DNA from: Chloroflexaceae bacterium
GTDB taxonomy: Bacteria > Chloroflexota > Chloroflexia > Chloroflexales > Chloroflexaceae
Length of the DNA: 64,000 nucleotides
Assembly (NCBI GenBank): GCA_028282325.1
Contig: JANQID010000031.1
Coordinates: forward strand, 1-64,000
Direction: 5' to 3'
Below are positions 1 through 64,000 of the stretch, in pieces. Positions within the stretch are counted from its first letter, which is position 1; every line of letters starts with the position of its first letter. The translations under genes were made by a program, and so were the position numbers. The notes beneath the pieces were generated by a model. The model worked only from the letters and a program-made list of their open reading frames with translations, was not told the origin of the DNA and made no database searches.

Positions 1-132
1 CCATTCGTAGTTGAGCGGTAGTGGCTCAGTTCCGAATGTCACCCTGAGCGAAGCCGCAGGCACAGTGAAGGGTCTCGGCCGAGATACCTCGCTGCGCTCG
101 GAATGACAAACCACTCGTAGTTGAGCCACTAC
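1..132. repeat. Palindromic intergenic element (REP/MITE-like)
   Basis: The element is a large imperfect palindrome. An outer 11-bp perfect inverted repeat (18-28 with 122-132) encloses arms reading gtcaccctgagcgaagc and gctgcgctcggaatgac around a ggtctcgg/ccgagatacc centre. A 16-bp direct repeat with one mismatch (1-16 and 111-126) flanks the core, like a target duplication. Similar GTCAnnCTGAGCG-type palindromes are common between genes in environmental bacteria. It contains no ORF and may continue to the left of the window. Confidence 0.6.
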
Positions 133-210
133 CCGATTTTGAGGGCCTGCCATGCCAATTGTCACTCGTATCAGGTCTCAAATTATTGTGTATGGAGGAG
201 CATTATCGTT

Positions 211-528
211 ATGCTAACTGAAGATATGGTGCGTGCCGCGCTCAAGAATGTCATCGATCCGGAAATTGGGATCGACATCGTCAACCTGGGGATGATCTAC
301 CGGGTTGACATCGTGGACGGCGGGAAGAAGGTTGACATCGATATGACGCTGACCACCCCGGCCTGCCCGGCGGGGCCGCAGATCCTCGAAGGCGCCCGCC
401 GCGCGGTCATCGACCTGAAGAGCGTCTACCAGGATCTGGAGGATGTGACGATCAACCTGGTCTGGACGCCGTTCTGGAACCCGTCGATGATGACGGACGA
501 GGCGCGCGAGGAGTTGGGGTTTTTCTAG
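211..528 (+). CDS. MIP18/PaaD-type metal-sulfur cluster assembly protein (DUF59)
   Basis: This 105-aa protein has the DUF59 fold. The N-terminal helix is followed by a DPEIG motif (residues 16-20) and an NLGMIY strand. A TTPACPAGP segment carries the conserved cysteine (C52), and the tail reads WTPFWNPSMMTDEAREELGF. Members of the family (SufT, PaaD and MIP18 relatives) help assemble or insert Fe-S clusters. The ATG at 211 is preferred because GGAGGAG lies 10 nt upstream; a longer reading from 121 adds non-conserved residues. No suf or paa genes are adjacent, so the client protein is unknown. The stop codon lies next to a TAGCCGA repeat array. Confidence 0.85.
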   Translation: MLTEDMVRAALKNVIDPEIGIDIVNLGMIYRVDIVDGGKKVDIDMTLTTPACPAGPQILEGARRAVIDLKSVYQDLEDVTINLVWTPFWNPSMMTDEAREELGFF

Positions 529-1098
529 AATAGCCGATAGCCGATAAACGATAGCCGATAGGCGGTAAGCGCAGCGTAGAGGTGAAAGATATTTTGCCCG
601 TCAGGCGTTTGGTCGTGATCGGCTGGTGAAGACCTGTCAGGTGCGGCGGAATAGCCGATAAACGATAGCCGATAGGCGGCAAGCGCAGCAGCGTGCTGGT
701 TGTCGTAGCGTAGAGGCGAAATATCTTTCGCCTGACGGGGATCTGGTCGTGATCGGCTGGTGAAGACCTGTCAGGTGCGGCGGAATAGCCGATAGCCGAT
801 AGCCGATAGGCGGCAAGCGCAGCGTAGAGGTGAAAGATATTTTGCCCGTCAGGCGTTTGGTCGCGCTCGGCTGGTGAAGACCTGTCAGGTGCAGCGGAAT
901 AGCCGATAGCCGATAGCCGATAGGCGGTAAGCGCAGCGTAGGGGTGAAAGATATTTTGCCCGTCAGGCGTTTGGTCGTGATCGGACGGCGAAGACCTGTC
1001 AGGTGCGGCGGAATAGCCGATAGCCGATAGGCGGCAAGCGCAGCGGCGTGCTGATTGTCGTGGCGTAGAGGCGAAAGATATTTCGCCCGTCAGGCGTC
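529..1098. repeat. Nested tandem array: ~114-bp unit containing TAGCCGA heptamers
   Basis: Five copies begin at about 529, 650, 784, 898 and 1012, giving spacings of 121, 134, 114 and 114 bp. Each copy starts with two to four heptamers (TAGCCGA, sometimes TAAACGA). The body contains gaaagatatttt, cccgtcaggcgtttggtc and the palindrome acctgtcaggt. The 121-bp spacing equals 114 plus one heptamer. The 134-bp copy carries about 20 extra bases (gcgtgctggttgtcg), which recur in copy 5. The array is non-coding on both strands. The stretch from 1099 to 1217 contains a GC-rich remnant and inverted heptamers just before the Uma2 stop codon. Confidence 0.85.
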
Positions 1099-1217
1099 GC
1101 GCTTCTGGGCTTCCCTCTGCGCGCCTCTGCGAACTCCGCGGCTCGCCGGATCGCGCAAAAGTTCGCCTGCCGGCTCTTGGGATGCGGCTCTATCGGCTAT
1201 CAATTATCGTTTATCGG

Positions 1218-1832
1218 CTATGAAGAAAATACCTCATCCACGTCGACGCCGAAGCCATCCAGGAGCTTCGAAACGGCGCGCTCGCCGCGATGGAAGATCC
1301 CGTGCTCGACATAGGCCTTGCCGGCAAGCGCGAGTACGGTGATCGTGTCGTTCAGGGGGTTGACGATCCAGTATTCGGGGATGCCAGCCTCCGCGTAATC
1401 GCGCGGCTTCTCATCGATGTCGCGTCCGGGCTGATCGGGGCTTACAACCTCGACCACGAGATCGGCTCCCAGCCAGTATTCATTCTGCCGCCGCGGGTCA
1501 TCGCCGTGTACCAGCAGAAGCAGGTCCGGCTCGCGAAACATGCCGGGACGCACTTCGAGCCTGAGCGGAGCGTAGAAAACGACGCCGCCGCGCGGTCGGA
1601 CAAAAGCCAGCAGACTTAACAGCAGAAAGAGCGAGATCGCCCGATGTTTTTCGGTCGGTATGGGGAGAGCCTCGATGACGCCGTCGGTAAACTCGATGAG
1701 GCGATGGGTCTGTTGGGTCAGGGCGAGATACTGCTCGACGCTCCAAAGCCCTTGCAGAGACTCAAGGTCAATATCGGCGACCTCGTCCGGCCATACCATC
1801 CGCAGCAGCGGGGCGGTTGTTTCGACCGTCAT
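1218..1832 (-). CDS. Uma2 family putative restriction endonuclease (DUF820)
   Basis: This 204-aa protein has the PD-(D/E)XK nuclease pattern of the Uma2/DUF820 family. Visible landmarks are IEFTDGVIEALPIPTEKH near residues 45-62, EPDLLLL, ADLVVEVVSPDQPGRD with the active-site Glu, and KPRDYAEAGIPEYWIV. The family is highly amplified in cyanobacteria and Chloroflexota; its biological role is unproven and it has been linked to mobile DNA or defence. The ATG at 1832 is chosen because GAGGATC precedes it and the domain starts there. The upstream in-frame extension to 1997 crosses an inverted repeat. The TAG stop (1218-1220) is itself part of a TAGCCGATA repeat. Confidence 0.8.
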   Translation of the reverse strand: MTVETTAPLLRMVWPDEVADIDLESLQGLWSVEQYLALTQQTHRLIEFTDGVIEALPIPTEKHRAISLFLLLSLLAFVRPRGGVVFYAPLRLEVRPGMFREPDLLLLVHGDDPRRQNEYWLGADLVVEVVSPDQPGRDIDEKPRDYAEAGIPEYWIVNPLNDTITVLALAGKAYVEHGIFHRGERAVSKLLDGFGVDVDEVFSS

Positions 1833-1971
1833 AGCAGATCCTCGATGTACGTTCTGGGCATTCCGTTGATTGATAGTGTCAGTATGCCGGGTGAATACCG
1901 GCTTCGCAAATGCCCTCAAATCGATTCCCGGACAAGGGCAAAGCGGCGTCTGGCTTGAACTCAGAGAACGC

Positions 1972-2011
1972 AGACCGGGCCAGTTTGGTCTTTGCAAGAC
2001 TGGCCCGGTCT
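1972..2011. repeat. 13-bp inverted repeat (agaccgggccagt)
   Basis: A perfect 13-bp inverted repeat (1972-1984 with 1999-2011) surrounds a 14-nt spacer. It lies between the divergent side of the Uma2 gene and the 3' end of the SBBP-protein gene, so it could act as a terminator for the latter. A related sequence (gggccggtctt/aagaccggccc followed by agtctttgcaag) occurs at 18432-18500, which suggests a dispersed family and not a one-off hairpin. Confidence 0.6.
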
Positions 2012-2038
2012 TGTCAAAGCGTCGTGCGAAAATTGACG

Positions 2039-5000
2039 CTAGCGACGTATCAACGGCAAATAAACGCTCATCGGCGACCCCTCGAAGCTAGATGCAGGGA
2101 AGTTTAAGCCATCAATCAACGGCTGTTCATCAACGACCAACCGCGAGTCCTCTGCTGCGACGATCTGCGCTACAACCTGATAGGGCCCATCAACGCCGCC
2201 GGAAAGTATCTCGCTTCCGTCGAAGTCGAAGGTTATCGTGTTAACGCCTTCCGTCCACGTCGCGCGCGATTGTGCGAGGGTGATCACTTGCCCGCTTGCG
2301 CTTTGCAGCGCTGCCATAGCTGCATAGTCGCCGGCTGTCGTCGCCACGTAGTTCGCAGAGACGCGCAGCGTCTCATAGAGTCCATTCCCGTCCTGATCAA
2401 TCGGCGCGACGGTGACATCGCCCTGGCGTTGCACACCGTCGGCCCGTACGGTGATCATCTCGTCCGTTTGCCGTGCGAACGGTGCGCCAGCATTGCCGGT
2501 AGCAGTAACCGTCAGGATGTGCGGTCCAGCGCTCGTGGGCGCAGTCAGTTGGCCGGTATAGAGCCCCGGCGCGGTGCGGGTCAGCGAGATCTCTTGCGCA
2601 CCGCTCTCCGTTGGCAAGCTGGCGACGATAGTCGCGCCGTCGATTGGCGTCGTTCCGTCGCTCATTGTCGCACTAATCGTGAATGATTGGCCTGAGGCGA
2701 CCGATGTCGGTCGATCAATGTTTATCGTTAGTGGCGACTCCAGCGCGGCGAAGAGCGCATAGGTCGTTTCGGTGGCGACATCGGTCGCCGCAATCGTCGC
2801 CGTCCAGCGCCCGGCAGGCGGGTTGGGCAAACTATAGGCAATGGTTGGTGGATCGCCTGGATCGGTTGGCCCATAGTATTGGGCGCCTGGAATAACCTGA
2901 GACACGTTCGCGGCAGTGATCAGCGTCCCATCAGGAGCGGTGAGATTCAGACTCAGCTGACCGTTACTCGAACCTAGCAGGATATCGACATAGGAGCCAT
3001 CAATATCGAGCGTAGTTGTTTCGGTTCCTCCTGTGCGTATCACTCCACTTCGCATCGGCGTAAATCCACCCTGGTTGGTTGCAGACTGGGTCGGGAGGGC
3101 ATTTAGGACCGGATCGCGCATATCGCTACAGGCGCCTGGAGAACGCGTTTGGATGAAATCACCAACACACGTTTCAACACGCTCATCGTCGAAGTACCAC
3201 GGATGTTGGGCCCATGGAAAGCTGGAAGAGTGTGAGGAGTCGCTATAACGACGGGCGATATTGCTCCCCTTGACAATCAAGATATCGTCGCGCAACGGTC
3301 GGCCAATGTAGGGAATACTAGACCGCCGATCATATGAATACCCTGTGGCGCTCCGGAAGCCGACAATTCCGTCGTTACGTCCTTCGGTTAGGTTCAAGAA
3401 AACCATATAAACGGGTCCGCCCGATCCGCCGACAAAAAGGTAGGGCACTTCGTTCTGCGGTTGATGCGCGAGATTAAAGAGCCGCATCTCATCACTGCCA
3501 AGCTGGCACAGGCCAGGATTGATGAAACAAATGGTGCCTTTGACGAAACTGGTCTTTGGATTCAAGAGAGTGGCAATCTTGATCAGCGAACCGAGAGTTA
3601 CCCCAACATGCGGCGACCCTAATGTCACAAGTGCTTCGACATTGTTGTCATAGTCGTTGCCTTCAATATAGGCCCGACTGACCAGTCCACCCATCGAGTG
3701 CGCCACGAGCAGCACCTTACCGTCGCTATCACGTCCGGCGACAGACGCGATCTGTGGCGACAGGCAATCATGGGCCGCGTCTTCCGCACGAATGGTGCGA
3801 TATGCGCTGGTGGTCCAGTTAGCCAGGTAGACTTCGTACCCCTGGTCGAGCAGAAGCTGTCCTACACGGTCGTAGTCTTCTGTCACAGTTTCAGGATTCG
3901 TCGGCGCCGTAAATGCTGTTGGCGTACAGTTGAACTTATCGATTCGAAATTCACCGCCTTGCCAGCCATGGACGATAATTGCCACGTCGATGTCTGCGCC
4001 GACCACATCTCCAATCTTCGCCACGAAGGCGTCCACAGTGCCACCGAGGGTCGGCTGGAGGGGGCTCCGGGTGGGGAAGTTCGTGGAAGACGTTCTGCCC
4101 GTGACATAGGCATTGCCCGCACCGTCCACCGCGATGCCAGAGCCCCAATCATCGCTGCTGCCGCCGAGGAAGGTGCTGTAGACCAGGGCGCTGCCCGCCG
4201 CGTTCAGCTTGGTCACGAAGGCGTCATCATAGTCCCCGCCGAAGGTCGGCTGGAGCGGGCTCCGGGTGGGGAAATCACTCGAATAGGTATACCCCGTGAC
4301 ATAGGCATTGCCGGCGCCGTCCACCGCGATGCCCTCGCCCCAATTACCGTCGCTGCCGCCGAGGTAGGTGCTATAGACCAGGGCGCTGCCGTCCGGGTTC
4401 AGCTTCGTCACGAAGGCGTTCAAAGCGCCGCCGAGGGTCGGCTGGAGGGGGCTCCGGGTGGGGAAATCACTCGAATAGGTATACCCCGTGACATAGGCAT
4501 TGCCGGCGCCGTCCACCGCGATGCCCTCGCCCCGATCATAGTTGCCGCCGCCGAGGTAAGTGCTGTAGATCAGGGCGCTGCCGTCCGGGTTCAGCTTCGC
4601 CACGAAGGCGTCACCACCGAAGGTCGGCTGGAGGGGGCTCCGGGTGGGGAAGTTCGTGGAAATCGTAGAGCCCGTGACATAGGCATTGCCCGCGCCGTCC
4701 ACCGCGATGCCGTGGCCCCAATCACTGTCGCTGCCGCCGAGGAAGGTGCTATAGACCAGGGCGCTGCCGTCCGGGTTCAGCTTCGTCACGAAGGCGTCAT
4801 CATAGCCCCCGCCGAAGGTCGGCTGGAGGGGGTTCTGGGTGGGGAAGTTCGTGGACCGCGTAAACCCCGTGACATAGGCATTGCCGGTGCCGTCCACCGC
4901 GATGCCGTGGCCCCCATCCCAGTAGCCGCCGCCGAGGTAGGTGCTGTAGATCAGGGCGCTGCCGTCCGGGTTCAGCTTGGTCACGAAGGCGTCATAATCG

Positions 5001-6205
5001 CCCCCGCCGAAGGTCGGCTGGAGGGGGCTCCGGGTGGGGAAGTTCGTGGAAGACGTATACCCCGTGACATAGGCATTGCCGGTGCCGTCCACCGCGATGC
5101 CCTCGCCCCAATCACCGCTGCTGCCGCCGAGGAAGGTGCTATAGACCAGGGCGCTGCCGTCCGGGTTCAGCTTGGTCACGAAGGCGTTCAAAGCGCCACC
5201 GAAAGTCGGCTGGAGGGGGCTCCGGGTGGGGAAGTTCGTGGAAGTCGTATACCCCGTGACATAGGCATTGCCCTCGCTGTCCACCGCGATGCCCTCGCCC
5301 CAATCATCGCCGCTGCCGCCGAGGTAGGTGCTATACACCAGGGTCGGGTCGATCACCAGCGGGTGGGCCGGGTCGTAGCTGCCCAGCGCAAAGCTGACCA
5401 GGCCATCGCTCCCCACCGCGTAGCCAGCGGATACAGTGACCCGCTCGCCATCCACAGTCTGCCAGGCCACGGGCGCCTGCTCGCTCAGGGTCGCGCCGTC
5501 GGGCAGTTGGATGCGCAGGTCGCCGGTCTGCACATCCACGCTCACGCCCTCGGCCCCCGCATAGCGCCAGGCGATTTGTGCAGGGTCAGCGCCGGGTGCG
5601 ACGACATAGGTGCCCTTGAGTTGGCCCTCAGCCCCATCGTAGCGCAGGTCGATGCCGTCGTAGATCCCCTCGTAGACAATGCCCGCATAGGTCGGTAGAT
5701 TGGTGCGCCACTGGGCCGGGTCGTTGCCGATGAAGTAGTTCACAATCCCCGGCAACTGCGCGGCCCCGGCGATCGCTGGCGCGGGGTTGGCATCGACGAA
5801 CTGCATCCGCACAACGCTAACTGGGCGCGGCGCAGAATCTTCAAGCGGAGCCAGTGGATCGAGCCGAGCCAGCGGATCGGGACGATTCGGCTGCTCAGAT
5901 CCCTGGGGCAGCGCCAGCACAACCTCACTCTCAGTGAAAAAGATCGTCCCGCCCATTCCGCGCACCTGGAAGCGCACCGCCGGGTCGGTCTGGCCGGCGT
6001 TGGGCACGAAGGAGAGCGGCAGTTTGCCAAAATCAGGCGCCGCGACCGGCGCGGCGGCGGGCGGCGGCGCGGTCGGGACCAATGGCTGCACGCGCGTGAG
6101 CTGGAATGGCAGCAGCGCGAGCAGGGCGAACAGCACGAGCAGAGCCATAAGCGAACGTGGAACCGACCCGGACGACGGATACGGACGGGGTGCTGGCGCC
6201 AACAT
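2039..6205 (-). CDS. Exported SBBP-repeat protein with embedded lipase-like alpha/beta-hydrolase domain
   Basis: This 1388-aa protein starts at ATG 6205 behind AGGAGG. A hydrophobic signal segment (about residues 15-35) precedes an N-terminal domain of the type that accompanies SBBP repeats (FVPNAGQTDPAVRF). Seven copies of a ~63-residue repeat follow (YSTYLGGS...GIAVD..GNAYVTG.T.S.NFPT..PLQP). Next comes an alpha/beta-hydrolase segment with IIVHGW and the nucleophile elbow VAHSMGGLVSR, resembling PGAP1/lipase proteins. Immunoglobulin-like or bacterial-surface modules lie in the C-terminal third. The last residues are VYLPLIRR, a tail seen repeatedly on Chloroflexota exported proteins. SBBP repeats are thought to form beta-propellers. 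The substrate is unknown. The strand opposite the repeats also stays open, but this is a compositional shadow. Confidence 0.85.
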   Translation of the reverse strand: MLAPAPRPYPSSGSVPRSLMALLVLFALLALLPFQLTRVQPLVPTAPPPAAAPVAAPDFGKLPLSFVPNAGQTDPAVRFQVRGMGGTIFFTESEVVLALPQGSEQPNRPDPLARLDPLAPLEDSAPRPVSVVRMQFVDANPAPAIAGAAQLPGIVNYFIGNDPAQWRTNLPTYAGIVYEGIYDGIDLRYDGAEGQLKGTYVVAPGADPAQIAWRYAGAEGVSVDVQTGDLRIQLPDGATLSEQAPVAWQTVDGERVTVSAGYAVGSDGLVSFALGSYDPAHPLVIDPTLVYSTYLGGSGDDWGEGIAVDSEGNAYVTGYTTSTNFPTRSPLQPTFGGALNAFVTKLNPDGSALVYSTFLGGSSGDWGEGIAVDGTGNAYVTGYTSSTNFPTRSPLQPTFGGGDYDAFVTKLNPDGSALIYSTYLGGGYWDGGHGIAVDGTGNAYVTGFTRSTNFPTQNPLQPTFGGGYDDAFVTKLNPDGSALVYSTFLGGSDSDWGHGIAVDGAGNAYVTGSTISTNFPTRSPLQPTFGGDAFVAKLNPDGSALIYSTYLGGGNYDRGEGIAVDGAGNAYVTGYTYSSDFPTRSPLQPTLGGALNAFVTKLNPDGSALVYSTYLGGSDGNWGEGIAVDGAGNAYVTGYTYSSDFPTRSPLQPTFGGDYDDAFVTKLNAAGSALVYSTFLGGSSDDWGSGIAVDGAGNAYVTGRTSSTNFPTRSPLQPTLGGTVDAFVAKIGDVVGADIDVAIIVHGWQGGEFRIDKFNCTPTAFTAPTNPETVTEDYDRVGQLLLDQGYEVYLANWTTSAYRTIRAEDAAHDCLSPQIASVAGRDSDGKVLLVAHSMGGLVSRAYIEGNDYDNNVEALVTLGSPHVGVTLGSLIKIATLLNPKTSFVKGTICFINPGLCQLGSDEMRLFNLAHQPQNEVPYLFVGGSGGPVYMVFLNLTEGRNDGIVGFRSATGYSYDRRSSIPYIGRPLRDDILIVKGSNIARRYSDSSHSSSFPWAQHPWYFDDERVETCVGDFIQTRSPGACSDMRDPVLNALPTQSATNQGGFTPMRSGVIRTGGTETTTLDIDGSYVDILLGSSNGQLSLNLTAPDGTLITAANVSQVIPGAQYYGPTDPGDPPTIAYSLPNPPAGRWTATIAATDVATETTYALFAALESPLTINIDRPTSVASGQSFTISATMSDGTTPIDGATIVASLPTESGAQEISLTRTAPGLYTGQLTAPTSAGPHILTVTATGNAGAPFARQTDEMITVRADGVQRQGDVTVAPIDQDGNGLYETLRVSANYVATTAGDYAAMAALQSASGQVITLAQSRATWTEGVNTITFDFDGSEILSGGVDGPYQVVAQIVAAEDSRLVVDEQPLIDGLNFPASSFEGSPMSVYLPLIRR

Positions 6206-6438
6206 GGAAAAAACCTCCTGGCAGCGAGCGATCTCGGATCGCTCGGTACACCAATGAATCAACCGACAGTCGTATACATGCCCTTTGTAATATTAGTAAC
6301 AAAACGCCCGGTTTTTGATTGCGCCTGGCGAATATTGGGCGAATGTCGCGTCGGCGTTCTATTAACTCAGCCCCGGCGTTTGCCGCGGCGATGTAGTTTT
6401 CTGAGATGGCAAACTGACGGTAGTGGCTTCAGCGCCTA

Positions 6439-6447
6439 TGTTATACT
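6439..6447 (+). promoter_or_regulatory. Candidate extended -10 promoter of the helicase-DarT-ARH operon
   Basis: TGTTATACT matches an extended -10 element (TGn-TATACT) about 40 nt before the helicase ATG at 6489. No good -35 hexamer is visible at the expected distance. A second TATAAT (6481-6486) lies too close to the start codon to serve the same ATG unless transcripts begin inside the gene. No clear Shine-Dalgarno sequence precedes 6489. Confidence 0.35.
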
Positions 6448-6488
6448 AAAATGAAATTTAGCATCCCTGCAACTACACTATATAATCT

Positions 6489-7877
6489 ATGCCTTTACCG
6501 ACGCCAAAAGGCCGCCAACGCGAGATCGTCTATCTACCTGAACAGGGACATACAGTTGTGCTTGGCGCCGCGGGCAGCGGCAAAACAACAATGGCGATAT
6601 TGCGCGCCCATTATCTGGCTGCTTTGACCGGGCAAAGAGTTTTGCTCGTCACGTTTAATCGGGCGCTCGTCACATATCTCAAGGCTCTCGCCGAACGACA
6701 ACAATTGCCGTCGAGCGTCACAGTTGAAAACTACCATCGGTTTGCGCGAGGATATTTGGGGAATCGCGGTCTTATGGCAGACAATGCGATTGTTCCCCAA
6801 GATGAACGTCAGCGGATCATCGAGGAGGCGTTGCGCGATCTGCACGAGCAGTTGCAGGGTGACAGACTTCAGAAAATGTCAGCGCGGTTCTTTGCCGAGG
6901 AAAGCAAGTGGATTGCCGGCAGCGCCATTCAGAATAGCGCCGACTATGTCGATTCACGGCAAGGCGTCGGAGGAGTAACATGGAGTGAGCCTGAATGTGA
7001 GCTAATCTTAAAGGTACACCAGCGCTACCTGCAACTCCGTGCTCAACGCGGGTATCGGTATGACTGGGATGATCTGGCGCTCAATGTCGAAGAGGCAATT
7101 GCCCAGGACAATACGCCGCGCCGATACCATCACATCGTTATTGATGAAGGGCAAGATTTTACTCCTGCAATGCTGCGTTCACTGACTCAGGCTATTCCGT
7201 CAGACGGAAGCCTGACGCTCTTCGGCGATATGGCGCAGCAAATCTATGGCAACCGTATCTCCTGGCGTACGGCCGGTCTGCAACCTGCGGGGATACTTGA
7301 ATTTCGGGAGAACTATCGCAACAGCAGTGAAATTGCGGCGCTGGCTCTTGCTATGACTCGGACGCCGGCGTTCCGTGACGTACCTGATCTGGTTCAGCCG
7401 AATAATGTGCGTGCGAGGGGATTGCCACCGGCATTGGTTCGCTGTAGTTCACCCGAAGAAGAGCGGCAACTCATTGTTGACCAGGCAAAGGCTGCGCTGC
7501 AACGCCGGCAATCAGTGGCAATCCTCGTCAGGAAGCGCGAGGGCGAGGACTATTATCTTGATGAGTTTCGTCAATCGCAGCGGCTTCACCGTGATTTACA
7601 AACCTGGTCGCCAGGCGGAATATCTATCGGAACCTACCACGCAGCCAAAGGGCTGGAGTTTGATGTCGTGTTGCTGCCTCGCTGCGAAGCTGCGTTCATA
7701 CCTGACCCGGATCGCCTGCATGCCTTCCGCGATCAGGAAGAAGCTCTGGCTCAGGAAGCTCGCCTGTTGTATGTTGCGATTACGCGTGCGCGGGTTCGTT
7801 TGATTCTGACCTACACGGACGCACGGACAACGCTTCTGCCAGATGATATGACGTTGTACCAGGTAATCAGTCAATGA
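6489..7877 (+). CDS. UvrD-like superfamily I helicase / ATP-binding protein
   Basis: This 462-aa protein carries the core SF1A motifs. Walker A GAAGSGKT lies at about 26-33, Walker B IVIDEGQDF at about 216-224, and a QIYG motif III region follows. Motif V/VI-like segments are GTYHAAKGLEFDVVLLP and LLYVAITRARVRLIL. It is shorter than PcrA/UvrD (~720 aa) and lacks most of the 1B/2B insertions, so it resembles the compact helicases found in defence islands. It is the first gene of a three-gene unit: its stop overlaps the next start by 4 nt (ATGA), implying translational coupling. In this context it may process or sense DNA during infection or damage; that role is inferred. Confidence 0.85.
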   Translation: MPLPTPKGRQREIVYLPEQGHTVVLGAAGSGKTTMAILRAHYLAALTGQRVLLVTFNRALVTYLKALAERQQLPSSVTVENYHRFARGYLGNRGLMADNAIVPQDERQRIIEEALRDLHEQLQGDRLQKMSARFFAEESKWIAGSAIQNSADYVDSRQGVGGVTWSEPECELILKVHQRYLQLRAQRGYRYDWDDLALNVEEAIAQDNTPRRYHHIVIDEGQDFTPAMLRSLTQAIPSDGSLTLFGDMAQQIYGNRISWRTAGLQPAGILEFRENYRNSSEIAALALAMTRTPAFRDVPDLVQPNNVRARGLPPALVRCSSPEEERQLIVDQAKAALQRRQSVAILVRKREGEDYYLDEFRQSQRLHRDLQTWSPGGISIGTYHAAKGLEFDVVLLPRCEAAFIPDPDRLHAFRDQEEALAQEARLLYVAITRARVRLILTYTDARTTLLPDDMTLYQVISQ

Positions 7878-8569
7878 GTGATTATGATGCCATTCAAGCA
7901 GATGCCAGGCGACGTGGTATAACCCGCCTGTGTCATTTTATGCAGTCGCGGAAGCTACCGCACGTTCTCGCCGAAATACAGGCGCTGCTCCCAACGCAAC
8001 AACTGCGTGATCGCTATCCAGACGTGTTGGATGTCACCGATAAGGAACGACTCGATGGACGCCTGGATTATGTATGCTGCTCCATCGAGTATCCGAATTC
8101 GTGGTATTTTCGCAAGATTCAGAACCGCGATCCGCTGTTCAAAGACTGGGTGATTATCTGCCTCGATCCGGCATTGATATGGGAGCGAGAAGCGCTGTTT
8201 TCGCCGAGAAACGCAGCCGCTCAGGGAGGCGCTCTACTCCAACCAGGATGGCAGGGATGGCAAGCGCTTTTTATGTCTCAAGTGATTGGAGCATATGACA
8301 AAACATACGCGCGTTCCACGCGAATGCTTGACTGCTGCCCCACCGATGACCAGGCTGAAGCGCTGATCCCTGATGCGATACCTCAGCGCTATATCAAGGC
8401 AATTGTCGTTAAAGATGCACAGCAAGCATATAAAGAACAGACGCGACTTGAGACGCTCGGTGTGCAGCCATTCTTTCCATGGATAGCGGCCCCCGTGCTG
8501 TTTACGACTGATTGGAGCACTCTGGTGCGACAAGGGCAGCGTCCTGATGAGAAACGCTTCGTGAAGTAG
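7874..8569 (+). CDS. DarT-like DNA ADP-ribosyltransferase (DUF4433 family)
   Basis: This 231-aa protein resembles the DarT family. It has an N-terminal ITRLCHF (H21 in the NAD-binding position) and CCSIEYPNSWYF at about 68-79. The catalytic-type motif CPTDDQAEALIP at about 155-166 places a Glu (E162) where DarT enzymes keep their catalytic Glu, and RYIKAIVVKD follows. DarT proteins transfer ADP-ribose from NAD+ to bases in single-stranded DNA and are toxic without a partner that removes the mark. Here no macrodomain DarG follows; the next gene is an ADP-ribosylglycohydrolase. Coupling to the upstream helicase is tight (4-nt overlap). Which base is modified cannot be read from sequence. Confidence 0.75.
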   Translation: MSDYDAIQADARRRGITRLCHFMQSRKLPHVLAEIQALLPTQQLRDRYPDVLDVTDKERLDGRLDYVCCSIEYPNSWYFRKIQNRDPLFKDWVIICLDPALIWEREALFSPRNAAAQGGALLQPGWQGWQALFMSQVIGAYDKTYARSTRMLDCCPTDDQAEALIPDAIPQRYIKAIVVKDAQQAYKEQTRLETLGVQPFFPWIAAPVLFTTDWSTLVRQGQRPDEKRFVK

Positions 8570-8578
8570 GGTAATGAT

Positions 8579-9952
8579 ATGAGTGAAGTGCAACAGACTG
8601 AGTTGAGGCTTACCGAAAACGTTCCTATCGAAAGAGCACATGGCGCCTTGCTAGGCGTAGCTGTTGGGGATGCTCTGGGATGGCCGCAAGAACAAAATTC
8701 GGGGCGCCTGGGTCAAGCTCCTGAATCGCCAGAAACGCTCACATTCCAACCGTGGCGGCGGAAGGGAGGGAGCCGATTTCAAGCGTATGAAGAGCACATC
8801 AAGGCTGGGGAATACAGCGATGATACCCAATTGCTGATTGCTACAGCTCGAAGCATCTTGCGTAGCAAGAACTGGGCTCCTATATTATCCAGACAGGAGC
8901 TTCCGCTGTGGTTGTTATATGAACGCGGCGGCGGCGGAGCTACCAAACGCGCTGCCCGCGTCTGGTTATCGGGCGGGCCTCCCTGGAAACCGCCGAAAAG
9001 GCAACTGCAATCATATTTCGATGCCGGCGGTAACGGCGTGGCTATGCGCATCTTGCCGCACGTCTTGAAGACTGGTCAGACACGGGAACATTTGATGCGT
9101 GATGTAATGCGCAACGGCATTTTGACCCATGGCCATCCGCGCGCCTTGATCGGGGCAATCGTGTATGCACATGCCGCATGGTGGATAACGCGCACATCTA
9201 CTCCGCTGCCACTGGGAGGAGTTATCGAGGAACTCCTGGACAATCGGGCCGAGTGGGAAGTATTTCCTGGGCATACTGAAGGCAGCACGGCTGGCTGGTT
9301 GGATGCCGCCAACTATGCCTTTCCTCACGGCTATGAAGCTGAGTGGAAGAAAACTGTGCAAGAGATCTGTGATGGACTTGTGACGGTACACGCGGCCATA
9401 CGTAAGCAGGGTGCGCTACTTAATGATCAGGCAATGCTAGAACGCCTCGGATGTTTTGGGAAAATGAACGGGTCGGGAGTAGTAGCTGCTCTGGCTGTAT
9501 TGTATCTCTTCTCGGTCCATATAACCGATCCTATAACCGGCTTACGCACTATGGCATTTGCAAAGTCTGCCGACGCAGACACTCTGGCCTCGATGCTTGG
9601 CGGCCTCTTTGGACTAACGCTTGGGTTAGAATGGATTCCTGCGTCCCTCCAACAAGTTCAGGACCACGATCTGATAGGCGATATCGCCGACCGTCTGGTT
9701 CGTTCCAGCTTCCAACAAGAAGGAGTCCCCATCCCTGGCTGGAATGAACAACATACGCAGCAAGTTTTGGAGAAGCTCCGGACAAATCAAACTGCCGATC
9801 TTTCGCTTGGCATATTGGGCGATGCGAAAGTTGTGTCACATCAGGCGCTAAAACCAATGACACGCACTATTCTTCGCGCGGACGAATGGCGCCTTCAAAC
9901 TGATGCGGGCCAAACAATATATATTACCCAGGCACAGCGAGCGCCATCATAA
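8579..9952 (+). CDS. ADP-ribosylglycohydrolase (DraG/ARH family), likely antidote to the DarT-like enzyme
   Basis: This 457-aa protein has the ARH/DraG signature. HGALLGVAVGDALGWP lies at about 21-36, the metal-binding YSDDTQL at 79-85 (D81, D82, T83), GNGVAMRILP at about 151-160, and the second metal cluster KSADADTLASMLGGLFG at about 329-345 (D332, D334, T335). These acidic residues bind two Mg2+ ions in characterised family members, which hydrolyse ADP-ribose from modified targets. A roughly 90-residue C-terminal extension after the ARH fold has no obvious match. The gene starts 9 nt after the DarT-like gene, so it is almost certainly cotranscribed. It is proposed to reverse the DarT-like mark in place of a macrodomain; this is inference from position and chemistry. 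Confidence 0.82.
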   Translation: MSEVQQTELRLTENVPIERAHGALLGVAVGDALGWPQEQNSGRLGQAPESPETLTFQPWRRKGGSRFQAYEEHIKAGEYSDDTQLLIATARSILRSKNWAPILSRQELPLWLLYERGGGGATKRAARVWLSGGPPWKPPKRQLQSYFDAGGNGVAMRILPHVLKTGQTREHLMRDVMRNGILTHGHPRALIGAIVYAHAAWWITRTSTPLPLGGVIEELLDNRAEWEVFPGHTEGSTAGWLDAANYAFPHGYEAEWKKTVQEICDGLVTVHAAIRKQGALLNDQAMLERLGCFGKMNGSGVVAALAVLYLFSVHITDPITGLRTMAFAKSADADTLASMLGGLFGLTLGLEWIPASLQQVQDHDLIGDIADRLVRSSFQQEGVPIPGWNEQHTQQVLEKLRTNQTADLSLGILGDAKVVSHQALKPMTRTILRADEWRLQTDAGQTIYITQAQRAPS

Positions 9953-9957
9953 ACGCC

Positions 9958-10518
9958 TCACCCCTCGCGCTCCGATCCCAGCCGTGTCCAGGCCGTCTCA
10001 ACGGCCCAGGCTAGCCCGTCGAGGACGCGGTCTTTCCAGCGCCCGCCCAGCGCGATCAGGCCAACGCCGATGCCGGTCGTCGCCGCGGCGGCGAGACACA
10101 ACAGCACAAGCTGGCGGCCCTCCTCCGCGGGCAACGCGCGCCCGATCTCCAAGCCGAACCAGGACTGGAGCGCCCAGAGGATCACACCCACGCCGAAGAC
10201 CAGCGCCAGCAGCGCCCCGAAAATCGTCGCCAGCATCACCGCCAGCGCCGGGAAAACCAGCGCCAGGAAGGCGAGCTGCACCGCCAGCGCGAAGAGCACC
10301 TGCACATAGCGCCGGAGGTAGCCCCGCAGCGTGGGCGGGTTGGCCACGTCGGGGTTGAGCGCATCGCCGGCCACGCGGATCAGCGAAACGAGCAGCAACA
10401 GCGCCGCCACGGCGATGATCGCGTTGGGGGCCGCGGCGAAGGCGAAGCGAAACAGGACGAACACCCCGCCGATGGTGACGGCGATTGTGGCGAACAGGCG
10501 CAGAACGTAGCTTTTCAT
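9958..10518 (-). CDS. Hypothetical multi-pass membrane protein
   Basis: This 186-aa protein is not recognised. Several hydrophobic segments are visible (about 5-22, 28-45, 68-100, 105-130 and 155-170), which suggests four or five membrane spans. The ATG at 10518 gives the N-terminus MKSYVLRLFATIAV. Longer readings from 10557 or 10618 run into the repeat array (translated as YRLSA) and are rejected. No clear Shine-Dalgarno is visible because the repeat array reaches the start codon. It converges with the ADP-ribosylglycohydrolase gene with only a 5-nt gap. Confidence 0.65.
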   Translation of the reverse strand: MKSYVLRLFATIAVTIGGVFVLFRFAFAAAPNAIIAVAALLLLVSLIRVAGDALNPDVANPPTLRGYLRRYVQVLFALAVQLAFLALVFPALAVMLATIFGALLALVFGVGVILWALQSWFGLEIGRALPAEEGRQLVLLCLAAAATTGIGVGLIALGGRWKDRVLDGLAWAVETAWTRLGSEREG

Positions 10519-10945
10519 AGCCGATAGCCGATAGGCGATAAACGAGAGATTCTGCAATCAAGGGTTGGTGGGCGATAGCTTTCAATAGCCGATAGGCGAT
10601 AAGCGAGAGATTCTGCAATCAAGGGTTGGTGGGCGATAGCATTCGATAGGCGATAGGCGATAAGCGAGAGATTCTGCAATCAAGGGTTGGTGGGCGATAG
10701 CATTCGATAGGCGATAGGCGAGAGATTCTGCAATCAAGGGTTGGTGGGCGATAGCTTTCAATAGCCGATAGGCGATAGGCGATAGGCGATAAGCGAGAGA
10801 TTCTGCAATCAAGGGTTGGTGGGCGATAGCTTTCAATAGCCGATAGGCGAGAGATTCTGCAATCAAGGGTTGGTGGGCGATAGCTTTCGATAGCCGATAG
10901 GCGAGAGATTCTGCAATCAAGGGTTGTCGGGAACGGACGATAGCG
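10519..10945. repeat. Nested tandem array: ~54-bp unit with variable CGATAGG heptamers
   Basis: Seven copies of gagagattctgcaatcaagg (continuing into gttggtgggcgatagc) start at 10544, 10605, 10667, 10720, 10795, 10849 and 10903. The spacings are 61, 62, 53, 75, 54 and 54 bp. These fit a 54-bp unit plus zero, one or three extra heptamers (GATAGGC/GATAGCC). The unit body differs from the array at 529-1098, but the heptamer is the same. Both strands stay open across it in some frames, giving spurious YRLSA-type translations. Confidence 0.85.
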
Positions 10946-10955
10946 GTTGACGCCG

Positions 10956-11036
10956 ACCTATCGGCTATCGGCTATCGGCTATCGGCTATGCCTACCGGCT
11001 ATCGGCTATCGGCTATGCCTACCGGCTATCGGCTAT
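10956..11036. repeat. Heptamer repeat CGGCTAT in the opposite orientation
   Basis: This run of CGGCTAT heptamers (the reverse complement of ATAGCCG) is interrupted by a regular atgcctac spacer, so that cggctatcggctatgcctac recurs. It abuts and overlaps the 3' end of the glycosyltransferase gene, whose TAG stop is supplied by the repeat. Together with 10519-10945 it forms opposed heptamer blocks that could fold into very long hairpins. Confidence 0.75.
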
Positions 11037-11798
11037 ACCAAGCGTGTGCAGGAACGCGAACTTGACGACCTCGAACCAGGCCAGCGACGCGCAGAGAAAC
11101 AGCCCCAGCGGCCCGTCGCGCCAGCCGCCCAGCCGTACATAGCGCCGCCAGAACTCGCGGGCCGGTGCGCCGATGAAGTTGCGCCAGCGCGCCCGCCGAC
11201 CCTCGCCGCGCAGGATGCGGGCCTCGGCGAGGGCGTAGCGCGTCTGCTTGAGCCAGAACTCGTCGAGGCGCTCGATGTTGAGATGCACAAAATGCTGGCG
11301 GAGGCTTCCCGCGTCGCCGTCGAGGCGGGCGACTTCGTGGACGTGCTGGCGCTCGTCGTAGCGCGCACGGGCGCGGCGCACCAGCCGCAACTGGCGGTCG
11401 GGATACCAGCCGCCGCCGCGCAATGTCTGGCCGAAGAAGCGATTGTAGCGCGGTATCCAGTAACCGGCAACGGCGGCGTCCGCTGCGCCGACGGCGTGGG
11501 CTGCCAGCGTGGCCGTCGTCTCGGCGCGCAATTCCGGCGTCACCCGCTCGTCGGCGTCGACGAACAGCACCCACTCGCCGTGACACAGATCGAGCGCCCG
11601 GTTGCGCTGTGCTGTGAACCCACGCCACGGCGCGCTGACCACCCGTGCGCCGTGGCGGCGACCGATCGCGGCGCTTTGGTCGCGCGTGCGATCGTCGAGC
11701 AGCAACAGCACTTCGTCGGCCATCCCGACGACGCTTTCCAGGCAGCCGTCGAGGTGGCGTTCTTCGTCTCGGGTGATAATCGCAACGGAAAGGGTCAT
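11019..11798 (-). CDS. Family 2 glycosyltransferase
   Basis: This 259-aa GT-A fold enzyme starts with LSVAIITRDEERHLDGCLESV and has the nucleotide-sugar and metal-binding motif VLFVDADERVTPEL (DAD, the DXD motif) at about residues 75-88. A W..P.R..R-type acceptor region follows. It resembles lipopolysaccharide-core-type family 2 transferases such as WaaE/KdtX. The ATG at 11798 is preferred; a GTG at 11849 only adds a non-conserved extension. The last codons and stop (GIADSR) read through the heptamer repeat, so the natural C-terminus may have been altered by repeat insertion. It is divergent from the following membrane-protein operon. Confidence 0.85.
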   Translation of the reverse strand: MTLSVAIITRDEERHLDGCLESVVGMADEVLLLLDDRTRDQSAAIGRRHGARVVSAPWRGFTAQRNRALDLCHGEWVLFVDADERVTPELRAETTATLAAHAVGAADAAVAGYWIPRYNRFFGQTLRGGGWYPDRQLRLVRRARARYDERQHVHEVARLDGDAGSLRQHFVHLNIERLDEFWLKQTRYALAEARILRGEGRRARWRNFIGAPAREFWRRYVRLGGWRDGPLGLFLCASLAWFEVVKFAFLHTLGIADSR

Positions 11799-11897
11799 AC
11801 GCGCCTCGCTGTTCGGTTCGGCGGTGCGGATCAGCGTGCATTGTAGCACACGAACCTTGAATCGCGAGATTGCGACTAGTCACAAACCCACTGCGCT

Positions 11898-11906
11898 TGC
11901 TATAAT
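11898..11906 (+). promoter_or_regulatory. Candidate extended -10 promoter of the DUF4129/MoxR operon
   Basis: TGCTATAAT (TGn plus consensus TATAAT) lies 35 nt before the first gene's ATG (11941), which itself has AGGAGA upstream. No strong -35 is seen, as is usual for extended -10 promoters. It lies in the divergent spacer between the glycosyltransferase and the operon. Confidence 0.5.
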
Positions 11907-11940
11907 GCAACTGGCATATGCTCGACACAGGAGAAACGTT

Positions 11941-12924
11941 ATGCAACCAGCGCCGGTCCGCCTGCGACCGATGACGATTAGCGACATCCTCGACGCGGTG
12001 TTTCGCCTCTATCGCGATAATTTTTTGACCTTCATCGGCGTCGTCGCCCTGCTCCAGGTTCCCATGCTGATCCTCCAGATCAGCGTCACGTTTGCGCTCG
12101 GCAACCAGGTGCTCGTCGATATGATGCAGCTTACCCGCGAGCTGCCCTTTTTCGACCCGGAGGTTGATCCGTTGAGCGAGCTGCCGTTGGGAAGTCTGAT
12201 GCTCTATGTTGTCATCTCAATGGTGATTGGCTTGATCCAGGCGATCGTGATCCAACAACTGATCAACGGCGCGCTCGCCAACGCTATTGCCCGGCGCTAC
12301 CTCAACCAGCCAGTTTCGATCCTCGAAGCGTACAGCTTTGGCATTGAACGCATCGCCGCGCTGATCATCGCCGGGATCATCATTACGCTGATTGGCGGAC
12401 TGATCATCGGGGTGTTGTTCGGCTGCACTATTGGGTTTCTCATCGTGGTTGCTAGCGCCGGGCAGGATAGCGTCGCGCTGGCGGCGCTGACCATTTTCGC
12501 CACGATCATCACGATCCTGATCGCGATTCTGATCGCGGCGATCCTCTTGCTGCGCTTCCTCTTCACCACCCAGGCGATTGTGCTGGAGGGGCGCGGGCCG
12601 ATTGATGCTATGGGGCGAAGCTGGCGGATGATGCGCGGATCGTTCTGGCGCGTATTGGGCATCGTGGCGCTGGTGTATATCCTGGTGCAGATCATCACGA
12701 TCGTACCGAGCGTGGCCCTTGGCGGCGTGATCGGCGCCATCTTCAACCGCCCCGAAGATTTCGCCATCCAGCAGTCGCTCTCCACGCTGGTCGGCTATCT
12801 CATCCAGATCGTGGCGCTGCCGCTGCAACTCTCCGCCTTCACCCTGCTCTACTATGACCTGCGCGTGCGCAAGGAAGGCTACGATATGCAGATGATGGCC
12901 GGCGCCCTGGAGGGCGGCGAATGA
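11941..12924 (+). CDS. Polytopic membrane protein (YciC/GlpQ-membrane-domain-like)
   Basis: This 327-aa protein begins MQPAPVRLRPMTISDILDAVFRLYRDNF, typical of membrane proteins related to the glycerophosphodiester phosphodiesterase membrane domain. At least six hydrophobic segments follow, with several very Ile-rich stretches. The ATG at 11941 has AGGAGA 9 nt upstream. The stop overlaps the next gene by 4 nt (ATGA). A paralogue occurs at 15121. The function is unknown; its position in a MoxR/DUF4129 operon suggests a role at the cell envelope. Confidence 0.7.
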   Translation: MQPAPVRLRPMTISDILDAVFRLYRDNFLTFIGVVALLQVPMLILQISVTFALGNQVLVDMMQLTRELPFFDPEVDPLSELPLGSLMLYVVISMVIGLIQAIVIQQLINGALANAIARRYLNQPVSILEAYSFGIERIAALIIAGIIITLIGGLIIGVLFGCTIGFLIVVASAGQDSVALAALTIFATIITILIAILIAAILLLRFLFTTQAIVLEGRGPIDAMGRSWRMMRGSFWRVLGIVALVYILVQIITIVPSVALGGVIGAIFNRPEDFAIQQSLSTLVGYLIQIVALPLQLSAFTLLYYDLRVRKEGYDMQMMAGALEGGE

Positions 12925-13892
12925 GCGAGCGCCGCGCCTCAGCCTGGGCCCGGATCGCCCGCGCGCTCGCGCTGATCACGCTGCTCGGCCTTGCGGGGTC
13001 GTGGGCGTCGCCCGCGCGCGCGCAGGAGCCGTCGCCGCCGCTGGCCGAGTACGAGCAACTGGTGCGTGAGGCGCTCGCGGCGGCCCAGCGCAACGACCGG
13101 CTGGGATTGGAACACGTCGCCGAACGCCTCGTCGCGATTGACGCCGTGCAGACGCCCGACGGCGGGCGTGTTCCGGTGAATAATCGCTGGCTGGGCGCGG
13201 CCCTGCAAGACGCCAATCCCAACTTTCCGCGCATTGCCGCGCGGCTCGGCGCGTTGCTCGACGCGCTGACCCAGACTGGCGCGGCGCCGCCGGACGACGC
13301 TCAGGCGCAACTGCGCGATATACTCAGCCGCCCGCCCTTCGCCAACCAGCAAACCGACACCCCGTCATGGTTCGACGATCTCCTTGACTGGTTCTTCCGG
13401 CTGCTCGCGCGCGTCTTCGGCCCGGCCGCCGAGATGGGCCAGGGCGCCTCGTGGCTTGTTGGATTGCTGGGAATTGGGCTGATCGGCGGTGTGCTGATCT
13501 ACTGGATGCTGGGGTTGCGCCGCTCCCTGGCGCGCGATGCGCACGCCAACGCCGATGCCGACCCCGAAGCCCATTTGACCGCCAACGCTGCGTTGCAGCA
13601 GGCGAGCACGCTGGCCCAGGGCGGCGACTATCGCACCGCTGTGCGCTACCTCTATCTCTCGGCGCTGCTCTGGCTCGAAGAGCGCGGCCACCTGCGCTAC
13701 GACCGCTCGCTCACCAACTACGAGCACCTGGATCGCCTCGGCGGCAACGCCGAACTGCGCGACCGGCTGAGGCCGATCATCGACACGTTTGACCGGGTGT
13801 GGTACGGCTACGCCCAGATCGACGCCGACCGCTTCGCGCACTACGAACAGCAGATCCAGGCTTTGCGCCAGGCAAGCGGAGGATCGGGCTGA
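12921..13892 (+). CDS. DUF4129 domain-containing membrane protein
   Basis: This 323-aa protein has a signal-like N-terminus (about 12-34), a periplasmic or external helical region, one transmembrane helix (about 180-200) and a C-terminal DUF4129 domain. Landmarks of that domain are LYLSALLWLEERG, RSLTNYEHLDRL and TFDRVWYGYAQIDADRF. DUF4129 proteins accompany MoxR ATPases, DUF58 proteins and transglutaminases in operons of unproven function, probably in envelope or protein maturation. It overlaps the genes on both sides by a few bases, indicating one transcript. Confidence 0.8.
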   Translation: MSERRASAWARIARALALITLLGLAGSWASPARAQEPSPPLAEYEQLVREALAAAQRNDRLGLEHVAERLVAIDAVQTPDGGRVPVNNRWLGAALQDANPNFPRIAARLGALLDALTQTGAAPPDDAQAQLRDILSRPPFANQQTDTPSWFDDLLDWFFRLLARVFGPAAEMGQGASWLVGLLGIGLIGGVLIYWMLGLRRSLARDAHANADADPEAHLTANAALQQASTLAQGGDYRTAVRYLYLSALLWLEERGHLRYDRSLTNYEHLDRLGGNAELRDRLRPIIDTFDRVWYGYAQIDADRFAHYEQQIQALRQASGGSG

Positions 13893-15103
13893 TGCGCCAA
13901 AGACGTGATCTCTTCATCCTGATCAGCCTGTTCGTCGCCCTGGTGGTGTTTACCATCCTGGGGCCGAGCCAGGCGAGCGAAGAGGAAGTTGATGAACGCA
14001 CAACCACCTACTCCAGCGCTCCCGACGGCGTATTGGCGCTGTTGCGTTGGCTCGAACGGATTGGCTATGACGCGCAGCGACTGGAGTTTCGCGATTTTGC
14101 CGTGGACGAGAGCGTCGCGACGCTGGTGATCCTCAACCCGACGGTGTCGATCAATCGCACCCAGTCGGGCATGGTGCTGGATTGGGTTGAGCAAGGCGGC
14201 ACGCTCATCCTGGCGCAAGACACGCCCCAGTTTTTTGGGGGCGGCAACCAGATCCTGCGCGACCTGGAGCTGGAAATAAGCGACTATGAGAGCGCGGAAG
14301 ATGACGGATGGCTGGGCATAGACGGGATCGAACGCGCGCCGGCGCTGCAGCCGGTTCTCACCGCGCCGCCGGTAGAGAGCGTCCTTGTACGCACAAGCTA
14401 TGCTATCACCACCGAGCGCGACGACATCGCGCCGCTGGTCGGCGTTCCCGATGGCCTCGTGCTGGCGGGCATCGCCCACGGCAAGGGGTACATTTACGTC
14501 AGTTCGGCCAGCTATCCCTTTACCAACGCCGGGCTGCGCGACGAGCAAAATGCCGCGCTGGCGCTCAACCTGCTGCGGCGCACGCCGCCGGGCGGGCGGG
14601 TGCTGTTCGACGAATATCACCACGGCTTCTTCGAGCCGCCCTCGCTGCGCACGCTGATATTCGGCGGCCCGTGGGGATGGGCGCTGATCTACGCTATGGT
14701 TGTGCTGGCGCTCTACCTGATCCTGACCGGGCGACGCTTCGGCGCGCCGATCCCGTTGCCGGCCGAAATCGCCCAGCGCAGCAGCGCCGAATATGTGGAG
14801 AGTATTGCCGACCTGTTGCAGCGCGGCGGCAAGCGCGGGTTTGTTCTCCGGCACTACTATGTCGCGTTCAAACGCCGGCTGGCCCGCCCGTTCGGCATCA
14901 ATCCGCAGCTCGAAGACGCGGCGTTCGCCGCCGAAATCGCCCGCTATCGCACGGTTGACCAGCCGGCGTTGCACGACCTGCTGAAGCGCCTGAGCCGCAG
15001 CAACCTCGACGAGAGCGAGCTGTTGCGCGTCGTCGCTGCGGCGGACAACTTCGACATATCGGGTCACGATTTGCCAGGCGCGGGGAGTCGCTCGCGCCAT
15101 TAA
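13892..15103 (+). CDS. DUF4350 domain-containing membrane protein
   Basis: This 403-aa protein has an N-terminal membrane helix (about 8-25). A DUF4350 globular domain follows: RTTTYSSAPDGVLALLRWLERIGYDAQRLE, then LVILNP, GGTLILAQD and the end motif VLFDEYHHGF. A second membrane helix lies near 265-285 (WGWALIYAMVVLALYLILTGR), before a C-terminal cytoplasmic tail. The ATG at 13892 overlaps the preceding stop (TGATG). DUF4350 proteins are standard members of MoxR/DUF4129 clusters. Molecular role unknown. Confidence 0.8.
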   Translation: MRQRRDLFILISLFVALVVFTILGPSQASEEEVDERTTTYSSAPDGVLALLRWLERIGYDAQRLEFRDFAVDESVATLVILNPTVSINRTQSGMVLDWVEQGGTLILAQDTPQFFGGGNQILRDLELEISDYESAEDDGWLGIDGIERAPALQPVLTAPPVESVLVRTSYAITTERDDIAPLVGVPDGLVLAGIAHGKGYIYVSSASYPFTNAGLRDEQNAALALNLLRRTPPGGRVLFDEYHHGFFEPPSLRTLIFGGPWGWALIYAMVVLALYLILTGRRFGAPIPLPAEIAQRSSAEYVESIADLLQRGGKRGFVLRHYYVAFKRRLARPFGINPQLEDAAFAAEIARYRTVDQPALHDLLKRLSRSNLDESELLRVVAAADNFDISGHDLPGAGSRSRH

Positions 15104-15120
15104 CGAAACCGCACGATCCT

Positions 15121-16092
15121 ATGTATGCCACACTCGAAGCGACGCTCGCCATCATCGACGAAGGGCTGCGCATCTACCGGCGCGGCTTTACTGGATTCAT
15201 CATCCTGGCCACCGTCTTGCTGATTCCTTTCGCGATCAGTATCGGGCTTCTGATCGCCATATTGCAAGCGAACCCCGTTGCCTTAACAATACTTCTCCTG
15301 GGCATACTGCTATTGGGCTTGCCGCTGGCGATGTATTTATTCGGCGGGATGAGCCGGGCGGCCCTGGCGGTCCAGCAAGGTCGCCGCATCCGCATTCGCG
15401 AAGCTCTGGAGATACCGTTGTTGCGTGCGACGGGTATGGGCTGCTACGGGCTGGTATTTTTCATTGTGGCCAATGCGCTCATCGCGACGCTCGGCGCGAT
15501 GTGCTTTTGTCCGCTCTACTTTGGTCTGGTTTTTATGTTTGGCGGCGCATTCAGTTGGATGGAAACAGACAGCGGCTTTGGCGCCGGGCTCGCGATCCTG
15601 CTTGTTTTGCTCCTCGTCCTGATCTTCATCCTGATCTACGCGGTGAGTCTGATTGTTAGCGGCGCCGCTTACAGTGGCACGGTCTACAGCTTGCAAGCAT
15701 TCATCCAGTCAGGACTGCGGTTTGGCGCGTCGATGCAACGCAGCATCGACCTGACGTTTTTCCGTTTCCCGCGCAATTTGTTGGCGTTTTTGCTGGCCAG
15801 CGCGCTCTTCAGCGCACTTTCGATCACGGCGACGATGGCCATCGGGGTATTGCTGCCGCTGCCGCTGATCTGGACACTAGGCGAGACATCGCCGATCACC
15901 CAGGGCGTCAGCGCCAGCGCCTGGATTCTGGGCCTGATCGTCGTACTGCCGCCGATGCCGATCTGGATGACGCTGCTGTACCAGCGCAACCAGAACGCGC
16001 GTTATGGCGACGACCTTGCTGCGCAGATCGACCTGCGGTTCGCCTCCGCGCCGCTGGAAGGAGCCGAGCAAGGAACCGGATATGCGCGTTGA
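15121..16092 (+). CDS. Polytopic membrane protein, paralogue of the operon's first gene
   Basis: This 323-aa protein starts MYATLEATLAIIDEGLRIYRRGFTGFI, the same layout as the product of 11941-12924 (an amphipathic start followed by about six hydrophobic spans). It differs mainly in a Cys-containing segment (MCFCPLYFGLVF). It lies 17 nt after the DUF4350 gene and overlaps the next gene by 11 nt. Function unknown; duplication inside the operon suggests a complex with more than one related membrane subunit. Confidence 0.68.
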   Translation: MYATLEATLAIIDEGLRIYRRGFTGFIILATVLLIPFAISIGLLIAILQANPVALTILLLGILLLGLPLAMYLFGGMSRAALAVQQGRRIRIREALEIPLLRATGMGCYGLVFFIVANALIATLGAMCFCPLYFGLVFMFGGAFSWMETDSGFGAGLAILLVLLLVLIFILIYAVSLIVSGAAYSGTVYSLQAFIQSGLRFGASMQRSIDLTFFRFPRNLLAFLLASALFSALSITATMAIGVLLPLPLIWTLGETSPITQGVSASAWILGLIVVLPPMPIWMTLLYQRNQNARYGDDLAAQIDLRFASAPLEGAEQGTGYAR

Positions 16093-17422
16093 TCGGGGTG
16101 CGCTGGCGCTGATCGGGGTCTATCTCCTGGTGCTGCCGCTGCTATTTCGCCCGGTGGTGCATGGCGTCGATCCAATCGGCTACTACGCCTGGGTGCGCAC
16201 GGCGATCGTCGATCACGATCTCGACATCACCGACGAGTTTGCCCATTACACCGCGACGACGCCGGTGTTCGAGCGTGACTTTTTCCAGCGTGGCGTGCTA
16301 ACGGCCCTGGGAACCCAGCACAACCCCTGGCCATCCGGGTCGGCGCTGCTCTGGTCGCCGCTCTATGGGCTGGCGCATCTGGCTGTACTGGGCGGGCTGT
16401 TCGGGGCCATTCCCGCCGATGGTTATAGTTGGCCCTATCCCGTCGCCGCCGGGCTGAGCTCGACGCTGTATGGTCTAGTCGCCGTAGTGATCGCCTACCG
16501 GCTGGCGCGCGAGTTTCTCACGCCGTTTGTCGCTGGCGTAGCGACGTTTACGATCTGGTTTGCCACGCCGCTGGCGTTCTATATGTTCAGCAACCCGCTG
16601 ATGTCGCACGCCAATGACGCCTTCGCCTGCACGTTGTTCATCTACGCGTGGCGGCGCTTCGATACGACGCCGACCGTCCGGCGCGGGCTGGCACTGGGCG
16701 CCGCCGCCGGGCTGGCATTGTGGGTGCGCACCCAGAACGGCGCATTTCTGGCCATCCCGCTGGCGTTTATCGCCTACGACGGCGTGCGGGCGCTGCGCCG
16801 CGGCGCCGACGTGCGCCCGTTCATTCGGCAGGCGGTGAGCGTTGGCGCGGGCTTCGGGCTGCTGTTCCTGCCGCTGATGGGCTTCTGGAAACTGGCTTAT
16901 GGCGAGTGGCTGATCAACACCTACCGGATCGTGCCGGTCAACACCATCGATTGGCGCTCACCGCATATGATCGATGTGCTGATCTCGTCGAATCGCGGTA
17001 TGTTCATCTGGGCGCCGATCACGCTGGTCGCGCTGGCCGGCCTGGTCTGGCTCTACTGCATCAACCGACGGCTCACTCTGCTGCTGGCGGCGATGTTCGC
17101 GATCCAACTCTATATTATCGGCGCGGTGCCGGTCTGGTCGGGGGCAGTGGCCTTTGGGCCGCGCTACTGGTCGAATATGCTAGCGTTGTTCACGCTGGGG
17201 CTGGGCGCAATCTTCGCGCGACTGGAGCGTGCACCACGCTGGACGTTGGCGGCGGCGAGCGTGGCGTTTGTCGGCTGGAACAGCCTGTTGCTTGTACAAT
17301 ACGCTCTGCAAACCGTGCCGCGCGCCGGGCCGGTCGATCTGGGCGCGCTGGTCCGCAACCAATTCCTGATCATTCCGCACAACCTGGAGCGCATTCTGAC
17401 AGCGTTGATGGAAAGGCAATAA
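16082..17422 (+). CDS. GT-C/ArnT-like polytopic membrane protein, putative glycosyltransferase
   Basis: This 446-aa protein has about ten hydrophobic segments. An extracytoplasmic loop near the N-terminus begins [21 protein letters not shown] and includes acidic residues, as in lipid-sugar-dependent GT-C enzymes. [16 protein letters not shown] is a recognisable feature of the Chloroflexota group. The donor and acceptor cannot be deduced. ATG 16082 lies within the end of the preceding gene. It is followed 5 nt later by the MoxR gene. Confidence 0.62.
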
Positions 17423-17427
17423 CGACG

Positions 17428-18375
17428 ATGACGGTACGACAAATCGCAGAAGCAATCCGCAGCGAAGCGCGCAAAGTGCTGGTGGGGCAAGACGAGCCGT
17501 TCACACTGATTCTGGCGGCGCTGTTAAGCAGCGGGCACGTGTTGCTCGAAGGCGTGCCGGGTACGGCCAAAACACTGATGGCTAAAACGCTGGCCCGCCT
17601 GGTGCAGGCCGACTTCACGCGTGTGCAGTTTACTCCTGACCTTATGCCCTCGGATGTGATCGGCACGCAGGTATTCGAGATGGGCACAGGCCAGTTTCGG
17701 TTGCGCAAAGGGCCGATCTTTACCCAGATCCTGCTGGGCGACGAGATAAACCGCGCGCCGGCCAAAACCCAGAGCGCGCTGCTGGAGGCGATGGAAGAGC
17801 GCCAGGTGACGATTGAGGGGCAACGGATGGCGCTGAGCGATCCGTTTATGGTGCTGGCGACCCAGAACCCGATCGAATACGAGGGCACCTATCCGCTGCC
17901 TGAAGCGCAACTCGATCGCTTCCTGTTCAAAGTGCTGGTTGATTACGCGCCGCAAGAGGCCGAGATGGAGGTAGTGTGGCGCTACCACCGCGGGTTCGAT
18001 GCGCGCCGCCTGGACGCTGCCGGCCTCCAACCGGTGATCACCCCGCAAACGCTGGACGAATGCCGCGCCGAGATCGCCAATGTGCAAGTCGAAGCCGGGA
18101 TCGTCAAATACATCACCGACATCGCCCAGGAGAGCCGCAAAAGCCTGGACCTCGTGATCGGCGCATCGCCGCGGGCGAGCATCGCGCTGCTGTTGACGAG
18201 CAAAACCTTCGCGGCGATGCAAGGGCGGCAATACGTCAGCCCCGACGATGTCAAATTCCTGGTTCGTCCGGTCTACCGCCACCGGATCATCCTGAAGCCC
18301 GAAGCCGAGATCGAAGGGTTGACGCCCGACACCGCGATGGGACGCATCCTGGCGCGGATCGACGTGCCTCGGTGA
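17428..18375 (+). CDS. MoxR-family AAA+ ATPase
   Basis: This 315-aa ATPase has Walker A GVPGTAKT at 42-49 and Walker [24 protein letters not shown] with the MoxR-specific NRAP motif. A sensor 1 segment [22 protein letters not shown] and a C-terminal lid domain follow. MoxR proteins act as chaperone-like ATPases for metal insertion or protein-complex maturation. It is the last gene of the operon. The DUF58 protein that usually follows moxR is missing: the next features are hairpins and a convergent ferritin gene. Confidence 0.9.
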
Positions 18376-18391
18376 GAGTGGCGACGCAAAA

Positions 18392-18424
18392 AGACCTGAC
18401 AACTTCGTGAGAATTGTCAGGTCT
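18392..18424. terminator. Hairpin between convergent moxR and ferritin genes
   Basis: A perfect 11-bp stem (agacctgacaa/ttgtcaggtct) with an 11-nt loop lies 16 nt after the moxR stop. It probably terminates the MoxR operon. It is not followed by a strong T-run, so termination may be weak or bidirectional. The arm sequence is related to the acctgtcaggt palindrome found in the repeat array at 529-1098. Confidence 0.55.
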
Positions 18425-18431
18425 AAACGCC

Positions 18432-18500
18432 GGGCCGGTCTTGAAGCCGTCGCATACGCAACTGCGAACTATGCTCTAAAAGACCGGCCCAGTCTTTGCA
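18432..18500. repeat. Inverted repeat gggccggtctt/aagaccggccc
   Basis: An 11-bp perfect inverted repeat (18432-18442 with 18480-18490) encloses a 37-nt spacer holding a smaller hairpin (cgcatacgcaactgcg). The right arm continues into agtctttgcaag, echoing tttgcaag in the inverted repeat at 1972-2011. It lies immediately downstream of the ferritin stop and may terminate that gene. Confidence 0.5.
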
Positions 18501-18504
18501 AGTG

Positions 18505-18999
18505 TCAGTCTTCTTTGCGGGCGGCCAGTTGGCGGTCGAACATATAAAGCGCCGTCCCTTGCGTGCCGATCATCTTTAACTGCTCGATGACCTGGCCGAC
18601 GTTCTTCTCTTCCTCCACCTGCTCATCGATGAACCACTGCAACATCACCTGCGTCGGATAATCCTTCTCCTGGATCGCCAGTTCGTACAACTGGTTGATC
18701 AGCCCGGTCACCTTCTGCTCGTGAGCCAGCGCCTTTTCAAACACCTCCAGTACCGATGCAAACTCCGTTGGCGGCGCATCGATGGCCTGCAACTGCACGC
18801 GCCCGCCGCGATCGTTGACAAAATCGAAAATCTTCATCGCGTGCTCGACTTCTTCCTCGCTCTGCTTGCGCATCCAGTGCGCGCACCCGGCGAGGTTGAT
18901 CGCCTCGAAATAGGCTGACATCGAGAGATATACGTGCGCTGCGTGCTGTTCGTACTGGATCTGCTTGTTCAAAGCATCCTGAACCGTTTGATTCAACAT
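18505..18999 (-). CDS. Ferritin (FtnA-type iron storage protein)
   Basis: This 164-aa ferritin subunit has the four-helix bundle and every ferroxidase residue at E. coli FtnA-like positions: E17, Y24, E50, H53, E94, Q127 and E130. Ferritins oxidise Fe(II) and store it as a mineral inside a 24-subunit shell. AGGGGAT precedes ATG 18999. The gene lies 16 nt downstream of a small pseudo-receiver gene on the same strand, so the two are probably cotranscribed. Confidence 0.93.
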   Translation of the reverse strand: MLNQTVQDALNKQIQYEQHAAHVYLSMSAYFEAINLAGCAHWMRKQSEEEVEHAMKIFDFVNDRGGRVQLQAIDAPPTEFASVLEVFEKALAHEQKVTGLINQLYELAIQEKDYPTQVMLQWFIDEQVEEEKNVGQVIEQLKMIGTQGTALYMFDRQLAARKED

Positions 19000-19015
19000 A
19001 GCCTATCCCCTGAGG

Positions 19016-19375
19016 TTATTCAGAACCTAAAAGAAACTGCATAGTCTCCGCTAGGATTTGCGGATCAACGGGCTCTTCAACAATCGCAATCGTCCAGTCG
19101 CTGGCATAGGGCAGCGATTGGAGTTGGTTCATCGGCAGTGAGCTGGCGATTACTATCGGAATGTTTGCAGTAGTGTCATCGGCGCGGAGTTGCTCGATCA
19201 GCCGCGCTTCCGCCATCTCCAGGCCCGACAGGGCGACAATACAGATGTCGGGCAGTTCAGCCGGCATGCCGTCCGGAGCATATTGCGCTACGGTATACAC
19301 ATCGACCGGCGTCAGAGCCGCCAGGCGCTCCCGTGTGGTCGGCTCATCGGCAATAATCGCTACCGAAGTAGGCAT
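19016..19375 (-). CDS. Stand-alone degenerate response-regulator receiver domain
   Basis: This 119-aa protein has a CheY-like pattern: a hydrophobic beta-1 SVAIIAD, beta-3 PDICIVAL, beta-4 IPIVIASS and the end motif EEPVDPQILAETMQFLL. The phosphoacceptor Asp at the end of beta-3 is replaced (A48 region, IVALSG) and the usual Lys before Pro is Glu (EEPVD), so phosphorylation is unlikely. AGGAGA precedes ATG 19375; the longer upstream reading crosses a strong hairpin and is rejected. It sits upstream of ferritin in the same orientation. Function unknown, perhaps a protein-interaction or pseudo-receiver domain. Confidence 0.65.
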   Translation of the reverse strand: MPTSVAIIADEPTTRERLAALTPVDVYTVAQYAPDGMPAELPDICIVALSGLEMAEARLIEQLRADDTTANIPIVIASSLPMNQLQSLPYASDWTIAIVEEPVDPQILAETMQFLLGSE

Positions 19376-19540
19376 AAGCTGTATTCTCCTGGACGGGAGC
19401 AAAACAGGTCGTTTGGCGCCTGTTTGAAATGTGACAGGCGCGTGACGGACAATAGACTGTCTCTTACACGATTTACCACGATTTACGCGGTCACATCGCG
19501 TAATGTCGGATTCGCCTTCGGCAGAGCGGAAGTTAACATC

Positions 19541-19585
19541 TTTTTCGGTCAATTTTTGCCCGGAGGGCAAAAATTGACCGAAAAA
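19541..19585. repeat. 21-bp perfect inverted repeat with 3-nt loop
   Basis: The two arms (19541-19561 and 19565-19585) are perfectly complementary over 21 bp around a gga loop; the arms read tttttcggtcaatttttgcc plus a final c. Both strands end in A, not U, after the stem, so it is not a typical terminator. It lies in the ~460-bp divergent spacer between the pseudo-receiver and fabI. The rest of that spacer holds a candidate fabI promoter and a gcctgacaggc palindrome near 19788. Confidence 0.8.
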
Positions 19586-19663
19586 TCGAGAAAAGCGCCA
19601 CCGCGTAAGTCTTGTCTCTTAGGATTGTAGCACAGACGCAGAGGCTCCGCCAACGCGCCACAG

Positions 19664-19693
19664 TTGGCGGCATCACTCGTCACAGCCTATAGT
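19664..19693 (+). promoter_or_regulatory. Candidate sigma-70 promoter of fabI
   Basis: TTGGCG (19664-19669), an 18-bp spacer and TATAGT (19688-19693) resemble a vegetative promoter pointing toward fabI. It would leave a 5' leader of roughly 135 nt containing a small palindrome. Other promoters closer to the gene cannot be excluded. Confidence 0.35.
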
Positions 19694-19836
19694 CTGTGGT
19701 AAGATACCGGACAGCATAAACCGGAGCGTTCCCGGTCAGATGCTGAAACTCTGGCAGCGCTGCGCGTCTTATCGCATATTTCCGCGCCTGACAGGCTTTC
19801 GGCTTTATCCAGCAATGGGCAAATGGAGACGAATTT

Positions 19837-20619
19837 ATGGGTCTGCTTGAAGGCAAGAAGGGATTAATTCTCGGCGTTGCAAACGATCATTCGATAGCCT
19901 GGGGCATCGCGCAAGCGCTGCATCGCGAAGGTGCGGAGATGGGCTTTACCTACGTCGGAGAAGCCTTGGAGCGACGCGTGCGCCCGTTGGCCGAAAGCGT
20001 CGGGGCTAGACTGGTCGAGCCGTGCGATGTCGGCAGCGACGCAGACATCGATGAGTTGATGGCGCGTACGCGCGAGGTTTTCGGCCAGATCGACTTTCTC
20101 GTGCATGCGATCGCATTCGCCAATCGTGACGAGCTGAGCGGTTCGTTTCTCAAAACGACCCGCGAGGGGTTTCGAATCGCTCTAGAGATCAGCGCCTACT
20201 CATTGATCGCGCTGATGAAAGCGGCGGATGACCTGCTTGCTCCCGATGCGTCGGTGATCACGCTCACCTATCACGGCTCGCAGCAGGTGGTGCCCAACTA
20301 TAACGTGATGGGCGTCGCCAAAGCGGCGCTGGAAGCGAGTATGCGCTACCTTGCCGCCGATCTCGGTCCGCGCGGCGTACGGGTGAACGCGATCAGCGCC
20401 GGACCGGTTCGCACGCTGGCGGCCAGCGGCATTGCGGGATTTCGCTCGCTGCATCGCCAGTTCGCCGAGGCCACGCCGCTGCGACGCAACATCACGGCCG
20501 AAGATGTTGGCAATACGGCGCTCTGGTTGCTCAGCGACCTGTCCGGCGCAGTTACCGGCGAGATCGTGTATGTCGATGCCGGTTTTAATATTATCGGTCT
20601 CAGCGCCGGGGAGGGCTGA
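19837..20619 (+). CDS. fabI: Enoyl-[acyl-carrier-protein] reductase (NADH)
   Basis: This 260-aa short-chain dehydrogenase is of the FabI type. The cofactor loop is [11 protein letters not shown] (about 13-23), and the catalytic pair is Y155 with K162 in YNVMGVAK, preceded by Y145. The C-terminal part carries [14 protein letters not shown]. FabI reduces trans-2-enoyl-ACP in the last step of each fatty-acid elongation cycle. It stands apart from the fabG-accC-acpP cluster near 48-51 kb. A phosphatase gene follows 20 nt later and may be cotranscribed. Confidence 0.93.
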
Positions 20620-20639
20620 TTACCGATTTACGAGGAATT

Positions 20640-21248
20640 ATGACACAACAACGCACAACTCGCCTGTTCTTGATCCGCCACGCGGAATCGCAGGCCAACG
20701 CTTCAGGAATTCTCCAGGGTAGCGGCGGCGATGCTCCGCTCTCGCCGCTTGGCGAGCAGCAGGCGCAGCGCCTGGCCGAATGGTTTCGCGACGAGGGGCC
20801 GCCCATCGACGCGCTCTATTCCAGCCCGTTGCGCCGTGCCCAACAAACTGCATACGCCATTAGCGCGGTCTTGAAGAGAGATGTGCTCATCCGTGACCGG
20901 CTGCGTGAAGTTGATCTGGGGGGACGCGAAGGCATGAGCGAGGCGGACCTCCGCGCCGAAATGGCCAGCGGGGCGTATCAGCCGATAGAGGGCGTTGGGT
21001 CGCCGCGCGAGTTCATCGAACACTCTGTCGGTGCGCTTCACGGCCTGCTGGCTATTCACGAGGGGCAAACGCTGGTTGTTGTCGCGCACGGCGGTGTAAT
21101 CAGTGTCGCCCTGGCGCACTGGATCGAGCGTGACGCGCGCCGTTGGGTTGACTTTGCGGCCACGCGCAACGCGGCGGTGAGCGAGCTGATGTTCGGCTCG
21201 TGTGTTGAGCTGGTGCGCTACAACGATACGCGCCACCTCGACGAGTGA
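20640..21248 (+). CDS. Histidine phosphatase family protein
   Basis: This 202-aa protein belongs to the phosphoglycerate-mutase-like branch. The catalytic motif RHAESQAN lies near residue 13, and LSPLGEQQAQRLAEWF, YSSPLRRAQQTA and the second catalytic His in VVAHGGVI follow. Such enzymes dephosphorylate small metabolites or proteins; the substrate cannot be read from sequence. It is probably in one transcript with fabI and convergent with tgt. Confidence 0.85.
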   Translation: MTQQRTTRLFLIRHAESQANASGILQGSGGDAPLSPLGEQQAQRLAEWFRDEGPPIDALYSSPLRRAQQTAYAISAVLKRDVLIRDRLREVDLGGREGMSEADLRAEMASGAYQPIEGVGSPREFIEHSVGALHGLLAIHEGQTLVVVAHGGVISVALAHWIERDARRWVDFAATRNAAVSELMFGSCVELVRYNDTRHLDE

Positions 21249-21274
21249 TTCCATCGCCGTCAGGCCGAACGTAT

Positions 21275-21328
21275 ACAATGCACAGGAAGGGCGCGAAAGC
21301 GCACATCCGGTGATCGGCGGTGCATTGT
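21275..21328. terminator. Hairpin region between convergent phosphatase gene and tgt
   Basis: A 9-bp perfect inverted repeat (acaatgcac/gtgcattgt) encloses a compact GCGC-GAAA-GCGC hairpin at 21291-21302. It fills the short gap between the two convergent genes and could terminate transcription in both directions. It lacks a T-run. Confidence 0.4.
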
Positions 21329-21331
21329 GCG

Positions 21332-22537
21332 TCAGACAGCCAGATCTTTCCCCAGCCACTCGCGGTAGAGATCGGCGAAGCGCCCCGCGGTGATACTGGC
21401 GCGCACATCAGCCATCAGGTTGAGCAAAAATGCTACATTGTGCAGGCTCACCAGCCGGATCCCCAATAGCTCTTTCGCGCGGAACAAGTAGTGGATATAG
21501 GCCCGCGAGAACATACGACACACGGAGCACGAACACCCCTCCTGTAGCGGACCGTCATCCTCGCGCAACGCCGCATTCGACACGTTGAGCTTCCAGCCCC
21601 GCTCGCGGTCGCGCACCAGCGCCGCGCCGTGGCGCCCCAGCCGCGTCGGGCTGACGCAGTCGAACATATCGATGCCGCGCGCTACGCCTTCCAGCAGGTC
21701 ATCGACATCGCCCACGCCGAGCAAATGGCGCGGCAACCCTTCGGGCAGATGCGGTGTGGTCATATCCACCACATCGTACATCTGCCGCTTATCTCCGCCC
21801 AGCGATCCGCCGATGCACAGGCCATCGAATGGCAGCTCGGCGATAAACTCAGCGCTCTGCCGCCGCAGATCGGGAAACACGCCCCCATGGACGATCCCAA
21901 ACAGATACTGCTCGGCGTTCGGCAGCAACGCCGGATTGCGCGCCTGGTGAAACGTCAGACAGCGCTCGGCCCAACGATGCGTGCGTGTCATACTCTGGGC
22001 GGTGTAATCGTAGCCGGCGCGGAACGGCGGCAGTTCGTCGAAGCACACGATGATGTCGGCGCCCAACGCGTGCTGCGCCTCGATGCTGCGTTCGGGGGTG
22101 AACACATGGCGTGAGCCGTCGATGTACGAACGGAAGATGACCGCATCCTCTGTCACCTTGACCATATCCGGGTGCGCGCTCGGCAACGTCGGGCGGCGGC
22201 CCTTCACCTCATCGGCGATCCCGCCATAGACCAGCGAGAAGACCTGGAAGCCGCCGCTATCGGTCAGTATCGGCCCGTCCCAGGCCATAAAACGATGCAA
22301 GCCGCCGCGGCGGGCGATCAGGTCGTGGCCCGGCTGCAAATAGAGATGATAGGTGTTGCCGAGAATGATCTCCGCGCCGTGATTGCGTACCTCGTCGGGG
22401 CTGAGCGACTTGACCGTCGCCCGTGTGCCGACTGGCATAAACACCGGCGTATGCACCAGGCCATGGGCGGTGCGCACGATGCCGGTGCGGGCGCGGCACT
22501 GCGGGTCGTGGGTGGTGATGGTGAAGATGGCGGACAT
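21332..22537 (-). CDS. tgt: Queuine tRNA-ribosyltransferase (TGT)
   Basis: This 401-aa enzyme exchanges guanine at position 34 of GUN-anticodon tRNAs for the queuosine precursor preQ1. Diagnostic features are GNTYHLYLQPG (about 60-70) and TDSGGFQVFS with the active-site Asp (D93). The other active-site segment is DIFDCVSPTRLGRHG-like (FDCVSPTRLGRHG). The zinc site is CSCSVCRMFSRAYIHYLF with a later His in SLHN. ATG 22537 starts at the conserved MSAIFTITTHD; the upstream eight residues are not needed. No other queuosine genes are nearby. Confidence 0.93.
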   Translation of the reverse strand: MSAIFTITTHDPQCRARTGIVRTAHGLVHTPVFMPVGTRATVKSLSPDEVRNHGAEIILGNTYHLYLQPGHDLIARRGGLHRFMAWDGPILTDSGGFQVFSLVYGGIADEVKGRRPTLPSAHPDMVKVTEDAVIFRSYIDGSRHVFTPERSIEAQHALGADIIVCFDELPPFRAGYDYTAQSMTRTHRWAERCLTFHQARNPALLPNAEQYLFGIVHGGVFPDLRRQSAEFIAELPFDGLCIGGSLGGDKRQMYDVVDMTTPHLPEGLPRHLLGVGDVDDLLEGVARGIDMFDCVSPTRLGRHGAALVRDRERGWKLNVSNAALREDDGPLQEGCSCSVCRMFSRAYIHYLFRAKELLGIRLVSLHNVAFLLNLMADVRASITAGRFADLYREWLGKDLAV

Positions 22538-22563
22538 AGAACTGCTCACTCGTTCAAACACGA

Positions 22564-22933
22564 ATGTCGGTCATTGTACCAGAGGTTGCGCGTGCGCCGC
22601 TCCGCGTCGATAAGAACGGTGCAACGAGCAACAAGTACGGCTTCAGCGTTGCTGCGCCTGATGCCAATGGCAACTCCGACAACACCGATCTGACCTACAA
22701 CCTGGCCACGGTGACAATCGATGTTGGCCAGCCGAGCTACCTGTTGCGGCTCTACAACGGCTTGAGCGGCCACAGCTTGGGGTACGGCCTGGATCAATGC
22801 TAACGGTAGCGCCACCTTCTACCTGACTGAAGGCGATTACAGTTATCTCGTGGAGAAAAACGGCGTGTGCAGCGCGAAGTATGGCTTCACTGCGCAAGCC
22901 GGTGTCAATCAGAACGTCCCCTACACGCCCTGA
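22564..22933 (+). pseudogene. Frameshifted remnant of a repeat-domain secreted protein
   Basis: Two reading frames carry related protein fragments. The first runs 22564-22803 and includes RVDKNGATSNKYGFSVA. The second begins near 22790 and runs to the TGA at 22931-22933 with NGSATFYLTEGDYSYLVEKNG and SAKYGFTAQAGVNQNVPYTP. The KNG..S.KYGF motif in both shows that they are copies of one domain, so a single frameshift near 22785-22800 has split an ancestral gene whose 5' part is lost. It sits alone between tgt and the pilus locus. Confidence 0.65.
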
Positions 22934-22977
22934 TCGATAATTGACAAAGTCCCCGACGAGCTATCGCCAGGGAGCGC

Positions 22978-23017
22978 AAGCACAGACCGGACAGCGCGCG
23001 CTGTCCGGTCTGTGCTT
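22978..23017. terminator. 40-bp perfect palindrome, probable bidirectional terminator
   Basis: Twenty bases (aagcacagaccggacagcgc) are followed directly by their exact reverse complement. It lies after the pseudogene on the plus strand and 33 bp beyond the end of the TadG-like gene on the minus strand, where it would end the pilus operon. The 3' side on the plus strand reads attcttg, a weak T-tract. Confidence 0.65.
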
Positions 23018-23049
23018 ATTCTTGTCGGGATGTGCCAGCGGGGCGTGGA

Positions 23050-24162
23050 TTACCGCTTGAGATTGACTGCCCACACGCCAGTTTCCACACCGCTGCCCTC
23101 GCCGACCATCGACCCCGATGTTGCATAATCCTCAACCAACCTGCCGCGCAAGGCGCCGTCGCTATCCAGCCCGCGCAGATCAACCGCTACAAAGTTCACG
23201 AGCTGATAGAAAATCTGCGGTGAACCGCCCTGGAAGCGTATCACGGTTGCATACACCGGCAACACAGCCAGCGGGCGGTTGGTGCTGCGCCACGAGATAG
23301 CCGAATTTAACAAGGGGAAATTCGGCGTTCCAAACGGCAACTCGCGGTTGATCCGGAGCTTGTTCGGCGAGCCGTGACACCACCAGTAGGTCAGCGTTTC
23401 TTCAACTGTGGAACTGCCGCAATCGTTACCCGTCGTTGGCGCTCCCGCGACTTCACGAAACGAGACGTGTGCAAGATTTGCCTCGGTCACTACGTCATCG
23501 GGAATAGGTTGCGGCGGAATGGCCGCCGCTGCGGCGGCGGCAATATTGCCGCGCAGATCCAGGCGGAAATTGCTACTTTCGCCGGCGTTCTTAATAACCT
23601 CCAGGCCGGTGACGCTGATGCCCAGCGGTGCGAGATCTTGTCCCACCGCCGTGCCGAGCGGGCCATAGATCGATGTGCCGCTCGTGCCCACTGATAGCAT
23701 TCGCATCCCCATAATCCGCATAAAATACGTGTCGAAGCTAAACGACACATTCACCTGGACGCCATCCACGTTGGAAGGAACCGTTGTGGAATCATCGACA
23801 GTGCCGACAGTAACATCAGGCGCGTCGCGCTGGACGTAGAATGCCGTCCAGGTCAGATTACTCGCGTCGATTTGATGCCCCGAAGTCAGAAAATCCTGGA
23901 TTGCCGAATTAATCGGCGCGCCCGATCCGCCGATCCGCTGTTGCTGGATCAGGGTACGGGTAGCGGCGAGCGAGGCGGCATCGGCAGCATAGCTCACGCG
24001 CCGTCGCTGGCCGAACGCATTCGCGCCGTCGAGCGCCAGCCCGACCATCGCAACAAGCAGGACAAGCGCCAGCGCCACCATAATCAGCGCTTGCCCGCGC
24101 ATTCGTTGCGCCAGCAGGCGATGCCGTGACCCAACAAGCCAGGTGATATATGTATGACGCAT
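23050..24162 (-). CDS. TadG-like pilus assembly protein
   Basis: This 370-aa protein has the TadE/TadG-type N-terminus: GQALIMVALALVLLVAMVGLALDGANAFGQRRRVSYAADAASLAATR (about residues 22-67). That is one membrane helix followed by the segment typical of pilin-like minor subunits, and a large extracytoplasmic domain follows. No von Willebrand domain is seen in this protein; a separate VWA protein lies upstream in the operon. ATG 24162 follows GAGGAG. It is the last gene of the Tad locus. Confidence 0.75.
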   Translation of the reverse strand: MRHTYITWLVGSRHRLLAQRMRGQALIMVALALVLLVAMVGLALDGANAFGQRRRVSYAADAASLAATRTLIQQQRIGGSGAPINSAIQDFLTSGHQIDASNLTWTAFYVQRDAPDVTVGTVDDSTTVPSNVDGVQVNVSFSFDTYFMRIMGMRMLSVGTSGTSIYGPLGTAVGQDLAPLGISVTGLEVIKNAGESSNFRLDLRGNIAAAAAAAIPPQPIPDDVVTEANLAHVSFREVAGAPTTGNDCGSSTVEETLTYWWCHGSPNKLRINRELPFGTPNFPLLNSAISWRSTNRPLAVLPVYATVIRFQGGSPQIFYQLVNFVAVDLRGLDSDGALRGRLVEDYATSGSMVGEGSGVETGVWAVNLKR

Positions 24163-24252
24163 GCTTGCGCTCCTCACAGTGCAATCCACCAGATGCGGCG
24201 ACGCCCGACCAGATGCGTTCGCAAAACCTGACGCCGTCTCTGGATAGATTAT

Positions 24253-24651
24253 CTAACAGCCACCGAATTGTGGAACTACTGTTGAGTTCGTCAACCGTAT
24301 CGACGAACCCGCGCCGAACATGCCGAAGAGCATCGGATGATCGTAGCCAATTTCGATCATCGTCTCCGGCCCATTGGTTGAAGCGACGCACGCCGTAATC
24401 GTGATATCGGAGTTGGTCACCGCCGGCTGTAGGTCGCTCAAGTCTTGCAAGATCTGGCTGCGTACGCCGGCCTCATTGCCGGGGTTCTGCGCCGCGAAAT
24501 ATCCTCCCTCGGCCACCGCGTTGCGCAAGATTACGTTGCGGTTATAGGCCAACGAGAAATCGACCATGCCCAGTAACAAGAAGAGGAGCAATGGCAAAAC
24601 CAATGTCATCTCAACGACAGATTGTGCGGGTTGTTTTGTGCGGACATTCAT
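24253..24651 (-). CDS. TadE-like pseudopilin
   Basis: This 132-aa protein carries the TadE-like start QSVVEMTLVLPLLLFLLLGMVDFSLAYNRNVILRNAVAEGG. It combines a Glu at position 5 of the hydrophobic stretch with a single membrane helix, followed by a short extracytoplasmic domain ending in QFGGC. TadE-family proteins are processed by prepilin peptidase and are minor components or assembly factors of Flp pili. It lies between the long stalked TadE-like gene and the TadG-like gene. Confidence 0.78.
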   Translation of the reverse strand: MNVRTKQPAQSVVEMTLVLPLLLFLLLGMVDFSLAYNRNVILRNAVAEGGYFAAQNPGNEAGVRSQILQDLSDLQPAVTNSDITITACVASTNGPETMIEIGYDHPMLFGMFGAGSSIRLTNSTVVPQFGGC

Positions 24652-24768
24652 TCATTTCACCTCGTTTTGAACTTTCACTGATTTCTTTTGAAGCGTATAC
24701 GTTTCGCTCATCTGATTGCAGGTTGGGGAAGGAATGCGCATCCCCAACCTGCGTCGATTACGCATTCC

Positions 24769-26598
24769 TCATTGGCAGAAGCCGGGCACTGCACCAAGCG
24801 GTTGGTTCTGCACTTGCACATCGCTCAACCCCGGGCCAGGCGCGCCAGGCGAGTTATCGACCGGATCGGTGCTAACGGTCAACTGCACGTTTGCCGGATA
24901 GTTGTTGGCCGGACATATGCGCGCGAAGCCGTTGGCATCGGTTGGACCAAGTGAGATCGTGTCTTCGTAACGCACGCTGCCGATCTCATACACAACGTTG
25001 ACAACAATGGTTTTACCGGCGACGCCGCTGCTCCCAATGCTTGTGTACACCCGCCCGATCAAATAGAGACCAGTATTGCCCATACTGTTTGGGTTGTAGT
25101 GCTTGACCGCGCTGAGCGATACCGAGATCGGCGGCGGAGGTGTTGGCGTCGGCGTATTTGACGGCGTCGGCGTATTCGTCGGCGTTGGTGTGTTCGTTCG
25201 CGTCGGCGTCGCCGTTCGCGTTGCGGTGGCCGTACGGGTACGCGTTGCCGTCGGCGTGTTCGTCGGCGTGTTCGTGATCGTTGGCGTCGCTGTGTTCGTC
25301 GGTGTGCGCGTGATCGTTGGCGTATTGGTTGGTCGCTGCGTTCTCGTCGGCAGCGGTGTATTGCTTGCCGTCGGCGTGTTCGTCGGCGTGCGCGTGACCG
25401 TTGGTGTACGTGTATTCGTCGGCGTGCGCGTATTCGTCGGCGTATTCGTCGGCGTATTCGTTGGCGTTGGCGTGCAGACCCACGGCGGGCATGGCGTACG
25501 AGTCGGTGTGGCCGTGCGCGTCGCCGTTGCCGTCGGCGTTGGCGCTCGGTTGATGATGAATGTGCGCGTTACCCATCCGGTGCGGCGACCGTCGGTGGCG
25601 AATGCCCGCGCACGGATCGTATATGTGCCATTGGGCAGGTTATTAAAAGTGGATTGCCTCATCATATTACAAGACCGATTGCCTCCGTGGGCGCAGTAAG
25701 CTGCCCGTCTTTCGGTGCGATTGCTTAAGCGAGAGCCATTGGGACGGTAGACCTGAATCCTCACTCTGGAAATGCCCGCACCGTCATAGGTTCCCACATC
25801 CGGGTTCCAGGCTTCCGCCTGAAAGCGGGTCTGCGAACGACTGGTAATTACGGTTCCATTCGCGCCTGGAACAATGATCGCGATATGCAGAGGCTGCGGA
25901 GTCGGCGTCAGCGTTGGCGTTCGCGTCGGCGCCGGCGTGTTGGTTGGCGGAGATGTATTGGTCGGCGACGGTGTATTCGTCGGTGTGCCGGTCTCCGTCG
26001 GCGTACTCGTCTCCGTTGGCGTGCTGGTTTCAGTGGGCGTGTTGGTTGGCGTCGACGTATGGGTTGGTGTTGGCGTATTCGTCGGCGTTGGCGTACTCGT
26101 CGGCGTATTCGTCGGCGTCGCTGTTGCGGTGGGCAATGGCGGCGGCGGCGGTGCGGTCGAGGCATCGCAGCCGGTCGTGATCGAACGCATCGCCTCGGCG
26201 GACAGCGTGAAGGAGGGGACAAATGCTGAAGTCATCGGATCCAACGTCTGGATCGGATAACTCACTGTCACCGTCACCGGGTCGCTATAGTTCCGACGCA
26301 TCAGGCTGATATAATCGATGATCATAGTCCGCGATACTTCATCCGTATCGACGAACACCGGCATACGGGCAATAGTCTCCTCACGTATCCCAATCAACTC
26401 TTGCGGACTTGGGCAAGGGCGCACAGCAGCGGCGCGTGCGCCCTCACGAGCAGCATGAGTGACTTCAACATAGACGAAGAGCACGTAGCCCAGATTGATA
26501 ATGCCCAGAATGAGCAATAAGAGAAACGGCAGCGCCAGGGCAAACTCGACTGTGCTTTGTGCGAGCTGGCGAATGCTTGGCAATGCTGATCTGCGCAT
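24769..26598 (-). CDS. Giant TadE-like protein with Thr/Pro-rich stalks and Ig-like modules
   Basis: This 609-aa protein starts with a TadE domain (QSTVEFALALPFLLLLILGIINLGYVLFVYVEVTHAAREGARAAA). A first TPT/NTPT low-complexity stalk (about 155-225) leads to an Ig-like domain (HIAIIVPGANGTVIT). A second, longer stalk (about 345-490) leads to a C-terminal beta domain (ISVSLSAVKHYNPNSMGNTG). A normal TadE is about 150-200 aa. The layout suggests a minor pilin that displays a binding head far from the cell. ATG 26598 follows GAGGG; a GTG 12 nt upstream is less likely. The stalk DNA is a hexamer-rich repeat (gtcggcgtattc) and keeps the opposite strand open. Confidence 0.8.
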   Translation of the reverse strand: MRRSALPSIRQLAQSTVEFALALPFLLLLILGIINLGYVLFVYVEVTHAAREGARAAAVRPCPSPQELIGIREETIARMPVFVDTDEVSRTMIIDYISLMRRNYSDPVTVTVSYPIQTLDPMTSAFVPSFTLSAEAMRSITTGCDASTAPPPPPLPTATATPTNTPTSTPTPTNTPTPTHTSTPTNTPTETSTPTETSTPTETGTPTNTPSPTNTSPPTNTPAPTRTPTLTPTPQPLHIAIIVPGANGTVITSRSQTRFQAEAWNPDVGTYDGAGISRVRIQVYRPNGSRLSNRTERRAAYCAHGGNRSCNMMRQSTFNNLPNGTYTIRARAFATDGRRTGWVTRTFIINRAPTPTATATRTATPTRTPCPPWVCTPTPTNTPTNTPTNTRTPTNTRTPTVTRTPTNTPTASNTPLPTRTQRPTNTPTITRTPTNTATPTITNTPTNTPTATRTRTATATRTATPTRTNTPTPTNTPTPSNTPTPTPPPPISVSLSAVKHYNPNSMGNTGLYLIGRVYTSIGSSGVAGKTIVVNVVYEIGSVRYEDTISLGPTDANGFARICPANNYPANVQLTVSTDPVDNSPGAPGPGLSDVQVQNQPLGAVPGFCQ

Positions 26599-26629
26599 CC
26601 CGACCCTCACGTTCTTGAATGATAAAACC

Positions 26630-27859
26630 TTATGGCGTTATCGTTTCAACCCTAATGTTCGCGTCTAAACTTCCGTTGTCTTCACGGACTTCGATAATCG
26701 TCAACTCGTTGCTATTAATCTCCACGTCATTGGCGACCAACGGCGGGTTGCTATCGATAACGATGCTGTAGCGACCAGCCGGCGCTTCGCGTGTATCACC
26801 CAATTCGGCGGTATAGATCTCGGCGCCATCAGCATCCACAACGTGGTAGGTTGGTGTGATCGCCTGTTGCAATGCATCGAGCAGTTGGGCGGCATCATCG
26901 GCGGTGAAAAACTCACCGCCGCCGTTCGTCGCGATCGCCGCAAGTTGCTCACGTAGTGGTTCATCGGTTGCAAAGCCAATCACGCTGATGCGCATATTGG
27001 GATAGTCGGTGTGCAATTGCGCCGCCACCGCCGCCGGATCGCCGTCGCAGTTCTCTTCGCCATCGCTGAGCAGGACAATCAGAGTTTCCGCCTGGGGATC
27101 AACCAGATCGATCGGCGCCTGCCGTAACGAAAGGTCGATCGGTGTGCGGCTCTCATTCACCGGGACAATGCTATTGATTTGCGCGATCAATGCCTCGCGA
27201 TCCAATGGTGCCAGCGGCTGCACCAGTTCCACATCGCTGCAATCGTCGCTGCGCTGGCGCCCATAGGTGCGCAACGCCACATTGGTTGTGTCGGGTAAGT
27301 TCCAAACCAGATCATCAAGCGCCTGATGGGCGATGTTGATCTTGCGCTCGCCGTTAAGGCGCGCCAGCATACTGCCCGATGCATCGAGAATGATGTACAA
27401 ATTGCCAACGTCGTGGGTCAGCGTTTCGCCGTCTGCCAGGCTCACGTGCAAAGCGCCGGCCGGAACTGGCGTTGGCGTCACGGTTGGCGCCGGCGTCGGC
27501 AGAGTTCCGATCAGTGCCTGGCGCACCGGCGTTTCAAGCGCCACGCTCGTATCAATCGACAACAGTATGGCCAAAGCTCCGCCCAGAATCAACGCCAGCG
27601 CCAGAGCGCCGCCCGTCCAGGCGAACAATCGGCGGCCACGCGGTTTTTTCGGCGGCGGCGATGCAGACGGCGACTGCACCCGCTCTAGTTCCTGCTTTAA
27701 CCGAATATCGTCGATCAACGCCGACAATTCGGGATAGTCGCCGCTGATCTCCCGAAGCTTTATACAGAGCGTCAGCGCCTGTTCCCAGCGCGCAGCGCGG
27801 AAATGAACCATCGCCTCAGTGTAGAGTTGTTCTGGATCGAGAGGTATCTGGTTTTCCAT
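26630..27859 (-). CDS. Membrane-anchored von Willebrand factor A protein
   Basis: This 409-aa protein has an N-terminal TPR-like helical part (LYTEAMVHFRAARWEQALTL), a basic segment and a membrane helix (about 84-100). A short PTPAPTVTPTP linker leads to a VWA domain with MIDAS motif DASGS (159-163) and a second metal-site loop LLSDGEENC. A small beta-sandwich tail follows. In Tad systems VWA domains are often fused to TadG; here the domain is a separate gene between tadC and the TadE-like genes. ATG 27859 follows GGAGGG. It may act as a pilus-tip or anchoring protein. Confidence 0.78.
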   Translation of the reverse strand: MENQIPLDPEQLYTEAMVHFRAARWEQALTLCIKLREISGDYPELSALIDDIRLKQELERVQSPSASPPPKKPRGRRLFAWTGGALALALILGGALAILLSIDTSVALETPVRQALIGTLPTPAPTVTPTPVPAGALHVSLADGETLTHDVGNLYIILDASGSMLARLNGERKINIAHQALDDLVWNLPDTTNVALRTYGRQRSDDCSDVELVQPLAPLDREALIAQINSIVPVNESRTPIDLSLRQAPIDLVDPQAETLIVLLSDGEENCDGDPAAVAAQLHTDYPNMRISVIGFATDEPLREQLAAIATNGGGEFFTADDAAQLLDALQQAITPTYHVVDADGAEIYTAELGDTREAPAGRYSIVIDSNPPLVANDVEINSNELTIIEVREDNGSLDANIRVETITP

Positions 27860-27863
27860 AATG

Positions 27864-28793
27864 CTACCCTCCAATGGCGAGCAACTGAGGTACTGCCGGA
27901 CCAAGCAGCACCGCAAAAATAGACGGGAATATGAGGAAGACGAGAGGGAACATCATCTTGATCGGCGCCTGATTTGCTCGCTCGTAGGCGCGTTGGCGAC
28001 GACGTATCCGCATATCCTCAGATTGGGCCTTGAGTACACGACCAATGCTGACACCCAATTCCTCGGATTGGTTCAGCACCGCAACAAAGCTGATAGCATC
28101 GGGGACGCCCGTGCGCTCGCCGAGCGACTGCAACGACTCGCGGCGGGTCTGGCCCATACCAATGTCTCGAAGCACGCGCGCAAACTCGCGCGACAGCTCG
28201 TTATTCCACTTGCTCATAATCTCTTGCAGACCGCTTTCGAAACTCAAACCGGCCTCGGTGGTGATTGTGAGCATATCCAGCGCGTCGGGCAGTGAGTTGA
28301 CAATTTCATGCTGACGGCGGGCAATGCGTCCTGACAGCCAGATGTCAGGGAAGAAAAATCCGACCAGCCCCAGTCCCGCAAGCATCATCACGCTGGCAAA
28401 GTCCACCGGATATCTCGTCACATAGCCAAAAAGCAAGGCAACGCTGAGAAACGTCACCATCGACAGTCCTTTCGCGCCGACAAACTCGGCGGGGCTCAAG
28501 CGCCCCGGACTACCGGCCCACCAGAGGCGATGCTGCAATGCCTCCATCCGATTCTTGGGCCACATCCAGCCGAAGAAGCGTGCGGCATAGCGGGCCAGCG
28601 GCACGATAATTCGCTGGGTGAAGGGCTGTGAAAGCTCGCGCTCTTGCAGCGTGAAGGGATGATATATCTCGCCGGCCAGATGCATATCGAGGCGTTCCTG
28701 GATTGTCGAACGCCGACTCATCTGCATAACGCCGACCGAAATCAGGATAATGCTTAGGGTGGCCAGCGTGCTGGAGAGAATGATATAAACCAT
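27864..28793 (-). CDS. tadC: TadC, Flp pilus inner-membrane platform protein
   Basis: This 309-aa type II secretion F-domain protein has two N-terminal membrane helices, the cytoplasmic four-helix T2SSF domain (LPDALDMLTITTEAGLSFESGLQEI) and C-terminal helices (APIKMMFPLVFLIFPSIFAVLLGP). TadC and TadB form the membrane platform through which the ATPase drives pilin polymerisation. It lies 21 nt after tadB and its stop is 4 nt before the VWA gene. Confidence 0.88.
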   Translation of the reverse strand: MVYIILSSTLATLSIILISVGVMQMSRRSTIQERLDMHLAGEIYHPFTLQERELSQPFTQRIIVPLARYAARFFGWMWPKNRMEALQHRLWWAGSPGRLSPAEFVGAKGLSMVTFLSVALLFGYVTRYPVDFASVMMLAGLGLVGFFFPDIWLSGRIARRQHEIVNSLPDALDMLTITTEAGLSFESGLQEIMSKWNNELSREFARVLRDIGMGQTRRESLQSLGERTGVPDAISFVAVLNQSEELGVSIGRVLKAQSEDMRIRRRQRAYERANQAPIKMMFPLVFLIFPSIFAVLLGPAVPQLLAIGG

Positions 28794-28814
28794 GGTTTTG
28801 CTCCTCCCAGACCT

Positions 28815-29786
28815 TTACACCTTGATATCGGCGACTTTGCGAATAACAACGAACCCGACCAGCGCGGAGATGAACGCAAAGACAGGGATCAACAGCGTCC
28901 AGCCCGGTTCAAAGAGTTGCATCATATAATCGGGATTGATCGTGAAGATGATTAACGCCAATCCCAGCGGCAGCAAACCGACCACATAACTTGACATGCG
29001 TTGCATCGATGTGATCACGCGGACTTCACGGCGTAGCTTGCCGCGCTCACGGATCGTCGTACTAATGCTTTCGAGGATCTCCGTCAGATTGCCGCCGACC
29101 CGTCCATTGATTTTGATTGCGGTGATCACCAGCTCCAGATCGCTCGACTCCATCCGATCCGCCAGGTGATCAAGCGCGTCGTTGAGGCTGACGCCAAGTT
29201 GCACTTCTTGTACAACGCGTTCCAGTTCGCTGCGTGTTGGTTCCGGCGACTCCTTCGCGACCATCTTCAATGCTTGCACTAGACTGAACCCGCCGCGCAA
29301 CGAGCTGCTCAACATCGTCAGCAATTCAGCGATTTGATCGGCAAACGCTTGTTTGCGACGCTGCTTAAGCGTCTTGACCCACAAGATCGGCAGCGTAAAG
29401 CCCAACAGCAAGGTGATGGGAATGAGCAGCAGCGATTTCCAGACCAGCAGCGCGATCAACGCCATCACCAGCGGTATTGCGATGCGGATCAGAATGTATT
29501 CGGGAATGGTAAGCGGCAAATTGGCTTGCTCAAGCTGGCGTGCAATCTGCCGACTGAAGCTCTGGTTGCTAATTGCTTCATTCAAGCGATCAATGATGGG
29601 ATTCTCTGTTTTGGCGTTGACAAAATCGCCCGAAACATAATCATATGAACTGTTGTTTAAAAACATTTCTAGGCGTGAGCTGACATCGCTCTTACGCCCC
29701 AGAAGTTGACGTAACGCCGCTACGATGATCAGCAGGGTGAAACCGGCCAGTACCGCCGCGCTGATAGAGAGCATCATCGTATTCAT
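28815..29786 (-). CDS. tadB: TadB, Flp pilus inner-membrane platform protein
   Basis: This 323-aa T2SSF protein has an N-terminal membrane helix, a middle pair of helices (IPLVMALIALLVWKSLLLIPITLLLGF) and the T2SSF core (QIAELLTMLSSSLRGGFSLVQALKMVAKESPEP, with GGNLTEILESI). C-terminal membrane helices follow. TadB partners TadC in the assembly platform. The gap to tadA is only 3 nt, indicating coupling. Confidence 0.88.
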   Translation of the reverse strand: MNTMMLSISAAVLAGFTLLIIVAALRQLLGRKSDVSSRLEMFLNNSSYDYVSGDFVNAKTENPIIDRLNEAISNQSFSRQIARQLEQANLPLTIPEYILIRIAIPLVMALIALLVWKSLLLIPITLLLGFTLPILWVKTLKQRRKQAFADQIAELLTMLSSSLRGGFSLVQALKMVAKESPEPTRSELERVVQEVQLGVSLNDALDHLADRMESSDLELVITAIKINGRVGGNLTEILESISTTIRERGKLRREVRVITSMQRMSSYVVGLLPLGLALIIFTINPDYMMQLFEPGWTLLIPVFAFISALVGFVVIRKVADIKV

Positions 29787-29789
29787 GCG

Positions 29790-31205
29790 TTACCCCCTCT
29801 CCGGTGAGCCGCTGAAGCCAAACACGTTCGGCGGCAAGGTGACATTATGGTGCTGAAGCTGCTCGAGGAAGCGCGGACGTATGCCGGTTGGCAGAACACG
29901 TCCCAGCACACGGCCGTCACGCATACCTTGATGCTGAAAGACAAAGATGTCGGACATCGAGACAACGTCGCCTTCCATGCCGGTCACTTCGCACACCTTG
30001 ACAATCTTGCGCGAGCCGTCGCGCATACGCTCAAGCTGCACAATGACGTCGATCGCTGCGGCGATTTGCTCGCGAATGGCTCGCTGTGGCAGATCAATCC
30101 CTGCCATCAACACCATCGTTTCCAGACGGCTAATGGCATCGCGCGGAGTATTTGCGTGCAACGTCGTCATCGAGCCATCGTGGCCGGTGTTCATCGCCTG
30201 AAGCATATCGAGCGACTCGCCTGATCGACATTCACCGACAACGATGCGGTCAGGGCGCATACGCAACGCGTTGATCACCAGATCACGAATGCCGACTTCG
30301 CCGCGCCCTTCGATGTTCGCCGGGCGAGACTCGAGAGTGATGACGTGACGCTGCTGAAGCTGAAGTTCGGCGGCGTTCTCGATTGTGACGATGCGCTCGT
30401 CGGATGGAATAAAAGACGAGAGCATATTCAACATCGTCGTTTTCCCGGTGCCGGTGCCGCCCGCCACAACGATGTTCAGCCGTCCGAGCACACACGCGCG
30501 TAAGAGGTCAACTAACTCTGCCGATGCCGTGCCGCGCGCAATGAGATCGTTAGCTCCAAGCGGTCGCTTGAAAAACTTGCGGATTGTCAAGGTCGGGCCA
30601 TTCAAGCACAACGGCGGAATAATCGCATTCAGACGACTGCCGTCGGGCAAACGTGCATCCACCATTGGCGTGGTTTCGTCGCAGCGACGGCCAAGCGGAG
30701 CGATGATACGGTCGATAATGCGACGGATATGATCATCGTTGATGAAGCCGGCGCTTGTCTCTTCGAGCCGTCCGCTGCGCTCAACCCAGATCTGATTTGG
30801 CCCGTTGACCATAATTTCCGATACGCTCTCATCGGCCAGTAGCGGTTCCAGCGGACCCAGACCGAGCAACTCGTCTTGAGCCAGGCGTACCAAACGCGTC
30901 CGCTCGCGATCAGACACAACCCGCCCGACGCTGTCAAGATATTCTGAGGTGAGCGCCGCAATACGGCGCGGAAAATATTCGGGATCACGGCGCGCGCTGG
31001 CTGGCTCAGGCTCAGAGACCAACCGCGTCTGAACCTGAGTGATCAGCTCACGGTCTTCTTGTGATGCGGTGGCAAAGTCGATCGCACTTGACGTTAGTCG
31101 CGTCGTCTGGTTTTGAGCTACAGTATGCTCTTCGATGCCAGGCAACGATTGCTCGCGAGCTTTAACCGCATTGCCTTCAGGACGAGAAAAACGCAGGCGG
31201 GGCAT
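29790..31205 (-). CDS. tadA: TadA/CpaF-type secretion ATPase
   Basis: This 471-aa member of the VirB11/CpaF family has Walker A GGTGTGKT at about 249-256, Asp and His boxes in RIVTIENAAELQL, and Walker B DRIVVGECRSGESLDMLQAMNTGHDGSMTTLHAN. The N-terminal domain has LLADESVSEIMVNGPNQIWVE. It forms the hexameric motor for Flp pilus assembly. ATG 31205 follows AGGAGGA. Confidence 0.93.
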   Translation of the reverse strand: MPRLRFSRPEGNAVKAREQSLPGIEEHTVAQNQTTRLTSSAIDFATASQEDRELITQVQTRLVSEPEPASARRDPEYFPRRIAALTSEYLDSVGRVVSDRERTRLVRLAQDELLGLGPLEPLLADESVSEIMVNGPNQIWVERSGRLEETSAGFINDDHIRRIIDRIIAPLGRRCDETTPMVDARLPDGSRLNAIIPPLCLNGPTLTIRKFFKRPLGANDLIARGTASAELVDLLRACVLGRLNIVVAGGTGTGKTTMLNMLSSFIPSDERIVTIENAAELQLQQRHVITLESRPANIEGRGEVGIRDLVINALRMRPDRIVVGECRSGESLDMLQAMNTGHDGSMTTLHANTPRDAISRLETMVLMAGIDLPQRAIREQIAAAIDVIVQLERMRDGSRKIVKVCEVTGMEGDVVSMSDIFVFQHQGMRDGRVLGRVLPTGIRPRFLEQLQHHNVTLPPNVFGFSGSPERG

Positions 31206-31217
31206 ACTTCCTCCTCA

Positions 31218-32486
31218 CTAGGCGTTCCGCCGCAGCGTCCGGAAGAATCCGGCGCGCTCTTTATTTTTTCCATCTGCCCGACGATTGTTTTTGCCTCGTT
31301 CAGGCGCCAGACTAATCGGATTTACCTGTTCTCCGGCGACATAGGCGGCGAGCTTGCGCAGACTATCGGCGACCCAGCTCTGCGCATGCGAAACCACGAT
31401 CGGCACGCCTCGATTCACGCTGTATGTTACTAATTGGCCTGCGCTAGGAATGTTCGCGCTAACTGGATGGTGCAAGTGTTGTTGCACATCTTCGAGTGAG
31501 ACCCCATCGACGCTGGGGAAGCGATTGAGTACAATCGACACGCGTCCGGTGGTCATCTCGTTTTGCTTGAGATAGTCGAGGAAAAATTTGATGTTCTTCA
31601 GTGATGGGACCTCAGGTGTTGCGACGACCAGAACTTCGTCTGCCCGTGACAGTAGCGCCATGGTAATTTCGTCGAGCACGCACCATGTATCGGCGACGAC
31701 ATAGCTATAGCTTTGCAGCAATGCGTCGAGGATGCGGCTGAGTTGCTCGCTCGTGATCTCACCGGCGACCTCGGGTGAATTCGGCGCCAGCAATACATGG
31801 ATTCCCGAGTCGTGCTGTTGCATCACACCCGAAAGCAATGTTTCATCGATGTCGTCGGAACGGGCGCATAGCTCTTGCAGCGTGTGCCGCGACCAGATGT
31901 TCAGGTGGGTGCCAATATGGCCAAATTGCAAGCCAAAATCTGTCAGCGCCACGCGACCGGAACTATACTGGCGCAACAAGATTGCCAGATTCGTCGAGAC
32001 AACCGTCGTACCCACACCGCCTTTGGGCGATATAACAACGACGAATTTGCCTTGCCCGGCCTGCACCGGATCGCTTGGCAGAGATGTTCTTGTATTCGCC
32101 TGACGATTCCGCTCCAGCCCGACAACCGAGCGGATGCTTTGGAGCAACTCATCATAATTCAGCGGCCGATTCACAATATCACGTGCTCCAACCGTCACCA
32201 GACGCCGCCAGATCAGGCCATCGGGGTTGTCCGCCAGCGCAATGCAGACTATGCCTGGTTCGCTGATAAAGATCTGACGCATAAGCATCTCGGTCTCATC
32301 AACTTCTCGGTCAATAATCACCAGATCCGGATGCGTTTGCCGAATGAGATTGATGCTGGCATCCAGTACGCCTAATCGCACAACCGAACCGACATCCGCT
32401 TCACTGCTCAGTTGATGGATCCAGTCTTGATCAAGCTGATCGGGCCTGGTGATGATAACTATTTTCAGAGTTTGCTCGTTGGACAC
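31218..32486 (-). CDS. cpaE: TadZ/CpaE-like ATPase
   Basis: This 422-aa protein has a receiver-like N-terminal domain (LKIVIITRPDQLDQDW, PDLVIIDREVDETE) and a MinD/ParA-type ATPase domain with the deviant Walker A KGGVGTTVVS. CpaE/TadZ proteins localise the Tad machinery to a pole or site. The GTG at 32486 is preferred because AAGGAAC lies 7 nt upstream; another GTG at 32501 has poorer spacing. Confidence 0.85.
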   Translation of the reverse strand: MSNEQTLKIVIITRPDQLDQDWIHQLSSEADVGSVVRLGVLDASINLIRQTHPDLVIIDREVDETEMLMRQIFISEPGIVCIALADNPDGLIWRRLVTVGARDIVNRPLNYDELLQSIRSVVGLERNRQANTRTSLPSDPVQAGQGKFVVVISPKGGVGTTVVSTNLAILLRQYSSGRVALTDFGLQFGHIGTHLNIWSRHTLQELCARSDDIDETLLSGVMQQHDSGIHVLLAPNSPEVAGEITSEQLSRILDALLQSYSYVVADTWCVLDEITMALLSRADEVLVVATPEVPSLKNIKFFLDYLKQNEMTTGRVSIVLNRFPSVDGVSLEDVQQHLHHPVSANIPSAGQLVTYSVNRGVPIVVSHAQSWVADSLRKLAAYVAGEQVNPISLAPERGKNNRRADGKNKERAGFFRTLRRNA

Positions 32487-32588
32487 GAGAGTTCCTTTCA
32501 CGAAAGGTCAATAAACGACAGTCATGCATATATGCCGACCGGTCTCTTGCCACAAACAAGGTAGCGGCAATCTGTTGTCGATGCGTTT

Positions 32589-33353
32589 TTAACGAAACTG
32601 ATAGCGATCAAGCATCTGATCGCGATTGATTGGCTGCGTCGTAAATGGCTCTTCGTCTACAACCGAACGCAGAACAAAGTCAATCACTCCGCCAGAGTCT
32701 TTGATGTTTTTGAGGATAATCGCATCTTCAGGCTTCATCAAAAGCATCAGCGCAATAGGCTGAATATCGGGCGTATCTTCACCGACTACCGGACGCAACA
32801 CCCGAAACACCTCGATATTTTGCAGCGTAAAGCCGGTTGCCGAGGCGCCGCTCACACCGTTCGCCGAATCCACGGCTGTCGTCAACATCAGATCAATTCG
32901 GTCGCCATCCTCAATGATATTGACCTGACTCATCAAATCCACGATAGGAAAGGCAAACAATACATGCCCCTCTGGCAACCGCTGACTGATCTTTAACGCA
33001 TTGTCGCCCGCGATCTGCCAGATGCCAAACGTCTCACCCTGTCCGACCTGCTCAACCAGGATCTGGTCATCAAGATTCACCGTTTGGGTTATTGCGGTGA
33101 CCGGCACCAGATCCAGCGGGAACTCTTTCATTAAATAGTCTTCCGGATTGATCAGCGTGCCAGGTGTCAATGGCCGCGCGGCGACGGGCAACTGCATCAC
33201 CGCGACGGCTGGCTCACTGTCGTTTTGAGCGAGTTGGCGCGCTTGCTCAATAGCAGTATTCTGCTGTTGCAACAGGAAGAACACCAGACCGCCCGTGCCG
33301 ATCGCGAGCACGATGCCGACTGCTAACCAGAGCCAACCCTTCCGACGATTCAC
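32589..33353 (-). CDS. cpaB: CpaB/RcpC-like Flp pilus assembly protein
   Basis: This 254-aa protein has an N-terminal membrane helix (about 7-28) followed by a SAF/CpaB domain (VAARPLTPGTLINPEDY, QVGQGETFGIWQIAGDNALKISQRLPEGHVLFAFPI). RcpC/CpaB proteins support Flp pilus biogenesis outside the membrane. It starts at GTG 33353 behind GAGGAG. It heads the assembly operon; the pilin genes lie upstream, beyond a hairpin. Confidence 0.82.
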   Translation of the reverse strand: MNRRKGWLWLAVGIVLAIGTGGLVFFLLQQQNTAIEQARQLAQNDSEPAVAVMQLPVAARPLTPGTLINPEDYLMKEFPLDLVPVTAITQTVNLDDQILVEQVGQGETFGIWQIAGDNALKISQRLPEGHVLFAFPIVDLMSQVNIIEDGDRIDLMLTTAVDSANGVSGASATGFTLQNIEVFRVLRPVVGEDTPDIQPIALMLLMKPEDAIILKNIKDSGGVIDFVLRSVVDEEPFTTQPINRDQMLDRYQFR

Positions 33354-33640
33354 GCTGCTACTCCTCTGTGTGCGAACTCTCGGGCGACGGTTTTGTTGTT
33401 TCCATTAAAACATTTAAGGATAGATGAAAACGCCCGATACGCTTTTCAATAACAACTTCAAATCCAATACCTTTCTTGAAGGTGATCTCAATTTTAAGAA
33501 CTTTCATTACTGCAACGACGCACTACAGAAACGAGCGACCCTTTTTTCATTACAGCAAGATTACAAGGAAAACCAATCTGTATAGTGTTATGATCAATAG
33601 TAAATTCACCGAAGATCAGAATTCTTGATGTTCTTCCAGT

Positions 33641-33674
33641 AAAGCGTCGTTCTATTCTGGAGGAACGACGCTTT
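33641..33674. terminator. Terminator between flp pilin genes and the tad assembly genes
   Basis: A perfect 12-bp stem (aaagcgtcgttc/gaacgacgcttt) has a 10-nt loop and lies about 90 bp downstream of the second pilin gene on the minus strand. It would end most pilin transcripts, giving pilins at higher level than assembly proteins. The rest of the 411-bp gap (33354-33764) is AT-rich without an ORF and probably holds the promoter of the assembly operon. Confidence 0.65.
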
Positions 33675-33764
33675 GTTGGGCCGACTTGGACTGTTTATTA
33701 CAGAGATGTGTGAAGTCTTGGGCAGGTCAGACTACGTGAGCGAGTCTTCTGCACGAAACCAGGA

Positions 33765-33920
33765 TTAGCTCATTGTGCTATGGATCGTGCTAAAGATTGT
33801 GCTGACCTGATTTCCGAGGAGTGTGAGGACGCCGATAACAACGATTGCAATGAGCACAAGAATGAGTGCGTACTCAACCAATCCCTGCCCCTCGTCTTTT
33901 GCAAAGAAGCTGCGTAGCAT
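33765..33920 (-). CDS. flp: Flp-type pilin 2 (51 aa)
   Basis: This short ORF encodes a class IVb Flp prepilin. It has a short leader (MLRSFFAKDEGQ), a Gly before the processing site, and the glutamate-containing hydrophobic core GLVEYALILVLIAIVVIGVL. A small polar tail follows (GNQVSTIFSTIHSTMS). Flp pilins of 50-60 aa are the major subunit of Tad pili. AGGAAGG precedes ATG 33920. It is 26 bp downstream of a nearly identical pilin gene. Confidence 0.88.
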   Translation of the reverse strand: MLRSFFAKDEGQGLVEYALILVLIAIVVIGVLTLLGNQVSTIFSTIHSTMS

Positions 33921-33946
33921 TATGACCTTCCTAGACTAAAGCGAAC

Positions 33947-34105
33947 TTACGAACTCAAACCGCTGTTGATCGTGCTGAAGACTTCGCTGACCTTGTCGCC
34001 GAGTAGGGTAAGAATGCCAATAACGACAATAGCAATCAAAACCAGAATCAATGCATACTCGACCAGTCCCTGTCCTTCTTCCTTGGCGAAAAATGCGCGT
34101 ACCAT
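33947..34105 (-). CDS. flp: Flp-type pilin 1 (52 aa)
   Basis: This is a second Flp prepilin with the same plan: leader MVRAFFAKEEGQ, core GLVEYALILVLIAIVVIGIL, tail GDKVSEVFSTINSGLSS. AAAGGAG precedes ATG 34105. It differs from the downstream copy mainly in the leader and tail, so the two could form mixed fibres or serve different conditions. A prepilin peptidase gene (tadV/cpaA) is not seen in this window. Confidence 0.88.
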   Translation of the reverse strand: MVRAFFAKEEGQGLVEYALILVLIAIVVIGILTLLGDKVSEVFSTINSGLSS

Positions 34106-34155
34106 GGTTAGCTCCTTTCTTGAATTGGTACTTTAGGGTGTTTCCCTTGTACATT

Positions 34156-34161
34156 AGTATA
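34156..34161 (-). promoter_or_regulatory. Candidate -10 element upstream of the flp genes
   Basis: On the minus strand TATACT lies about 50 nt before the first pilin's ATG (34105), in an AT-rich stretch. A convincing -35 is not visible. The element is suggested by position only. Confidence 0.3.
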
Positions 34162-34210
34162 TGGAAATTGATTAACAGCCTATGAATTCTGTTGTTATTA
34201 AACCAGCTTT

Positions 34211-34252
34211 TTAATCATACATGCCTGCTAATTAATCATACATGCCTGCTAA
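34211..34252. repeat. 21-bp perfect tandem duplication
   Basis: The 21-mer beginning ttaatcatacatgcctgcta occurs twice head to tail. It sits in the ~520-bp AT-rich spacer between the flp genes and the helicase gene. The spacer contains no gene I can support. Confidence 0.85.
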
Positions 34253-34444
34253 TACGACCGGAACCCATTTTTCGTACTACAATATCTCTTATTCATCTGT
34301 GTATTGCATTGTTATACGTTAAATCAGTTGCGCAAAATCGTTTTCCTAACTTCTTACATAGACCAAGCTCGTGATGGTGTTTATGGCTTCTGTAAGCCGG
34401 ACGCTATTCAATTACGCTAGATAGTATGAAATTGCATCGTTCAA

Positions 34445-34561
34445 GCAGGCGATAAAAATTACAGTGCCTGAACAGAGTGTGATATTTGGCGCCAATGCGC
34501 TGGTTGAGCAGGCGATAAAAATTACAGTGCCTGAACAGAGTGTGATATTTGGCGCCGATGT
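34445..34561. repeat. 63-bp-period direct repeat upstream of pcrA
   Basis: A 54-bp block starting gcaggcgataaaaattacag is repeated perfectly at 34445-34498 and 34508-34561, with a 9-nt spacer. Because the period is a multiple of three, an upstream in-frame extension of the helicase ORF stays open, but this reading has no ribosome-binding site. It may be a duplicated regulatory region. Confidence 0.8.
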
Positions 34562-34625
34562 GCTTGACAGAGCATTGAACTGCCCGTTACTATGTCAGCA
34601 ACGTTCCTTCGCCAGGGGAGAGGCT

Positions 34626-36863
34626 ATGGTGAGCATACTCGACGCACTGAATCCCGCGCAGCAGCAGGCAGTGCAAGCTATCGAAGGCCCGGTATTGGTT
34701 CTGGCCGGGCCAGGGAGCGGCAAGACGCGCGTTCTCACCCACCGCATCGCGTATCTGATTAACGTGATCGGTGTGGATCCGTTTCATATTTTAGCCGTGA
34801 CGTTTACGAACAAGGCGGCCCGCGAAATGCGCGAGCGTCTAGAGCAGTTGATTGGGCCGGGGCCGACGGCGGGGTTGACGGTCGGCACGTTCCACAGCAT
34901 CTGTTCGCGGATCTTGCGGCGTGGTATTGTACATCTAGGGCGCGAGCGCGATTTTGTCATCTATGATGCCGATGACCAGGAACGCTTGATGCGCCGGGTG
35001 TTGCGATCGCTGAGTCTCGACGAGAAGCAATATCCTCCGCGTGCAATCCGCAACCGCATCTCCAGCGCCAAGAACGAGCTGGTCGGCCCGCATGAGTTCG
35101 CACGCGTTAATCGCTCATACTATGATGAGATCGTTACCCGCTGCTACGAGCGTTATCAGGAGTTGCTGCGCGAGAGTAACGCCCTGGATTTCGACGACTT
35201 GCTGGTAGAAACCGTGCATCTGTTGGAGTATCATCCGGATGTTACCGCACACTATCACGATCGCTTCGTCTATCTGCTAGTCGACGAGTACCAGGACACC
35301 AACCGCGCGCAATATGAATTGATCAAGCTGCTGGCAGCGCGCCGCCGCAATCTGTTTGTCGTTGGTGACGAAGATCAAAGCATCTACGCCTGGCGCGGCG
35401 CGGATGTACGCAATATCCTCCAGTTTGAAGACGACTATCCCGACGCCCAGGTGATTTTGCTTGAGCAGAACTATCGCAGCACCCAGGAGATCCTCGATGT
35501 GGCCCAGGCCGTGATCAGCGGCGGCGAGCGCAAACACGCCAAGAATCTCTGGACCGACAACGGCAAAGGCCGTCAGGTTTCCTTGCACGAAGGCTATGAC
35601 CAGAACGACGAAGCCCAGCAAGTCGTCGACGAGATCGCCCGGCTGATCGCCGGCGGCGATTATCGCCTCAGCGACTGCGCGATTATGTATCGCACAAATG
35701 CTCAGAGCCGCGCCCTGGAAGAGGCGTTGATCACGCGCGGCGTGCGCTATCAGATTGTCGGCGGCACGCGCTTCTACGAACGCAAAGAAATCAAAGATGT
35801 GCTCGCCTATCTGCGTCTGCTTGCCAATCCTTACGATGGCGTGAGTCTGGGGCGGGTGTTGAACGTTCCGGCGCGTGGCATCGGCGAGCGTACTGAAAGC
35901 GAACTGAACCGCTGGTCCGCCGAATTAGGCGTGCCCATCTATCAAGCGTTGCAGGAACTTGCGAATATGGAAGGGCGGCAGTCTCCTTTTGCCACCCGCA
36001 CGCGCAACGCGCTGCTCGCGTTCCTATCACTAATCGATGAGCTTATCGACCTTGTTAAGCAGCACGATCTACCCACGTTGATCGGTGCAGTGGTTGATCG
36101 GGTCGGCGTCTACGAGGCGCTTCTGCGCGAATATGGCGCTGACGATGGCGAGGATCGCTGGTCAAACGTGCTGGAGTTACGCAACGTCTCCAATGAATAC
36201 ATCAATCTGCCGCGTGAAGCGCAACTGGCGACTTTTCTGGAAGAGGTTGCGCTCGTGGCTGATGTTGACAGCCTGGATCCGCAGAAAGACGCCGTGACAT
36301 GCATCACACTACATCAGGCCAAGGGTCTTGAGTTTCCGGTGGTATTTCTGGTTGGTCTGGAGGAAGGTTTGTTGCCGCACAGCCGATCGATGGATGACCG
36401 CGGCGCATTGGAAGAAGAACGGCGCTTGCTGTATGTCGGGGCGACGCGAGCCAAAGAGCGCCTATATCTGCACTATGCGTTTCGTCGCATCACCTATGGC
36501 CATGTGAATACGACTGCGCCCTCGCGTTTCCTGTCCCACATTCCCAAGAGCCTGTTGCATCCGCCGATCAAACGTCAGCAGTCTATCACGCCGCAGAGTA
36601 CGATGTTCACCCAGCGCAGTGATGTTTCTTCGGGAGTCGGCAAGGGTTACCAGAAGAATCGTTCGTCCCGCTCGCGTGCATCCGCCGGCCCGACAGAAAT
36701 CACCTTTGCTCCCGGCCAACAGGTGCGCCACGCTCGATTCGGCGAAGGCATCGTGGTGAGCAGCAAGCTGGTGGATGGCGACGAAGAAGTCACCGTTCAT
36801 TTCGCTGATCAAGGCGAGAAGCGCTTGCTGGCCAGCTTTGCCCGACTTGAACGCGTCGATTAA
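34626..36863 (+). CDS. pcrA: UvrD/PcrA-type DNA helicase
   Basis: This 745-aa SF1A 3'-5' helicase has all canonical motifs. The Q-motif is LNPAQQQAV, motif I AGPGSGKT (27-34), Ia TFTNKAAREMRERL, II VDEYQDTN, III GDEDQSIYAWRGA, IV QNYRST, V TLHQAKGLEFPVVFL and VI RRLLYVGATRAKERL. A C-terminal Tudor-like segment (GQQVRHARFGEGIVVS) is typical of PcrA. It unwinds DNA in nucleotide excision repair and removes replication and transcription obstacles. ATG 34626 follows GGGGAGAG. Confidence 0.93.
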   Translation: MVSILDALNPAQQQAVQAIEGPVLVLAGPGSGKTRVLTHRIAYLINVIGVDPFHILAVTFTNKAAREMRERLEQLIGPGPTAGLTVGTFHSICSRILRRGIVHLGRERDFVIYDADDQERLMRRVLRSLSLDEKQYPPRAIRNRISSAKNELVGPHEFARVNRSYYDEIVTRCYERYQELLRESNALDFDDLLVETVHLLEYHPDVTAHYHDRFVYLLVDEYQDTNRAQYELIKLLAARRRNLFVVGDEDQSIYAWRGADVRNILQFEDDYPDAQVILLEQNYRSTQEILDVAQAVISGGERKHAKNLWTDNGKGRQVSLHEGYDQNDEAQQVVDEIARLIAGGDYRLSDCAIMYRTNAQSRALEEALITRGVRYQIVGGTRFYERKEIKDVLAYLRLLANPYDGVSLGRVLNVPARGIGERTESELNRWSAELGVPIYQALQELANMEGRQSPFATRTRNALLAFLSLIDELIDLVKQHDLPTLIGAVVDRVGVYEALLREYGADDGEDRWSNVLELRNVSNEYINLPREAQLATFLEEVALVADVDSLDPQKDAVTCITLHQAKGLEFPVVFLVGLEEGLLPHSRSMDDRGALEEERRLLYVGATRAKERLYLHYAFRRITYGHVNTTAPSRFLSHIPKSLLHPPIKRQQSITPQSTMFTQRSDVSSGVGKGYQKNRSSRSRASAGPTEITFAPGQQVRHARFGEGIVVSSKLVDGDEEVTVHFADQGEKRLLASFARLERVD

Positions 36864-36893
36864 TGCAGACAACACAGCATACTGCTAAATAGA

Positions 36894-36929
36894 CAACCAC
36901 ACCGTGAAAATAACTCACAGTGTGGTTGC
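36894..36929. terminator. Terminator between convergent pcrA and lysR-type genes
   Basis: A 14-bp stem with one mismatch (caaccacaccgtga/tcacagtgtggttg) and a 7-nt loop fills the convergent gap. It probably acts in both directions. Confidence 0.6.
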
Positions 36930-36965
36930 ATACCTTCGTGTCAGCAGAGCGCGCAAATTTGCGTT

Positions 36966-37868
36966 CTATCCAACTTTTGCCAGTGGTTTTTCGTAGCGTA
37001 AGTGATCCACCAGGAATTCACGCAATGCGCGCGCGGCAGGCGACGCCACCCGATCACCGCGCCAGACCAACCCAAGCGAGCGGTGGGCATCCTGGTCGCG
37101 GATGTGCAATACGACGAGGCTATTGCAGTCGCGCATCACTAGCCGCGGCACCATTGCAATACCGACGCTCGTCTCTACCAGGCGCAGCAGGGTGTCCATC
37201 TCGCCGCCATCAAGCACAACCCGCGGCGTAAAACCCGCTTGCTTGCACACGTTGAGCGTCGTCTCGCGCAGTTCGTAGTTGTCGGGGGAAAGAATCCACG
37301 CCTCACTACGCAGTTCGCTCATATTAACGCTTACTTGACTGGCAAGCCGGTGCTCGCGCGAAACCACGATCACCAGATCTTCGGTGAACAGCGGAACCAC
37401 AGTGAGCGCCGGATCTTCGACCGGTAGCGTGACGACGGCGACATCCACAAGACCGGTTTCCAGCAGGTCGAGCAAGGTTTGGATGCCTGATTCGTGCAAA
37501 CGCAGCTCGATGCCAGGATAGCGCCGATTGAAAGCGGCAAGTGGCGCTGGCAAGAGCTGGGTGCCAACGCTGGGCGGAGTGCCGACGGTGGTGCGACCAC
37601 GCCGCAAACCGATGCGCTCGGCCATTTCTGCGCGCGCGGCTTCAACCTGGGCCAGCACTGCCCGCGCATGCGGTAAGAACGACTCGCCGGCTTCGGTCAG
37701 GCGCACATTGCGCCCAACCCGATCGAATAATGCTACCCCTAGCTCTTGTTCCAATTGGCTGATCTGTTTGCTCAACGCCGGTTGAGCGATGTGCAGCTCA
37801 GCCGCCGCACGAGTTACATGTGAATAGCGCGCCACTGCTTCAAAGTAGCGTAAATGTCTTAGCTCCAT
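36966..37868 (-). CDS. LysR-family transcriptional regulator
   Basis: This 300-aa protein has the N-terminal winged helix-turn-helix (MELRHLRYFEAVARYSHVTRAAAELHIAQPALSKQISQLEQELG) and a periplasmic-binding-like effector domain (PGIELRLHESGIQTLLDLL, VVTLPVEDPALTVVPLF). LysR regulators usually respond to a small co-inducer and control neighbouring genes. Its target and ligand are unknown. Upstream (37869-38199) there is no gene, only a hairpin. Confidence 0.9.
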   Translation of the reverse strand: MELRHLRYFEAVARYSHVTRAAAELHIAQPALSKQISQLEQELGVALFDRVGRNVRLTEAGESFLPHARAVLAQVEAARAEMAERIGLRRGRTTVGTPPSVGTQLLPAPLAAFNRRYPGIELRLHESGIQTLLDLLETGLVDVAVVTLPVEDPALTVVPLFTEDLVIVVSREHRLASQVSVNMSELRSEAWILSPDNYELRETTLNVCKQAGFTPRVVLDGGEMDTLLRLVETSVGIAMVPRLVMRDCNSLVVLHIRDQDAHRSLGLVWRGDRVASPAARALREFLVDHLRYEKPLAKVG

Positions 37869-38105
37869 CTGGTATTCCTACTGACTACATGGAATCACAC
37901 CTGGAATAGTATCGACAGCAGCGTCGTTGGAGAAGTCAGGCGTATTCCATTCCCAAATTAACACAAACCGATAACGTTCGCTTATTTCTTTGAGTATACC
38001 AAATGGAAGGCAGTTATCAGTTCACGCTATTGATGCGTACGATTTGAAGCAATCTCATATTCGTATGAAACCCGCATCTCGCAATTTTATGTGTTGTGTA
38101 AATCT

Positions 38106-38164
38106 GTCAGGCGCGCCAAAGCATAGCTGAATGCCTGCGCAAAACCTGAAATGCCGCGCCTGAC
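38106..38164. terminator. Hairpin downstream of the FAH-family gene
   Basis: A perfect 10-bp inverted repeat (gtcaggcgcg/cgcgcctgac) with a 39-nt loop lies 36 bp beyond the stop of the minus-strand FAH-family gene. It contains the CTGTCAGG/CCTGAC motif seen in several other spacers. The remaining ~240 bp toward the lysR-type gene show nothing recognisable. Confidence 0.45.
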
Positions 38165-38199
38165 GGTTGGAAAAGCGAGTGGAAAAAGCGCTGATCAAC

Positions 38200-39078
38200 T
38201 CAAAAGTCATGCTCTGCGACCACGGTATTGGTCAGAACCCCAATGCCGTCGATCTCGGCTTCGATGACATCCCCCGGTTTGAGATATTGGGGCGGCTGCA
38301 TACCCAGGCCAACGCCGCTTGGCGTGCCGGTGGCAATAATATCTCCAGGCTCCAGGGTCATTCCGCGTGAGAGTGTGGCAATGATGTTGGGAATGTTGAA
38401 AATCATATCGCCGGTGGTCGAATCCTGGCGGGTAGCGCCGTTTATCCGCAGTCGCAAGCCCAACGCGTGCGGATCGCTTATCTCATCGGCGGTGACAATC
38501 CAGGGGCCAAGTGGCGCACTTCCATCCAGGCTTTTGCTGCGAAAGAACTGTTGATGCTGCACCTGGAGATCCCGCGTCGAGATGTCATTCATAATGGTAT
38601 AGCCGAAAACGTAGTTCAACGCGTCATCAGAGGCGATATTTTTGCCGAGTTTGCCGATGATACATACGAGTTCCACCTCCCAGTCGAGTTGCGTTGAGAG
38701 GTCGGCATCGTATGGAATTACGCCGCCGGGATGATTTATCGCAGTGACGTTTTTAGTGAAAAAAACCGGATGTGATGGCAGCTTCTCAGGCCGGCCTCTG
38801 GCGCGCTGCGCCTCATAGACATGCGCGGCGTAGTTCATTCCCAGGCAGATCATATTCTTGCGCGGGCGCGGTATGGGGGCAAGCAGCTCGACCGACGCCA
38901 AGGGCATACACGGCGTTGCTGCATCGGCGATCATGGTGCGTGCACGCTCTAGTAGCGCAGGTCCGCCTTCGATCAAGGCGAGCATATCTGGTGCCAGGGC
39001 GCTGAGATCACATACGTTATTATCCTGTACTGCACCAATTCGCTGATGGGTGTTGTCACGATAAGTAACCAGTCGCAT
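38200..39078 (-). CDS. Fumarylacetoacetate hydrolase family protein
   Basis: This 292-aa FAH-fold protein has the metal-binding pattern ExE...D: WEVELVCIIGKLGKNI supplies E-x-E and YTIMNDISTRDLQ the Asp. It also has FTKNVTAINHPGGVIPYD and the C-terminal GDIIATGTPSGVGLGM. Members cleave or isomerise acylpyruvates and related catechol-pathway products (for example HpcE and acylpyruvase). The exact substrate cannot be decided. The gene is transcribed away from the F420-type oxidoreductase region; 39079-39463 holds no gene, only a TATAAT at 39287-39292 and a short hairpin (ttctacg/cgtagaa, about 39298-39325). Confidence 0.88.
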   Translation of the reverse strand: MRLVTYRDNTHQRIGAVQDNNVCDLSALAPDMLALIEGGPALLERARTMIADAATPCMPLASVELLAPIPRPRKNMICLGMNYAAHVYEAQRARGRPEKLPSHPVFFTKNVTAINHPGGVIPYDADLSTQLDWEVELVCIIGKLGKNIASDDALNYVFGYTIMNDISTRDLQVQHQQFFRSKSLDGSAPLGPWIVTADEISDPHALGLRLRINGATRQDSTTGDMIFNIPNIIATLSRGMTLEPGDIIATGTPSGVGLGMQPPQYLKPGDVIEAEIDGIGVLTNTVVAEHDF

Positions 39079-39463
39079 CTATATATATTCCTTTCTTGCA
39101 TGCCTCGCGTTGAAAAGTAAACGCTTTGCCTGGCGCATGCGTCTTGCGCTGCTTTATGGGGCGGCGCGAGTGTGTGCAGTTCTACCGAGCAAACGGTGCG
39201 TATCGAGCCAATGCACGCAGCAACTACGCTCTCCACGACTGGCGCGGTAGAACGACAGCGTTCAATTCCCGTACTGACCGTCATGCTATAATGTAATTCT
39301 ACGCATACGATAATATGTCGTAGAAGCCGATAGAGGCATCGTTTTTGTCCTATGCCGCCGGTTGATCAACGCGCAACCTATTACAGCCATCATATCGAAC
39401 GAATATGCTGGCGTTGCTTGTATTTCTATGCGTGGTGCGCCTGATGAACAAGGTGTCTCAACA

Positions 39464-40231
39464 TTACAGCTTTTCGCGCCATCTGACCAGTTGTTCGACG
39501 GCGGCGAAATCCCACGGTTCGCCCATTCCCAGGATGATATGGTTGGCGCCTGCATTAACAAACGCATCAAGCAAATCCATCTCCGTCGGGTTGATGAGCA
39601 CCGAGCGTTCGATAGCCGCCGGATCGCGCTTAATCTCTTGGCACCAGCCATCAAGCACCGCACACTTGTGTTTGAAACTGTCAGGCGGCCCAAACCCATT
39701 CCATATGTCGGCATATTGGGCGGTCAGCTTGAGCGTGACTCGTTCGCCGCCGCCGCCGATGCAAATTGGGATCGGGTTGCGAATGGGAGGAGGAACTTCA
39801 ACTTTCCATCGTTGAATAACAATGGGCAGTGCATCACGGAGGGCGCGCAGACGATCGGGCGCGGTTCCGAATGTGAATCCATATTCGCGATAGTCGCGCT
39901 CGAACCAGCCGGCTCCCAGGCCAAGTATCAGGCGTCCATCGCTGATATGGTCAACCGTCTTGGCCATATGGGCCAACAATGCTGGATTACGATAGCTATT
40001 GCATGTCACCAGGCTGCCAATTTCGGCGCGGCTGGTCAATGTCGCCATAGCGGTAAGCAGCGTCCATCCTTCGAAGTGATTGCCCTGTGGATCGCCATAT
40101 AGCGGAAAAAAGTGATCCCAGTTCCAAATGGTATCGACGCCGAGGTCATCGATACGCTGCACCGCATCGGCGAACGATGCGTATGACGTATGTTGAGGAT
40201 GCAACTGAATGCCGACTCGCGGTTTCGTCAT
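39464..40231 (-). CDS. LLM-class F420-dependent oxidoreductase
   Basis: This 255-aa luciferase-like TIM-barrel protein has WNWDHFFPLYGDP near residue 36, GSLVTCNSYRNPALLAHMAKTVDHISDGRLILGLGAGWFERDY, and a C-terminal GANHIILGMGEPWDF. The pattern fits the Rv1855c-like F420-dependent group better than FMN luciferases. It probably uses reduced F420 to reduce an unknown substrate. No F420 biosynthesis genes are in the window. Confidence 0.82.
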   Translation of the reverse strand: MTKPRVGIQLHPQHTSYASFADAVQRIDDLGVDTIWNWDHFFPLYGDPQGNHFEGWTLLTAMATLTSRAEIGSLVTCNSYRNPALLAHMAKTVDHISDGRLILGLGAGWFERDYREYGFTFGTAPDRLRALRDALPIVIQRWKVEVPPPIRNPIPICIGGGGERVTLKLTAQYADIWNGFGPPDSFKHKCAVLDGWCQEIKRDPAAIERSVLINPTEMDLLDAFVNAGANHIILGMGEPWDFAAVEQLVRWREKL

Positions 40232-40503
40232 ATCATTCTCCTGTTTTCTACTGTATATATGTGGCGCTGTTGAACAGTGTACATCATATCATAGTCCTGT
40301 CGGCAGGGGTATATCCCGGTTTCAAAAGACGTTGATATACTAAACAGGAGAAATAATACGTTCATCCTGTACACTATCTGGAGACCTATCGCCGCCGCGT
40401 TGCGCCAATAGGGTATATGTATCGGATAGCGTATAAACGCAAAAAGGCGGTATTATCCTGCTGGCTCTGTTTTCAGTTCAACTTGTAAGGCGAAATTGTT
40501 GTA

Positions 40504-41418
40504 ATGATTGCACGAATCTGGGGTACACGCGGTTCTTATCCTGTAGCGCAGGCCGAGATGATGCGCTATGGCGGTAATACCGCGTGCGTCGAAGTACGTG
40601 TCGGCGAGACATGTATTGTGCTTGATGCAGGCACAGGGTTGCGGCTCCTCGGCAATGCAATGGCTCAAAGCGATGCTCCGCCGCCTGAGCGCATCCATCT
40701 TTTGATTACCCACACTCACTGGGATCATATTATCGGCTTTCCTTTTTTTGAACCGATTTATGATTCGCGGGTCAGCATCTCAATCTATGGCCTTCGACGT
40801 ACGCAGCCGAGCTTGCGTGCAACTCTTGCAAATGCAGTCAGCGATCCGCTGTTGCCAATTAGCCTGGAAAGTCTCAACGCAAATCTTGCATTTCACGAAA
40901 TCAATCATACGATGTGTTTCAGCATCGGCGACCACATTCACGTTTCTGCGGCTCAGGTCAATCATCCTTATCGGGCGCTTGGGTATCGCGTGGAAAGCAG
41001 CGACGGCATACTGGTCTTCATTCCCGATACCGGCCCATTTCACACGATCTTGTTTAGCGACGAACGGGTTGTGTGGACCGGCAAACCAGCGCCATTGAGC
41101 GTCGAAGAGCAGCGCGCGCTGGCGCGTATGCGCGAGGCGATTGTGAAGTTGTGCGCCGGAGCGGATTGGATTATCTATGATTCGCAGTTTACCCCTGAAC
41201 AATATCTGCGCTTCCCGCACTGGGGGCATAGCACTCCCGATCAGGCGCTGGATATAGCCCGTGAAGCTGGCGTCCGCGAGTTGCTGCTGTTTCACCATGA
41301 CCCGCACCGTACCGATGCAGAGCTGGATCTGATCGGTCGGCGATATGCGCAACAGGCTCCGCCGGGGATGCGCGTTTGCGTGGCATATGAGGGTATGGAG
41401 CTACGGCGGGAGCATTAA
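40504..41418 (+). CDS. Metallo-beta-lactamase-fold hydrolase (paralogue A)
   Basis: This 304-aa protein begins with the MBL start IWGTRGSYPVA...RYGGNTACVEV and has DAGTGLRLLG. The complete metal motif is THTHWDH (H70, H72, D74, H75); a later His lies in QVNHPYRA and an Asp in FIPDTGP. It belongs to the PhnP/RNase Z-like hydrolases. Homologues cleave cyclic phosphodiesters or nucleotides; the substrate here is unknown. It is followed 2 nt later by a diverged copy in the same direction. Confidence 0.85.
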   Translation: MIARIWGTRGSYPVAQAEMMRYGGNTACVEVRVGETCIVLDAGTGLRLLGNAMAQSDAPPPERIHLLITHTHWDHIIGFPFFEPIYDSRVSISIYGLRRTQPSLRATLANAVSDPLLPISLESLNANLAFHEINHTMCFSIGDHIHVSAAQVNHPYRALGYRVESSDGILVFIPDTGPFHTILFSDERVVWTGKPAPLSVEEQRALARMREAIVKLCAGADWIIYDSQFTPEQYLRFPHWGHSTPDQALDIAREAGVRELLLFHHDPHRTDAELDLIGRRYAQQAPPGMRVCVAYEGMELRREH

Positions 41419-41420
41419 CG

Positions 41421-42266
41421 ATGGACATTCAATTCTGGGGAGTGCGGGGCTACGTACCAACGCCAAGTCCCGAATATCTGCGTTATGGCGGCAATACGTG
41501 CTGCACGTCGGTGACGGGGAGTCGCGGCGAACTGATTGTGATTGATGCGGGCACCGGTTTCTGCCAATTTGGCGATGCATTGCTCGAAGGGCCTTTTGGG
41601 CGCGGCGAGGGCGAGATGATTGCCCTGATATCGCAAACCCACTGGGATCATATCCTGGGGCTTCCATTCCCGGCAGTGGTCCACGTTCCGGGGAATCATC
41701 TGACGATCTATGGCCCCGATAGCACGCGCGGCTCTCTGGGCATTATTTACGATGGCGTGCTTTCACCGGTCTACTCGCCGGTCTATGGTCTGGCCAACAT
41801 CGGCGCGACGCATGATTTTCGCTCGATCACTAGCGAACCTTTCTCTGTCGGCGGTTTGACCGTTCAGGCGCTACCCTGTTCGCATCAGGATGATACGTCG
41901 TCGATCTGGTCATATCGTATTGATGAAGGTGATTCCAGTATCGTCTATTTTGCGGATATGCGCTATGCTAACGCGCAGATGTTCAACGACGCCGCCGATT
42001 TTGCTCGCGGTGCGGATATGCTCATTCACAGCGCGCCTTATACTCGCGCGGAGTCTATGCGTGATTCCGCCCACAGCCGGGTTGAAGATGCGATCGAGGT
42101 TGCGTTGCGCGCTGAAGTACGCCAACTCTTTCTCTTCCATCATGCGCCCAGTCGCACCGATGATCAGCTTGATGAGTTGTTAGCGCACTATCGCGCCGAA
42201 TTAGCCGCGCAACAGTCGCCGTTGATCCTGGAAGCTGCGCAAGAGGGAGTGAAGATCAGTTTCTGA
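41421..42266 (+). CDS. Metallo-beta-lactamase-fold protein (paralogue B, altered metal site)
   Basis: This 281-aa tandem paralogue keeps the start IQFWGVRGYVPT...RYGGNTCC, DAGTGFCQF and a conserved Asp (VYFADMRY), but its metal motif reads SQTHWDH. The first His of HxHxDH is replaced by Gln (Q72), so one zinc site is probably weakened or lost. It lies 2 nt after paralogue A and ends before a strong terminator. It may have altered activity, or it may form a heteromer with paralogue A. Confidence 0.82.
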   Translation: MDIQFWGVRGYVPTPSPEYLRYGGNTCCTSVTGSRGELIVIDAGTGFCQFGDALLEGPFGRGEGEMIALISQTHWDHILGLPFPAVVHVPGNHLTIYGPDSTRGSLGIIYDGVLSPVYSPVYGLANIGATHDFRSITSEPFSVGGLTVQALPCSHQDDTSSIWSYRIDEGDSSIVYFADMRYANAQMFNDAADFARGADMLIHSAPYTRAESMRDSAHSRVEDAIEVALRAEVRQLFLFHHAPSRTDDQLDELLAHYRAELAAQQSPLILEAAQEGVKISF

Positions 42267-42313
42267 CGGAGTGAGCTGGAACGTTTATCTGGAACAGAAA
42301 ACAGGCATAGAAG

Positions 42314-42341
42314 AAAGGGGTATAGCACTATACCCCTTTTT
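42314..42341. terminator. Intrinsic terminator of the MBL gene pair
   Basis: An 11-bp stem (aaaggggtata/tatacccctttt) with a tight loop is followed by five T residues on the plus strand, and A residues on the left give a T-run on the minus strand. It terminates the MBL genes and could also stop tRNA-Lys transcripts. Confidence 0.85.
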
Positions 42342-42391
42342 GCATAGCATACGCTTCAAACTTTTCGGAGAAGGTTTGAGAGTTTTCTGGA

Positions 42392-42467
<76 letters not shown>

Positions 42468-42594
42468 GCACATTCTCTGCAACAGCAACTATTATAGCGA
42501 ATGCCAATAGCGCTGTCAAACCTCGATTCCTCTTGTCCCCAAAGCAAACATTCTGTACAATAACGCCACCGCACATTCAGGACGGAACGCCATT

Positions 42595-44490
42595 ATGCCG
42601 ACCAGGGATTATTATCAGGAATACGGCCCGATGCGACGGCGTCGGTTGGGGGCGCCCGACCCGCAAGATGAACCGCCGGAACCGCGACGTCGCCCCCAAC
42701 GTCGCCGTACCACGCGGCGGCGCGCTAGGCTGGCGCGATGGCTGTTCGGCGCACTACTAACTATTGTCTTGGTCTTGCTCGCGTTGCCCTATGCGGTCCA
42801 CGTGCTGTATCTGGAACAGGCGTTGCCCGGCGTCAGCGTGCAGGGGCTTCCGGTGTCCGGTCAGAATCGTACTGCAATCAGCGCCGCGCTCGCCGCCCGC
42901 TACGACGATTTTCTGCAACAGCCGATCACGCTGGTTTATGCCGGGCAGACGTGGCGCCTATCGCCTGACGATCTGGGACTCCGCTTCGATGTCGAGCAAC
43001 TCACCGCGATGGCAATGGAGATCGGGCGTCGCGGCGGCCCGCTGAGTCGCCTGAGCGATCTCTGGACGCTCTGGCAAACCGGCGTAGATGTGACGCCGCG
43101 CCTGGTCGTGGATCAGCGTCAGATGCAGAGCTATATCGCATCGCTTGCGCCCGCCGTCGAACACCCGCCCCGCGACGCCGCGCTGAGTCTCGCCGGCGGC
43201 GAGGTGATTGGCACGCCCGGTATGGCGGGCAACCAGATCCTGGTCGACGCCACCGGCAATGATATACTGGCGGCGTTGCAAACCCTGACCCCGCAGCAGG
43301 CGCCGCTGCGCACGCGCCGACTGGAGCCAGACATCAACGATGACGCGCTCCGCGCCGCCGAGAATTATGCCCGCGAGATGCTGCGCGATTCGCTTGTGCT
43401 GACCCACGACGAACGCACCTGGACGTGGGAGCCTGATAAGCTGGCCGAGATTTTGCGCGTTGAGCGCAGCGATGGCCGCCTGACGGTGCAGGTCGATGAT
43501 GAGCAACTCCAGCGCGCTGTTGAGCGTCTGGCCCAACTCGTCGATAGCGGCAGCGTTGAACCGCGTCTGCGTTTTGTGAATGGCGAGTTGGACATCGTTG
43601 AACCTGGCGCATCCGGCTGGCAGTTGCAGCAAGCCGACGCCGTGCAGGTCATCAGCGAAACGTTGTTCCTCAGCAAACCGGCTACTCGCACGCTCGCGCT
43701 GCCGGTTGAACAGATCGATCCGCGCATTACCACCGACAGCCTCGATGAGTTGGGCATTCGGGAACTGGTTGGCGAAGGCCGCAGCAGCTTCTCCGGATCG
43801 GCTCAGTATCGTATCACCAACATCAAAGCCGGCGCCGCGCGTATGGATGGCGTGTTGATCGCGCCGGATGAGGAGTTTTCCTTCAATACCCAGCTCGGCA
43901 ATGTTGACGCCGAAAACGGCTTTGTAGAGGGCTATGCCGTCATTGGTAATCGCACCCAATTGGAATGGGGCGGCGGCGTTTGCCAGGATTCGACGACGGT
44001 CTTCCGCGCGGCGTTCTGGGCCGGACTGCCGATCACCGAACGCCACGCACACCCGTTTTATATCAGTTGGTATGACCAATTCGGCTACGGCGCATACGGC
44101 GATGGCGCGGGAATGGACGCGACGATTTACACCGGCGTCAGTGATCTCAAATTCGTCAATGACACGGGCCATTGGTTACTGATGCAAGCCGAAGTGGATG
44201 AAGTCAACCAGGTGCTGATGGTGCAACTGTTCGGGACGCGCCCCGACCGCGAGGTCATTTTTGACGGCCCCTATATCAATAACGAGGTTCCCGCGCCGCG
44301 CGAGCCGATTTATGTTGACGATCCTTCGCGCCCGGCGGGGACGATCTATCAGAGCGATGTTGCGCGCAGCGGGCGTGACATCACCATCTATCGCGTGATT
44401 CTCCAGGATGGCGTCGAAATCAAGCGCGGCACGTTTGTCACGCGCTTTAAGGCCTGGCCAAATGTGTTCGTGCGCGGCGTCGGCGGATAA
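42595..44490 (+). CDS. VanW-family protein with PG-binding-4-like domains
   Basis: This 631-aa protein has a very basic cytoplasmic N-terminus (RRRTTRRRARLARW), one membrane helix (about 48-68) and then two repeats of a peptidoglycan-binding-4-like domain. The C-terminal VanW domain is recognisable by DEEFSFNTQLG, GNRTQLEWGGGVCQDSTTVFRAAFWAGLPITERHAHPFYISWY and FVNDTGHWLL. VanW proteins are envelope-associated and of unclear function; here the name does not imply vancomycin resistance. A basic anchor followed by external domains suggests attachment to the cell wall. Confidence 0.88.
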   Translation: MPTRDYYQEYGPMRRRRLGAPDPQDEPPEPRRRPQRRRTTRRRARLARWLFGALLTIVLVLLALPYAVHVLYLEQALPGVSVQGLPVSGQNRTAISAALAARYDDFLQQPITLVYAGQTWRLSPDDLGLRFDVEQLTAMAMEIGRRGGPLSRLSDLWTLWQTGVDVTPRLVVDQRQMQSYIASLAPAVEHPPRDAALSLAGGEVIGTPGMAGNQILVDATGNDILAALQTLTPQQAPLRTRRLEPDINDDALRAAENYAREMLRDSLVLTHDERTWTWEPDKLAEILRVERSDGRLTVQVDDEQLQRAVERLAQLVDSGSVEPRLRFVNGELDIVEPGASGWQLQQADAVQVISETLFLSKPATRTLALPVEQIDPRITTDSLDELGIRELVGEGRSSFSGSAQYRITNIKAGAARMDGVLIAPDEEFSFNTQLGNVDAENGFVEGYAVIGNRTQLEWGGGVCQDSTTVFRAAFWAGLPITERHAHPFYISWYDQFGYGAYGDGAGMDATIYTGVSDLKFVNDTGHWLLMQAEVDEVNQVLMVQLFGTRPDREVIFDGPYINNEVPAPREPIYVDDPSRPAGTIYQSDVARSGRDITIYRVILQDGVEIKRGTFVTRFKAWPNVFVRGVGG

Positions 44491-44569
44491 GGGTTTTGGC
44501 ATTGCCGATTCTCTTGATCCTGCCGCATTATGTGATGATCGGTATGTATACATTTCTGTCGGAGACAGC

Positions 44570-45808
44570 ATGGCTATTGATATTACGATGCCCCAACTTG
44601 GCGAGAGTGTAACGGAGGGAACGGTCGGACGCTGGCTCAAGCAGCCCGGCGATTACGTTGAGAAATACGAACCGGTTCTGGAGGTTGTCACCGACAAGGT
44701 TGACTCTGAGGTGCCGTCTCCCGCAGCGGGCACTCTGGCAGCCATCGTGGTTCACGAGGGCGAGACGGTGCGTGTGGGGACGGTGCTGGCGCACTTGAGC
44801 GTTGCGGGCGAGGTTGAAGTCGTGTCATCGGATACGCCTGCCGTGCCGTCAGCCGCCGAACCATCAGCCGCAGTGGTCTCCCCGCCGCGCAAAACATATC
44901 TCTCGCCGGTTGTGGCCCGCATCGCCGCCGAACACCAGATCGATGTCAGCCAGATCACGGGCACCGGCGCCGGCGGTCGCGTCTCGAAGAAGGATGTGTT
45001 GCGCTTCCTGGAGCGGAGCAAGCAACCGACGGCAGCGATGCCTGCCCCGGATTCACCCCCTGCGCCCGTCGCTGAACCTTCGCCGCCGCCCGTCGCCGAA
45101 CCGTCGCCGTCGTTTGCCGCCGCCGAGCTGATTCCGCTCACGCCAATGCGTCGCGCCATCGCCGAGCATATGGCGCGATCGGTGCGCACATCGCCCCACG
45201 CCACATCGATCATCGAGGTGGATCTGAGCCAGATCATCGCGCATCGCGAACGTCACACCGGCGCGTTTGAACGCCAGGGCGTCCACCTGACCTACACAGC
45301 ATATTTCATCCAGGCAGCCGTTGCGGCGTTACAAGCCGTTCCGATGCTGAATAGCACCTTCAGCGACGACGGCATCTTGCTCCATCGCCGCGTTCACATC
45401 GGCGTAGCCGTAGCGCTCGACGACGGCCTGATCGTGCCAGTCATCCGCGACGCCGACGAAAAGAACCTGCTCGGCCTGGCCCGCGCCAACAACGACCTGA
45501 CCGAGCGCGCCCGCACCCGGCGGCTCAGCCCTGACGCGACCCAGGGCGGAACTTTCACGATTACCAACCACGGCGTCAGTGGCAGCCTCTTCGCCACGCC
45601 GATCATCAACCAGCCCCAGGTCGGCATCCTCGGCGTCGGCGCAATCCAGAAGCGACCGATTGTCATAACGCAGCAGGGCGTAGACGCCATCGCGATCAAG
45701 CCGATGTGCTACTGCTCGCTTACCTTTGACCACCGCAGCATCGACGGCGCGGTTGCCGATGCGTTTTTGATGGCGGTCAAGCGCGGGTTGGAGGAATATG
45801 AGGGGTAG
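44570..45808 (+). CDS. 2-oxo acid dehydrogenase E2 component (lipoyl acyltransferase)
   Basis: This 412-aa E2 has a lipoyl domain with the modified lysine in VVTDKVDSEV (K43) and an Ala/Pro-rich linker. An E3/E1-binding domain (YLSPVVARIAAEHQIDVSQITGTGAGGRVSKKDVLRFLE) follows. After a second Pro-rich linker comes the catalytic domain ending with the HxxxD motif DHRSIDG. It could serve pyruvate, branched-chain or 2-oxoglutarate dehydrogenase; no E1 or E3 gene is nearby to decide. The ATG at 44570 follows GGAGAC and starts at the conserved MAIDITMPQLGESVTEG. Confidence 0.9.
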   Translation: MAIDITMPQLGESVTEGTVGRWLKQPGDYVEKYEPVLEVVTDKVDSEVPSPAAGTLAAIVVHEGETVRVGTVLAHLSVAGEVEVVSSDTPAVPSAAEPSAAVVSPPRKTYLSPVVARIAAEHQIDVSQITGTGAGGRVSKKDVLRFLERSKQPTAAMPAPDSPPAPVAEPSPPPVAEPSPSFAAAELIPLTPMRRAIAEHMARSVRTSPHATSIIEVDLSQIIAHRERHTGAFERQGVHLTYTAYFIQAAVAALQAVPMLNSTFSDDGILLHRRVHIGVAVALDDGLIVPVIRDADEKNLLGLARANNDLTERARTRRLSPDATQGGTFTITNHGVSGSLFATPIINQPQVGILGVGAIQKRPIVITQQGVDAIAIKPMCYCSLTFDHRSIDGAVADAFLMAVKRGLEEYEG

Positions 45809-45834
45809 TGGGGTTTAGGCCGCCCTCCAACCAC

Positions 45835-45866
45835 AAGCCCCGCCCGATAACCATCGAGCGGGGCTT
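45835..45866. terminator. Terminator between the E2 gene and tRNA-Phe
   Basis: A perfect 9-bp GC-rich stem (aagccccgc/gcggggctt) has a 14-nt loop. It lies 26 bp after the E2 stop and just beyond the minus-strand tRNA cluster, so it can end both transcripts. Confidence 0.65.
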
Positions 45867-45878
45867 CGTGCAATCCTA

Positions 45879-45954
45879 TGGTGCCAAGACCCGGGATCGA
45901 ACCGGGGACCCCAGCATTTTCAGTGCTGTGCTCTACCAGCTGAGCTATCTTGGC
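45879..45954 (-). tRNA. tRNA-Phe (anticodon GAA)
   Basis: On the minus strand the acceptor GCCAAGA pairs perfectly with TCTTGGC, the anticodon loop CTGAAAA gives GAA, the T-arm is CCGGG..TTCGATC..CCCGG, and CCA is encoded (76 nt). It is last in a tRNA-Leu/Val/Phe series. Its charging is the signal read by the Phe-rich leader at 56200, though no direct link is implied. Confidence 0.95.
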
Positions 45955-46003
45955 CTATCGCCGCGCGCATCCTGCACGTTTCGCGATACCTGTACCTGCT
46001 TGC

Positions 46004-46079
46004 TGGTGGGCGATGACGGGCTCGAACCGCCGACAACCTCGGTGTAAGCGAGGTGCTCTACCAACTGAGCTAATCGCCC
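46004..46079 (-). tRNA. tRNA-Val (anticodon TAC)
   Basis: The minus-strand cloverleaf has acceptor GGGCGAT with ATCGCCC, anticodon stem CCTCG/CGAGG and loop CTTACAC (TAC), and encoded CCA (76 nt). Its 5' base directly abuts the CCA end of tRNA-Leu with no spacer. Confidence 0.95.
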
Positions 46080-46168
<89 letters not shown>

Positions 46169-46256
46169 TAAACACTCAAGATATTATAGTGATCGTCGGG
46201 CTTCTTGTCAAACAAGATACGCGAAGGCAATGCCGCATACGGCGTTTCACCCGCGC

Positions 46257-47072
46257 TTATTCCTTGCGCAGACGGCGCTCGGTTTTCGGCGCAAAGCGCG
46301 CCAGGACCACCCCCAACTCAAAGAGCAAATACATCGGAACCGCCAGCAGCGTCAGGTTCACCGGGTCGCCGGTTGGCGTAATGATCGCGGCGACGATCAC
46401 AACGAGCACGATCGCATAGCGGCGATATTTGCCGAGTTGCGCCGCAGTGACGACGCCCATCAGCGCTAGGACATAGATGATAATCGGCATCTCAAACACG
46501 ATACCATTCATCAACAACAGCAACGTCACCACTCGCAAAAAGTCTGACACTGTGGGCTGCGTCTGAATATACGGCGAGTCACTGAAACCGATCAGGAACT
46601 TGGTGGCTGTTGGAACAGTAATGAACCATCCGAATGCAATTCCGACGAGAAAGAACACGATCACCACAGGCAAAGCCGTGAAGAGAAAACGCTTTTCGCG
46701 TGGGGTCAGGCCCGGCACAATAAATGCCAGCAACTGAAAGACGATTACCGGCATTCCCAGAACAACACCGACCGCCAGCGCAACCGACATGTAGCTGGTG
46801 AAGGTTTCCGCCGTGCCCACCGATTGGAGTGCCGCATACTCGCGCGATGTGTCGGCGAATGCTTCGATGATGCGATCGACGAGGTTCACCGGGCCAAGCA
46901 CCAGAAACATGCCGACGACCATGCCCAGCGCCACTCCGATCGATGCCCGGATCAGGCGGTTGCGCAACTCGACCAGATGCTGAATCAGAGTCATACCCCT
47001 GTGATCGTTCTCGGTGTTCGGTGGTTCAGGCGCGGCGGTTGTGACGAGTTGCGAATCGTTCTGCGTTGTCAT
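46257..47072 (-). CDS. tatC: Sec-independent protein translocase TatC
   Basis: This 271-aa protein has a polar N-terminal region followed by the TatC signature MTLIQHLVELRNRLIRASIG, six membrane helices, FQLLAFIVPGLTPREKRF and SDFLRVVTLLLLMNGIVFEMP. TatC binds twin-arginine signal peptides of folded exported proteins. It overlaps the TatA/B-like gene by 4 nt. Confidence 0.93.
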   Translation of the reverse strand: MTTQNDSQLVTTAAPEPPNTENDHRGMTLIQHLVELRNRLIRASIGVALGMVVGMFLVLGPVNLVDRIIEAFADTSREYAALQSVGTAETFTSYMSVALAVGVVLGMPVIVFQLLAFIVPGLTPREKRFLFTALPVVIVFFLVGIAFGWFITVPTATKFLIGFSDSPYIQTQPTVSDFLRVVTLLLLMNGIVFEMPIIIYVLALMGVVTAAQLGKYRRYAIVLVVIVAAIITPTGDPVNLTLLAVPMYLLFELGVVLARFAPKTERRLRKE

Positions 47073-47845
47073 GAGGAGATCGTCTCGTGCTGCTGAGCGC
47101 TGGAGGGTGGCTGCCAGTCAGCATCAATGAGGTTGCGCGCCCGCATATGCTCTTGCATCGCTTGCAGATCAGCCTGAATCACACGGATCTGCGCCCGCAT
47201 ATGCTCATATTCAGAAAGCGCGGCAGCGCCGCCGTTACTGCTGGCTGCTGACACGGGCTGTTCTGATACCGGTTGCGCTGTATCAACAGCGTGCGATGGA
47301 GTTTCGTTCTTGATTGAAGAGAGTTCTGTGTTAGAGGTTGGCGCTTCTGGCGCGCTTGCCGCGTCTGGCGCATCACCGACGTCAGTTGGAATTTTGACGT
47401 CGGCATCAGTAGCCGAACGGGCCACAACCTTATTTGGCCGATTGACCGACGGCACACGCTGTGCGTCCAATCCCTCGGCCGGTTTAGATGTTAACGGTGA
47501 TTTGAGCGTCTGGTTGATCTCTTTCAACTCCTGATCGAGTCCGGTGCTTTGTTGCTTCATCAGCGCTTGCGTCTGGGTTTGCAACTGCTTGATATCCGAA
47601 GAGACATCGAGCTGCTGTCGCGCATGTACAAGCTCATCGCGCAATGAAACAATCTCGTCTTCGAACTCTTTCCGAAGTTGTTGAACGAGTTGGGCTTCAG
47701 GCGACTGCTGCTGCCAGGCAAGCAACTTCGCAAACTGACGCCCGATGAACCGCCCCGCTTCCGGCAAGCGCTCCGGCCCCAGGACAATCAAGCCAAGCAC
47801 CAGAACAAATACCAATTCAAGCGGAGTGACGCCAAAAAAATTCAT
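47069..47845 (-). CDS. TatA/TatB-like translocase subunit with long tail
   Basis: This 258-aa protein has the N-terminal Tat helix and hinge MNFFGVTPLELVFVLVLGLIVLGPERLPEAGRFIGRQFAK. A coiled coil follows (about 50-125, rich in Q/E/K/L), then a low-complexity Ala/Pro/Thr region and a helical end (EYEHMRAQIRVIQADLQAMQEHMRAR). The length and the GPERLP hinge fit TatB better than TatA. The ATGA overlap with tatC implies coupled translation. Unassigned bases 47846-48034 upstream hold no gene. Confidence 0.85.
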   Translation of the reverse strand: MNFFGVTPLELVFVLVLGLIVLGPERLPEAGRFIGRQFAKLLAWQQQSPEAQLVQQLRKEFEDEIVSLRDELVHARQQLDVSSDIKQLQTQTQALMKQQSTGLDQELKEINQTLKSPLTSKPAEGLDAQRVPSVNRPNKVVARSATDADVKIPTDVGDAPDAASAPEAPTSNTELSSIKNETPSHAVDTAQPVSEQPVSAASSNGGAAALSEYEHMRAQIRVIQADLQAMQEHMRARNLIDADWQPPSSAQQHETISS

Positions 47846-48034
47846 TACCTGCTCGTTAGCGCTGGTCTAGATGCACCGCCGACGCGATACCCTGCGATGC
47901 AAGACGCCCGCCTTCCTGCCTACAAGCATACAACGCGGGATACAACATACAACAAGCTTTGGGCAAGAGAAACGGGGATGCTTTGCTACACCGACATGAT
48001 ACCATGCATCAACGCTGAGCGACAGACGTCGGCG

Positions 48035-48289
48035 CTAACCCTCGGCATTCGCCATGTTCTGGCTCAGGTAGGTCAATGCATCGCCGACCGTCAAGATCTT
48101 CTCGGCGTCTTCATCCGAGATCTCGACGCCAAATTCTTCCTCAAGCGACATAATCAGTTCGACCAGATCGAGCGAGTCAGCGTTGAGATTATCGGCAAAC
48201 GATGCATCCGCTACAACCTGGCTTTCTTCCACGCCGAGCTGTTCGGCGACTATTTTGCGTAGGCGGGCTTCCATTTCGGTAGAGACCAT
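48035..48289 (-). CDS. acpP: Acyl carrier protein
   Basis: This 84-aa ACP has the phosphopantetheine site DSL (S39) in [34 protein letters not shown]. It carries growing acyl chains during fatty-acid synthesis and works with the fabG and accC products encoded upstream on the same strand. ATG 48289 follows AAAGGTGG; the longer reading from 48337 is not conserved. Confidence 0.93.
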
Positions 48290-48393
48290 TACCAACCACC
48301 TTTCATCGGCATCATATGCTAGGAATACTACATACACAAAGAACAGAGCTTACATACGATAATAGTGCTCGCTCTGCCCTTATTGCTAGAACG

Positions 48394-48828
48394 CTAGATA
48401 TCCTCTTGTTGATCCTGGATGTACCGATTGACGACCGTACCCAGGACTCCATTGACAAATCGGCTCGAATTATCGCTCCCAAAGTGCTTTGCAAGCTCAA
48501 CTGCTTCGTTGATAATGGCCTTCACGGGCGTGCGTTCAGTATCGTCGATGAGCAATTCGAAGATTGCGATCCGAAGAATCGCTTTATCGACGCCCGGCAT
48601 CTGCGTTACCGGCCAGTTGGGCGCCGCCTCTTCGATGATTCGGTCGAGGTACGAGCGATGCTCCCATACGCCTACCGTGAGGCGACCGAAAAACCGCTCT
48701 GCATCGGCAGGGAAGTCTTCTTCTTTAACACGACGCTCTATGACCACATCCAACGGATGATCGGTCGCATCTACTTCAAACAACAACTGGAGCGTCGCTA
48801 TGCGCACACGATGACGTAGACTGGCCAC
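48394..48828 (-). CDS. nusB: Transcription antitermination factor NusB
   Basis: This 144-aa all-helical RNA-binding protein starts [16 protein letters not shown] and has the conserved end [35 protein letters not shown]. NusB with NusE binds boxA RNA to prevent premature termination, for example in rRNA operons. It lies between accC and acpP on the same strand. Confidence 0.92.
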
Positions 48829-48916
48829 GTTCTACCTCTACGCGCTCAATGCAGGAATATGTAGGTTGCAGCCAGATCCCTGCATATACCAGAAGAGATG
48901 GTAGCATGTGTATTTG

Positions 48917-50293
48917 TTAACTTTCACCGCCGAATAAGGCCTGTTCTTTCCACTTGCGTAACATCTCGGCAAGATACCCTGTTGAGATGTCACCGGAGCG
49001 GAAAACGTAATCATCGATCAAAGCCATCTGGAATGGGATGGTTGTCGGTATTCCGGTAATGATGCATTCATGAAGTGCGCGACGCATACGCTCAAGCGCT
49101 TCTTCACGATCGTCGCCCCAAGTAATGATCTTCGCCAGCAACGAATCGTAGGCTGACGGCAAGGTGTATCCCGCATAGAGATGGGAGTCGACGCGAACTC
49201 CAGGCCCTCCCGGCGGCAAATAGAATTCTACTTCGCCAGCTGAAGGTAGAAAATCGCGAACCGGATCTTCCGCATTAATACGACATTCGATCGCGTGCCC
49301 GCGCATTCTAACGTCTTTCTGATTTAGCGTCAAGCGTTCGCCGGACGCGATCCGGAGCTGCCATTTCACCAGATCGATTCTGGAAACCATCTCGGTGACG
49401 GGATGCTCCACCTGAATCCGCGTGTTCATTTCGATAAAATAGTAGTTGCCGTCGGGATCTACGAGGAACTCCATCGTTCCGGCATTGACATAGCGAATCG
49501 TCTCCACGCCACGCAATGCCGCGGTGCCCATCCGGGCGCGCAAATCACTGTTCACCATCGGCGAGGGGCTTTCCTCGACGATTTTCTGGTGGCGTCGTTG
49601 CATCGAGCAGTCGCGTTCACCGAGATGGATCGCGTTGCCATATGCGTCGGCCAGAACCTGGATCTCAATGTGGCGCACTCGCGGCAGGTATTTTTCCAAT
49701 ATCAGATCGCCGCGCCCAAACGCCGCTTCAGCTTCGCTGCGCGCGGTTGGATAGGTTTTGAGCAATTCCGCTTCATCGTTGGCAACCCGCATGCCGCGAC
49801 CGCCCCCGCCGCCTGAAGGTTTGAGCAAGACCGGATATCCGATGGTGCGGGCGACATCAATTGCCTCATCGGCATTACGCAATTCTCCGTCCGATCCGGG
49901 AATGATCGGCACTCCGGAAGCTTGCATCGTGCGACGACCGACCGCCTTGTCACCCATACGGCGAATGGTTTCAGCGTCGGGGCCGACAAAGGCGAGGTTG
50001 CACTCGGCGCAGATTTCAGCAAAATACGCGTTTTCCGAGAGGAAGCCATAGCCTGGATGGATCGCGTCGCAGCCGGTAATCATCGCAGCGCTGATCAAAG
50101 CCGGAGGGTTGAGATACGATCGCGCCGGCGCTGCCGGACCGATGCATACCGCCTCATCGGCCAGGCGCACGGCCAGCGAGTCGCGATCGGCTTCGCTGTA
50201 AGCAATAACCGTGCGAATGCCCATTTCCTGGCAGGCGCGAATGATGCGAACGGCGATTTCGCCTCGGTTAGCAACGAGAACTTTATGCAACAT
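48917..50293 (-). CDS. accC: Acetyl-CoA carboxylase biotin carboxylase subunit
   Basis: This 458-aa ATP-grasp enzyme carboxylates biotin on the carrier protein. Landmarks are KVLVANRGEIAVRIIRA, DAIHPGYGFLSEN, the Gly-rich ATP loop KPSGGGGGRGM, RHIEIQVLAD, the ERDCSMQRRHQKIVEESPSP segment and EMNTRIQVEHPVTE. ATG 50293 starts at the conserved MLHKVLVANRGE, 2 nt after fabG ends. No biotin carrier or carboxyltransferase gene is next to it. Confidence 0.93.
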   Translation of the reverse strand: MLHKVLVANRGEIAVRIIRACQEMGIRTVIAYSEADRDSLAVRLADEAVCIGPAAPARSYLNPPALISAAMITGCDAIHPGYGFLSENAYFAEICAECNLAFVGPDAETIRRMGDKAVGRRTMQASGVPIIPGSDGELRNADEAIDVARTIGYPVLLKPSGGGGGRGMRVANDEAELLKTYPTARSEAEAAFGRGDLILEKYLPRVRHIEIQVLADAYGNAIHLGERDCSMQRRHQKIVEESPSPMVNSDLRARMGTAALRGVETIRYVNAGTMEFLVDPDGNYYFIEMNTRIQVEHPVTEMVSRIDLVKWQLRIASGERLTLNQKDVRMRGHAIECRINAEDPVRDFLPSAGEVEFYLPPGGPGVRVDSHLYAGYTLPSAYDSLLAKIITWGDDREEALERMRRALHECIITGIPTTIPFQMALIDDYVFRSGDISTGYLAEMLRKWKEQALFGGES

Positions 50294-50295
50294 AC

Positions 50296-51048
50296 CTACA
50301 TCACCATGCCGCCATCCACAACAAAGGTCTGACCGGTGATGTAGGACGCCGCATCGGAAGCGAGAAAACAAACAATGCCGGCAATGTCCAGGGGTTGCCC
50401 CAGGCGTCCGAGTGGAATGGAGTTCAGGATGGCGTTGCGCGCGTCTTCGTTGAGCACATCGGTCAACTCGGTTTCGACAAAGCCGGGGGCGACGGCGTTG
50501 ACCATAATATTGCGACTGGCCATCTCACGCGCCGTTGATTTGGTGAAGCCGATGATGCCGGCTTTAGCGGCGGCATAGTTCGCCTGTCCGGCGTTGCCGG
50601 TGATGCCAACGACCGAGGTGATATTGATGATCCGCCCGCTACGCTGCCGGGACATGGAGCGCAATGCCGCTTTGGTGCAGAGATAGAGGCCGCGCAGATT
50701 GGTGTCGATGACGGCGTCGAAGTCTTCCTCTTTCATACGCAACAGCAATGTGTCGCGAGTGATGCCGGCGTTGTTTACCAGAACATCAAGCCGACCGGAG
50801 TTGTCCTGCACCGTCTTGAACAGGCGCTCCACATCGGCGGCCTGACTTACATCAGCTTGCACCGCAGTCGCCGTACCGCCTGCCGCCGCGATCATCGCCA
50901 ATGTTTCTTCGGCGGCGCTGGCATTGCTGCGATAATTCAGCACGATATGCGCGCCAGCTTCCGCCAGTGACACGGCAATCGCGCGCCCGATGCCACGCCC
51001 GCCGCCCGTCACCAGGGCCACTTTGCCTGCCAGATCGATCTGCATCAT
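50296..51048 (-). CDS. fabG: 3-oxoacyl-[acyl-carrier-protein] reductase
   Basis: This ~250-aa short-chain dehydrogenase has NAD(P) motif TGGGRGIGRA, NNAGIT and the catalytic Ser-Tyr-Lys (ITSVVG, Y-AAA-K in ANYAAAKAG). The C-terminus is ASYITGQTFVVDGGMVM, typical of FabG. It reduces 3-oxoacyl-ACP. The start is uncertain: ATG at 51048 fits, but a TTG at 51054 overlaps the previous stop (TTGA) and has GGAG 5 nt upstream. It is followed 2 nt later by accC. Confidence 0.92.
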   Translation of the reverse strand: MMQIDLAGKVALVTGGGRGIGRAIAVSLAEAGAHIVLNYRSNASAAEETLAMIAAAGGTATAVQADVSQAADVERLFKTVQDNSGRLDVLVNNAGITRDTLLLRMKEEDFDAVIDTNLRGLYLCTKAALRSMSRQRSGRIINITSVVGITGNAGQANYAAAKAGIIGFTKSTAREMASRNIMVNAVAPGFVETELTDVLNEDARNAILNSIPLGRLGQPLDIAGIVCFLASDAASYITGQTFVVDGGMVM

Positions 51049-51050
51049 AC

Positions 51051-51989
51051 TCAATTGTTCTCCGCCATACCGAAGAGGGTTTCACCGTCCACCGCGACAA
51101 TGTTCTTGCGGCTTTTTGCCGACTTCAACGCATCGGGCGCGAACTCGGTCGAGGTAATCACCAGACCTTTTGGAATATTGCGTCGTTTCATTTCCTGGGC
51201 CAAACTCTCGACGGTGCCTGTTCGCACTTTGTCCGCGACCGAAAGGCGCAGCAGGTAGGTTTCTTGTTGGTAGGCCAATTCAAAATCAAGGTGCTTATCC
51301 TTATCGATGAATTGATAATCGACGACATCAAAGCCCTTTTTCTTGAACAGGTTTGAGACGTAGGTTCCGAATTGGGGCAGCGAAAGCCCGCGCACGTCTT
51401 CGAACGTGCGCACGCTGCCGGGGCGTTCCAGGCGTCCACCGCGCGCTTCGATCTGGCGTTTCATCTCGCGGCTGCGTTGCTCATTGCGCCCTGCCATCAT
51501 TGCGCCGAAAGCTGGGAAAGGGATAAGCGCGAAGATGGAAAACGTGCCATAGAACGTTATCAACTGGCTAAACGTCAACTCCGCCGCCGGTTGATCAACT
51601 TCGAGCGCGACGCTCGGAAGACTGACAATTCCGGCCTGCCCCATTGCACCGTAGGCCACGATAAAGATGAAGCCGAACACAAACCCGGTGATGCCCAGCA
51701 TAATGCCATGCAACAGCCATTGCGACTGGACGCGGCGTCCAAGATACAGCCCGGCCAGAACCGGAACGATTCCTGCCAAAATCTGTAGCCAGTTGTTCGC
51801 CAGAAACAAGCCGCACCAGCCGACCGCCATTGCCAGAGCCGTCAGCAGCGTTATTTTCCAATCGATCTGGGCGAGTGCCGTACGAAAGCGCGCTGTCAGC
51901 GTCGGACGCGGTTCGGATGTCGCTTCAGAAGGCTCAGACGGTGCCTTGCCATTGCTAGTGCGCTGCTCTTCCCGGACATCAACACTCAT
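51051..51989 (-). CDS. Mrr-like restriction-endonuclease-fold membrane protein
   Basis: This 312-aa protein has a polar N-terminus, four membrane helices (about 45-60, 67-85, 95-115 and 145-165) and a cytoplasmic C-terminal domain resembling the Mrr nuclease fold. The pattern is [45 protein letters not shown] followed by [21 protein letters not shown]. In this frame the usual D...QxK catalytic residues are not all obvious (D-x-E in LDFEL is present, the Lys is not). It overlaps nrdR by 11 nt and lies inside the fabG/accC operon. Function unknown. Confidence 0.65.
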
Positions 51990-52476
51990 GAGTATTCGCT
52001 CCAGATTCCGTAGTGATAGTTGATTCTTGTTCCAATAACTCTTCCACCGCCTCGCGCAACTTGCCGAGATCGGTGAATGCACGATACACCGATGCAAAGC
52101 GAATATACGCCACTTCATCGATGTCCCGTAAGTGCTGCATCACTAGATCGCCGATCATGCGCGACGAAACTTCCTGGTCGTCGCGCATCATAATCGCCGA
52201 TTCGACATCGTTAACGATTTGTTCAATGCGCTGAGCCGGCACCGGGCGGCGATAGCATGCCGTCTGGATGCCGCGCAACAATTTCTCGCGCTCATAAGGC
52301 TCGCGCCCGCCATTCTTCTTCACCACCATCAAGCTCACCGACTCGATACGTTCATATGTGGTAAAACGGCGTTCGCACTGGCGGCACTTGCGCCGCCGAC
52401 GTATCACGTCGCCATCATTAAGCTTCCGTGTATCGAGAACATCAGTGTCCGGATGTTGGCAGAAAGGACAGCGCAT
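51979..52476 (-). CDS. nrdR: Transcriptional repressor NrdR
   Basis: This 165-aa protein has the Zn ribbon [17 protein letters not shown]...[15 protein letters not shown] and an ATP-cone domain ([22 protein letters not shown]). NrdR senses ATP/dATP and represses ribonucleotide reductase genes. It is the first gene of the long minus-strand series, behind an extended -10 element. Confidence 0.93.
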
Positions 52477-52526
52477 AATTTCGCCAGATCGCGGGCTAGA
52501 CTTTCGTTGACTCCAAATTCTTCAGC

Positions 52527-52532
52527 ATTATA
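52527..52532 (-). promoter_or_regulatory. Candidate extended -10 promoter of the nrdR operon
   Basis: On the minus strand ATGTTATAAT (TGn-TATAAT) lies about 50 nt before the nrdR start. No -35 hexamer is evident, which suits an extended -10 promoter. Confidence 0.5.
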
Positions 52533-52602
52533 ACATAGCCGACTCTGCCTTCTCACGATCATCGCATTTGACAAAAGCTGCGCAACCCTGATACCCTTGC
52601 AT

Positions 52603-52630
52603 TTGCAATTCGGCGTTTTTTTGCTATGAT
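52603..52630 (+). promoter_or_regulatory. Promoter of tRNA-Pro
   Basis: TTGCAA (52603-52608), a 16-bp spacer and TATGAT (52625-52630) place transcription start a few bases before the tRNA 5' end at 52641. Confidence 0.6.
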
Positions 52631-52640
52631 TGGCAATGTT

Positions 52641-52717
52641 CGGGGCGTGGCTCAGTCTGGTAGAGCACCGCGTTTGGGACGCGGGGGTCGGGGGTTCAAA
52701 TCCCTCCGCCCCGACCA
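52641..52717 (+). tRNA. tRNA-Pro (anticodon TGG)
   Basis: The acceptor CGGGGCG pairs with CGCCCCG. The anticodon stem CCGCG/CGCGG has loop TTTGGGA (TGG), the T-arm is GTCGGGGG..TTCAAAT..CC, and CCA is encoded (77 nt). Confidence 0.95.
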
Positions 52718-52987
52718 AGCAGATTCTATTGTCCAGAATCATTTCGCACCCCAAAGATGGCGTGCGGACCACAAATGGTCTGACCGTTATCATCAACATA
52801 ACCCGGTGTTATGTGACGACTATTTGGTTCAGCGAAATTCATTATTTGAAAATTGTCAGACAAGGTCTCCCCGGTACGAGACAACCTGATATGCTGGTGA
52901 CATCATATGCAGCACTATGCTCTTATGCGATGCACAACGGCTTGTTACAACATCTTCACCAAGGGTCTGTGATACAATAGCTGCGCT

Positions 52988-53704
52988 ATGCCAACAATAC
53001 TTCTGGTTGAAGATGAGAATACACTCGCCGAAACGTTGCGTTACAATCTGGAACGCGAAGGGTATGTCGTGCTGCTTGCTCACGATGGCGTTCAGGGATT
53101 GGAATTAGCGCGACGCGAGCAGCCCGGCTTGCTCATTCTCGATATTATGCTGCCGCGTCTCGATGGGTTTTCGGTCTGCCGCATCCTACGCCAGGAAAGC
53201 GATATACCGATGATCATGTTGACCGCGCGCCAGGATGAAGTAGACCGCATCGCCGGGCTCGAATTGGGCGCGGATGACTATGTCACCAAGCCGTTCAGCC
53301 TGGGAGAGTTGCTTGCTCGTGTACGCGCCATTCTCCGCCGCGCCGAACGCCAACCGCATAGCAGCAACCGTGAAGTTCTCGAAGCCGGTCTCTTGCGCGT
53401 CGATACGAGCAGCCGGCGGGCATGGCGCGACAGCGATGAGTTAAGCCTGCCGCAGAAAGAATTTGACCTCCTGACCTGTTTGATTCGTAATCGCGGCATC
53501 GCGTTGTCGCGAGATCTGCTGCTTGAGCGCGTCTGGGGCTTAGATTTCCTGGGCGATAGTCGCACGGTGGATGTTCACATTCGCTGGCTGCGTGAGAAGA
53601 TTGAACCCGATCCTGCGCGTCCCCGCTATATCCAGACGGTACGCGGCGTCGGCTATCGCTTCGAAGCGCCTATGACTGAGTTAAGCCCGCAGGAACAGAA
53701 TTAA
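52988..53704 (+). CDS. OmpR/PhoB-family response regulator
   Basis: This 238-aa protein has a receiver domain with phosphoacceptor D52 ([13 protein letters not shown]), the Lys in YVTKPFS, and a C-terminal winged helix ([51 protein letters not shown]). It is paired with the histidine kinase 58 nt downstream. The layout fits PhoB/PhoR, but phosphate genes are not in the window. Confidence 0.88.
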
Positions 53705-53762
53705 GCATCGTACGGTTTCAGGGTATAACTACACGCATCACCAGACCGTATGCGGCTGTAAT

Positions 53763-55262
53763 ATGGCGAGTAGTATGAATCCTATCGTACTCATCCTGGT
53801 TCTCGGTTTGATCGCCAGTCTGGCGGGAAATGCAATTCTCGCTTACAAGCTGTCTAGACAGCTGGTGAATCATCCGTGTGAAACCGAACCTGTTCCACCT
53901 GAAGCCCCCGAATCGCACGTTCCCTCTGAACCGCGCCCATTACCCGATCCAGCAAGCCTTTCCGACGACACGGCGCTTCCGCATCTCGAATCTGAACCTC
54001 TTACGCAGTCTGCACCGCCACGACAGTCGTCCGAGGCGCAGACTGCGGTTGTGCTTCCGCGCCAATCAGCGTTCCAGTCTCACGACGACACCGCGTTTCC
54101 GCCGCTCTTTCACGCGGCTGCTTCTGCGCTCGATGTGGGGCTCGTCGTTGTGAATAATGAGTGCCAGATACATTTTCTCAATGCCAAAGCCGAGGAGTTA
54201 TTAGCCACAAGGGTGCAAACCGCACTAGGCCAGGGATTGATTACCCTGCTGCGCGATTATCAGGCCGATGCATTGGTGCGCGAAGTCATTCGTGACGGGG
54301 AAAATCGTGAAGCGACGATACATCAGATGATAGATAATCGGACGCTTCGACTACATTGCGCTCCGCTGTTACCCAATGGGAATCCCGGCGGAGCGCTTTT
54401 GCTTATCCGCGATATGACACAGATTAATATGCTTGAACGATCACGGCGCGATCTTGTCGCCAATGTTTCGCACGAACTGCGTACACCGCTGGCTTCACTC
54501 AAGCTTTTGGTTGAAACGCTCCAGTCGGATCCGCCGCCGCAAGTGGCCCAACGTATGCTTGGGCAGATGTCCCAGGAAATTGACGCGGTTACGCAACTGG
54601 TAGACGAACTGCACGAGCTTTCGCAGATCGAGTCGGGCCGGGTCGTTCTCACGCTTGAACCTAGCAGCATTACTACCGTCGTTGAACGCGCGCTCCACCG
54701 TATTCACCCCCAGGCGAAACACAAACAGCTTTATGTCCAATCCTCCCTGGCGGATCATTCGCCTGATGTCTTGATGGATGCGTCCCGTGTTGGCCAGGTT
54801 ATGCTGAATCTGCTTCACAATGCAGTCAAATTTACCGCATCGGGCGGGCGACTCAGAGTGTCAACCCAGGTGATGACTGTGGATGGCGAGGAGAATTATC
54901 TGTCTGGGACATCGTTTGACGGGTATGAACGCGAAATAGCTCTTCATGCTGACAAGCTGATTGCAACCGTGAGTGCGCCAATGGTGACAGTGGCTCCCAT
55001 TCCGATGCCATCTGATCACCCTTCTGGCGCCTGGATGGTCGTCTGTATCAATGATACCGGGATTGGCATACCCGCCCAGGAATTGCCCCGAATCTTCGAA
55101 CGCTTTTACAAAGTAGACCGCTCGCGCAATCGCCATGCCGGCGGAACCGGTCTTGGCCTGGCAATCGCCAAGCATCTGGTCGAGGGTCATGGCGGGCGGC
55201 TATGGGCGCGTAGCGTTGAGGGTCAGGGCAGTACATTCTATTTCTCATTGCCTCTCGCATAA
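53763..55262 (+). CDS. PAS-containing sensor histidine kinase (PhoR-like)
   Basis: This 499-aa kinase has one N-terminal membrane helix (about 7-28) and a long Pro/Glu-rich cytoplasmic linker (about 38-110). A PAS domain (about 115-222) and the HisKA segment LVANVSHELRTPLASLKLL (H237) follow, then HATPase_c with N box LNLLHNAVKFT, NDTGIGIPAQELPRIFERFYKVD and GGTGLGLAIAKHLVEGHGG. With no extracellular domain it senses an internal cue or a protein partner. It probably phosphorylates the adjacent regulator. Confidence 0.88.
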   Translation: MASSMNPIVLILVLGLIASLAGNAILAYKLSRQLVNHPCETEPVPPEAPESHVPSEPRPLPDPASLSDDTALPHLESEPLTQSAPPRQSSEAQTAVVLPRQSAFQSHDDTAFPPLFHAAASALDVGLVVVNNECQIHFLNAKAEELLATRVQTALGQGLITLLRDYQADALVREVIRDGENREATIHQMIDNRTLRLHCAPLLPNGNPGGALLLIRDMTQINMLERSRRDLVANVSHELRTPLASLKLLVETLQSDPPPQVAQRMLGQMSQEIDAVTQLVDELHELSQIESGRVVLTLEPSSITTVVERALHRIHPQAKHKQLYVQSSLADHSPDVLMDASRVGQVMLNLLHNAVKFTASGGRLRVSTQVMTVDGEENYLSGTSFDGYEREIALHADKLIATVSAPMVTVAPIPMPSDHPSGAWMVVCINDTGIGIPAQELPRIFERFYKVDRSRNRHAGGTGLGLAIAKHLVEGHGGRLWARSVEGQGSTFYFSLPLA

Positions 55263-55450
55263 CGCCTATGCGTTCGCGTGCGGGATGTTATAGACGTTCC
55301 AACTCACCTGGAACTTACCGACATTTTACCTTTTTACTAGTATAGTACTGTGGTGTAGGTGCATATGCGCATCAGGGAATTGACGAGACTATATCGATGG
55401 CATCTTCTACGGATAGACCTATCAAGCGAGATGTAACGAAGGCGAAAGCA

Positions 55451-56035
55451 ATGACCGCAACGCGAATCCTCATTGCTGAAGATAACGATCTCGTCTCGCT
55501 CACTCTCGAAGAGCAGCTCAAAGGGCTGGGATACGACGTTGTCGGCATCGCTCGTTCCGGCGTCGAGGCGGTAGCTATGACCAATCGCCTCCATCCCGAT
55601 CTGGTGATTATGGATATTCGTATGCCGGAGATGGATGGAACGGAAGCTGCGGCACGGATTAGAGAGCAGTGCCCGGTTCCGATCATTATGCTCACGGCTT
55701 ACGCCGAACGCGAGATGATCAGCAGAGCCGAAGCCGCTGGCGCAATGGCGTATCTAGTCAAACCCATCAATGAGAATGAACTGCCGCCGGCAATTGCAAT
55801 AGCTCTGGCGCGCTTTAAGGAAGCTCAGGAATTGCAGGCCAGCGTGTATGAACTCCAAGAATCACTGGAGGCGCGTAAGCTGATTGAACGTGCGAAGGGC
55901 ATTCTTATGCAGCGCCTGGGGCTTAGCGAACGCGAGGCGTATGAACGTCTGCGCCAACGTGCGCGCGACAAACGGGCCAAGATGAAAGATATCGCTCGGG
56001 CAATTATCGAAGCGGAAGAGTTGCTTGGTTCATAA
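55451..56035 (+). CDS. ANTAR-domain response regulator (AmiR/NasT-like)
   Basis: This ~194-aa protein has a receiver with phosphoacceptor D55 (LVIMDIRMPEMDG) and Lys in YLVKPIN, a coiled coil, and a C-terminal ANTAR RNA-binding domain (LEARKLIERAKGILMQRLGLSEREAYERLRQRA). ANTAR proteins bind paired hexaloop hairpins and prevent transcription termination. The ATG at 55451 has a weak GAAGG behind it; an in-frame ATG at 55397 would add 18 non-conserved residues. It lies just upstream of the attenuated aroH operon, so it may control RNA elements nearby or elsewhere. Confidence 0.88.
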   Translation: MTATRILIAEDNDLVSLTLEEQLKGLGYDVVGIARSGVEAVAMTNRLHPDLVIMDIRMPEMDGTEAAARIREQCPVPIIMLTAYAEREMISRAEAAGAMAYLVKPINENELPPAIAIALARFKEAQELQASVYELQESLEARKLIERAKGILMQRLGLSEREAYERLRQRARDKRAKMKDIARAIIEAEELLGS

Positions 56036-56127
56036 TACTCATTCCGATCGAGATTGCTAGATCGCACAAGATGCGAATGTGCCAGTGGCGCTGACCCAAA
56101 CTGCGTAGAATTCTCGGCAACATCCTC

Positions 56128-56156
56128 TTGACGCTTTAAAGCGAGTATGCTATATT
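56128..56156 (+). promoter_or_regulatory. Promoter of the aroH-DAHP synthase operon
   Basis: TTGACG (56128-56133), an exact 17-bp spacer and TATATT (56151-56156) with a TGC extension make a strong vegetative promoter. Transcription would start near 56163, giving a ~208-nt leader before aroH that holds a leader peptide and an attenuator. Confidence 0.75.
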
Positions 56157-56199
56157 CACTCTGCGATAGTACATAAAGGTTTTTTAGGAACGGCCATCA

Positions 56200-56280
56200 A
56201 TGCAACGCTTCGCGACATTCTTTTTTTACTTCTTTTATTTTACCAGCCGACATAGAGCCTGGTTGCTTCGCGTTGCATAG
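56200..56280 (+). CDS. Phenylalanine-rich leader peptide (26 aa)
   Basis: This 26-codon ORF translates as MQRFATFFFYFFYFTSRHRA plus WLLRVA: seven Phe, two Tyr and one Trp codon in the first 21 residues. AGGAA lies 9 nt upstream. Short Phe-rich peptides such as enterobacterial pheL sense charged tRNA-Phe: ribosomes stall at Phe codons when the amino acid is scarce. Position (after the promoter, before a terminator, ahead of aroH and DAHP synthase) supports the same role. It is too short for standard gene calling. Confidence 0.85.
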   Translation: MQRFATFFFYFFYFTSRHRAWLLRVA

Positions 56281-56327
56281 AGTTAGGTAGAGACGAAAGA
56301 ATACACAGGGCGTGGAGCAACAGGCTC
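56255..56327 (+). promoter_or_regulatory. Antiterminator pairing of the attenuator
   Basis: Bases 56255-56267 (gagcctggttgct) can pair with 56316-56327 (agcaacaggctc) through 12 bp with one bulged G. The partner overlaps the left arm and loop of the terminator, so the two structures exclude each other. A third pairing, 56200-56208 with 56270-56278 (atgcaacgc/gcgttgcat), encloses 56255-56267 and would depend on ribosome position. These are the expected alternatives of an amino-acid attenuator. Confidence 0.65.
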
Positions 56328-56340
56328 CGCGCCCTTTCTG
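56307..56340 (+). terminator. Attenuator terminator upstream of aroH
   Basis: A 12-bp stem (agggcgtggagc/gctccgcgccct, one G-U) with a 5-nt loop is followed by ttctgttt. It lies between the leader peptide stop (56280) and aroH (56371) and would end transcription when Phe-tRNA is plentiful. Confidence 0.75.
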
Positions 56341-56370
56341 TTTGTGCCGTTATGAGCGAAGGAGGAACAG

Positions 56371-56787
56371 ATGGATATTCGCTGCCGGGGCATCAGAGGG
56401 GCGACAACGGTGACTGAGAACACCCGTGAGGCCATTCTCGCTGGAACGCACGAACTACTGGAACGCCTGATTGGCGTAAACCAGATTCTTCCTGAAGATA
56501 TTGCCAGCGTGATCTTTACCGTCACACCAGATCTAAATGCCGAATTTCCTGCTGTCGCCGCTCGTGAGCTTGGCTGGATCGATACGGCGTTGCTGTGCGG
56601 CCATGAGATGCAAGTCCCTGGTAGCCTGCAACGGTGTATTCGCATCTTGATCCATTGGAACACGCAACGTCCTTCCAATGAAATCGTCCACGTCTACCTC
56701 CACGACGCACGCAGCTTGAGACCCGAACATGCGACGATAACTGCATTTAATGCACCGCCGTCCGCCGCGCTCAGCTCGGAAAGCTGA
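56371..56787 (+). CDS. aroH: Monofunctional chorismate mutase, AroH type
   Basis: This 138-aa trimeric-type chorismate mutase matches the Bacillus subtilis AroH plan: RGIRGATTVTENT with the active-site Arg (R9), FTVTPDLNAEFPA, HEM with Glu (E79) and RCIRILI with Arg (R91), then HVYLHDARSLRPE. It converts chorismate to prephenate, the first step toward phenylalanine and tyrosine, which fits the Phe-rich leader. GGAGGA precedes the ATG. Confidence 0.93.
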   Translation: MDIRCRGIRGATTVTENTREAILAGTHELLERLIGVNQILPEDIASVIFTVTPDLNAEFPAVAARELGWIDTALLCGHEMQVPGSLQRCIRILIHWNTQRPSNEIVHVYLHDARSLRPEHATITAFNAPPSAALSSES

Positions 56788-57002
56788 GAGCATTTGTTTG
56801 ATCCGTGTCCAGGCGTTGGTTCAATGCTGTGCCAACTCGACTTGACGGTCTTGTTTGAAACATACTCAGTATCGTGGAGCATACAATGATTACCGTAACT
56901 CAACGTACAAGCCTGCGCCTGATGCCGGACGAGTTAACCGTTGCCCAAACAGTTATACCAACCATATCAACTGTTGAAACAAAACCTGAAGGAGATAATG
57001 CT

Positions 57003-58022
57003 ATGATCGTCGTGATGCGCAAGAACGCTACCGAGGAGAACATCGATGCTGTAATCAAAAGATTGGCGGAGTACGGTCTCAAAGGACATCTTTCAGCAGG
57101 AGAGGAGCGAATTATTATCGGTGTTGTTGGCGCGGCGATCCCGCCAACATTGCGGGGTGAACTGGACTACTTCGAAGGCGTGCAGCAGGCGGTGCCGATC
57201 TCGCGGCCCTATAAGCTCGCCTCGCGCGAGTTCCACCCTTATGACACCGTCGTAAAGGTTGGCGAACTCGAAATCGGCGGCGGCCGATGTGTTGTTATGG
57301 CCGGGCCCTGCGCTGTTGAGAGCGAGGAGCAGATAATGACGACGGCGCGCATTGTACGTGAAGCCGGCGCGTCGATGTTGCGCGGCGGCGCATTCAAGCC
57401 GCGTTCATCGCCATACACGTTCCGTGGTCTTGGCGAGCAAGGGCTGAAGCTTTTGGCTCAGGCGCGTGACGAGACCGGTCTGCCAATAATCACCGAGGTC
57501 ATGACGCCAACCGATGTTGAACTGGTCGCGCGCTACGCCGATGTGCTTCAGATTGGCGCACGCAATATGCAAAATTACCAGCTCTTGGAAGAAGCCGGAC
57601 GATCCGGCAGGCCGGTGATGCTCAAACGCGGACTGTCAGCAACTTTCGAGGAGTGGCTGCTCAGCGCGGAGTATATTATTGCCCAGGGTAATCCAGACGT
57701 GATTCTCTGCGAGCGCGGCATCCGTACATTCGAGACTGCTACCCGCAATACGATGGATATTAACGCCGTGGCGTTGGCCAAGCGCCGCACGCATCTGCCA
57801 GTCATTATCGATCCGAGCCACGGCACAGGCAAGTGGTACCTGGTCCCGCCCCTGGCGCTGGCTGGCATTGCGGCCGGTGCGGATGGCGCGATTATCGAAG
57901 TGCATCCTGACCCTGATCGGGCCAAGAGCGATGGTTCGCAGTCGTTGACGCCGGAGAACTTCGCTGTGTTGATGTCGCAGCTCGCCGCAGTCGCCCAGGC
58001 GGTGGGCCGTCTTGTAGCATAA
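57003..58022 (+). CDS. aroF: 3-deoxy-7-phosphoheptulonate (DAHP) synthase
   Basis: This 339-aa type I-beta enzyme has an N-terminal ferredoxin-like regulatory domain (about 1-80) and a barrel with [59 protein letters not shown] and [11 protein letters not shown]. It makes the first shikimate-pathway intermediate. ATG 57003 follows AAGGAG; an open in-frame extension to 56874 lacks conservation. It shares the attenuated transcript with aroH, 215 bp downstream. Confidence 0.92.
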
Positions 58023-58186
58023 GCCAATCGATGGTGAATCGCGCCTGGCGACGCTGCCGGCGCTTATCGATTTCGGGGCGGATAAAAGCAGCGCTTGAGG
58101 AAGCAGTTTCTGCTTTGGCGTAGAATGAAGGAGCTGAGTCGGCGAAGCATTCTGGCGCTTTCGCCGATCTCGGTATATTCTGCTTC

Positions 58187-58214
58187 TTGACATACCTTTG
58201 CTCCATGTTATAAT
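58187..58214 (+). promoter_or_regulatory. Consensus sigma-70 promoter of the PPC-repeat protein gene
   Basis: TTGACA (58187-58192), a 16-bp spacer and TATAAT (58209-58214) preceded by TG make a near-perfect promoter. Transcription would start near 58221 and translation at GTG 58260. Confidence 0.8.
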
Positions 58215-58259
58215 GCGATTGCCTTGCACTGTTTTGATGTGTCAGGAGTTGATTCGTCT

Positions 58260-60575
58260 GTGATACATTCACGCTATCGACTGCGTAATCTTGCGATTGC
58301 AGCACTGGTTGTCGCCCTGGTGCTTGTTTTCACGACCCAACAAACGCCGCTTCCAGCGAGCGCGCAGGCTCAAGCAACGTTGAGCATCGATGTTCCAGCC
58401 CCGGCAGTCAATCCGGGTTCTGTCGCAGAAACGACGTTGAGCCTTACCAATGCCAGCGACTCTGATCATATTTTCAATATCTCTGTTGATAACCTTCCAA
58501 GAGGGTTTATTTCCGCTAATCCTGGTGCTATACAGGTTAATGATGGAGCTACCCAAGCGTTCAAGCTAGATATTAGCGTTGCCACAACCGTGGAGCCCGG
58601 AACATACACCGGTATGCGTGTCGCCGCTAAAGCTCAAGATGATAGCGATATTAGCACCGAAACATTTATTACGATCATCGTGAGCGGCGCAACCTTTACA
58701 CCAACTCCTGGGAATACGAGTACCCCCACTAGAACGCCAACCACCGCGCCTACGACTACCATATGCGCCGACGGGTTTGAGCCGGATGACGAGCGCGGCG
58801 ACGCCAAGGTCATTGATGTCAATGCCCCCCAACGCCGCACGATCTGCGGGCCGGGCGACGAAGACTGGCTATTCTTCGGCGGCATTGCCGGCAAGGTCTA
58901 TACCATCGATGTCGCGGAGATGGTCGGCGGTCTGGATCTTTCCTTGGAGTTGTTCGACTCGTCGGGTCGCAGCCTGGCGTTCAACGATGATTTCTTTGAT
59001 CGCATCCCGCCGAATCCCAATGATAACCGCCCGCGCATCCAGTCGTTCCAGATTCCGGTCGATGGTCACTACTATATTCGTGTGCGCGATACTGCCCAGC
59101 GCGGCGGCGTGGATTTCTTCTACGAGATTGCGCTGCTCTCGGAGAGCTATGGCCCGACGCCGACCACCGTCACCGAATTGTGCCTGGATCTCTTCGAGCC
59201 GGATGGATTGCCCGAACAAGCTCGTTTGATCACATCCAATGAAATTCAGGAAGACCGGCGTCTCTGCCCAAGCGGCGATGCCGACTGGGTCGTGTTTTTT
59301 GCCAAGGCGGGCAAACGCTACGCATTGTTCACCGATACGCGGCGCTATCGCGGACCAAACGATGTGTATAGAGATCGTCAGGCCGGCGCCGATACGGTGC
59401 TGTTGCTTACCGACCGCGACGGCGTCAGTCCGCTCGATAGCAACGATGACATTTCCGGCGGCGATACGCTCGATTCGCAGATCGATTTCTTCCCGGAAGT
59501 CGATGGTTTTTATTACGCGCAGGTCAAGAACATCGGCGATATTGGCAACCAGTTCGTTCGTTACGATCTTGTGTTGCAACTGTGCAACTTTGATGATGCC
59601 GACTGCGGTCGTCTAGGCGGCGCGAAGAATCGCTCAACGCCGATCAGTGGCGCCAGTCCGTTCGCGCCATCGGCGACGCCGATTGAGCAGTTCGGCACGC
59701 CAACATCCACTCCGGAGCCTACTCCGACGGAAACGGCGGCAGTGTTGAATCAGAACAACGATCAAGCCGGCGCCGCGGATGGCGCTTTCGCCGATATTGC
59801 GTTTCGCCAACTCTGGCAACGCAGCGATCTGCCCATCGCTGTCGGGCGCATCACGCGAAGCTGGATGTGGGGGTCGAATGGTTGGGCGACGCGCAATGAA
59901 GCTTACCAGCAGGCAGCCAGCGGCAAGCGGCTGGTACAATACTTCGACAAAGGTCGTATGGAACTCAACATAGCGGATGACGATCGCGCCGAATTCGTCA
60001 CCAGCGGCTTATTAGCGCATGAGTTGATCAGCGGGCGGATGCAGATTGGTGCTAACGAGTTCATCGACTGGCGCGCGGCAAGCGATATCGTCATCGCCGG
60101 CGACAGCGACGATCCTAATGCGCCGACATATGCCAGTTTCACCCAACTTATTGACGAGACATTCGCCAGCCGCATCGGCGTTGATGTGCGCGAACGCTTG
60201 CGCCGCGACGGAACGATCTCCGCTTATCGCGTGCCTGTTCGCGCCGAAGCGCGACTGGTGCGTTATATTCCTGAAACCGGACACAATATCCCGGCGATAT
60301 TCTGGCAGTTCCTCAATGCACGCGGCGAGATCTACAATCAGGGGCGCTATATCACCGGGCCGCTGGTTGATTGGGTCGCGACCATGGGATTCCCGATTAG
60401 CGAGCCCTACTGGGTGCGGGTGCGAATAGACGGCGCGTACCGCGACGTACTGGTGCAGGCGTTTGAACGACGCGTGTTAACCTATGACCCCGCGAACCCG
60501 ATCGGTTGGCAGGTTGAGATGGGCAATGTCGGTCGCCATTACTATCTATGGCGCTATGATGAAGCGCTCCCATAA
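58260..60575 (+). CDS. Exported protein with PPC-like domains and Thr/Pro linkers
   Basis: This 771-aa protein has a signal segment (about 10-35, cut near PASAQA) and an Ig-like domain (LSIDVPAPAVNPGSVAETTLSLTN). A TPTPGNTSTPTRTPTTAPTTT linker follows, then two domains of the prepeptidase C-terminal type (CADGFEPDDERGDAKVI...GDEDWLFF and CLDLFEPDGLPEQARLI...GDADWVVFF) separated by TPT-like stretches. The C-terminal third (FRQLWQRSDLPIA...) is unrecognised. It begins at GTG 58260 behind AGGAG. A surface binding or structural role is likely. Confidence 0.75.
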   Translation: MIHSRYRLRNLAIAALVVALVLVFTTQQTPLPASAQAQATLSIDVPAPAVNPGSVAETTLSLTNASDSDHIFNISVDNLPRGFISANPGAIQVNDGATQAFKLDISVATTVEPGTYTGMRVAAKAQDDSDISTETFITIIVSGATFTPTPGNTSTPTRTPTTAPTTTICADGFEPDDERGDAKVIDVNAPQRRTICGPGDEDWLFFGGIAGKVYTIDVAEMVGGLDLSLELFDSSGRSLAFNDDFFDRIPPNPNDNRPRIQSFQIPVDGHYYIRVRDTAQRGGVDFFYEIALLSESYGPTPTTVTELCLDLFEPDGLPEQARLITSNEIQEDRRLCPSGDADWVVFFAKAGKRYALFTDTRRYRGPNDVYRDRQAGADTVLLLTDRDGVSPLDSNDDISGGDTLDSQIDFFPEVDGFYYAQVKNIGDIGNQFVRYDLVLQLCNFDDADCGRLGGAKNRSTPISGASPFAPSATPIEQFGTPTSTPEPTPTETAAVLNQNNDQAGAADGAFADIAFRQLWQRSDLPIAVGRITRSWMWGSNGWATRNEAYQQAASGKRLVQYFDKGRMELNIADDDRAEFVTSGLLAHELISGRMQIGANEFIDWRAASDIVIAGDSDDPNAPTYASFTQLIDETFASRIGVDVRERLRRDGTISAYRVPVRAEARLVRYIPETGHNIPAIFWQFLNARGEIYNQGRYITGPLVDWVATMGFPISEPYWVRVRIDGAYRDVLVQAFERRVLTYDPANPIGWQVEMGNVGRHYYLWRYDEALP

Positions 60576-60669
60576 CAGTACAAAACGTCAAACGATTTCA
60601 GAAACATCGATGTGGGCATAAGGCAGGCGCAAAGCGCGTCTATTACGCCTGCGTATTGTACAGTACACA

Positions 60670-61797
60670 ATGGCTGTTTACCCGCGACGCGACGCACCGC
60701 TTGATATTGTTCAACACCTGACCACCACGGTTGGTCCGCGTCTGGCGACGTCGTTGGCCGAGGCTCAAGCCGCCGCGTATGTTGGTGGGTATATGCGTCG
60801 TACTGGAATGCGTGTCAGCGTCGATACCTTTCGCGCAGCTTCAAGCCTCGGACCGGGCTATCGTCTGCTGGCCGCGCTGGGATTTGTCGCCGCCAGTCTG
60901 GCTGGATGGCAACCGTGGCTCGCGCTGCTCCTGGCGGTCTGGGGTTTGCTGATGGTGTTGAGTGATGGTCTGGTCACGCCGCTGCCAACGCTGGCGCCGC
61001 GCCGCGATAGCCAGAACGTCGTTGGCACACGCGCCAGTGAAAAGCGTCCCCTCCTGCGCGTCGTATTATTGGCGCCCCTTGACACGCCCAACGGATCGAG
61101 CGCGCGGTGCTTCGGCGGGCGTCAGCGCATCGCTGTTATCGGGCGTGTTATCGCGTTTAGCGTGCTGGTCGGGTTTAATGTCGCTCTTTTGTGGCGTCAG
61201 CAAAACATCTGGTGGTACCTTCAGGCGCTTCCGGCGTTGTACCTCTTATTGACGATGTTCAGCTCTCACTATGGTGACGTCCGCGCCGCCGAAGCGAGCG
61301 GGGCCGGCGCTATTGCGGTTTTGCTCGACGCCGCCGAGCGCCTTCAGCATGCATATACCACCGAACTCTGGGCTGTGGCTCTCGGCGCTACCGCAACCGG
61401 CAGCAGCGGTCTGCGCGACTTTCTGGCACGCTATCCCTTCTCAAAGGAGAAAACCGTATTTATTGCGTTGGAGCGCATTGACGACGGTCAGCTCACCTAT
61501 GTCTCGCGTGAAGGCATTTTGCAGCAGTACAATGCCGATGCGGAGCTTTATCGCCTTGCTGCTGATGTGGACGCCGACGACACAACCATCAACACCGAAC
61601 CGCGCACCTACACCGCCGCGCCTTCGATTGCCACGCTGCTTCACGCGCAAGGATACCGCGCCTTTACTTTATTGACGCAGGCGCCGCTAACACCGGTCCA
61701 TGAAACCAGCAGTGATCTGGGAGTTTATGAGCAGGCGATTCGGCTGATCGTCGGAATGATTCAACGTCTGGATACGCCTTCTCAGTCAGAATCATAA
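60670..61797 (+). CDS. Degenerate M28-peptidase-like membrane protein
   Basis: This 375-aa protein has a helical start of M28 type, membrane helices at about 65-98 and 155-195, and the M28-like context DSQNVVGT...RVVLLAPLDTP. Where active M28 enzymes have a His and Asp for zinc (AHyDS), the His is replaced by Pro (APLDT). The next acidic ligand is also absent in EASGAGAIAVLLDAAERL. Hence it is probably not a zinc peptidase. It is not part of an obvious operon. Confidence 0.55.
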   Translation: MAVYPRRDAPLDIVQHLTTTVGPRLATSLAEAQAAAYVGGYMRRTGMRVSVDTFRAASSLGPGYRLLAALGFVAASLAGWQPWLALLLAVWGLLMVLSDGLVTPLPTLAPRRDSQNVVGTRASEKRPLLRVVLLAPLDTPNGSSARCFGGRQRIAVIGRVIAFSVLVGFNVALLWRQQNIWWYLQALPALYLLLTMFSSHYGDVRAAEASGAGAIAVLLDAAERLQHAYTTELWAVALGATATGSSGLRDFLARYPFSKEKTVFIALERIDDGQLTYVSREGILQQYNADAELYRLAADVDADDTTINTEPRTYTAAPSIATLLHAQGYRAFTLLTQAPLTPVHETSSDLGVYEQAIRLIVGMIQRLDTPSQSES

Positions 61798-61843
61798 GTC
61801 GCCTGTGCGGCGAGAGGCTGAAATGTGATAACATTGCTCGCAG

Positions 61844-61872
61844 TTGCACACTACGTGTCTACGTGGTATCAT
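61844..61872 (+). promoter_or_regulatory. Promoter of the candidate structured RNA
   Basis: TTGCAC (61844-61849), exactly 17 bp and TATCAT (61867-61872) place transcription start near 61879, at the 5' end of the long helix described in the next entry. Confidence 0.65.
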
Positions 61873-61876
61873 CGGC

Positions 61877-62045
61877 ATACCCCGCCTGCCCGTGAGATGG
61901 GTATGTGTTTTGAGCCAACACAGTTTTCGAAGGGAGCCTCGTTCTAACGAGTGACCTATGCGGCGGGTCCGCAGAATTCACAGGCGGGCGCCCACCTGCG
62001 GCGGCAGGTTCGAAACTGGCCCATCCACGGCATGGCAGGGTATAT
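61877..62045 (+). ncRNA. Structured RNA, candidate 6S-like RNA
   Basis: About 170 nt upstream of holA form a long terminal helix: 61877-61900 (ataccccgcctgcccgtgag atgg) pairs with 62021-62045 (ccatccacggcatggcaggg tatat) with two to four irregularities. Inside are a gtgtt/aacac hairpin around ttgagcc, a ctcgtt/aacgag hairpin and acctgc-ggcg-gcaggt. Size, single long closing helix, TGAGCC on the left and CCTGCGGCGGCA on the right recall 6S RNA, which sequesters RNA polymerase. A holA leader element is the alternative. The 6S name is tentative. Confidence 0.5.
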
Positions 62046-62083
62046 CCATCAGCCGCCCCTTCCGGCAATACCATCCTGTAAAT

Positions 62084-63055
62084 ATGCTCTATCTCCTCTA
62101 CGGCCCCGATGAGTTCAGCCGCAGCGAAGCGCTCGCCACCCTCCGCTCCGCGCTTCCCGCCGATCTCGCCGATCTCAATACGACTATGCTTGATGGTCGC
62201 AAGCTCAAGCTTGATGATCTGGCGAATGCCTATGAAGCCGTCCCATTCCTCGCCGATCGACGGCTGGTTATTGTTACGCATCTGCTCAAGCATACGAAGG
62301 CCGGCAAAGAGCGTGACAGCCTTCGCGGCTATCTGGAACGCGTGCCTGCGACCTGTGACCTGGTATTGTTAGAGGACGATGTTGATCGCCGCAGCTCGGT
62401 GTTTGCGTTCCTGAAAAAAGCCGGACAAGTGCAGGAGTTCCAACCGCGCCAGGGATCTGATCTGCTGCGTTGGCTCGGGGACCGCGCACAAGCATACGGC
62501 GTGCGTCTCGATCCTCGGAATGCGCAACATCTGGTCGATTACGCTGGCGTCGATAGCCGCACGCTCGTCAATGAACTGCACAAGCTCGCCAGCTATGTTG
62601 GCCAGGGAGGGACGATTACTGCCGACACCATCGAATTGCTGGTGCAAGATCGCCAGGAGCAGAGCCTATTCGCTTTTATTGATGATCTGAGCTTGCGACG
62701 TCGTGCAGCGGCGCTGCGCGGTTTGCACGCTCTGTTGGACGAAGGTCAGGCGACCGCCTATATCCTGTTTATGCTAGCGCGTCAGGTGCGAGTTTTGCTC
62801 AGCGTGAAGGAATTGGCAGCCCAGAAGCTGCGTGTGGACGACATAGCGGCGCGTTTAGGCCAGAAGCCGTTTGTTGTGCGTAAGGCGCTTGAGCAGTCCC
62901 GTGGCTTCGAGATGGCCGAACTGGAAGCGTTTCACGACCGCTTGTTGGAGCTTGACCGAGCTGCCAAAACAGGGCGGATACAGGTGGAATCCGCGTTGGA
63001 TGTGCTGGTAGTAGAGGTATGCGGAGGACTAACAACAAATCGCCCGCGCGGATAA
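62084..63055 (+). CDS. holA: DNA polymerase III delta subunit
   Basis: This 323-aa AAA+-related clamp-loader subunit starts MLYLLYGPDEFSRSEALATLR and has VPFLADRRLVIV, a lid-like region and the C-terminal collar (QRQEQSLFAFIDDLSLR-like DRQEQSLFAFIDDLSLRRRAAALRGL). HolA opens the sliding clamp. ATG 62084 is chosen at the conserved MLYLLYG; the upstream reading runs into the structured RNA. The gene is convergent with rpsT, a common arrangement. Confidence 0.9.
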   Translation: MLYLLYGPDEFSRSEALATLRSALPADLADLNTTMLDGRKLKLDDLANAYEAVPFLADRRLVIVTHLLKHTKAGKERDSLRGYLERVPATCDLVLLEDDVDRRSSVFAFLKKAGQVQEFQPRQGSDLLRWLGDRAQAYGVRLDPRNAQHLVDYAGVDSRTLVNELHKLASYVGQGGTITADTIELLVQDRQEQSLFAFIDDLSLRRRAAALRGLHALLDEGQATAYILFMLARQVRVLLSVKELAAQKLRVDDIAARLGQKPFVVRKALEQSRGFEMAELEAFHDRLLELDRAAKTGRIQVESALDVLVVEVCGGLTTNRPRG

Positions 63056-63066
63056 TTCACGCGGGC
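63042..63066. terminator. Terminator overlapping the holA stop
   Basis: A 7-bp GC stem (gcccgcg/cgcgggc) spans the end of holA in the short convergent gap to rpsT. It lacks a T-run and is only a suggestion. Confidence 0.4.
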
Positions 63067-63090
63067 AATGTGCGGGTGATATAAATTGTC

Positions 63091-63360
63091 CTATGCCGAA
63101 GCAGCCGACGCGGCGTTAAACTTCTTCATTAAACGTGACTTGCGACGTGCAGCATTGTTTTTGTGAATAACGCCTTTAACGGCTGCCTTGTCGAGAACGC
63201 GCATAGCCTCTTGCACGGCCTCTTGACTCGATTCGCCGCTTTGAATAGCCTGCTCCGCCTTGCGGATCAGCGTCTTGACCCGCGAGTTATACATCTGATT
63301 GCGCAGGCGTTTGCGCTCATTCGTGCGACTACGCTTTCTCGCCGACGGTGTATTTGCCAA
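63091..63360 (-). CDS. rpsT: 30S ribosomal protein S20
   Basis: This 89-aa basic helical protein reads [21 protein letters not shown]...[13 protein letters not shown]...[23 protein letters not shown], as expected for S20, which binds 16S rRNA early in assembly. It starts with TTG at 63360 behind GGAGG; no ATG is available. E. coli rpsT also uses UUG, where it is linked to autoregulation. Confidence 0.93.
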
Positions 63361-63522
63361 AGTGCCAAACCTCCACTACACAGTTAATGAAACATAATGG
63401 TTTCAATGTATTCGTGACAACATAAAAGCGCCAAAGGTTTCTGGATCTACATTAGCAGATGCGTTGATGTGCTGCGTAGCGCCAACCAGATTCGGTTGAT
63501 TTTAGCCTTCTACGTTTGCCAT

Positions 63523-63528
63523 TATAAT
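63523..63528 (+). promoter_or_regulatory. Candidate -10 element of murJ
   Basis: TATAAT lies 39 bp before the GTG start of murJ. A weak -35 (TTTAGC, 16-bp spacer) precedes it. It lies in the divergent rpsT/murJ spacer. Confidence 0.4.
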
Positions 63529-63566
63529 ATCCACTAAACCCAAAGTATAGCATAGGGACGCCTTCT

Positions 63567-64000
63567 GTGCAACTCTCCGCTCTGCTGCGCCGTGAGCGCA
63601 TAAGTACATTGTTCAATAGCATGATCGTAATGGGCGGGTTTATTCTGAGCCGCGCGACCGGGTTGCTTCGTGATATTGTCATCTCGGCGCGTTTCGGCAC
63701 GAGCGCCGATTATGGCGCCTATGTCTCCGCTTTTCGCATCACCGACTTGCTCTATATGGTTATCATCGGCGGCGCGTTGGGCAGCAGTTTCATCCCGGTC
63801 TTTATCCAGATCTGGCAACGTGATGGCAGCGCACGTGCGTGGAAACTGGCCAGCGCCGTGCTTAACTGGGCATTGCTGGTTCTTACTGCGGCCAGCGCCA
63901 TCATCTGGATCGCAGCGCCGTATCTCACTGTCTGGTTATATGGAGGCCCTGGCTTCGATGATCGGCTGCTTGACCTGACCGCACAGCTCACGCGAATCTT
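63567..64000 (+). CDS. murJ: Lipid II flippase MurJ (partial, runs off the window)
   Basis: Only the first 144 codons are present. The protein starts at GTG 63567 with LSALLRRERISTLFNSMIVM and continues GFILSRATGLLRDIVISARFG...GAYVSAFRITDLLYMVIIGGALGSSFIPVFIQIW, the N-terminal membrane helices of the MurJ/MviN family. MurJ moves lipid II across the membrane for peptidoglycan synthesis, implying that this organism makes a murein-type wall. The 3' end lies outside the window. Confidence 0.9.
   Translation, partial: MQLSALLRRERISTLFNSMIVMGGFILSRATGLLRDIVISARFGTSADYGAYVSAFRITDLLYMVIIGGALGSSFIPVFIQIWQRDGSARAWKLASAVLNWALLVLTAASAIIWIAAPYLTVWLYGGPGFDDRLLDLTAQLTRI

Follow-up and report, generated by a model that had tools for sequence, protein, structure and literature searches.

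A helicase–DarT–ARH gene unit, a probable toxin–antidote cassette, in a Chloroflexaceae bacterium and across bacterial phyla

To our knowledge, the published antitoxins of DarT toxins are all either macrodomain or NADAR proteins. The locus analysed here raises the question of whether an ADP-ribosylhydrolase of the ARH family can serve in their place, and of what a helicase encoded in the same operon contributes to such a pair. It occupies positions 6489–9952 on the plus strand of the window, by which we mean the whole 64,000-nucleotide stretch of Chloroflexaceae bacterium contig JANQID010000031.1 that was analysed.

A recurrent three-gene cassette

The locus comprises three co-directional genes, encoding a compact UvrD-like SF1 helicase (6489–7877, 462 aa), a DarT1-like ADP-ribosyltransferase that is the putative toxin (7874–8569, 231 aa) and an ARH/DraG-type ADP-ribosylhydrolase that is the putative antidote (8579–9952, 457 aa). 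The helicase stop and DarT start codons share a 4-nt ATGA overlap, and 9 nt separate DarT from ARH. These open reading frames agree exactly, in position and spacing, with the three packed genes described in an earlier note made from the DNA letters, and profile searches return the families proposed there: UvrD_C (4.5e-22) and UvrD-helicase (4.9e-19) for the first gene, DarT (PF14487) for the second and ADP_ribosyl_GH (PF03747) for the third. A TATAAT considered as the helicase promoter has its end 2 bases upstream of the ATG, a spacing too short to be convincing, and matches in the region (6458–6486) are no more frequent than in shuffles.

The same three genes are strictly linked elsewhere too, a point on which that note had suggested a survey. 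Among 80 genome loci fetched with ARH, 71 carry the complete triad in identical order, so the cassette is not a chance arrangement, and 51 of these 71 keep the ATGA overlap between helicase and DarT. The triads are distributed across bacterial phyla and include one archaeal metagenome-assembled genome (MAG). Fetching by ARH overstates the retention of ARH relative to DarT; a small DarT-first survey of six phyla recovers the triad independently, with 8 complete copies, one interrupted at a contig end and 3 DarT–ARH pairs without a helicase. In the small sample of intact DarTs from the window clade, every one is accompanied by ARH unless a contig end intervenes.

A DarT1-like toxin with a distinctive active site

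The product of the middle gene matches PF14487 at 4.3e-20 (72.7 bits against a cut-off of 22.5) and, by sequence, DarT1 of E. coli C7 in the PDB (8baq, 2.7e-17). Its AlphaFold model (pLDDT 94.9) has the same DarT1 structure as best PDB match in Foldseek (5e-15), with a weaker best DarT2 match (9.5e-8). Both the curated cut-off, which is exceeded, and the fold place the protein in the DarT superfamily, and the catalytic-type Glu motif named in the earlier note is present as QAE, with E162.

The residue roles assigned to DarT1 in PMC11543638 can be transferred position by position, and the catalytic set (H17, R52, D54, N104, Q150 and E152) is invariant or nearly so across homologues. H17, which contacts the NAD ribose, corresponds to H21 (7934–7936; invariant in 79 homologues), the catalytic R52 and D54 to R59 and D61 (8048–8056; conserved), the guanine-coordinating N104 to N113 (8210–8212; invariant), and Q150 and the catalytic E152 to Q160 and E162 (8351–8359; both invariant). 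Two further positions differ: M71, reported to be essential, and the base contact Y75 are Tyr and Ile in the window protein. ARH-linked DarTs have Tyr or Phe at position 71 and Ala, Val or Ile at position 75 in most homologues, whereas NADAR-linked DarTs have Met at 71 and often Tyr at 75, and the two positions separate the groups consistently. Given these replacements, the base modified by ARH-linked DarTs is possibly other than guanine. On sequence and predicted fold, the toxin is closest to DarT1, the guanine-specific type with a NADAR partner, and not to DarT2, the type with a macrodomain partner; guanine is the most likely base for the window enzyme, though its base specificity is unproven.

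An ARH hydrolase in the position of the antidote

The third protein matches PF03747 at 5.7e-38, which rules out a NADAR, and its AlphaFold model (pLDDT 93.1) retrieves ARH3, DraG (3o5t) and the ART/ARH immunity proteins 6dre and 8za7 in Foldseek. Profile, fold and two acidic metal clusters assign it to the ARH/DraG superfamily, and both clusters named in the earlier note are borne out: SDDT at residues 80–83 (8816–8827), with S80, D81 and D82 in 88 of 88 homologues, and DADT at residues 332–335 (9572–9583; consensus DTDT), with D332 and T335 in all 88 and D334 in 87. Because these residues are invariant or nearly so, ARH catalysis is under selection. The protein scores far below the curated cut-offs of both the DraG equivalog TIGR02662 (65.2 bits against 337) and the Tri1 arginine hydrolase NF041672 (33.1 bits against 490).

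The C-terminal extension, previously regarded as an unexplained add-on, is instead a small domain of about 70 residues (residues ~390–457; 9746–9949), seen in the model and alignments as a helix and three strands, confidently predicted and common to its family. The ARHs of relatives are about 100–150 residues longer and carry a further variable tail module, often glyoxalase-like, that the window copy lacks; these C-terminal modules vary widely. Homology to a sister locus (L025) ends at ~9942. A truncated, dead copy is unlikely, as the model is confident up to residue 457 and the metal-cluster residues are intact.

Decay and exchange at other loci bear on the antidote assignment. ARH is kept in four genomes in which the toxin or helicase is lost or broken, standing intact beside DarT remnants in three (L176, L177 and L178) and beside an N-terminal helicase remnant in the fourth (L049). 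At a further locus (L164), the gene beside helicase and DarT is convergent and encodes a NADAR-DarT1 antitoxin (PF22397, 1.6e-89) instead of ARH; here the helicase is seen to travel with the toxin. The proposal that ARH is a non-macrodomain antidote is favoured by its survival beside decayed toxins and by the NADAR in its place at L164, but needs amending in one respect: since the toxin is DarT1-like and the known partner of DarT1 is NADAR, ARH would stand in for NADAR rather than for a macrodomain. ARH would then be the enzyme that removes ADP-ribose from DarT-modified DNA. In the solved ART/ARH pairs 6dre and 8za7 there is a precedent for an ARH that counters an ART toxin. Against a DarT–ARH pairing, Streptomyces SCO5809 and human ARHs failed to reverse guanosine ADP-ribosylation of RNA, which NADARs alone reversed (PMC11833690).

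The helicase and the genomic setting

The best PADLOC match of the helicase is GajB (3e-30). Its motifs are invariant in 48 homologues; they include the conserved Walker A sequence GAAGSGKT (residues 26–33; 6564–6587) and the motif II region DEGQD (residues 219–223; 7143–7157), in which D219, E220, Q222 and D223 are invariant (alignment A7). The likeness to Gabija lies in this match: GajA adjoins GajB in that system, whereas the helicase here is partnered by DarT and ARH, with no GajA seen adjacent. Gabija membership was rejected, the 3' neighbours being DarT and ARH and the 5' gene lying on the opposite strand and being a non-nuclease by sequence. Linkage and operon order are the sole basis for a helicase role; their best reading puts the helicase on the toxin side of the cassette, and a function as sensor or repair factor is unproven.

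The G+C content of the cassette is mostly 0.52–0.57, against 0.66–0.70 in adjacent genes, a foreign composition that points to horizontal acquisition. In the window the flanks hold ordinary genes and no other defence genes; in other genomes, Mrr-type restriction genes make up 7 of 60 co-oriented neighbours, and PglX/BrxL, an HsdM fusion and HsdS in locus L029 belong to the same defence setting. An empty-site comparison with relatives yielded the glycosyltransferase at 11019–11849 as the sole shared gene, and for that reason no insertion boundary was drawn. No relatives were found in phage records or, in one single-sequence scan, on viral contigs; the absence of a phage homologue is neutral for a toxin–antidote reading.

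Proposed mechanism and its rivals

We consider it likely that the locus is a self-contained, horizontally moving toxin–antidote cassette, probably anti-phage, in which DarT modifies DNA. Using NAD+, DarT would link ADP-ribose to a base in single-stranded DNA, most likely guanine, thereby blocking replication. The translationally coupled helicase, acting on the toxin side, would make or find single-stranded DNA for DarT, such as that present at DNA ends or at intermediates of phage replication, and ARH would strip ADP-ribose from the cell's own DNA, so that the toxin stays harmless until infection overwhelms ARH. DNA as substrate, guanine as base, the helicase's role and the phage trigger are all inferred.

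Characterised ARHs act on protein arginine or serine ADP-ribose, which lends some weight to the unlikely alternative that the DarT-like enzyme modifies another acceptor, which could be another base, an RNA or a protein (the helicase, for instance), with ARH reversing this in a regulatory switch of the DraT–DraG kind and no DNA toxin involved. The divergence at positions 71 and 75 points the same way, as does the finding that characterised ARHs work on phosphate ends but leave guanosine ADP-ribose in place (PMC11833690). Such a switch sits poorly, however, with the invariance or near-invariance of the Asn that holds guanine, of the catalytic Asp and of the Gln150 equivalent, and with a fold closest to a DNA-modifying enzyme; toxin decay with ARH kept and the NADAR replacement fit a poison and its antidote, and a conflict system would suit the horizontal spread and the defence genes nearby. 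Less probable still is that ARH serves in immunity or housekeeping with no specificity for DarT, its catalysis incidental, with protein binding by the ARH tail or the helicase as the true antidote. The DarTG2 antitoxin does work partly by binding DarT (PMC11543638), and the ARH C-terminal modules vary as binding modules would, but the invariance or near-invariance of the metal-cluster residues argues for catalysis and the variable tail is missing from the window ARH.

Within the toxin–antidote reading, the helicase could belong to the antidote side and repair or remove ADP-ribosylated DNA. UvrD-family proteins act in repair, and RecF-mediated recombination, together with nucleotide excision, repairs DarT2 adducts (PMC7003065). 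We regard this variant as rather doubtful, because the helicase gene overlaps the DarT start codon in those 51 triad loci, stays with DarT where the antidote is NADAR and has gone from loci that retain ARH alone.

Relation to known systems

DarTG1 shares the toxin fold and catalytic residues, provides the nearest solved structure (8baq) and likewise joins an ADP-ribosyltransferase and a removing enzyme in one operon. Its antidote is a NADAR, however, to which ARH is unrelated, only the cassette has an upstream helicase gene whose end overlaps the toxin gene, and the toxins differ at the M71 and Y75 equivalents; with no NADAR gene in the operon and an ARH as third gene, membership in DarTG1 was rejected. 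DarTG2 shares the DarT superfamily and the logic of reversible DNA ADP-ribosylation, but a macrodomain-type DarTG2 was set aside, as the three proteins have no macrodomain match and the fold is closest to DarT1. The transferases of DraT–DraG and of ART/ARH pairs modify proteins. In DraT–DraG and the ART/ARH effector–immunity pairs (6dre; 8za7, Listeria), a transferase is countered by an ARH-fold hydrolase, as proposed here, but those transferases are not DarT.

De Souza and Aravind reportedly proposed MACRO or ADP-ribosylglycohydrolase partners for ART toxins in 2012, and are probably the source cited for the prediction that the antitoxin of ART-type toxin–antitoxin systems may be a glycohydrolase. 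That possibility is given in PMC3482391, in passages that mention neither a helicase nor a modular ARH tail; the 2012 proposal is a prediction only. In ARG-centred systems, too, an ARH domain is part of conflict loci, some of which also contain helicases and restriction endonucleases (PMC9503650), but these systems are defined by the lack of a coupled transferase, whereas the cassette carries DarT. The helicase–DarT–ARH unit appears uncharacterised in the literature searched, an ART/glycohydrolase antitoxin having been predicted already in 2012.

A bolder reading, which we put forward tentatively, is that helicase–DarT–ARH forms a third class of DarT system, with a DNA adduct unlike those of DarT1 and DarT2 and a helicase feeding the toxin single-stranded DNA; if so, this would be the first case of an ARH-fold enzyme taking ADP-ribose off a DNA base. 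A conserved, multi-phylum unit with ARH in place of NADAR makes a third family of DNA de-ADP-ribosylases directly testable. Active-site residues of the toxin change together with the type of antidote, so that base specificity can be studied by comparing the two groups, and the constant presence of the helicase hints at a way in which a toxin specific for single strands could be guided to its DNA.

The helicase–DarT–ARH triad

Three plus-strand genes, at the positions given in an earlier note, encode a UvrD-type helicase (6489-7877), a DarT as putative toxin (7874-8569) and an ADP-ribosylglycohydrolase (ARH) as putative antidote (8579-9952). All three have Pfam matches, those of DarT and ARH being PF14487 (4.3e-20) and PF03747 (5.7e-38). 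Helicase and DarT share an ATGA overlap and 9 bases separate DarT from ARH. NCBIfam equivalog models for DarT, DraG and Tri1 score far under their cut-offs, so the window DarT and ARH are regarded as divergent members.

Among solved structures, the nearest sequence to the window DarT is E. coli C7 DarT1 (8baq, 2.7e-17), which is also the top Foldseek match (5.0e-15, TM 0.80 by target length) of its AlphaFold model (52 homologues, mean pLDDT 94.9), with DarT2 structures following at about 1e-7. Equivalents of the DarT1 active-site residues (taken from PMC11543638), namely H21, R59, D61, N113, Q160 and E162, are invariant in an alignment of 79 homologues, and fold and active site together uphold the earlier identification. 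The position of DarT1 M71, reported as essential (PMC11543638), holds Tyr in the window protein, Tyr or Phe in 41 of 46 proteins with an ARH gene alongside, and Met in 17 of 20 with a NADAR gene. The Y75 position is Ala, Val or Ile in 38/46 ARH-linked proteins and Tyr in 9/20 NADAR-linked ones. Because these positions differ despite the conserved active-site set, guanine is a likely but not a safe target.

The ARH model (60 homologues, mean pLDDT 93.1) matches ARH3, DraG and the ART/ARH toxin–immunity proteins 6dre and 8za7. With SDDT and DADT conserved across 88 sequences (D334 varies in one), the claim of an ARH with both metal clusters stands. The C-terminal extension previously called unexplained does follow the ARH core; it is, however, predicted to fold as a small domain (helix 390-401, strands 415-454) common to relatives, and the window tail is the shortest of the 88. 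Most relatives bear an extra module beyond it. At least 35 of 66 have a glyoxalase/bleomycin-resistance (VOC) domain there; winged-helix-like tails, as judged by eye, occur at loci L030, L049, L054 and L055, and helical tails in some. At L029 (6001-10236), ARH and the type I methyltransferase HsdM are fused in one 1411-aa frame adjoining HsdS. The ARH of the sister locus, L025, is 73% identical to that of the window, and DNA similarity between the two ends at about 9942, near the ARH stop codon.

Conservation of the unit

Searching species genomes, about 85,000 in all, with the ARH alignment gave 266 relatives. Among the best 80, examined as loci, 71 carry the triad in the same order and strand, 51 of these with the ATGA overlap; some frames are broken at L027 and L040. 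Hosts span many bacterial phyla and one Heimdallarchaeota metagenome-assembled genome, in which a binning error is possible. A DarT-first survey sampled six phyla, about 1,960 genomes in total, and yielded 8 complete triads, one helicase–DarT pair ending at a contig end, 12 DarT–NADAR loci and 3 DarT–ARH pairs without helicase (DarT N-terminally extended in 2, with a cold-shock domain in 1). The two sets differ in sampling principle but overlap, a few genomes being in both (G149, for example, is that of L062); the co-occurrence survey that the earlier note proposed finds the genes together in both. In a DarT tree, made by a quick method and with some weak branches, the partner label switches 5 times versus 20 in shuffles.

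Two cyanobacterial DarT genes, L149 5162-7198 (minus strand) and L150 4555-6087, have a long N-terminal extension, which in L149 contains the cold-shock domain, and a 466-aa ARH partner without helicase. A near-identical pair of DarT-like genes (L154 5400-6062, L155 5343-5999) has no recognisable hydrolase close by.

DarT remnants and hydrolase replacement

Nine of the 80 ARH-seeded loci lack the full triad, four of them (L085, L089, L095 and L098) ending at contig ends. At L030/L176, L031/L177 and L056/L178, an intact ARH lies immediately downstream of DarT remnants; L049 keeps ARH after a helicase remnant, its first 52 residues; and L054 has no toxin or helicase trace, its ARH adjoining a large gene that by appearance is related to methyltransferases of L039 and L055. 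An ARH retained beside remnants is the pattern expected where the toxin can be lost and the antidote tolerated, in a sample that, being fetched through ARH, would under-represent toxins kept without it. At L164 (525-3334), helicase and DarT overlap as in the triad and are followed by a convergent NADAR–DarT1 antitoxin gene (PF22397, 1.6e-89) replacing ARH. Since L164 keeps helicase–DarT with NADAR instead of ARH, it supports both the functional equivalence of the two hydrolases beside DarT and the assignment of the helicase to the toxin side.

Genomic context

The cassette was probably acquired, because its G+C (mostly 0.52-0.57) differs from that of adjoining genes (0.66-0.70). Its neighbours in the window are ordinary rather than defence genes. 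In other genomes, 7 of 60 co-oriented neighbours are Mrr-type restriction enzymes, and others include PglX-like and Eco57I methyltransferases, BrxL, type I restriction genes and a HipA-like gene. L071 and L072 have a second, DraG-like ARH downstream of the triad, and a HigBA-type pair adjoins the Rhodococcus plasmid copy. Related proteins lie 5' of the helicase at L066, L068, L070, L072 and L073; they belong to a neighbour cluster of seven members, which corresponds best to the seven Mrr-type matches.

Directly upstream of the window cassette, on the opposite strand (2039-6262), lies the gene of a large protein (1407 aa), predicted to be secreted, that contains repeats (GNAYVTGYT...) and an HSMGG motif resembling that of lipases. 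Short repeats at 10530-11010, where G+C falls to about 0.52, yield ORFs with the recurring peptide AIAHQPLIAESLAYRLS and are probably a non-coding repeat array.

Discussion

Helicase–DarT–ARH is a real, widespread variant of reversible DNA-ADP-ribosylation systems, apparently uncharacterised so far; a literature search restricted to openly licensed papers found none describing the unit. The 2012 abstract of de Souza and Aravind reportedly names MACRO or ADP-ribosylglycohydrolase partners for a transferase of ART type. A statement from the same year holds that the antitoxin of an ART-type system may be an ADP-ribosyl glycohydrolase (PMC3482391), and DarTs have been found in operons with differing hydrolases (PMC11543638, citing its reference 30). 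Macrodomain and NADAR enzymes make up the published DarT antitoxins; the ARHs assayed left ADP-ribose on guanosine in RNA (PMC11833690). The most useful question posed by the triad is whether its ARH removes ADP-ribose from DNA.
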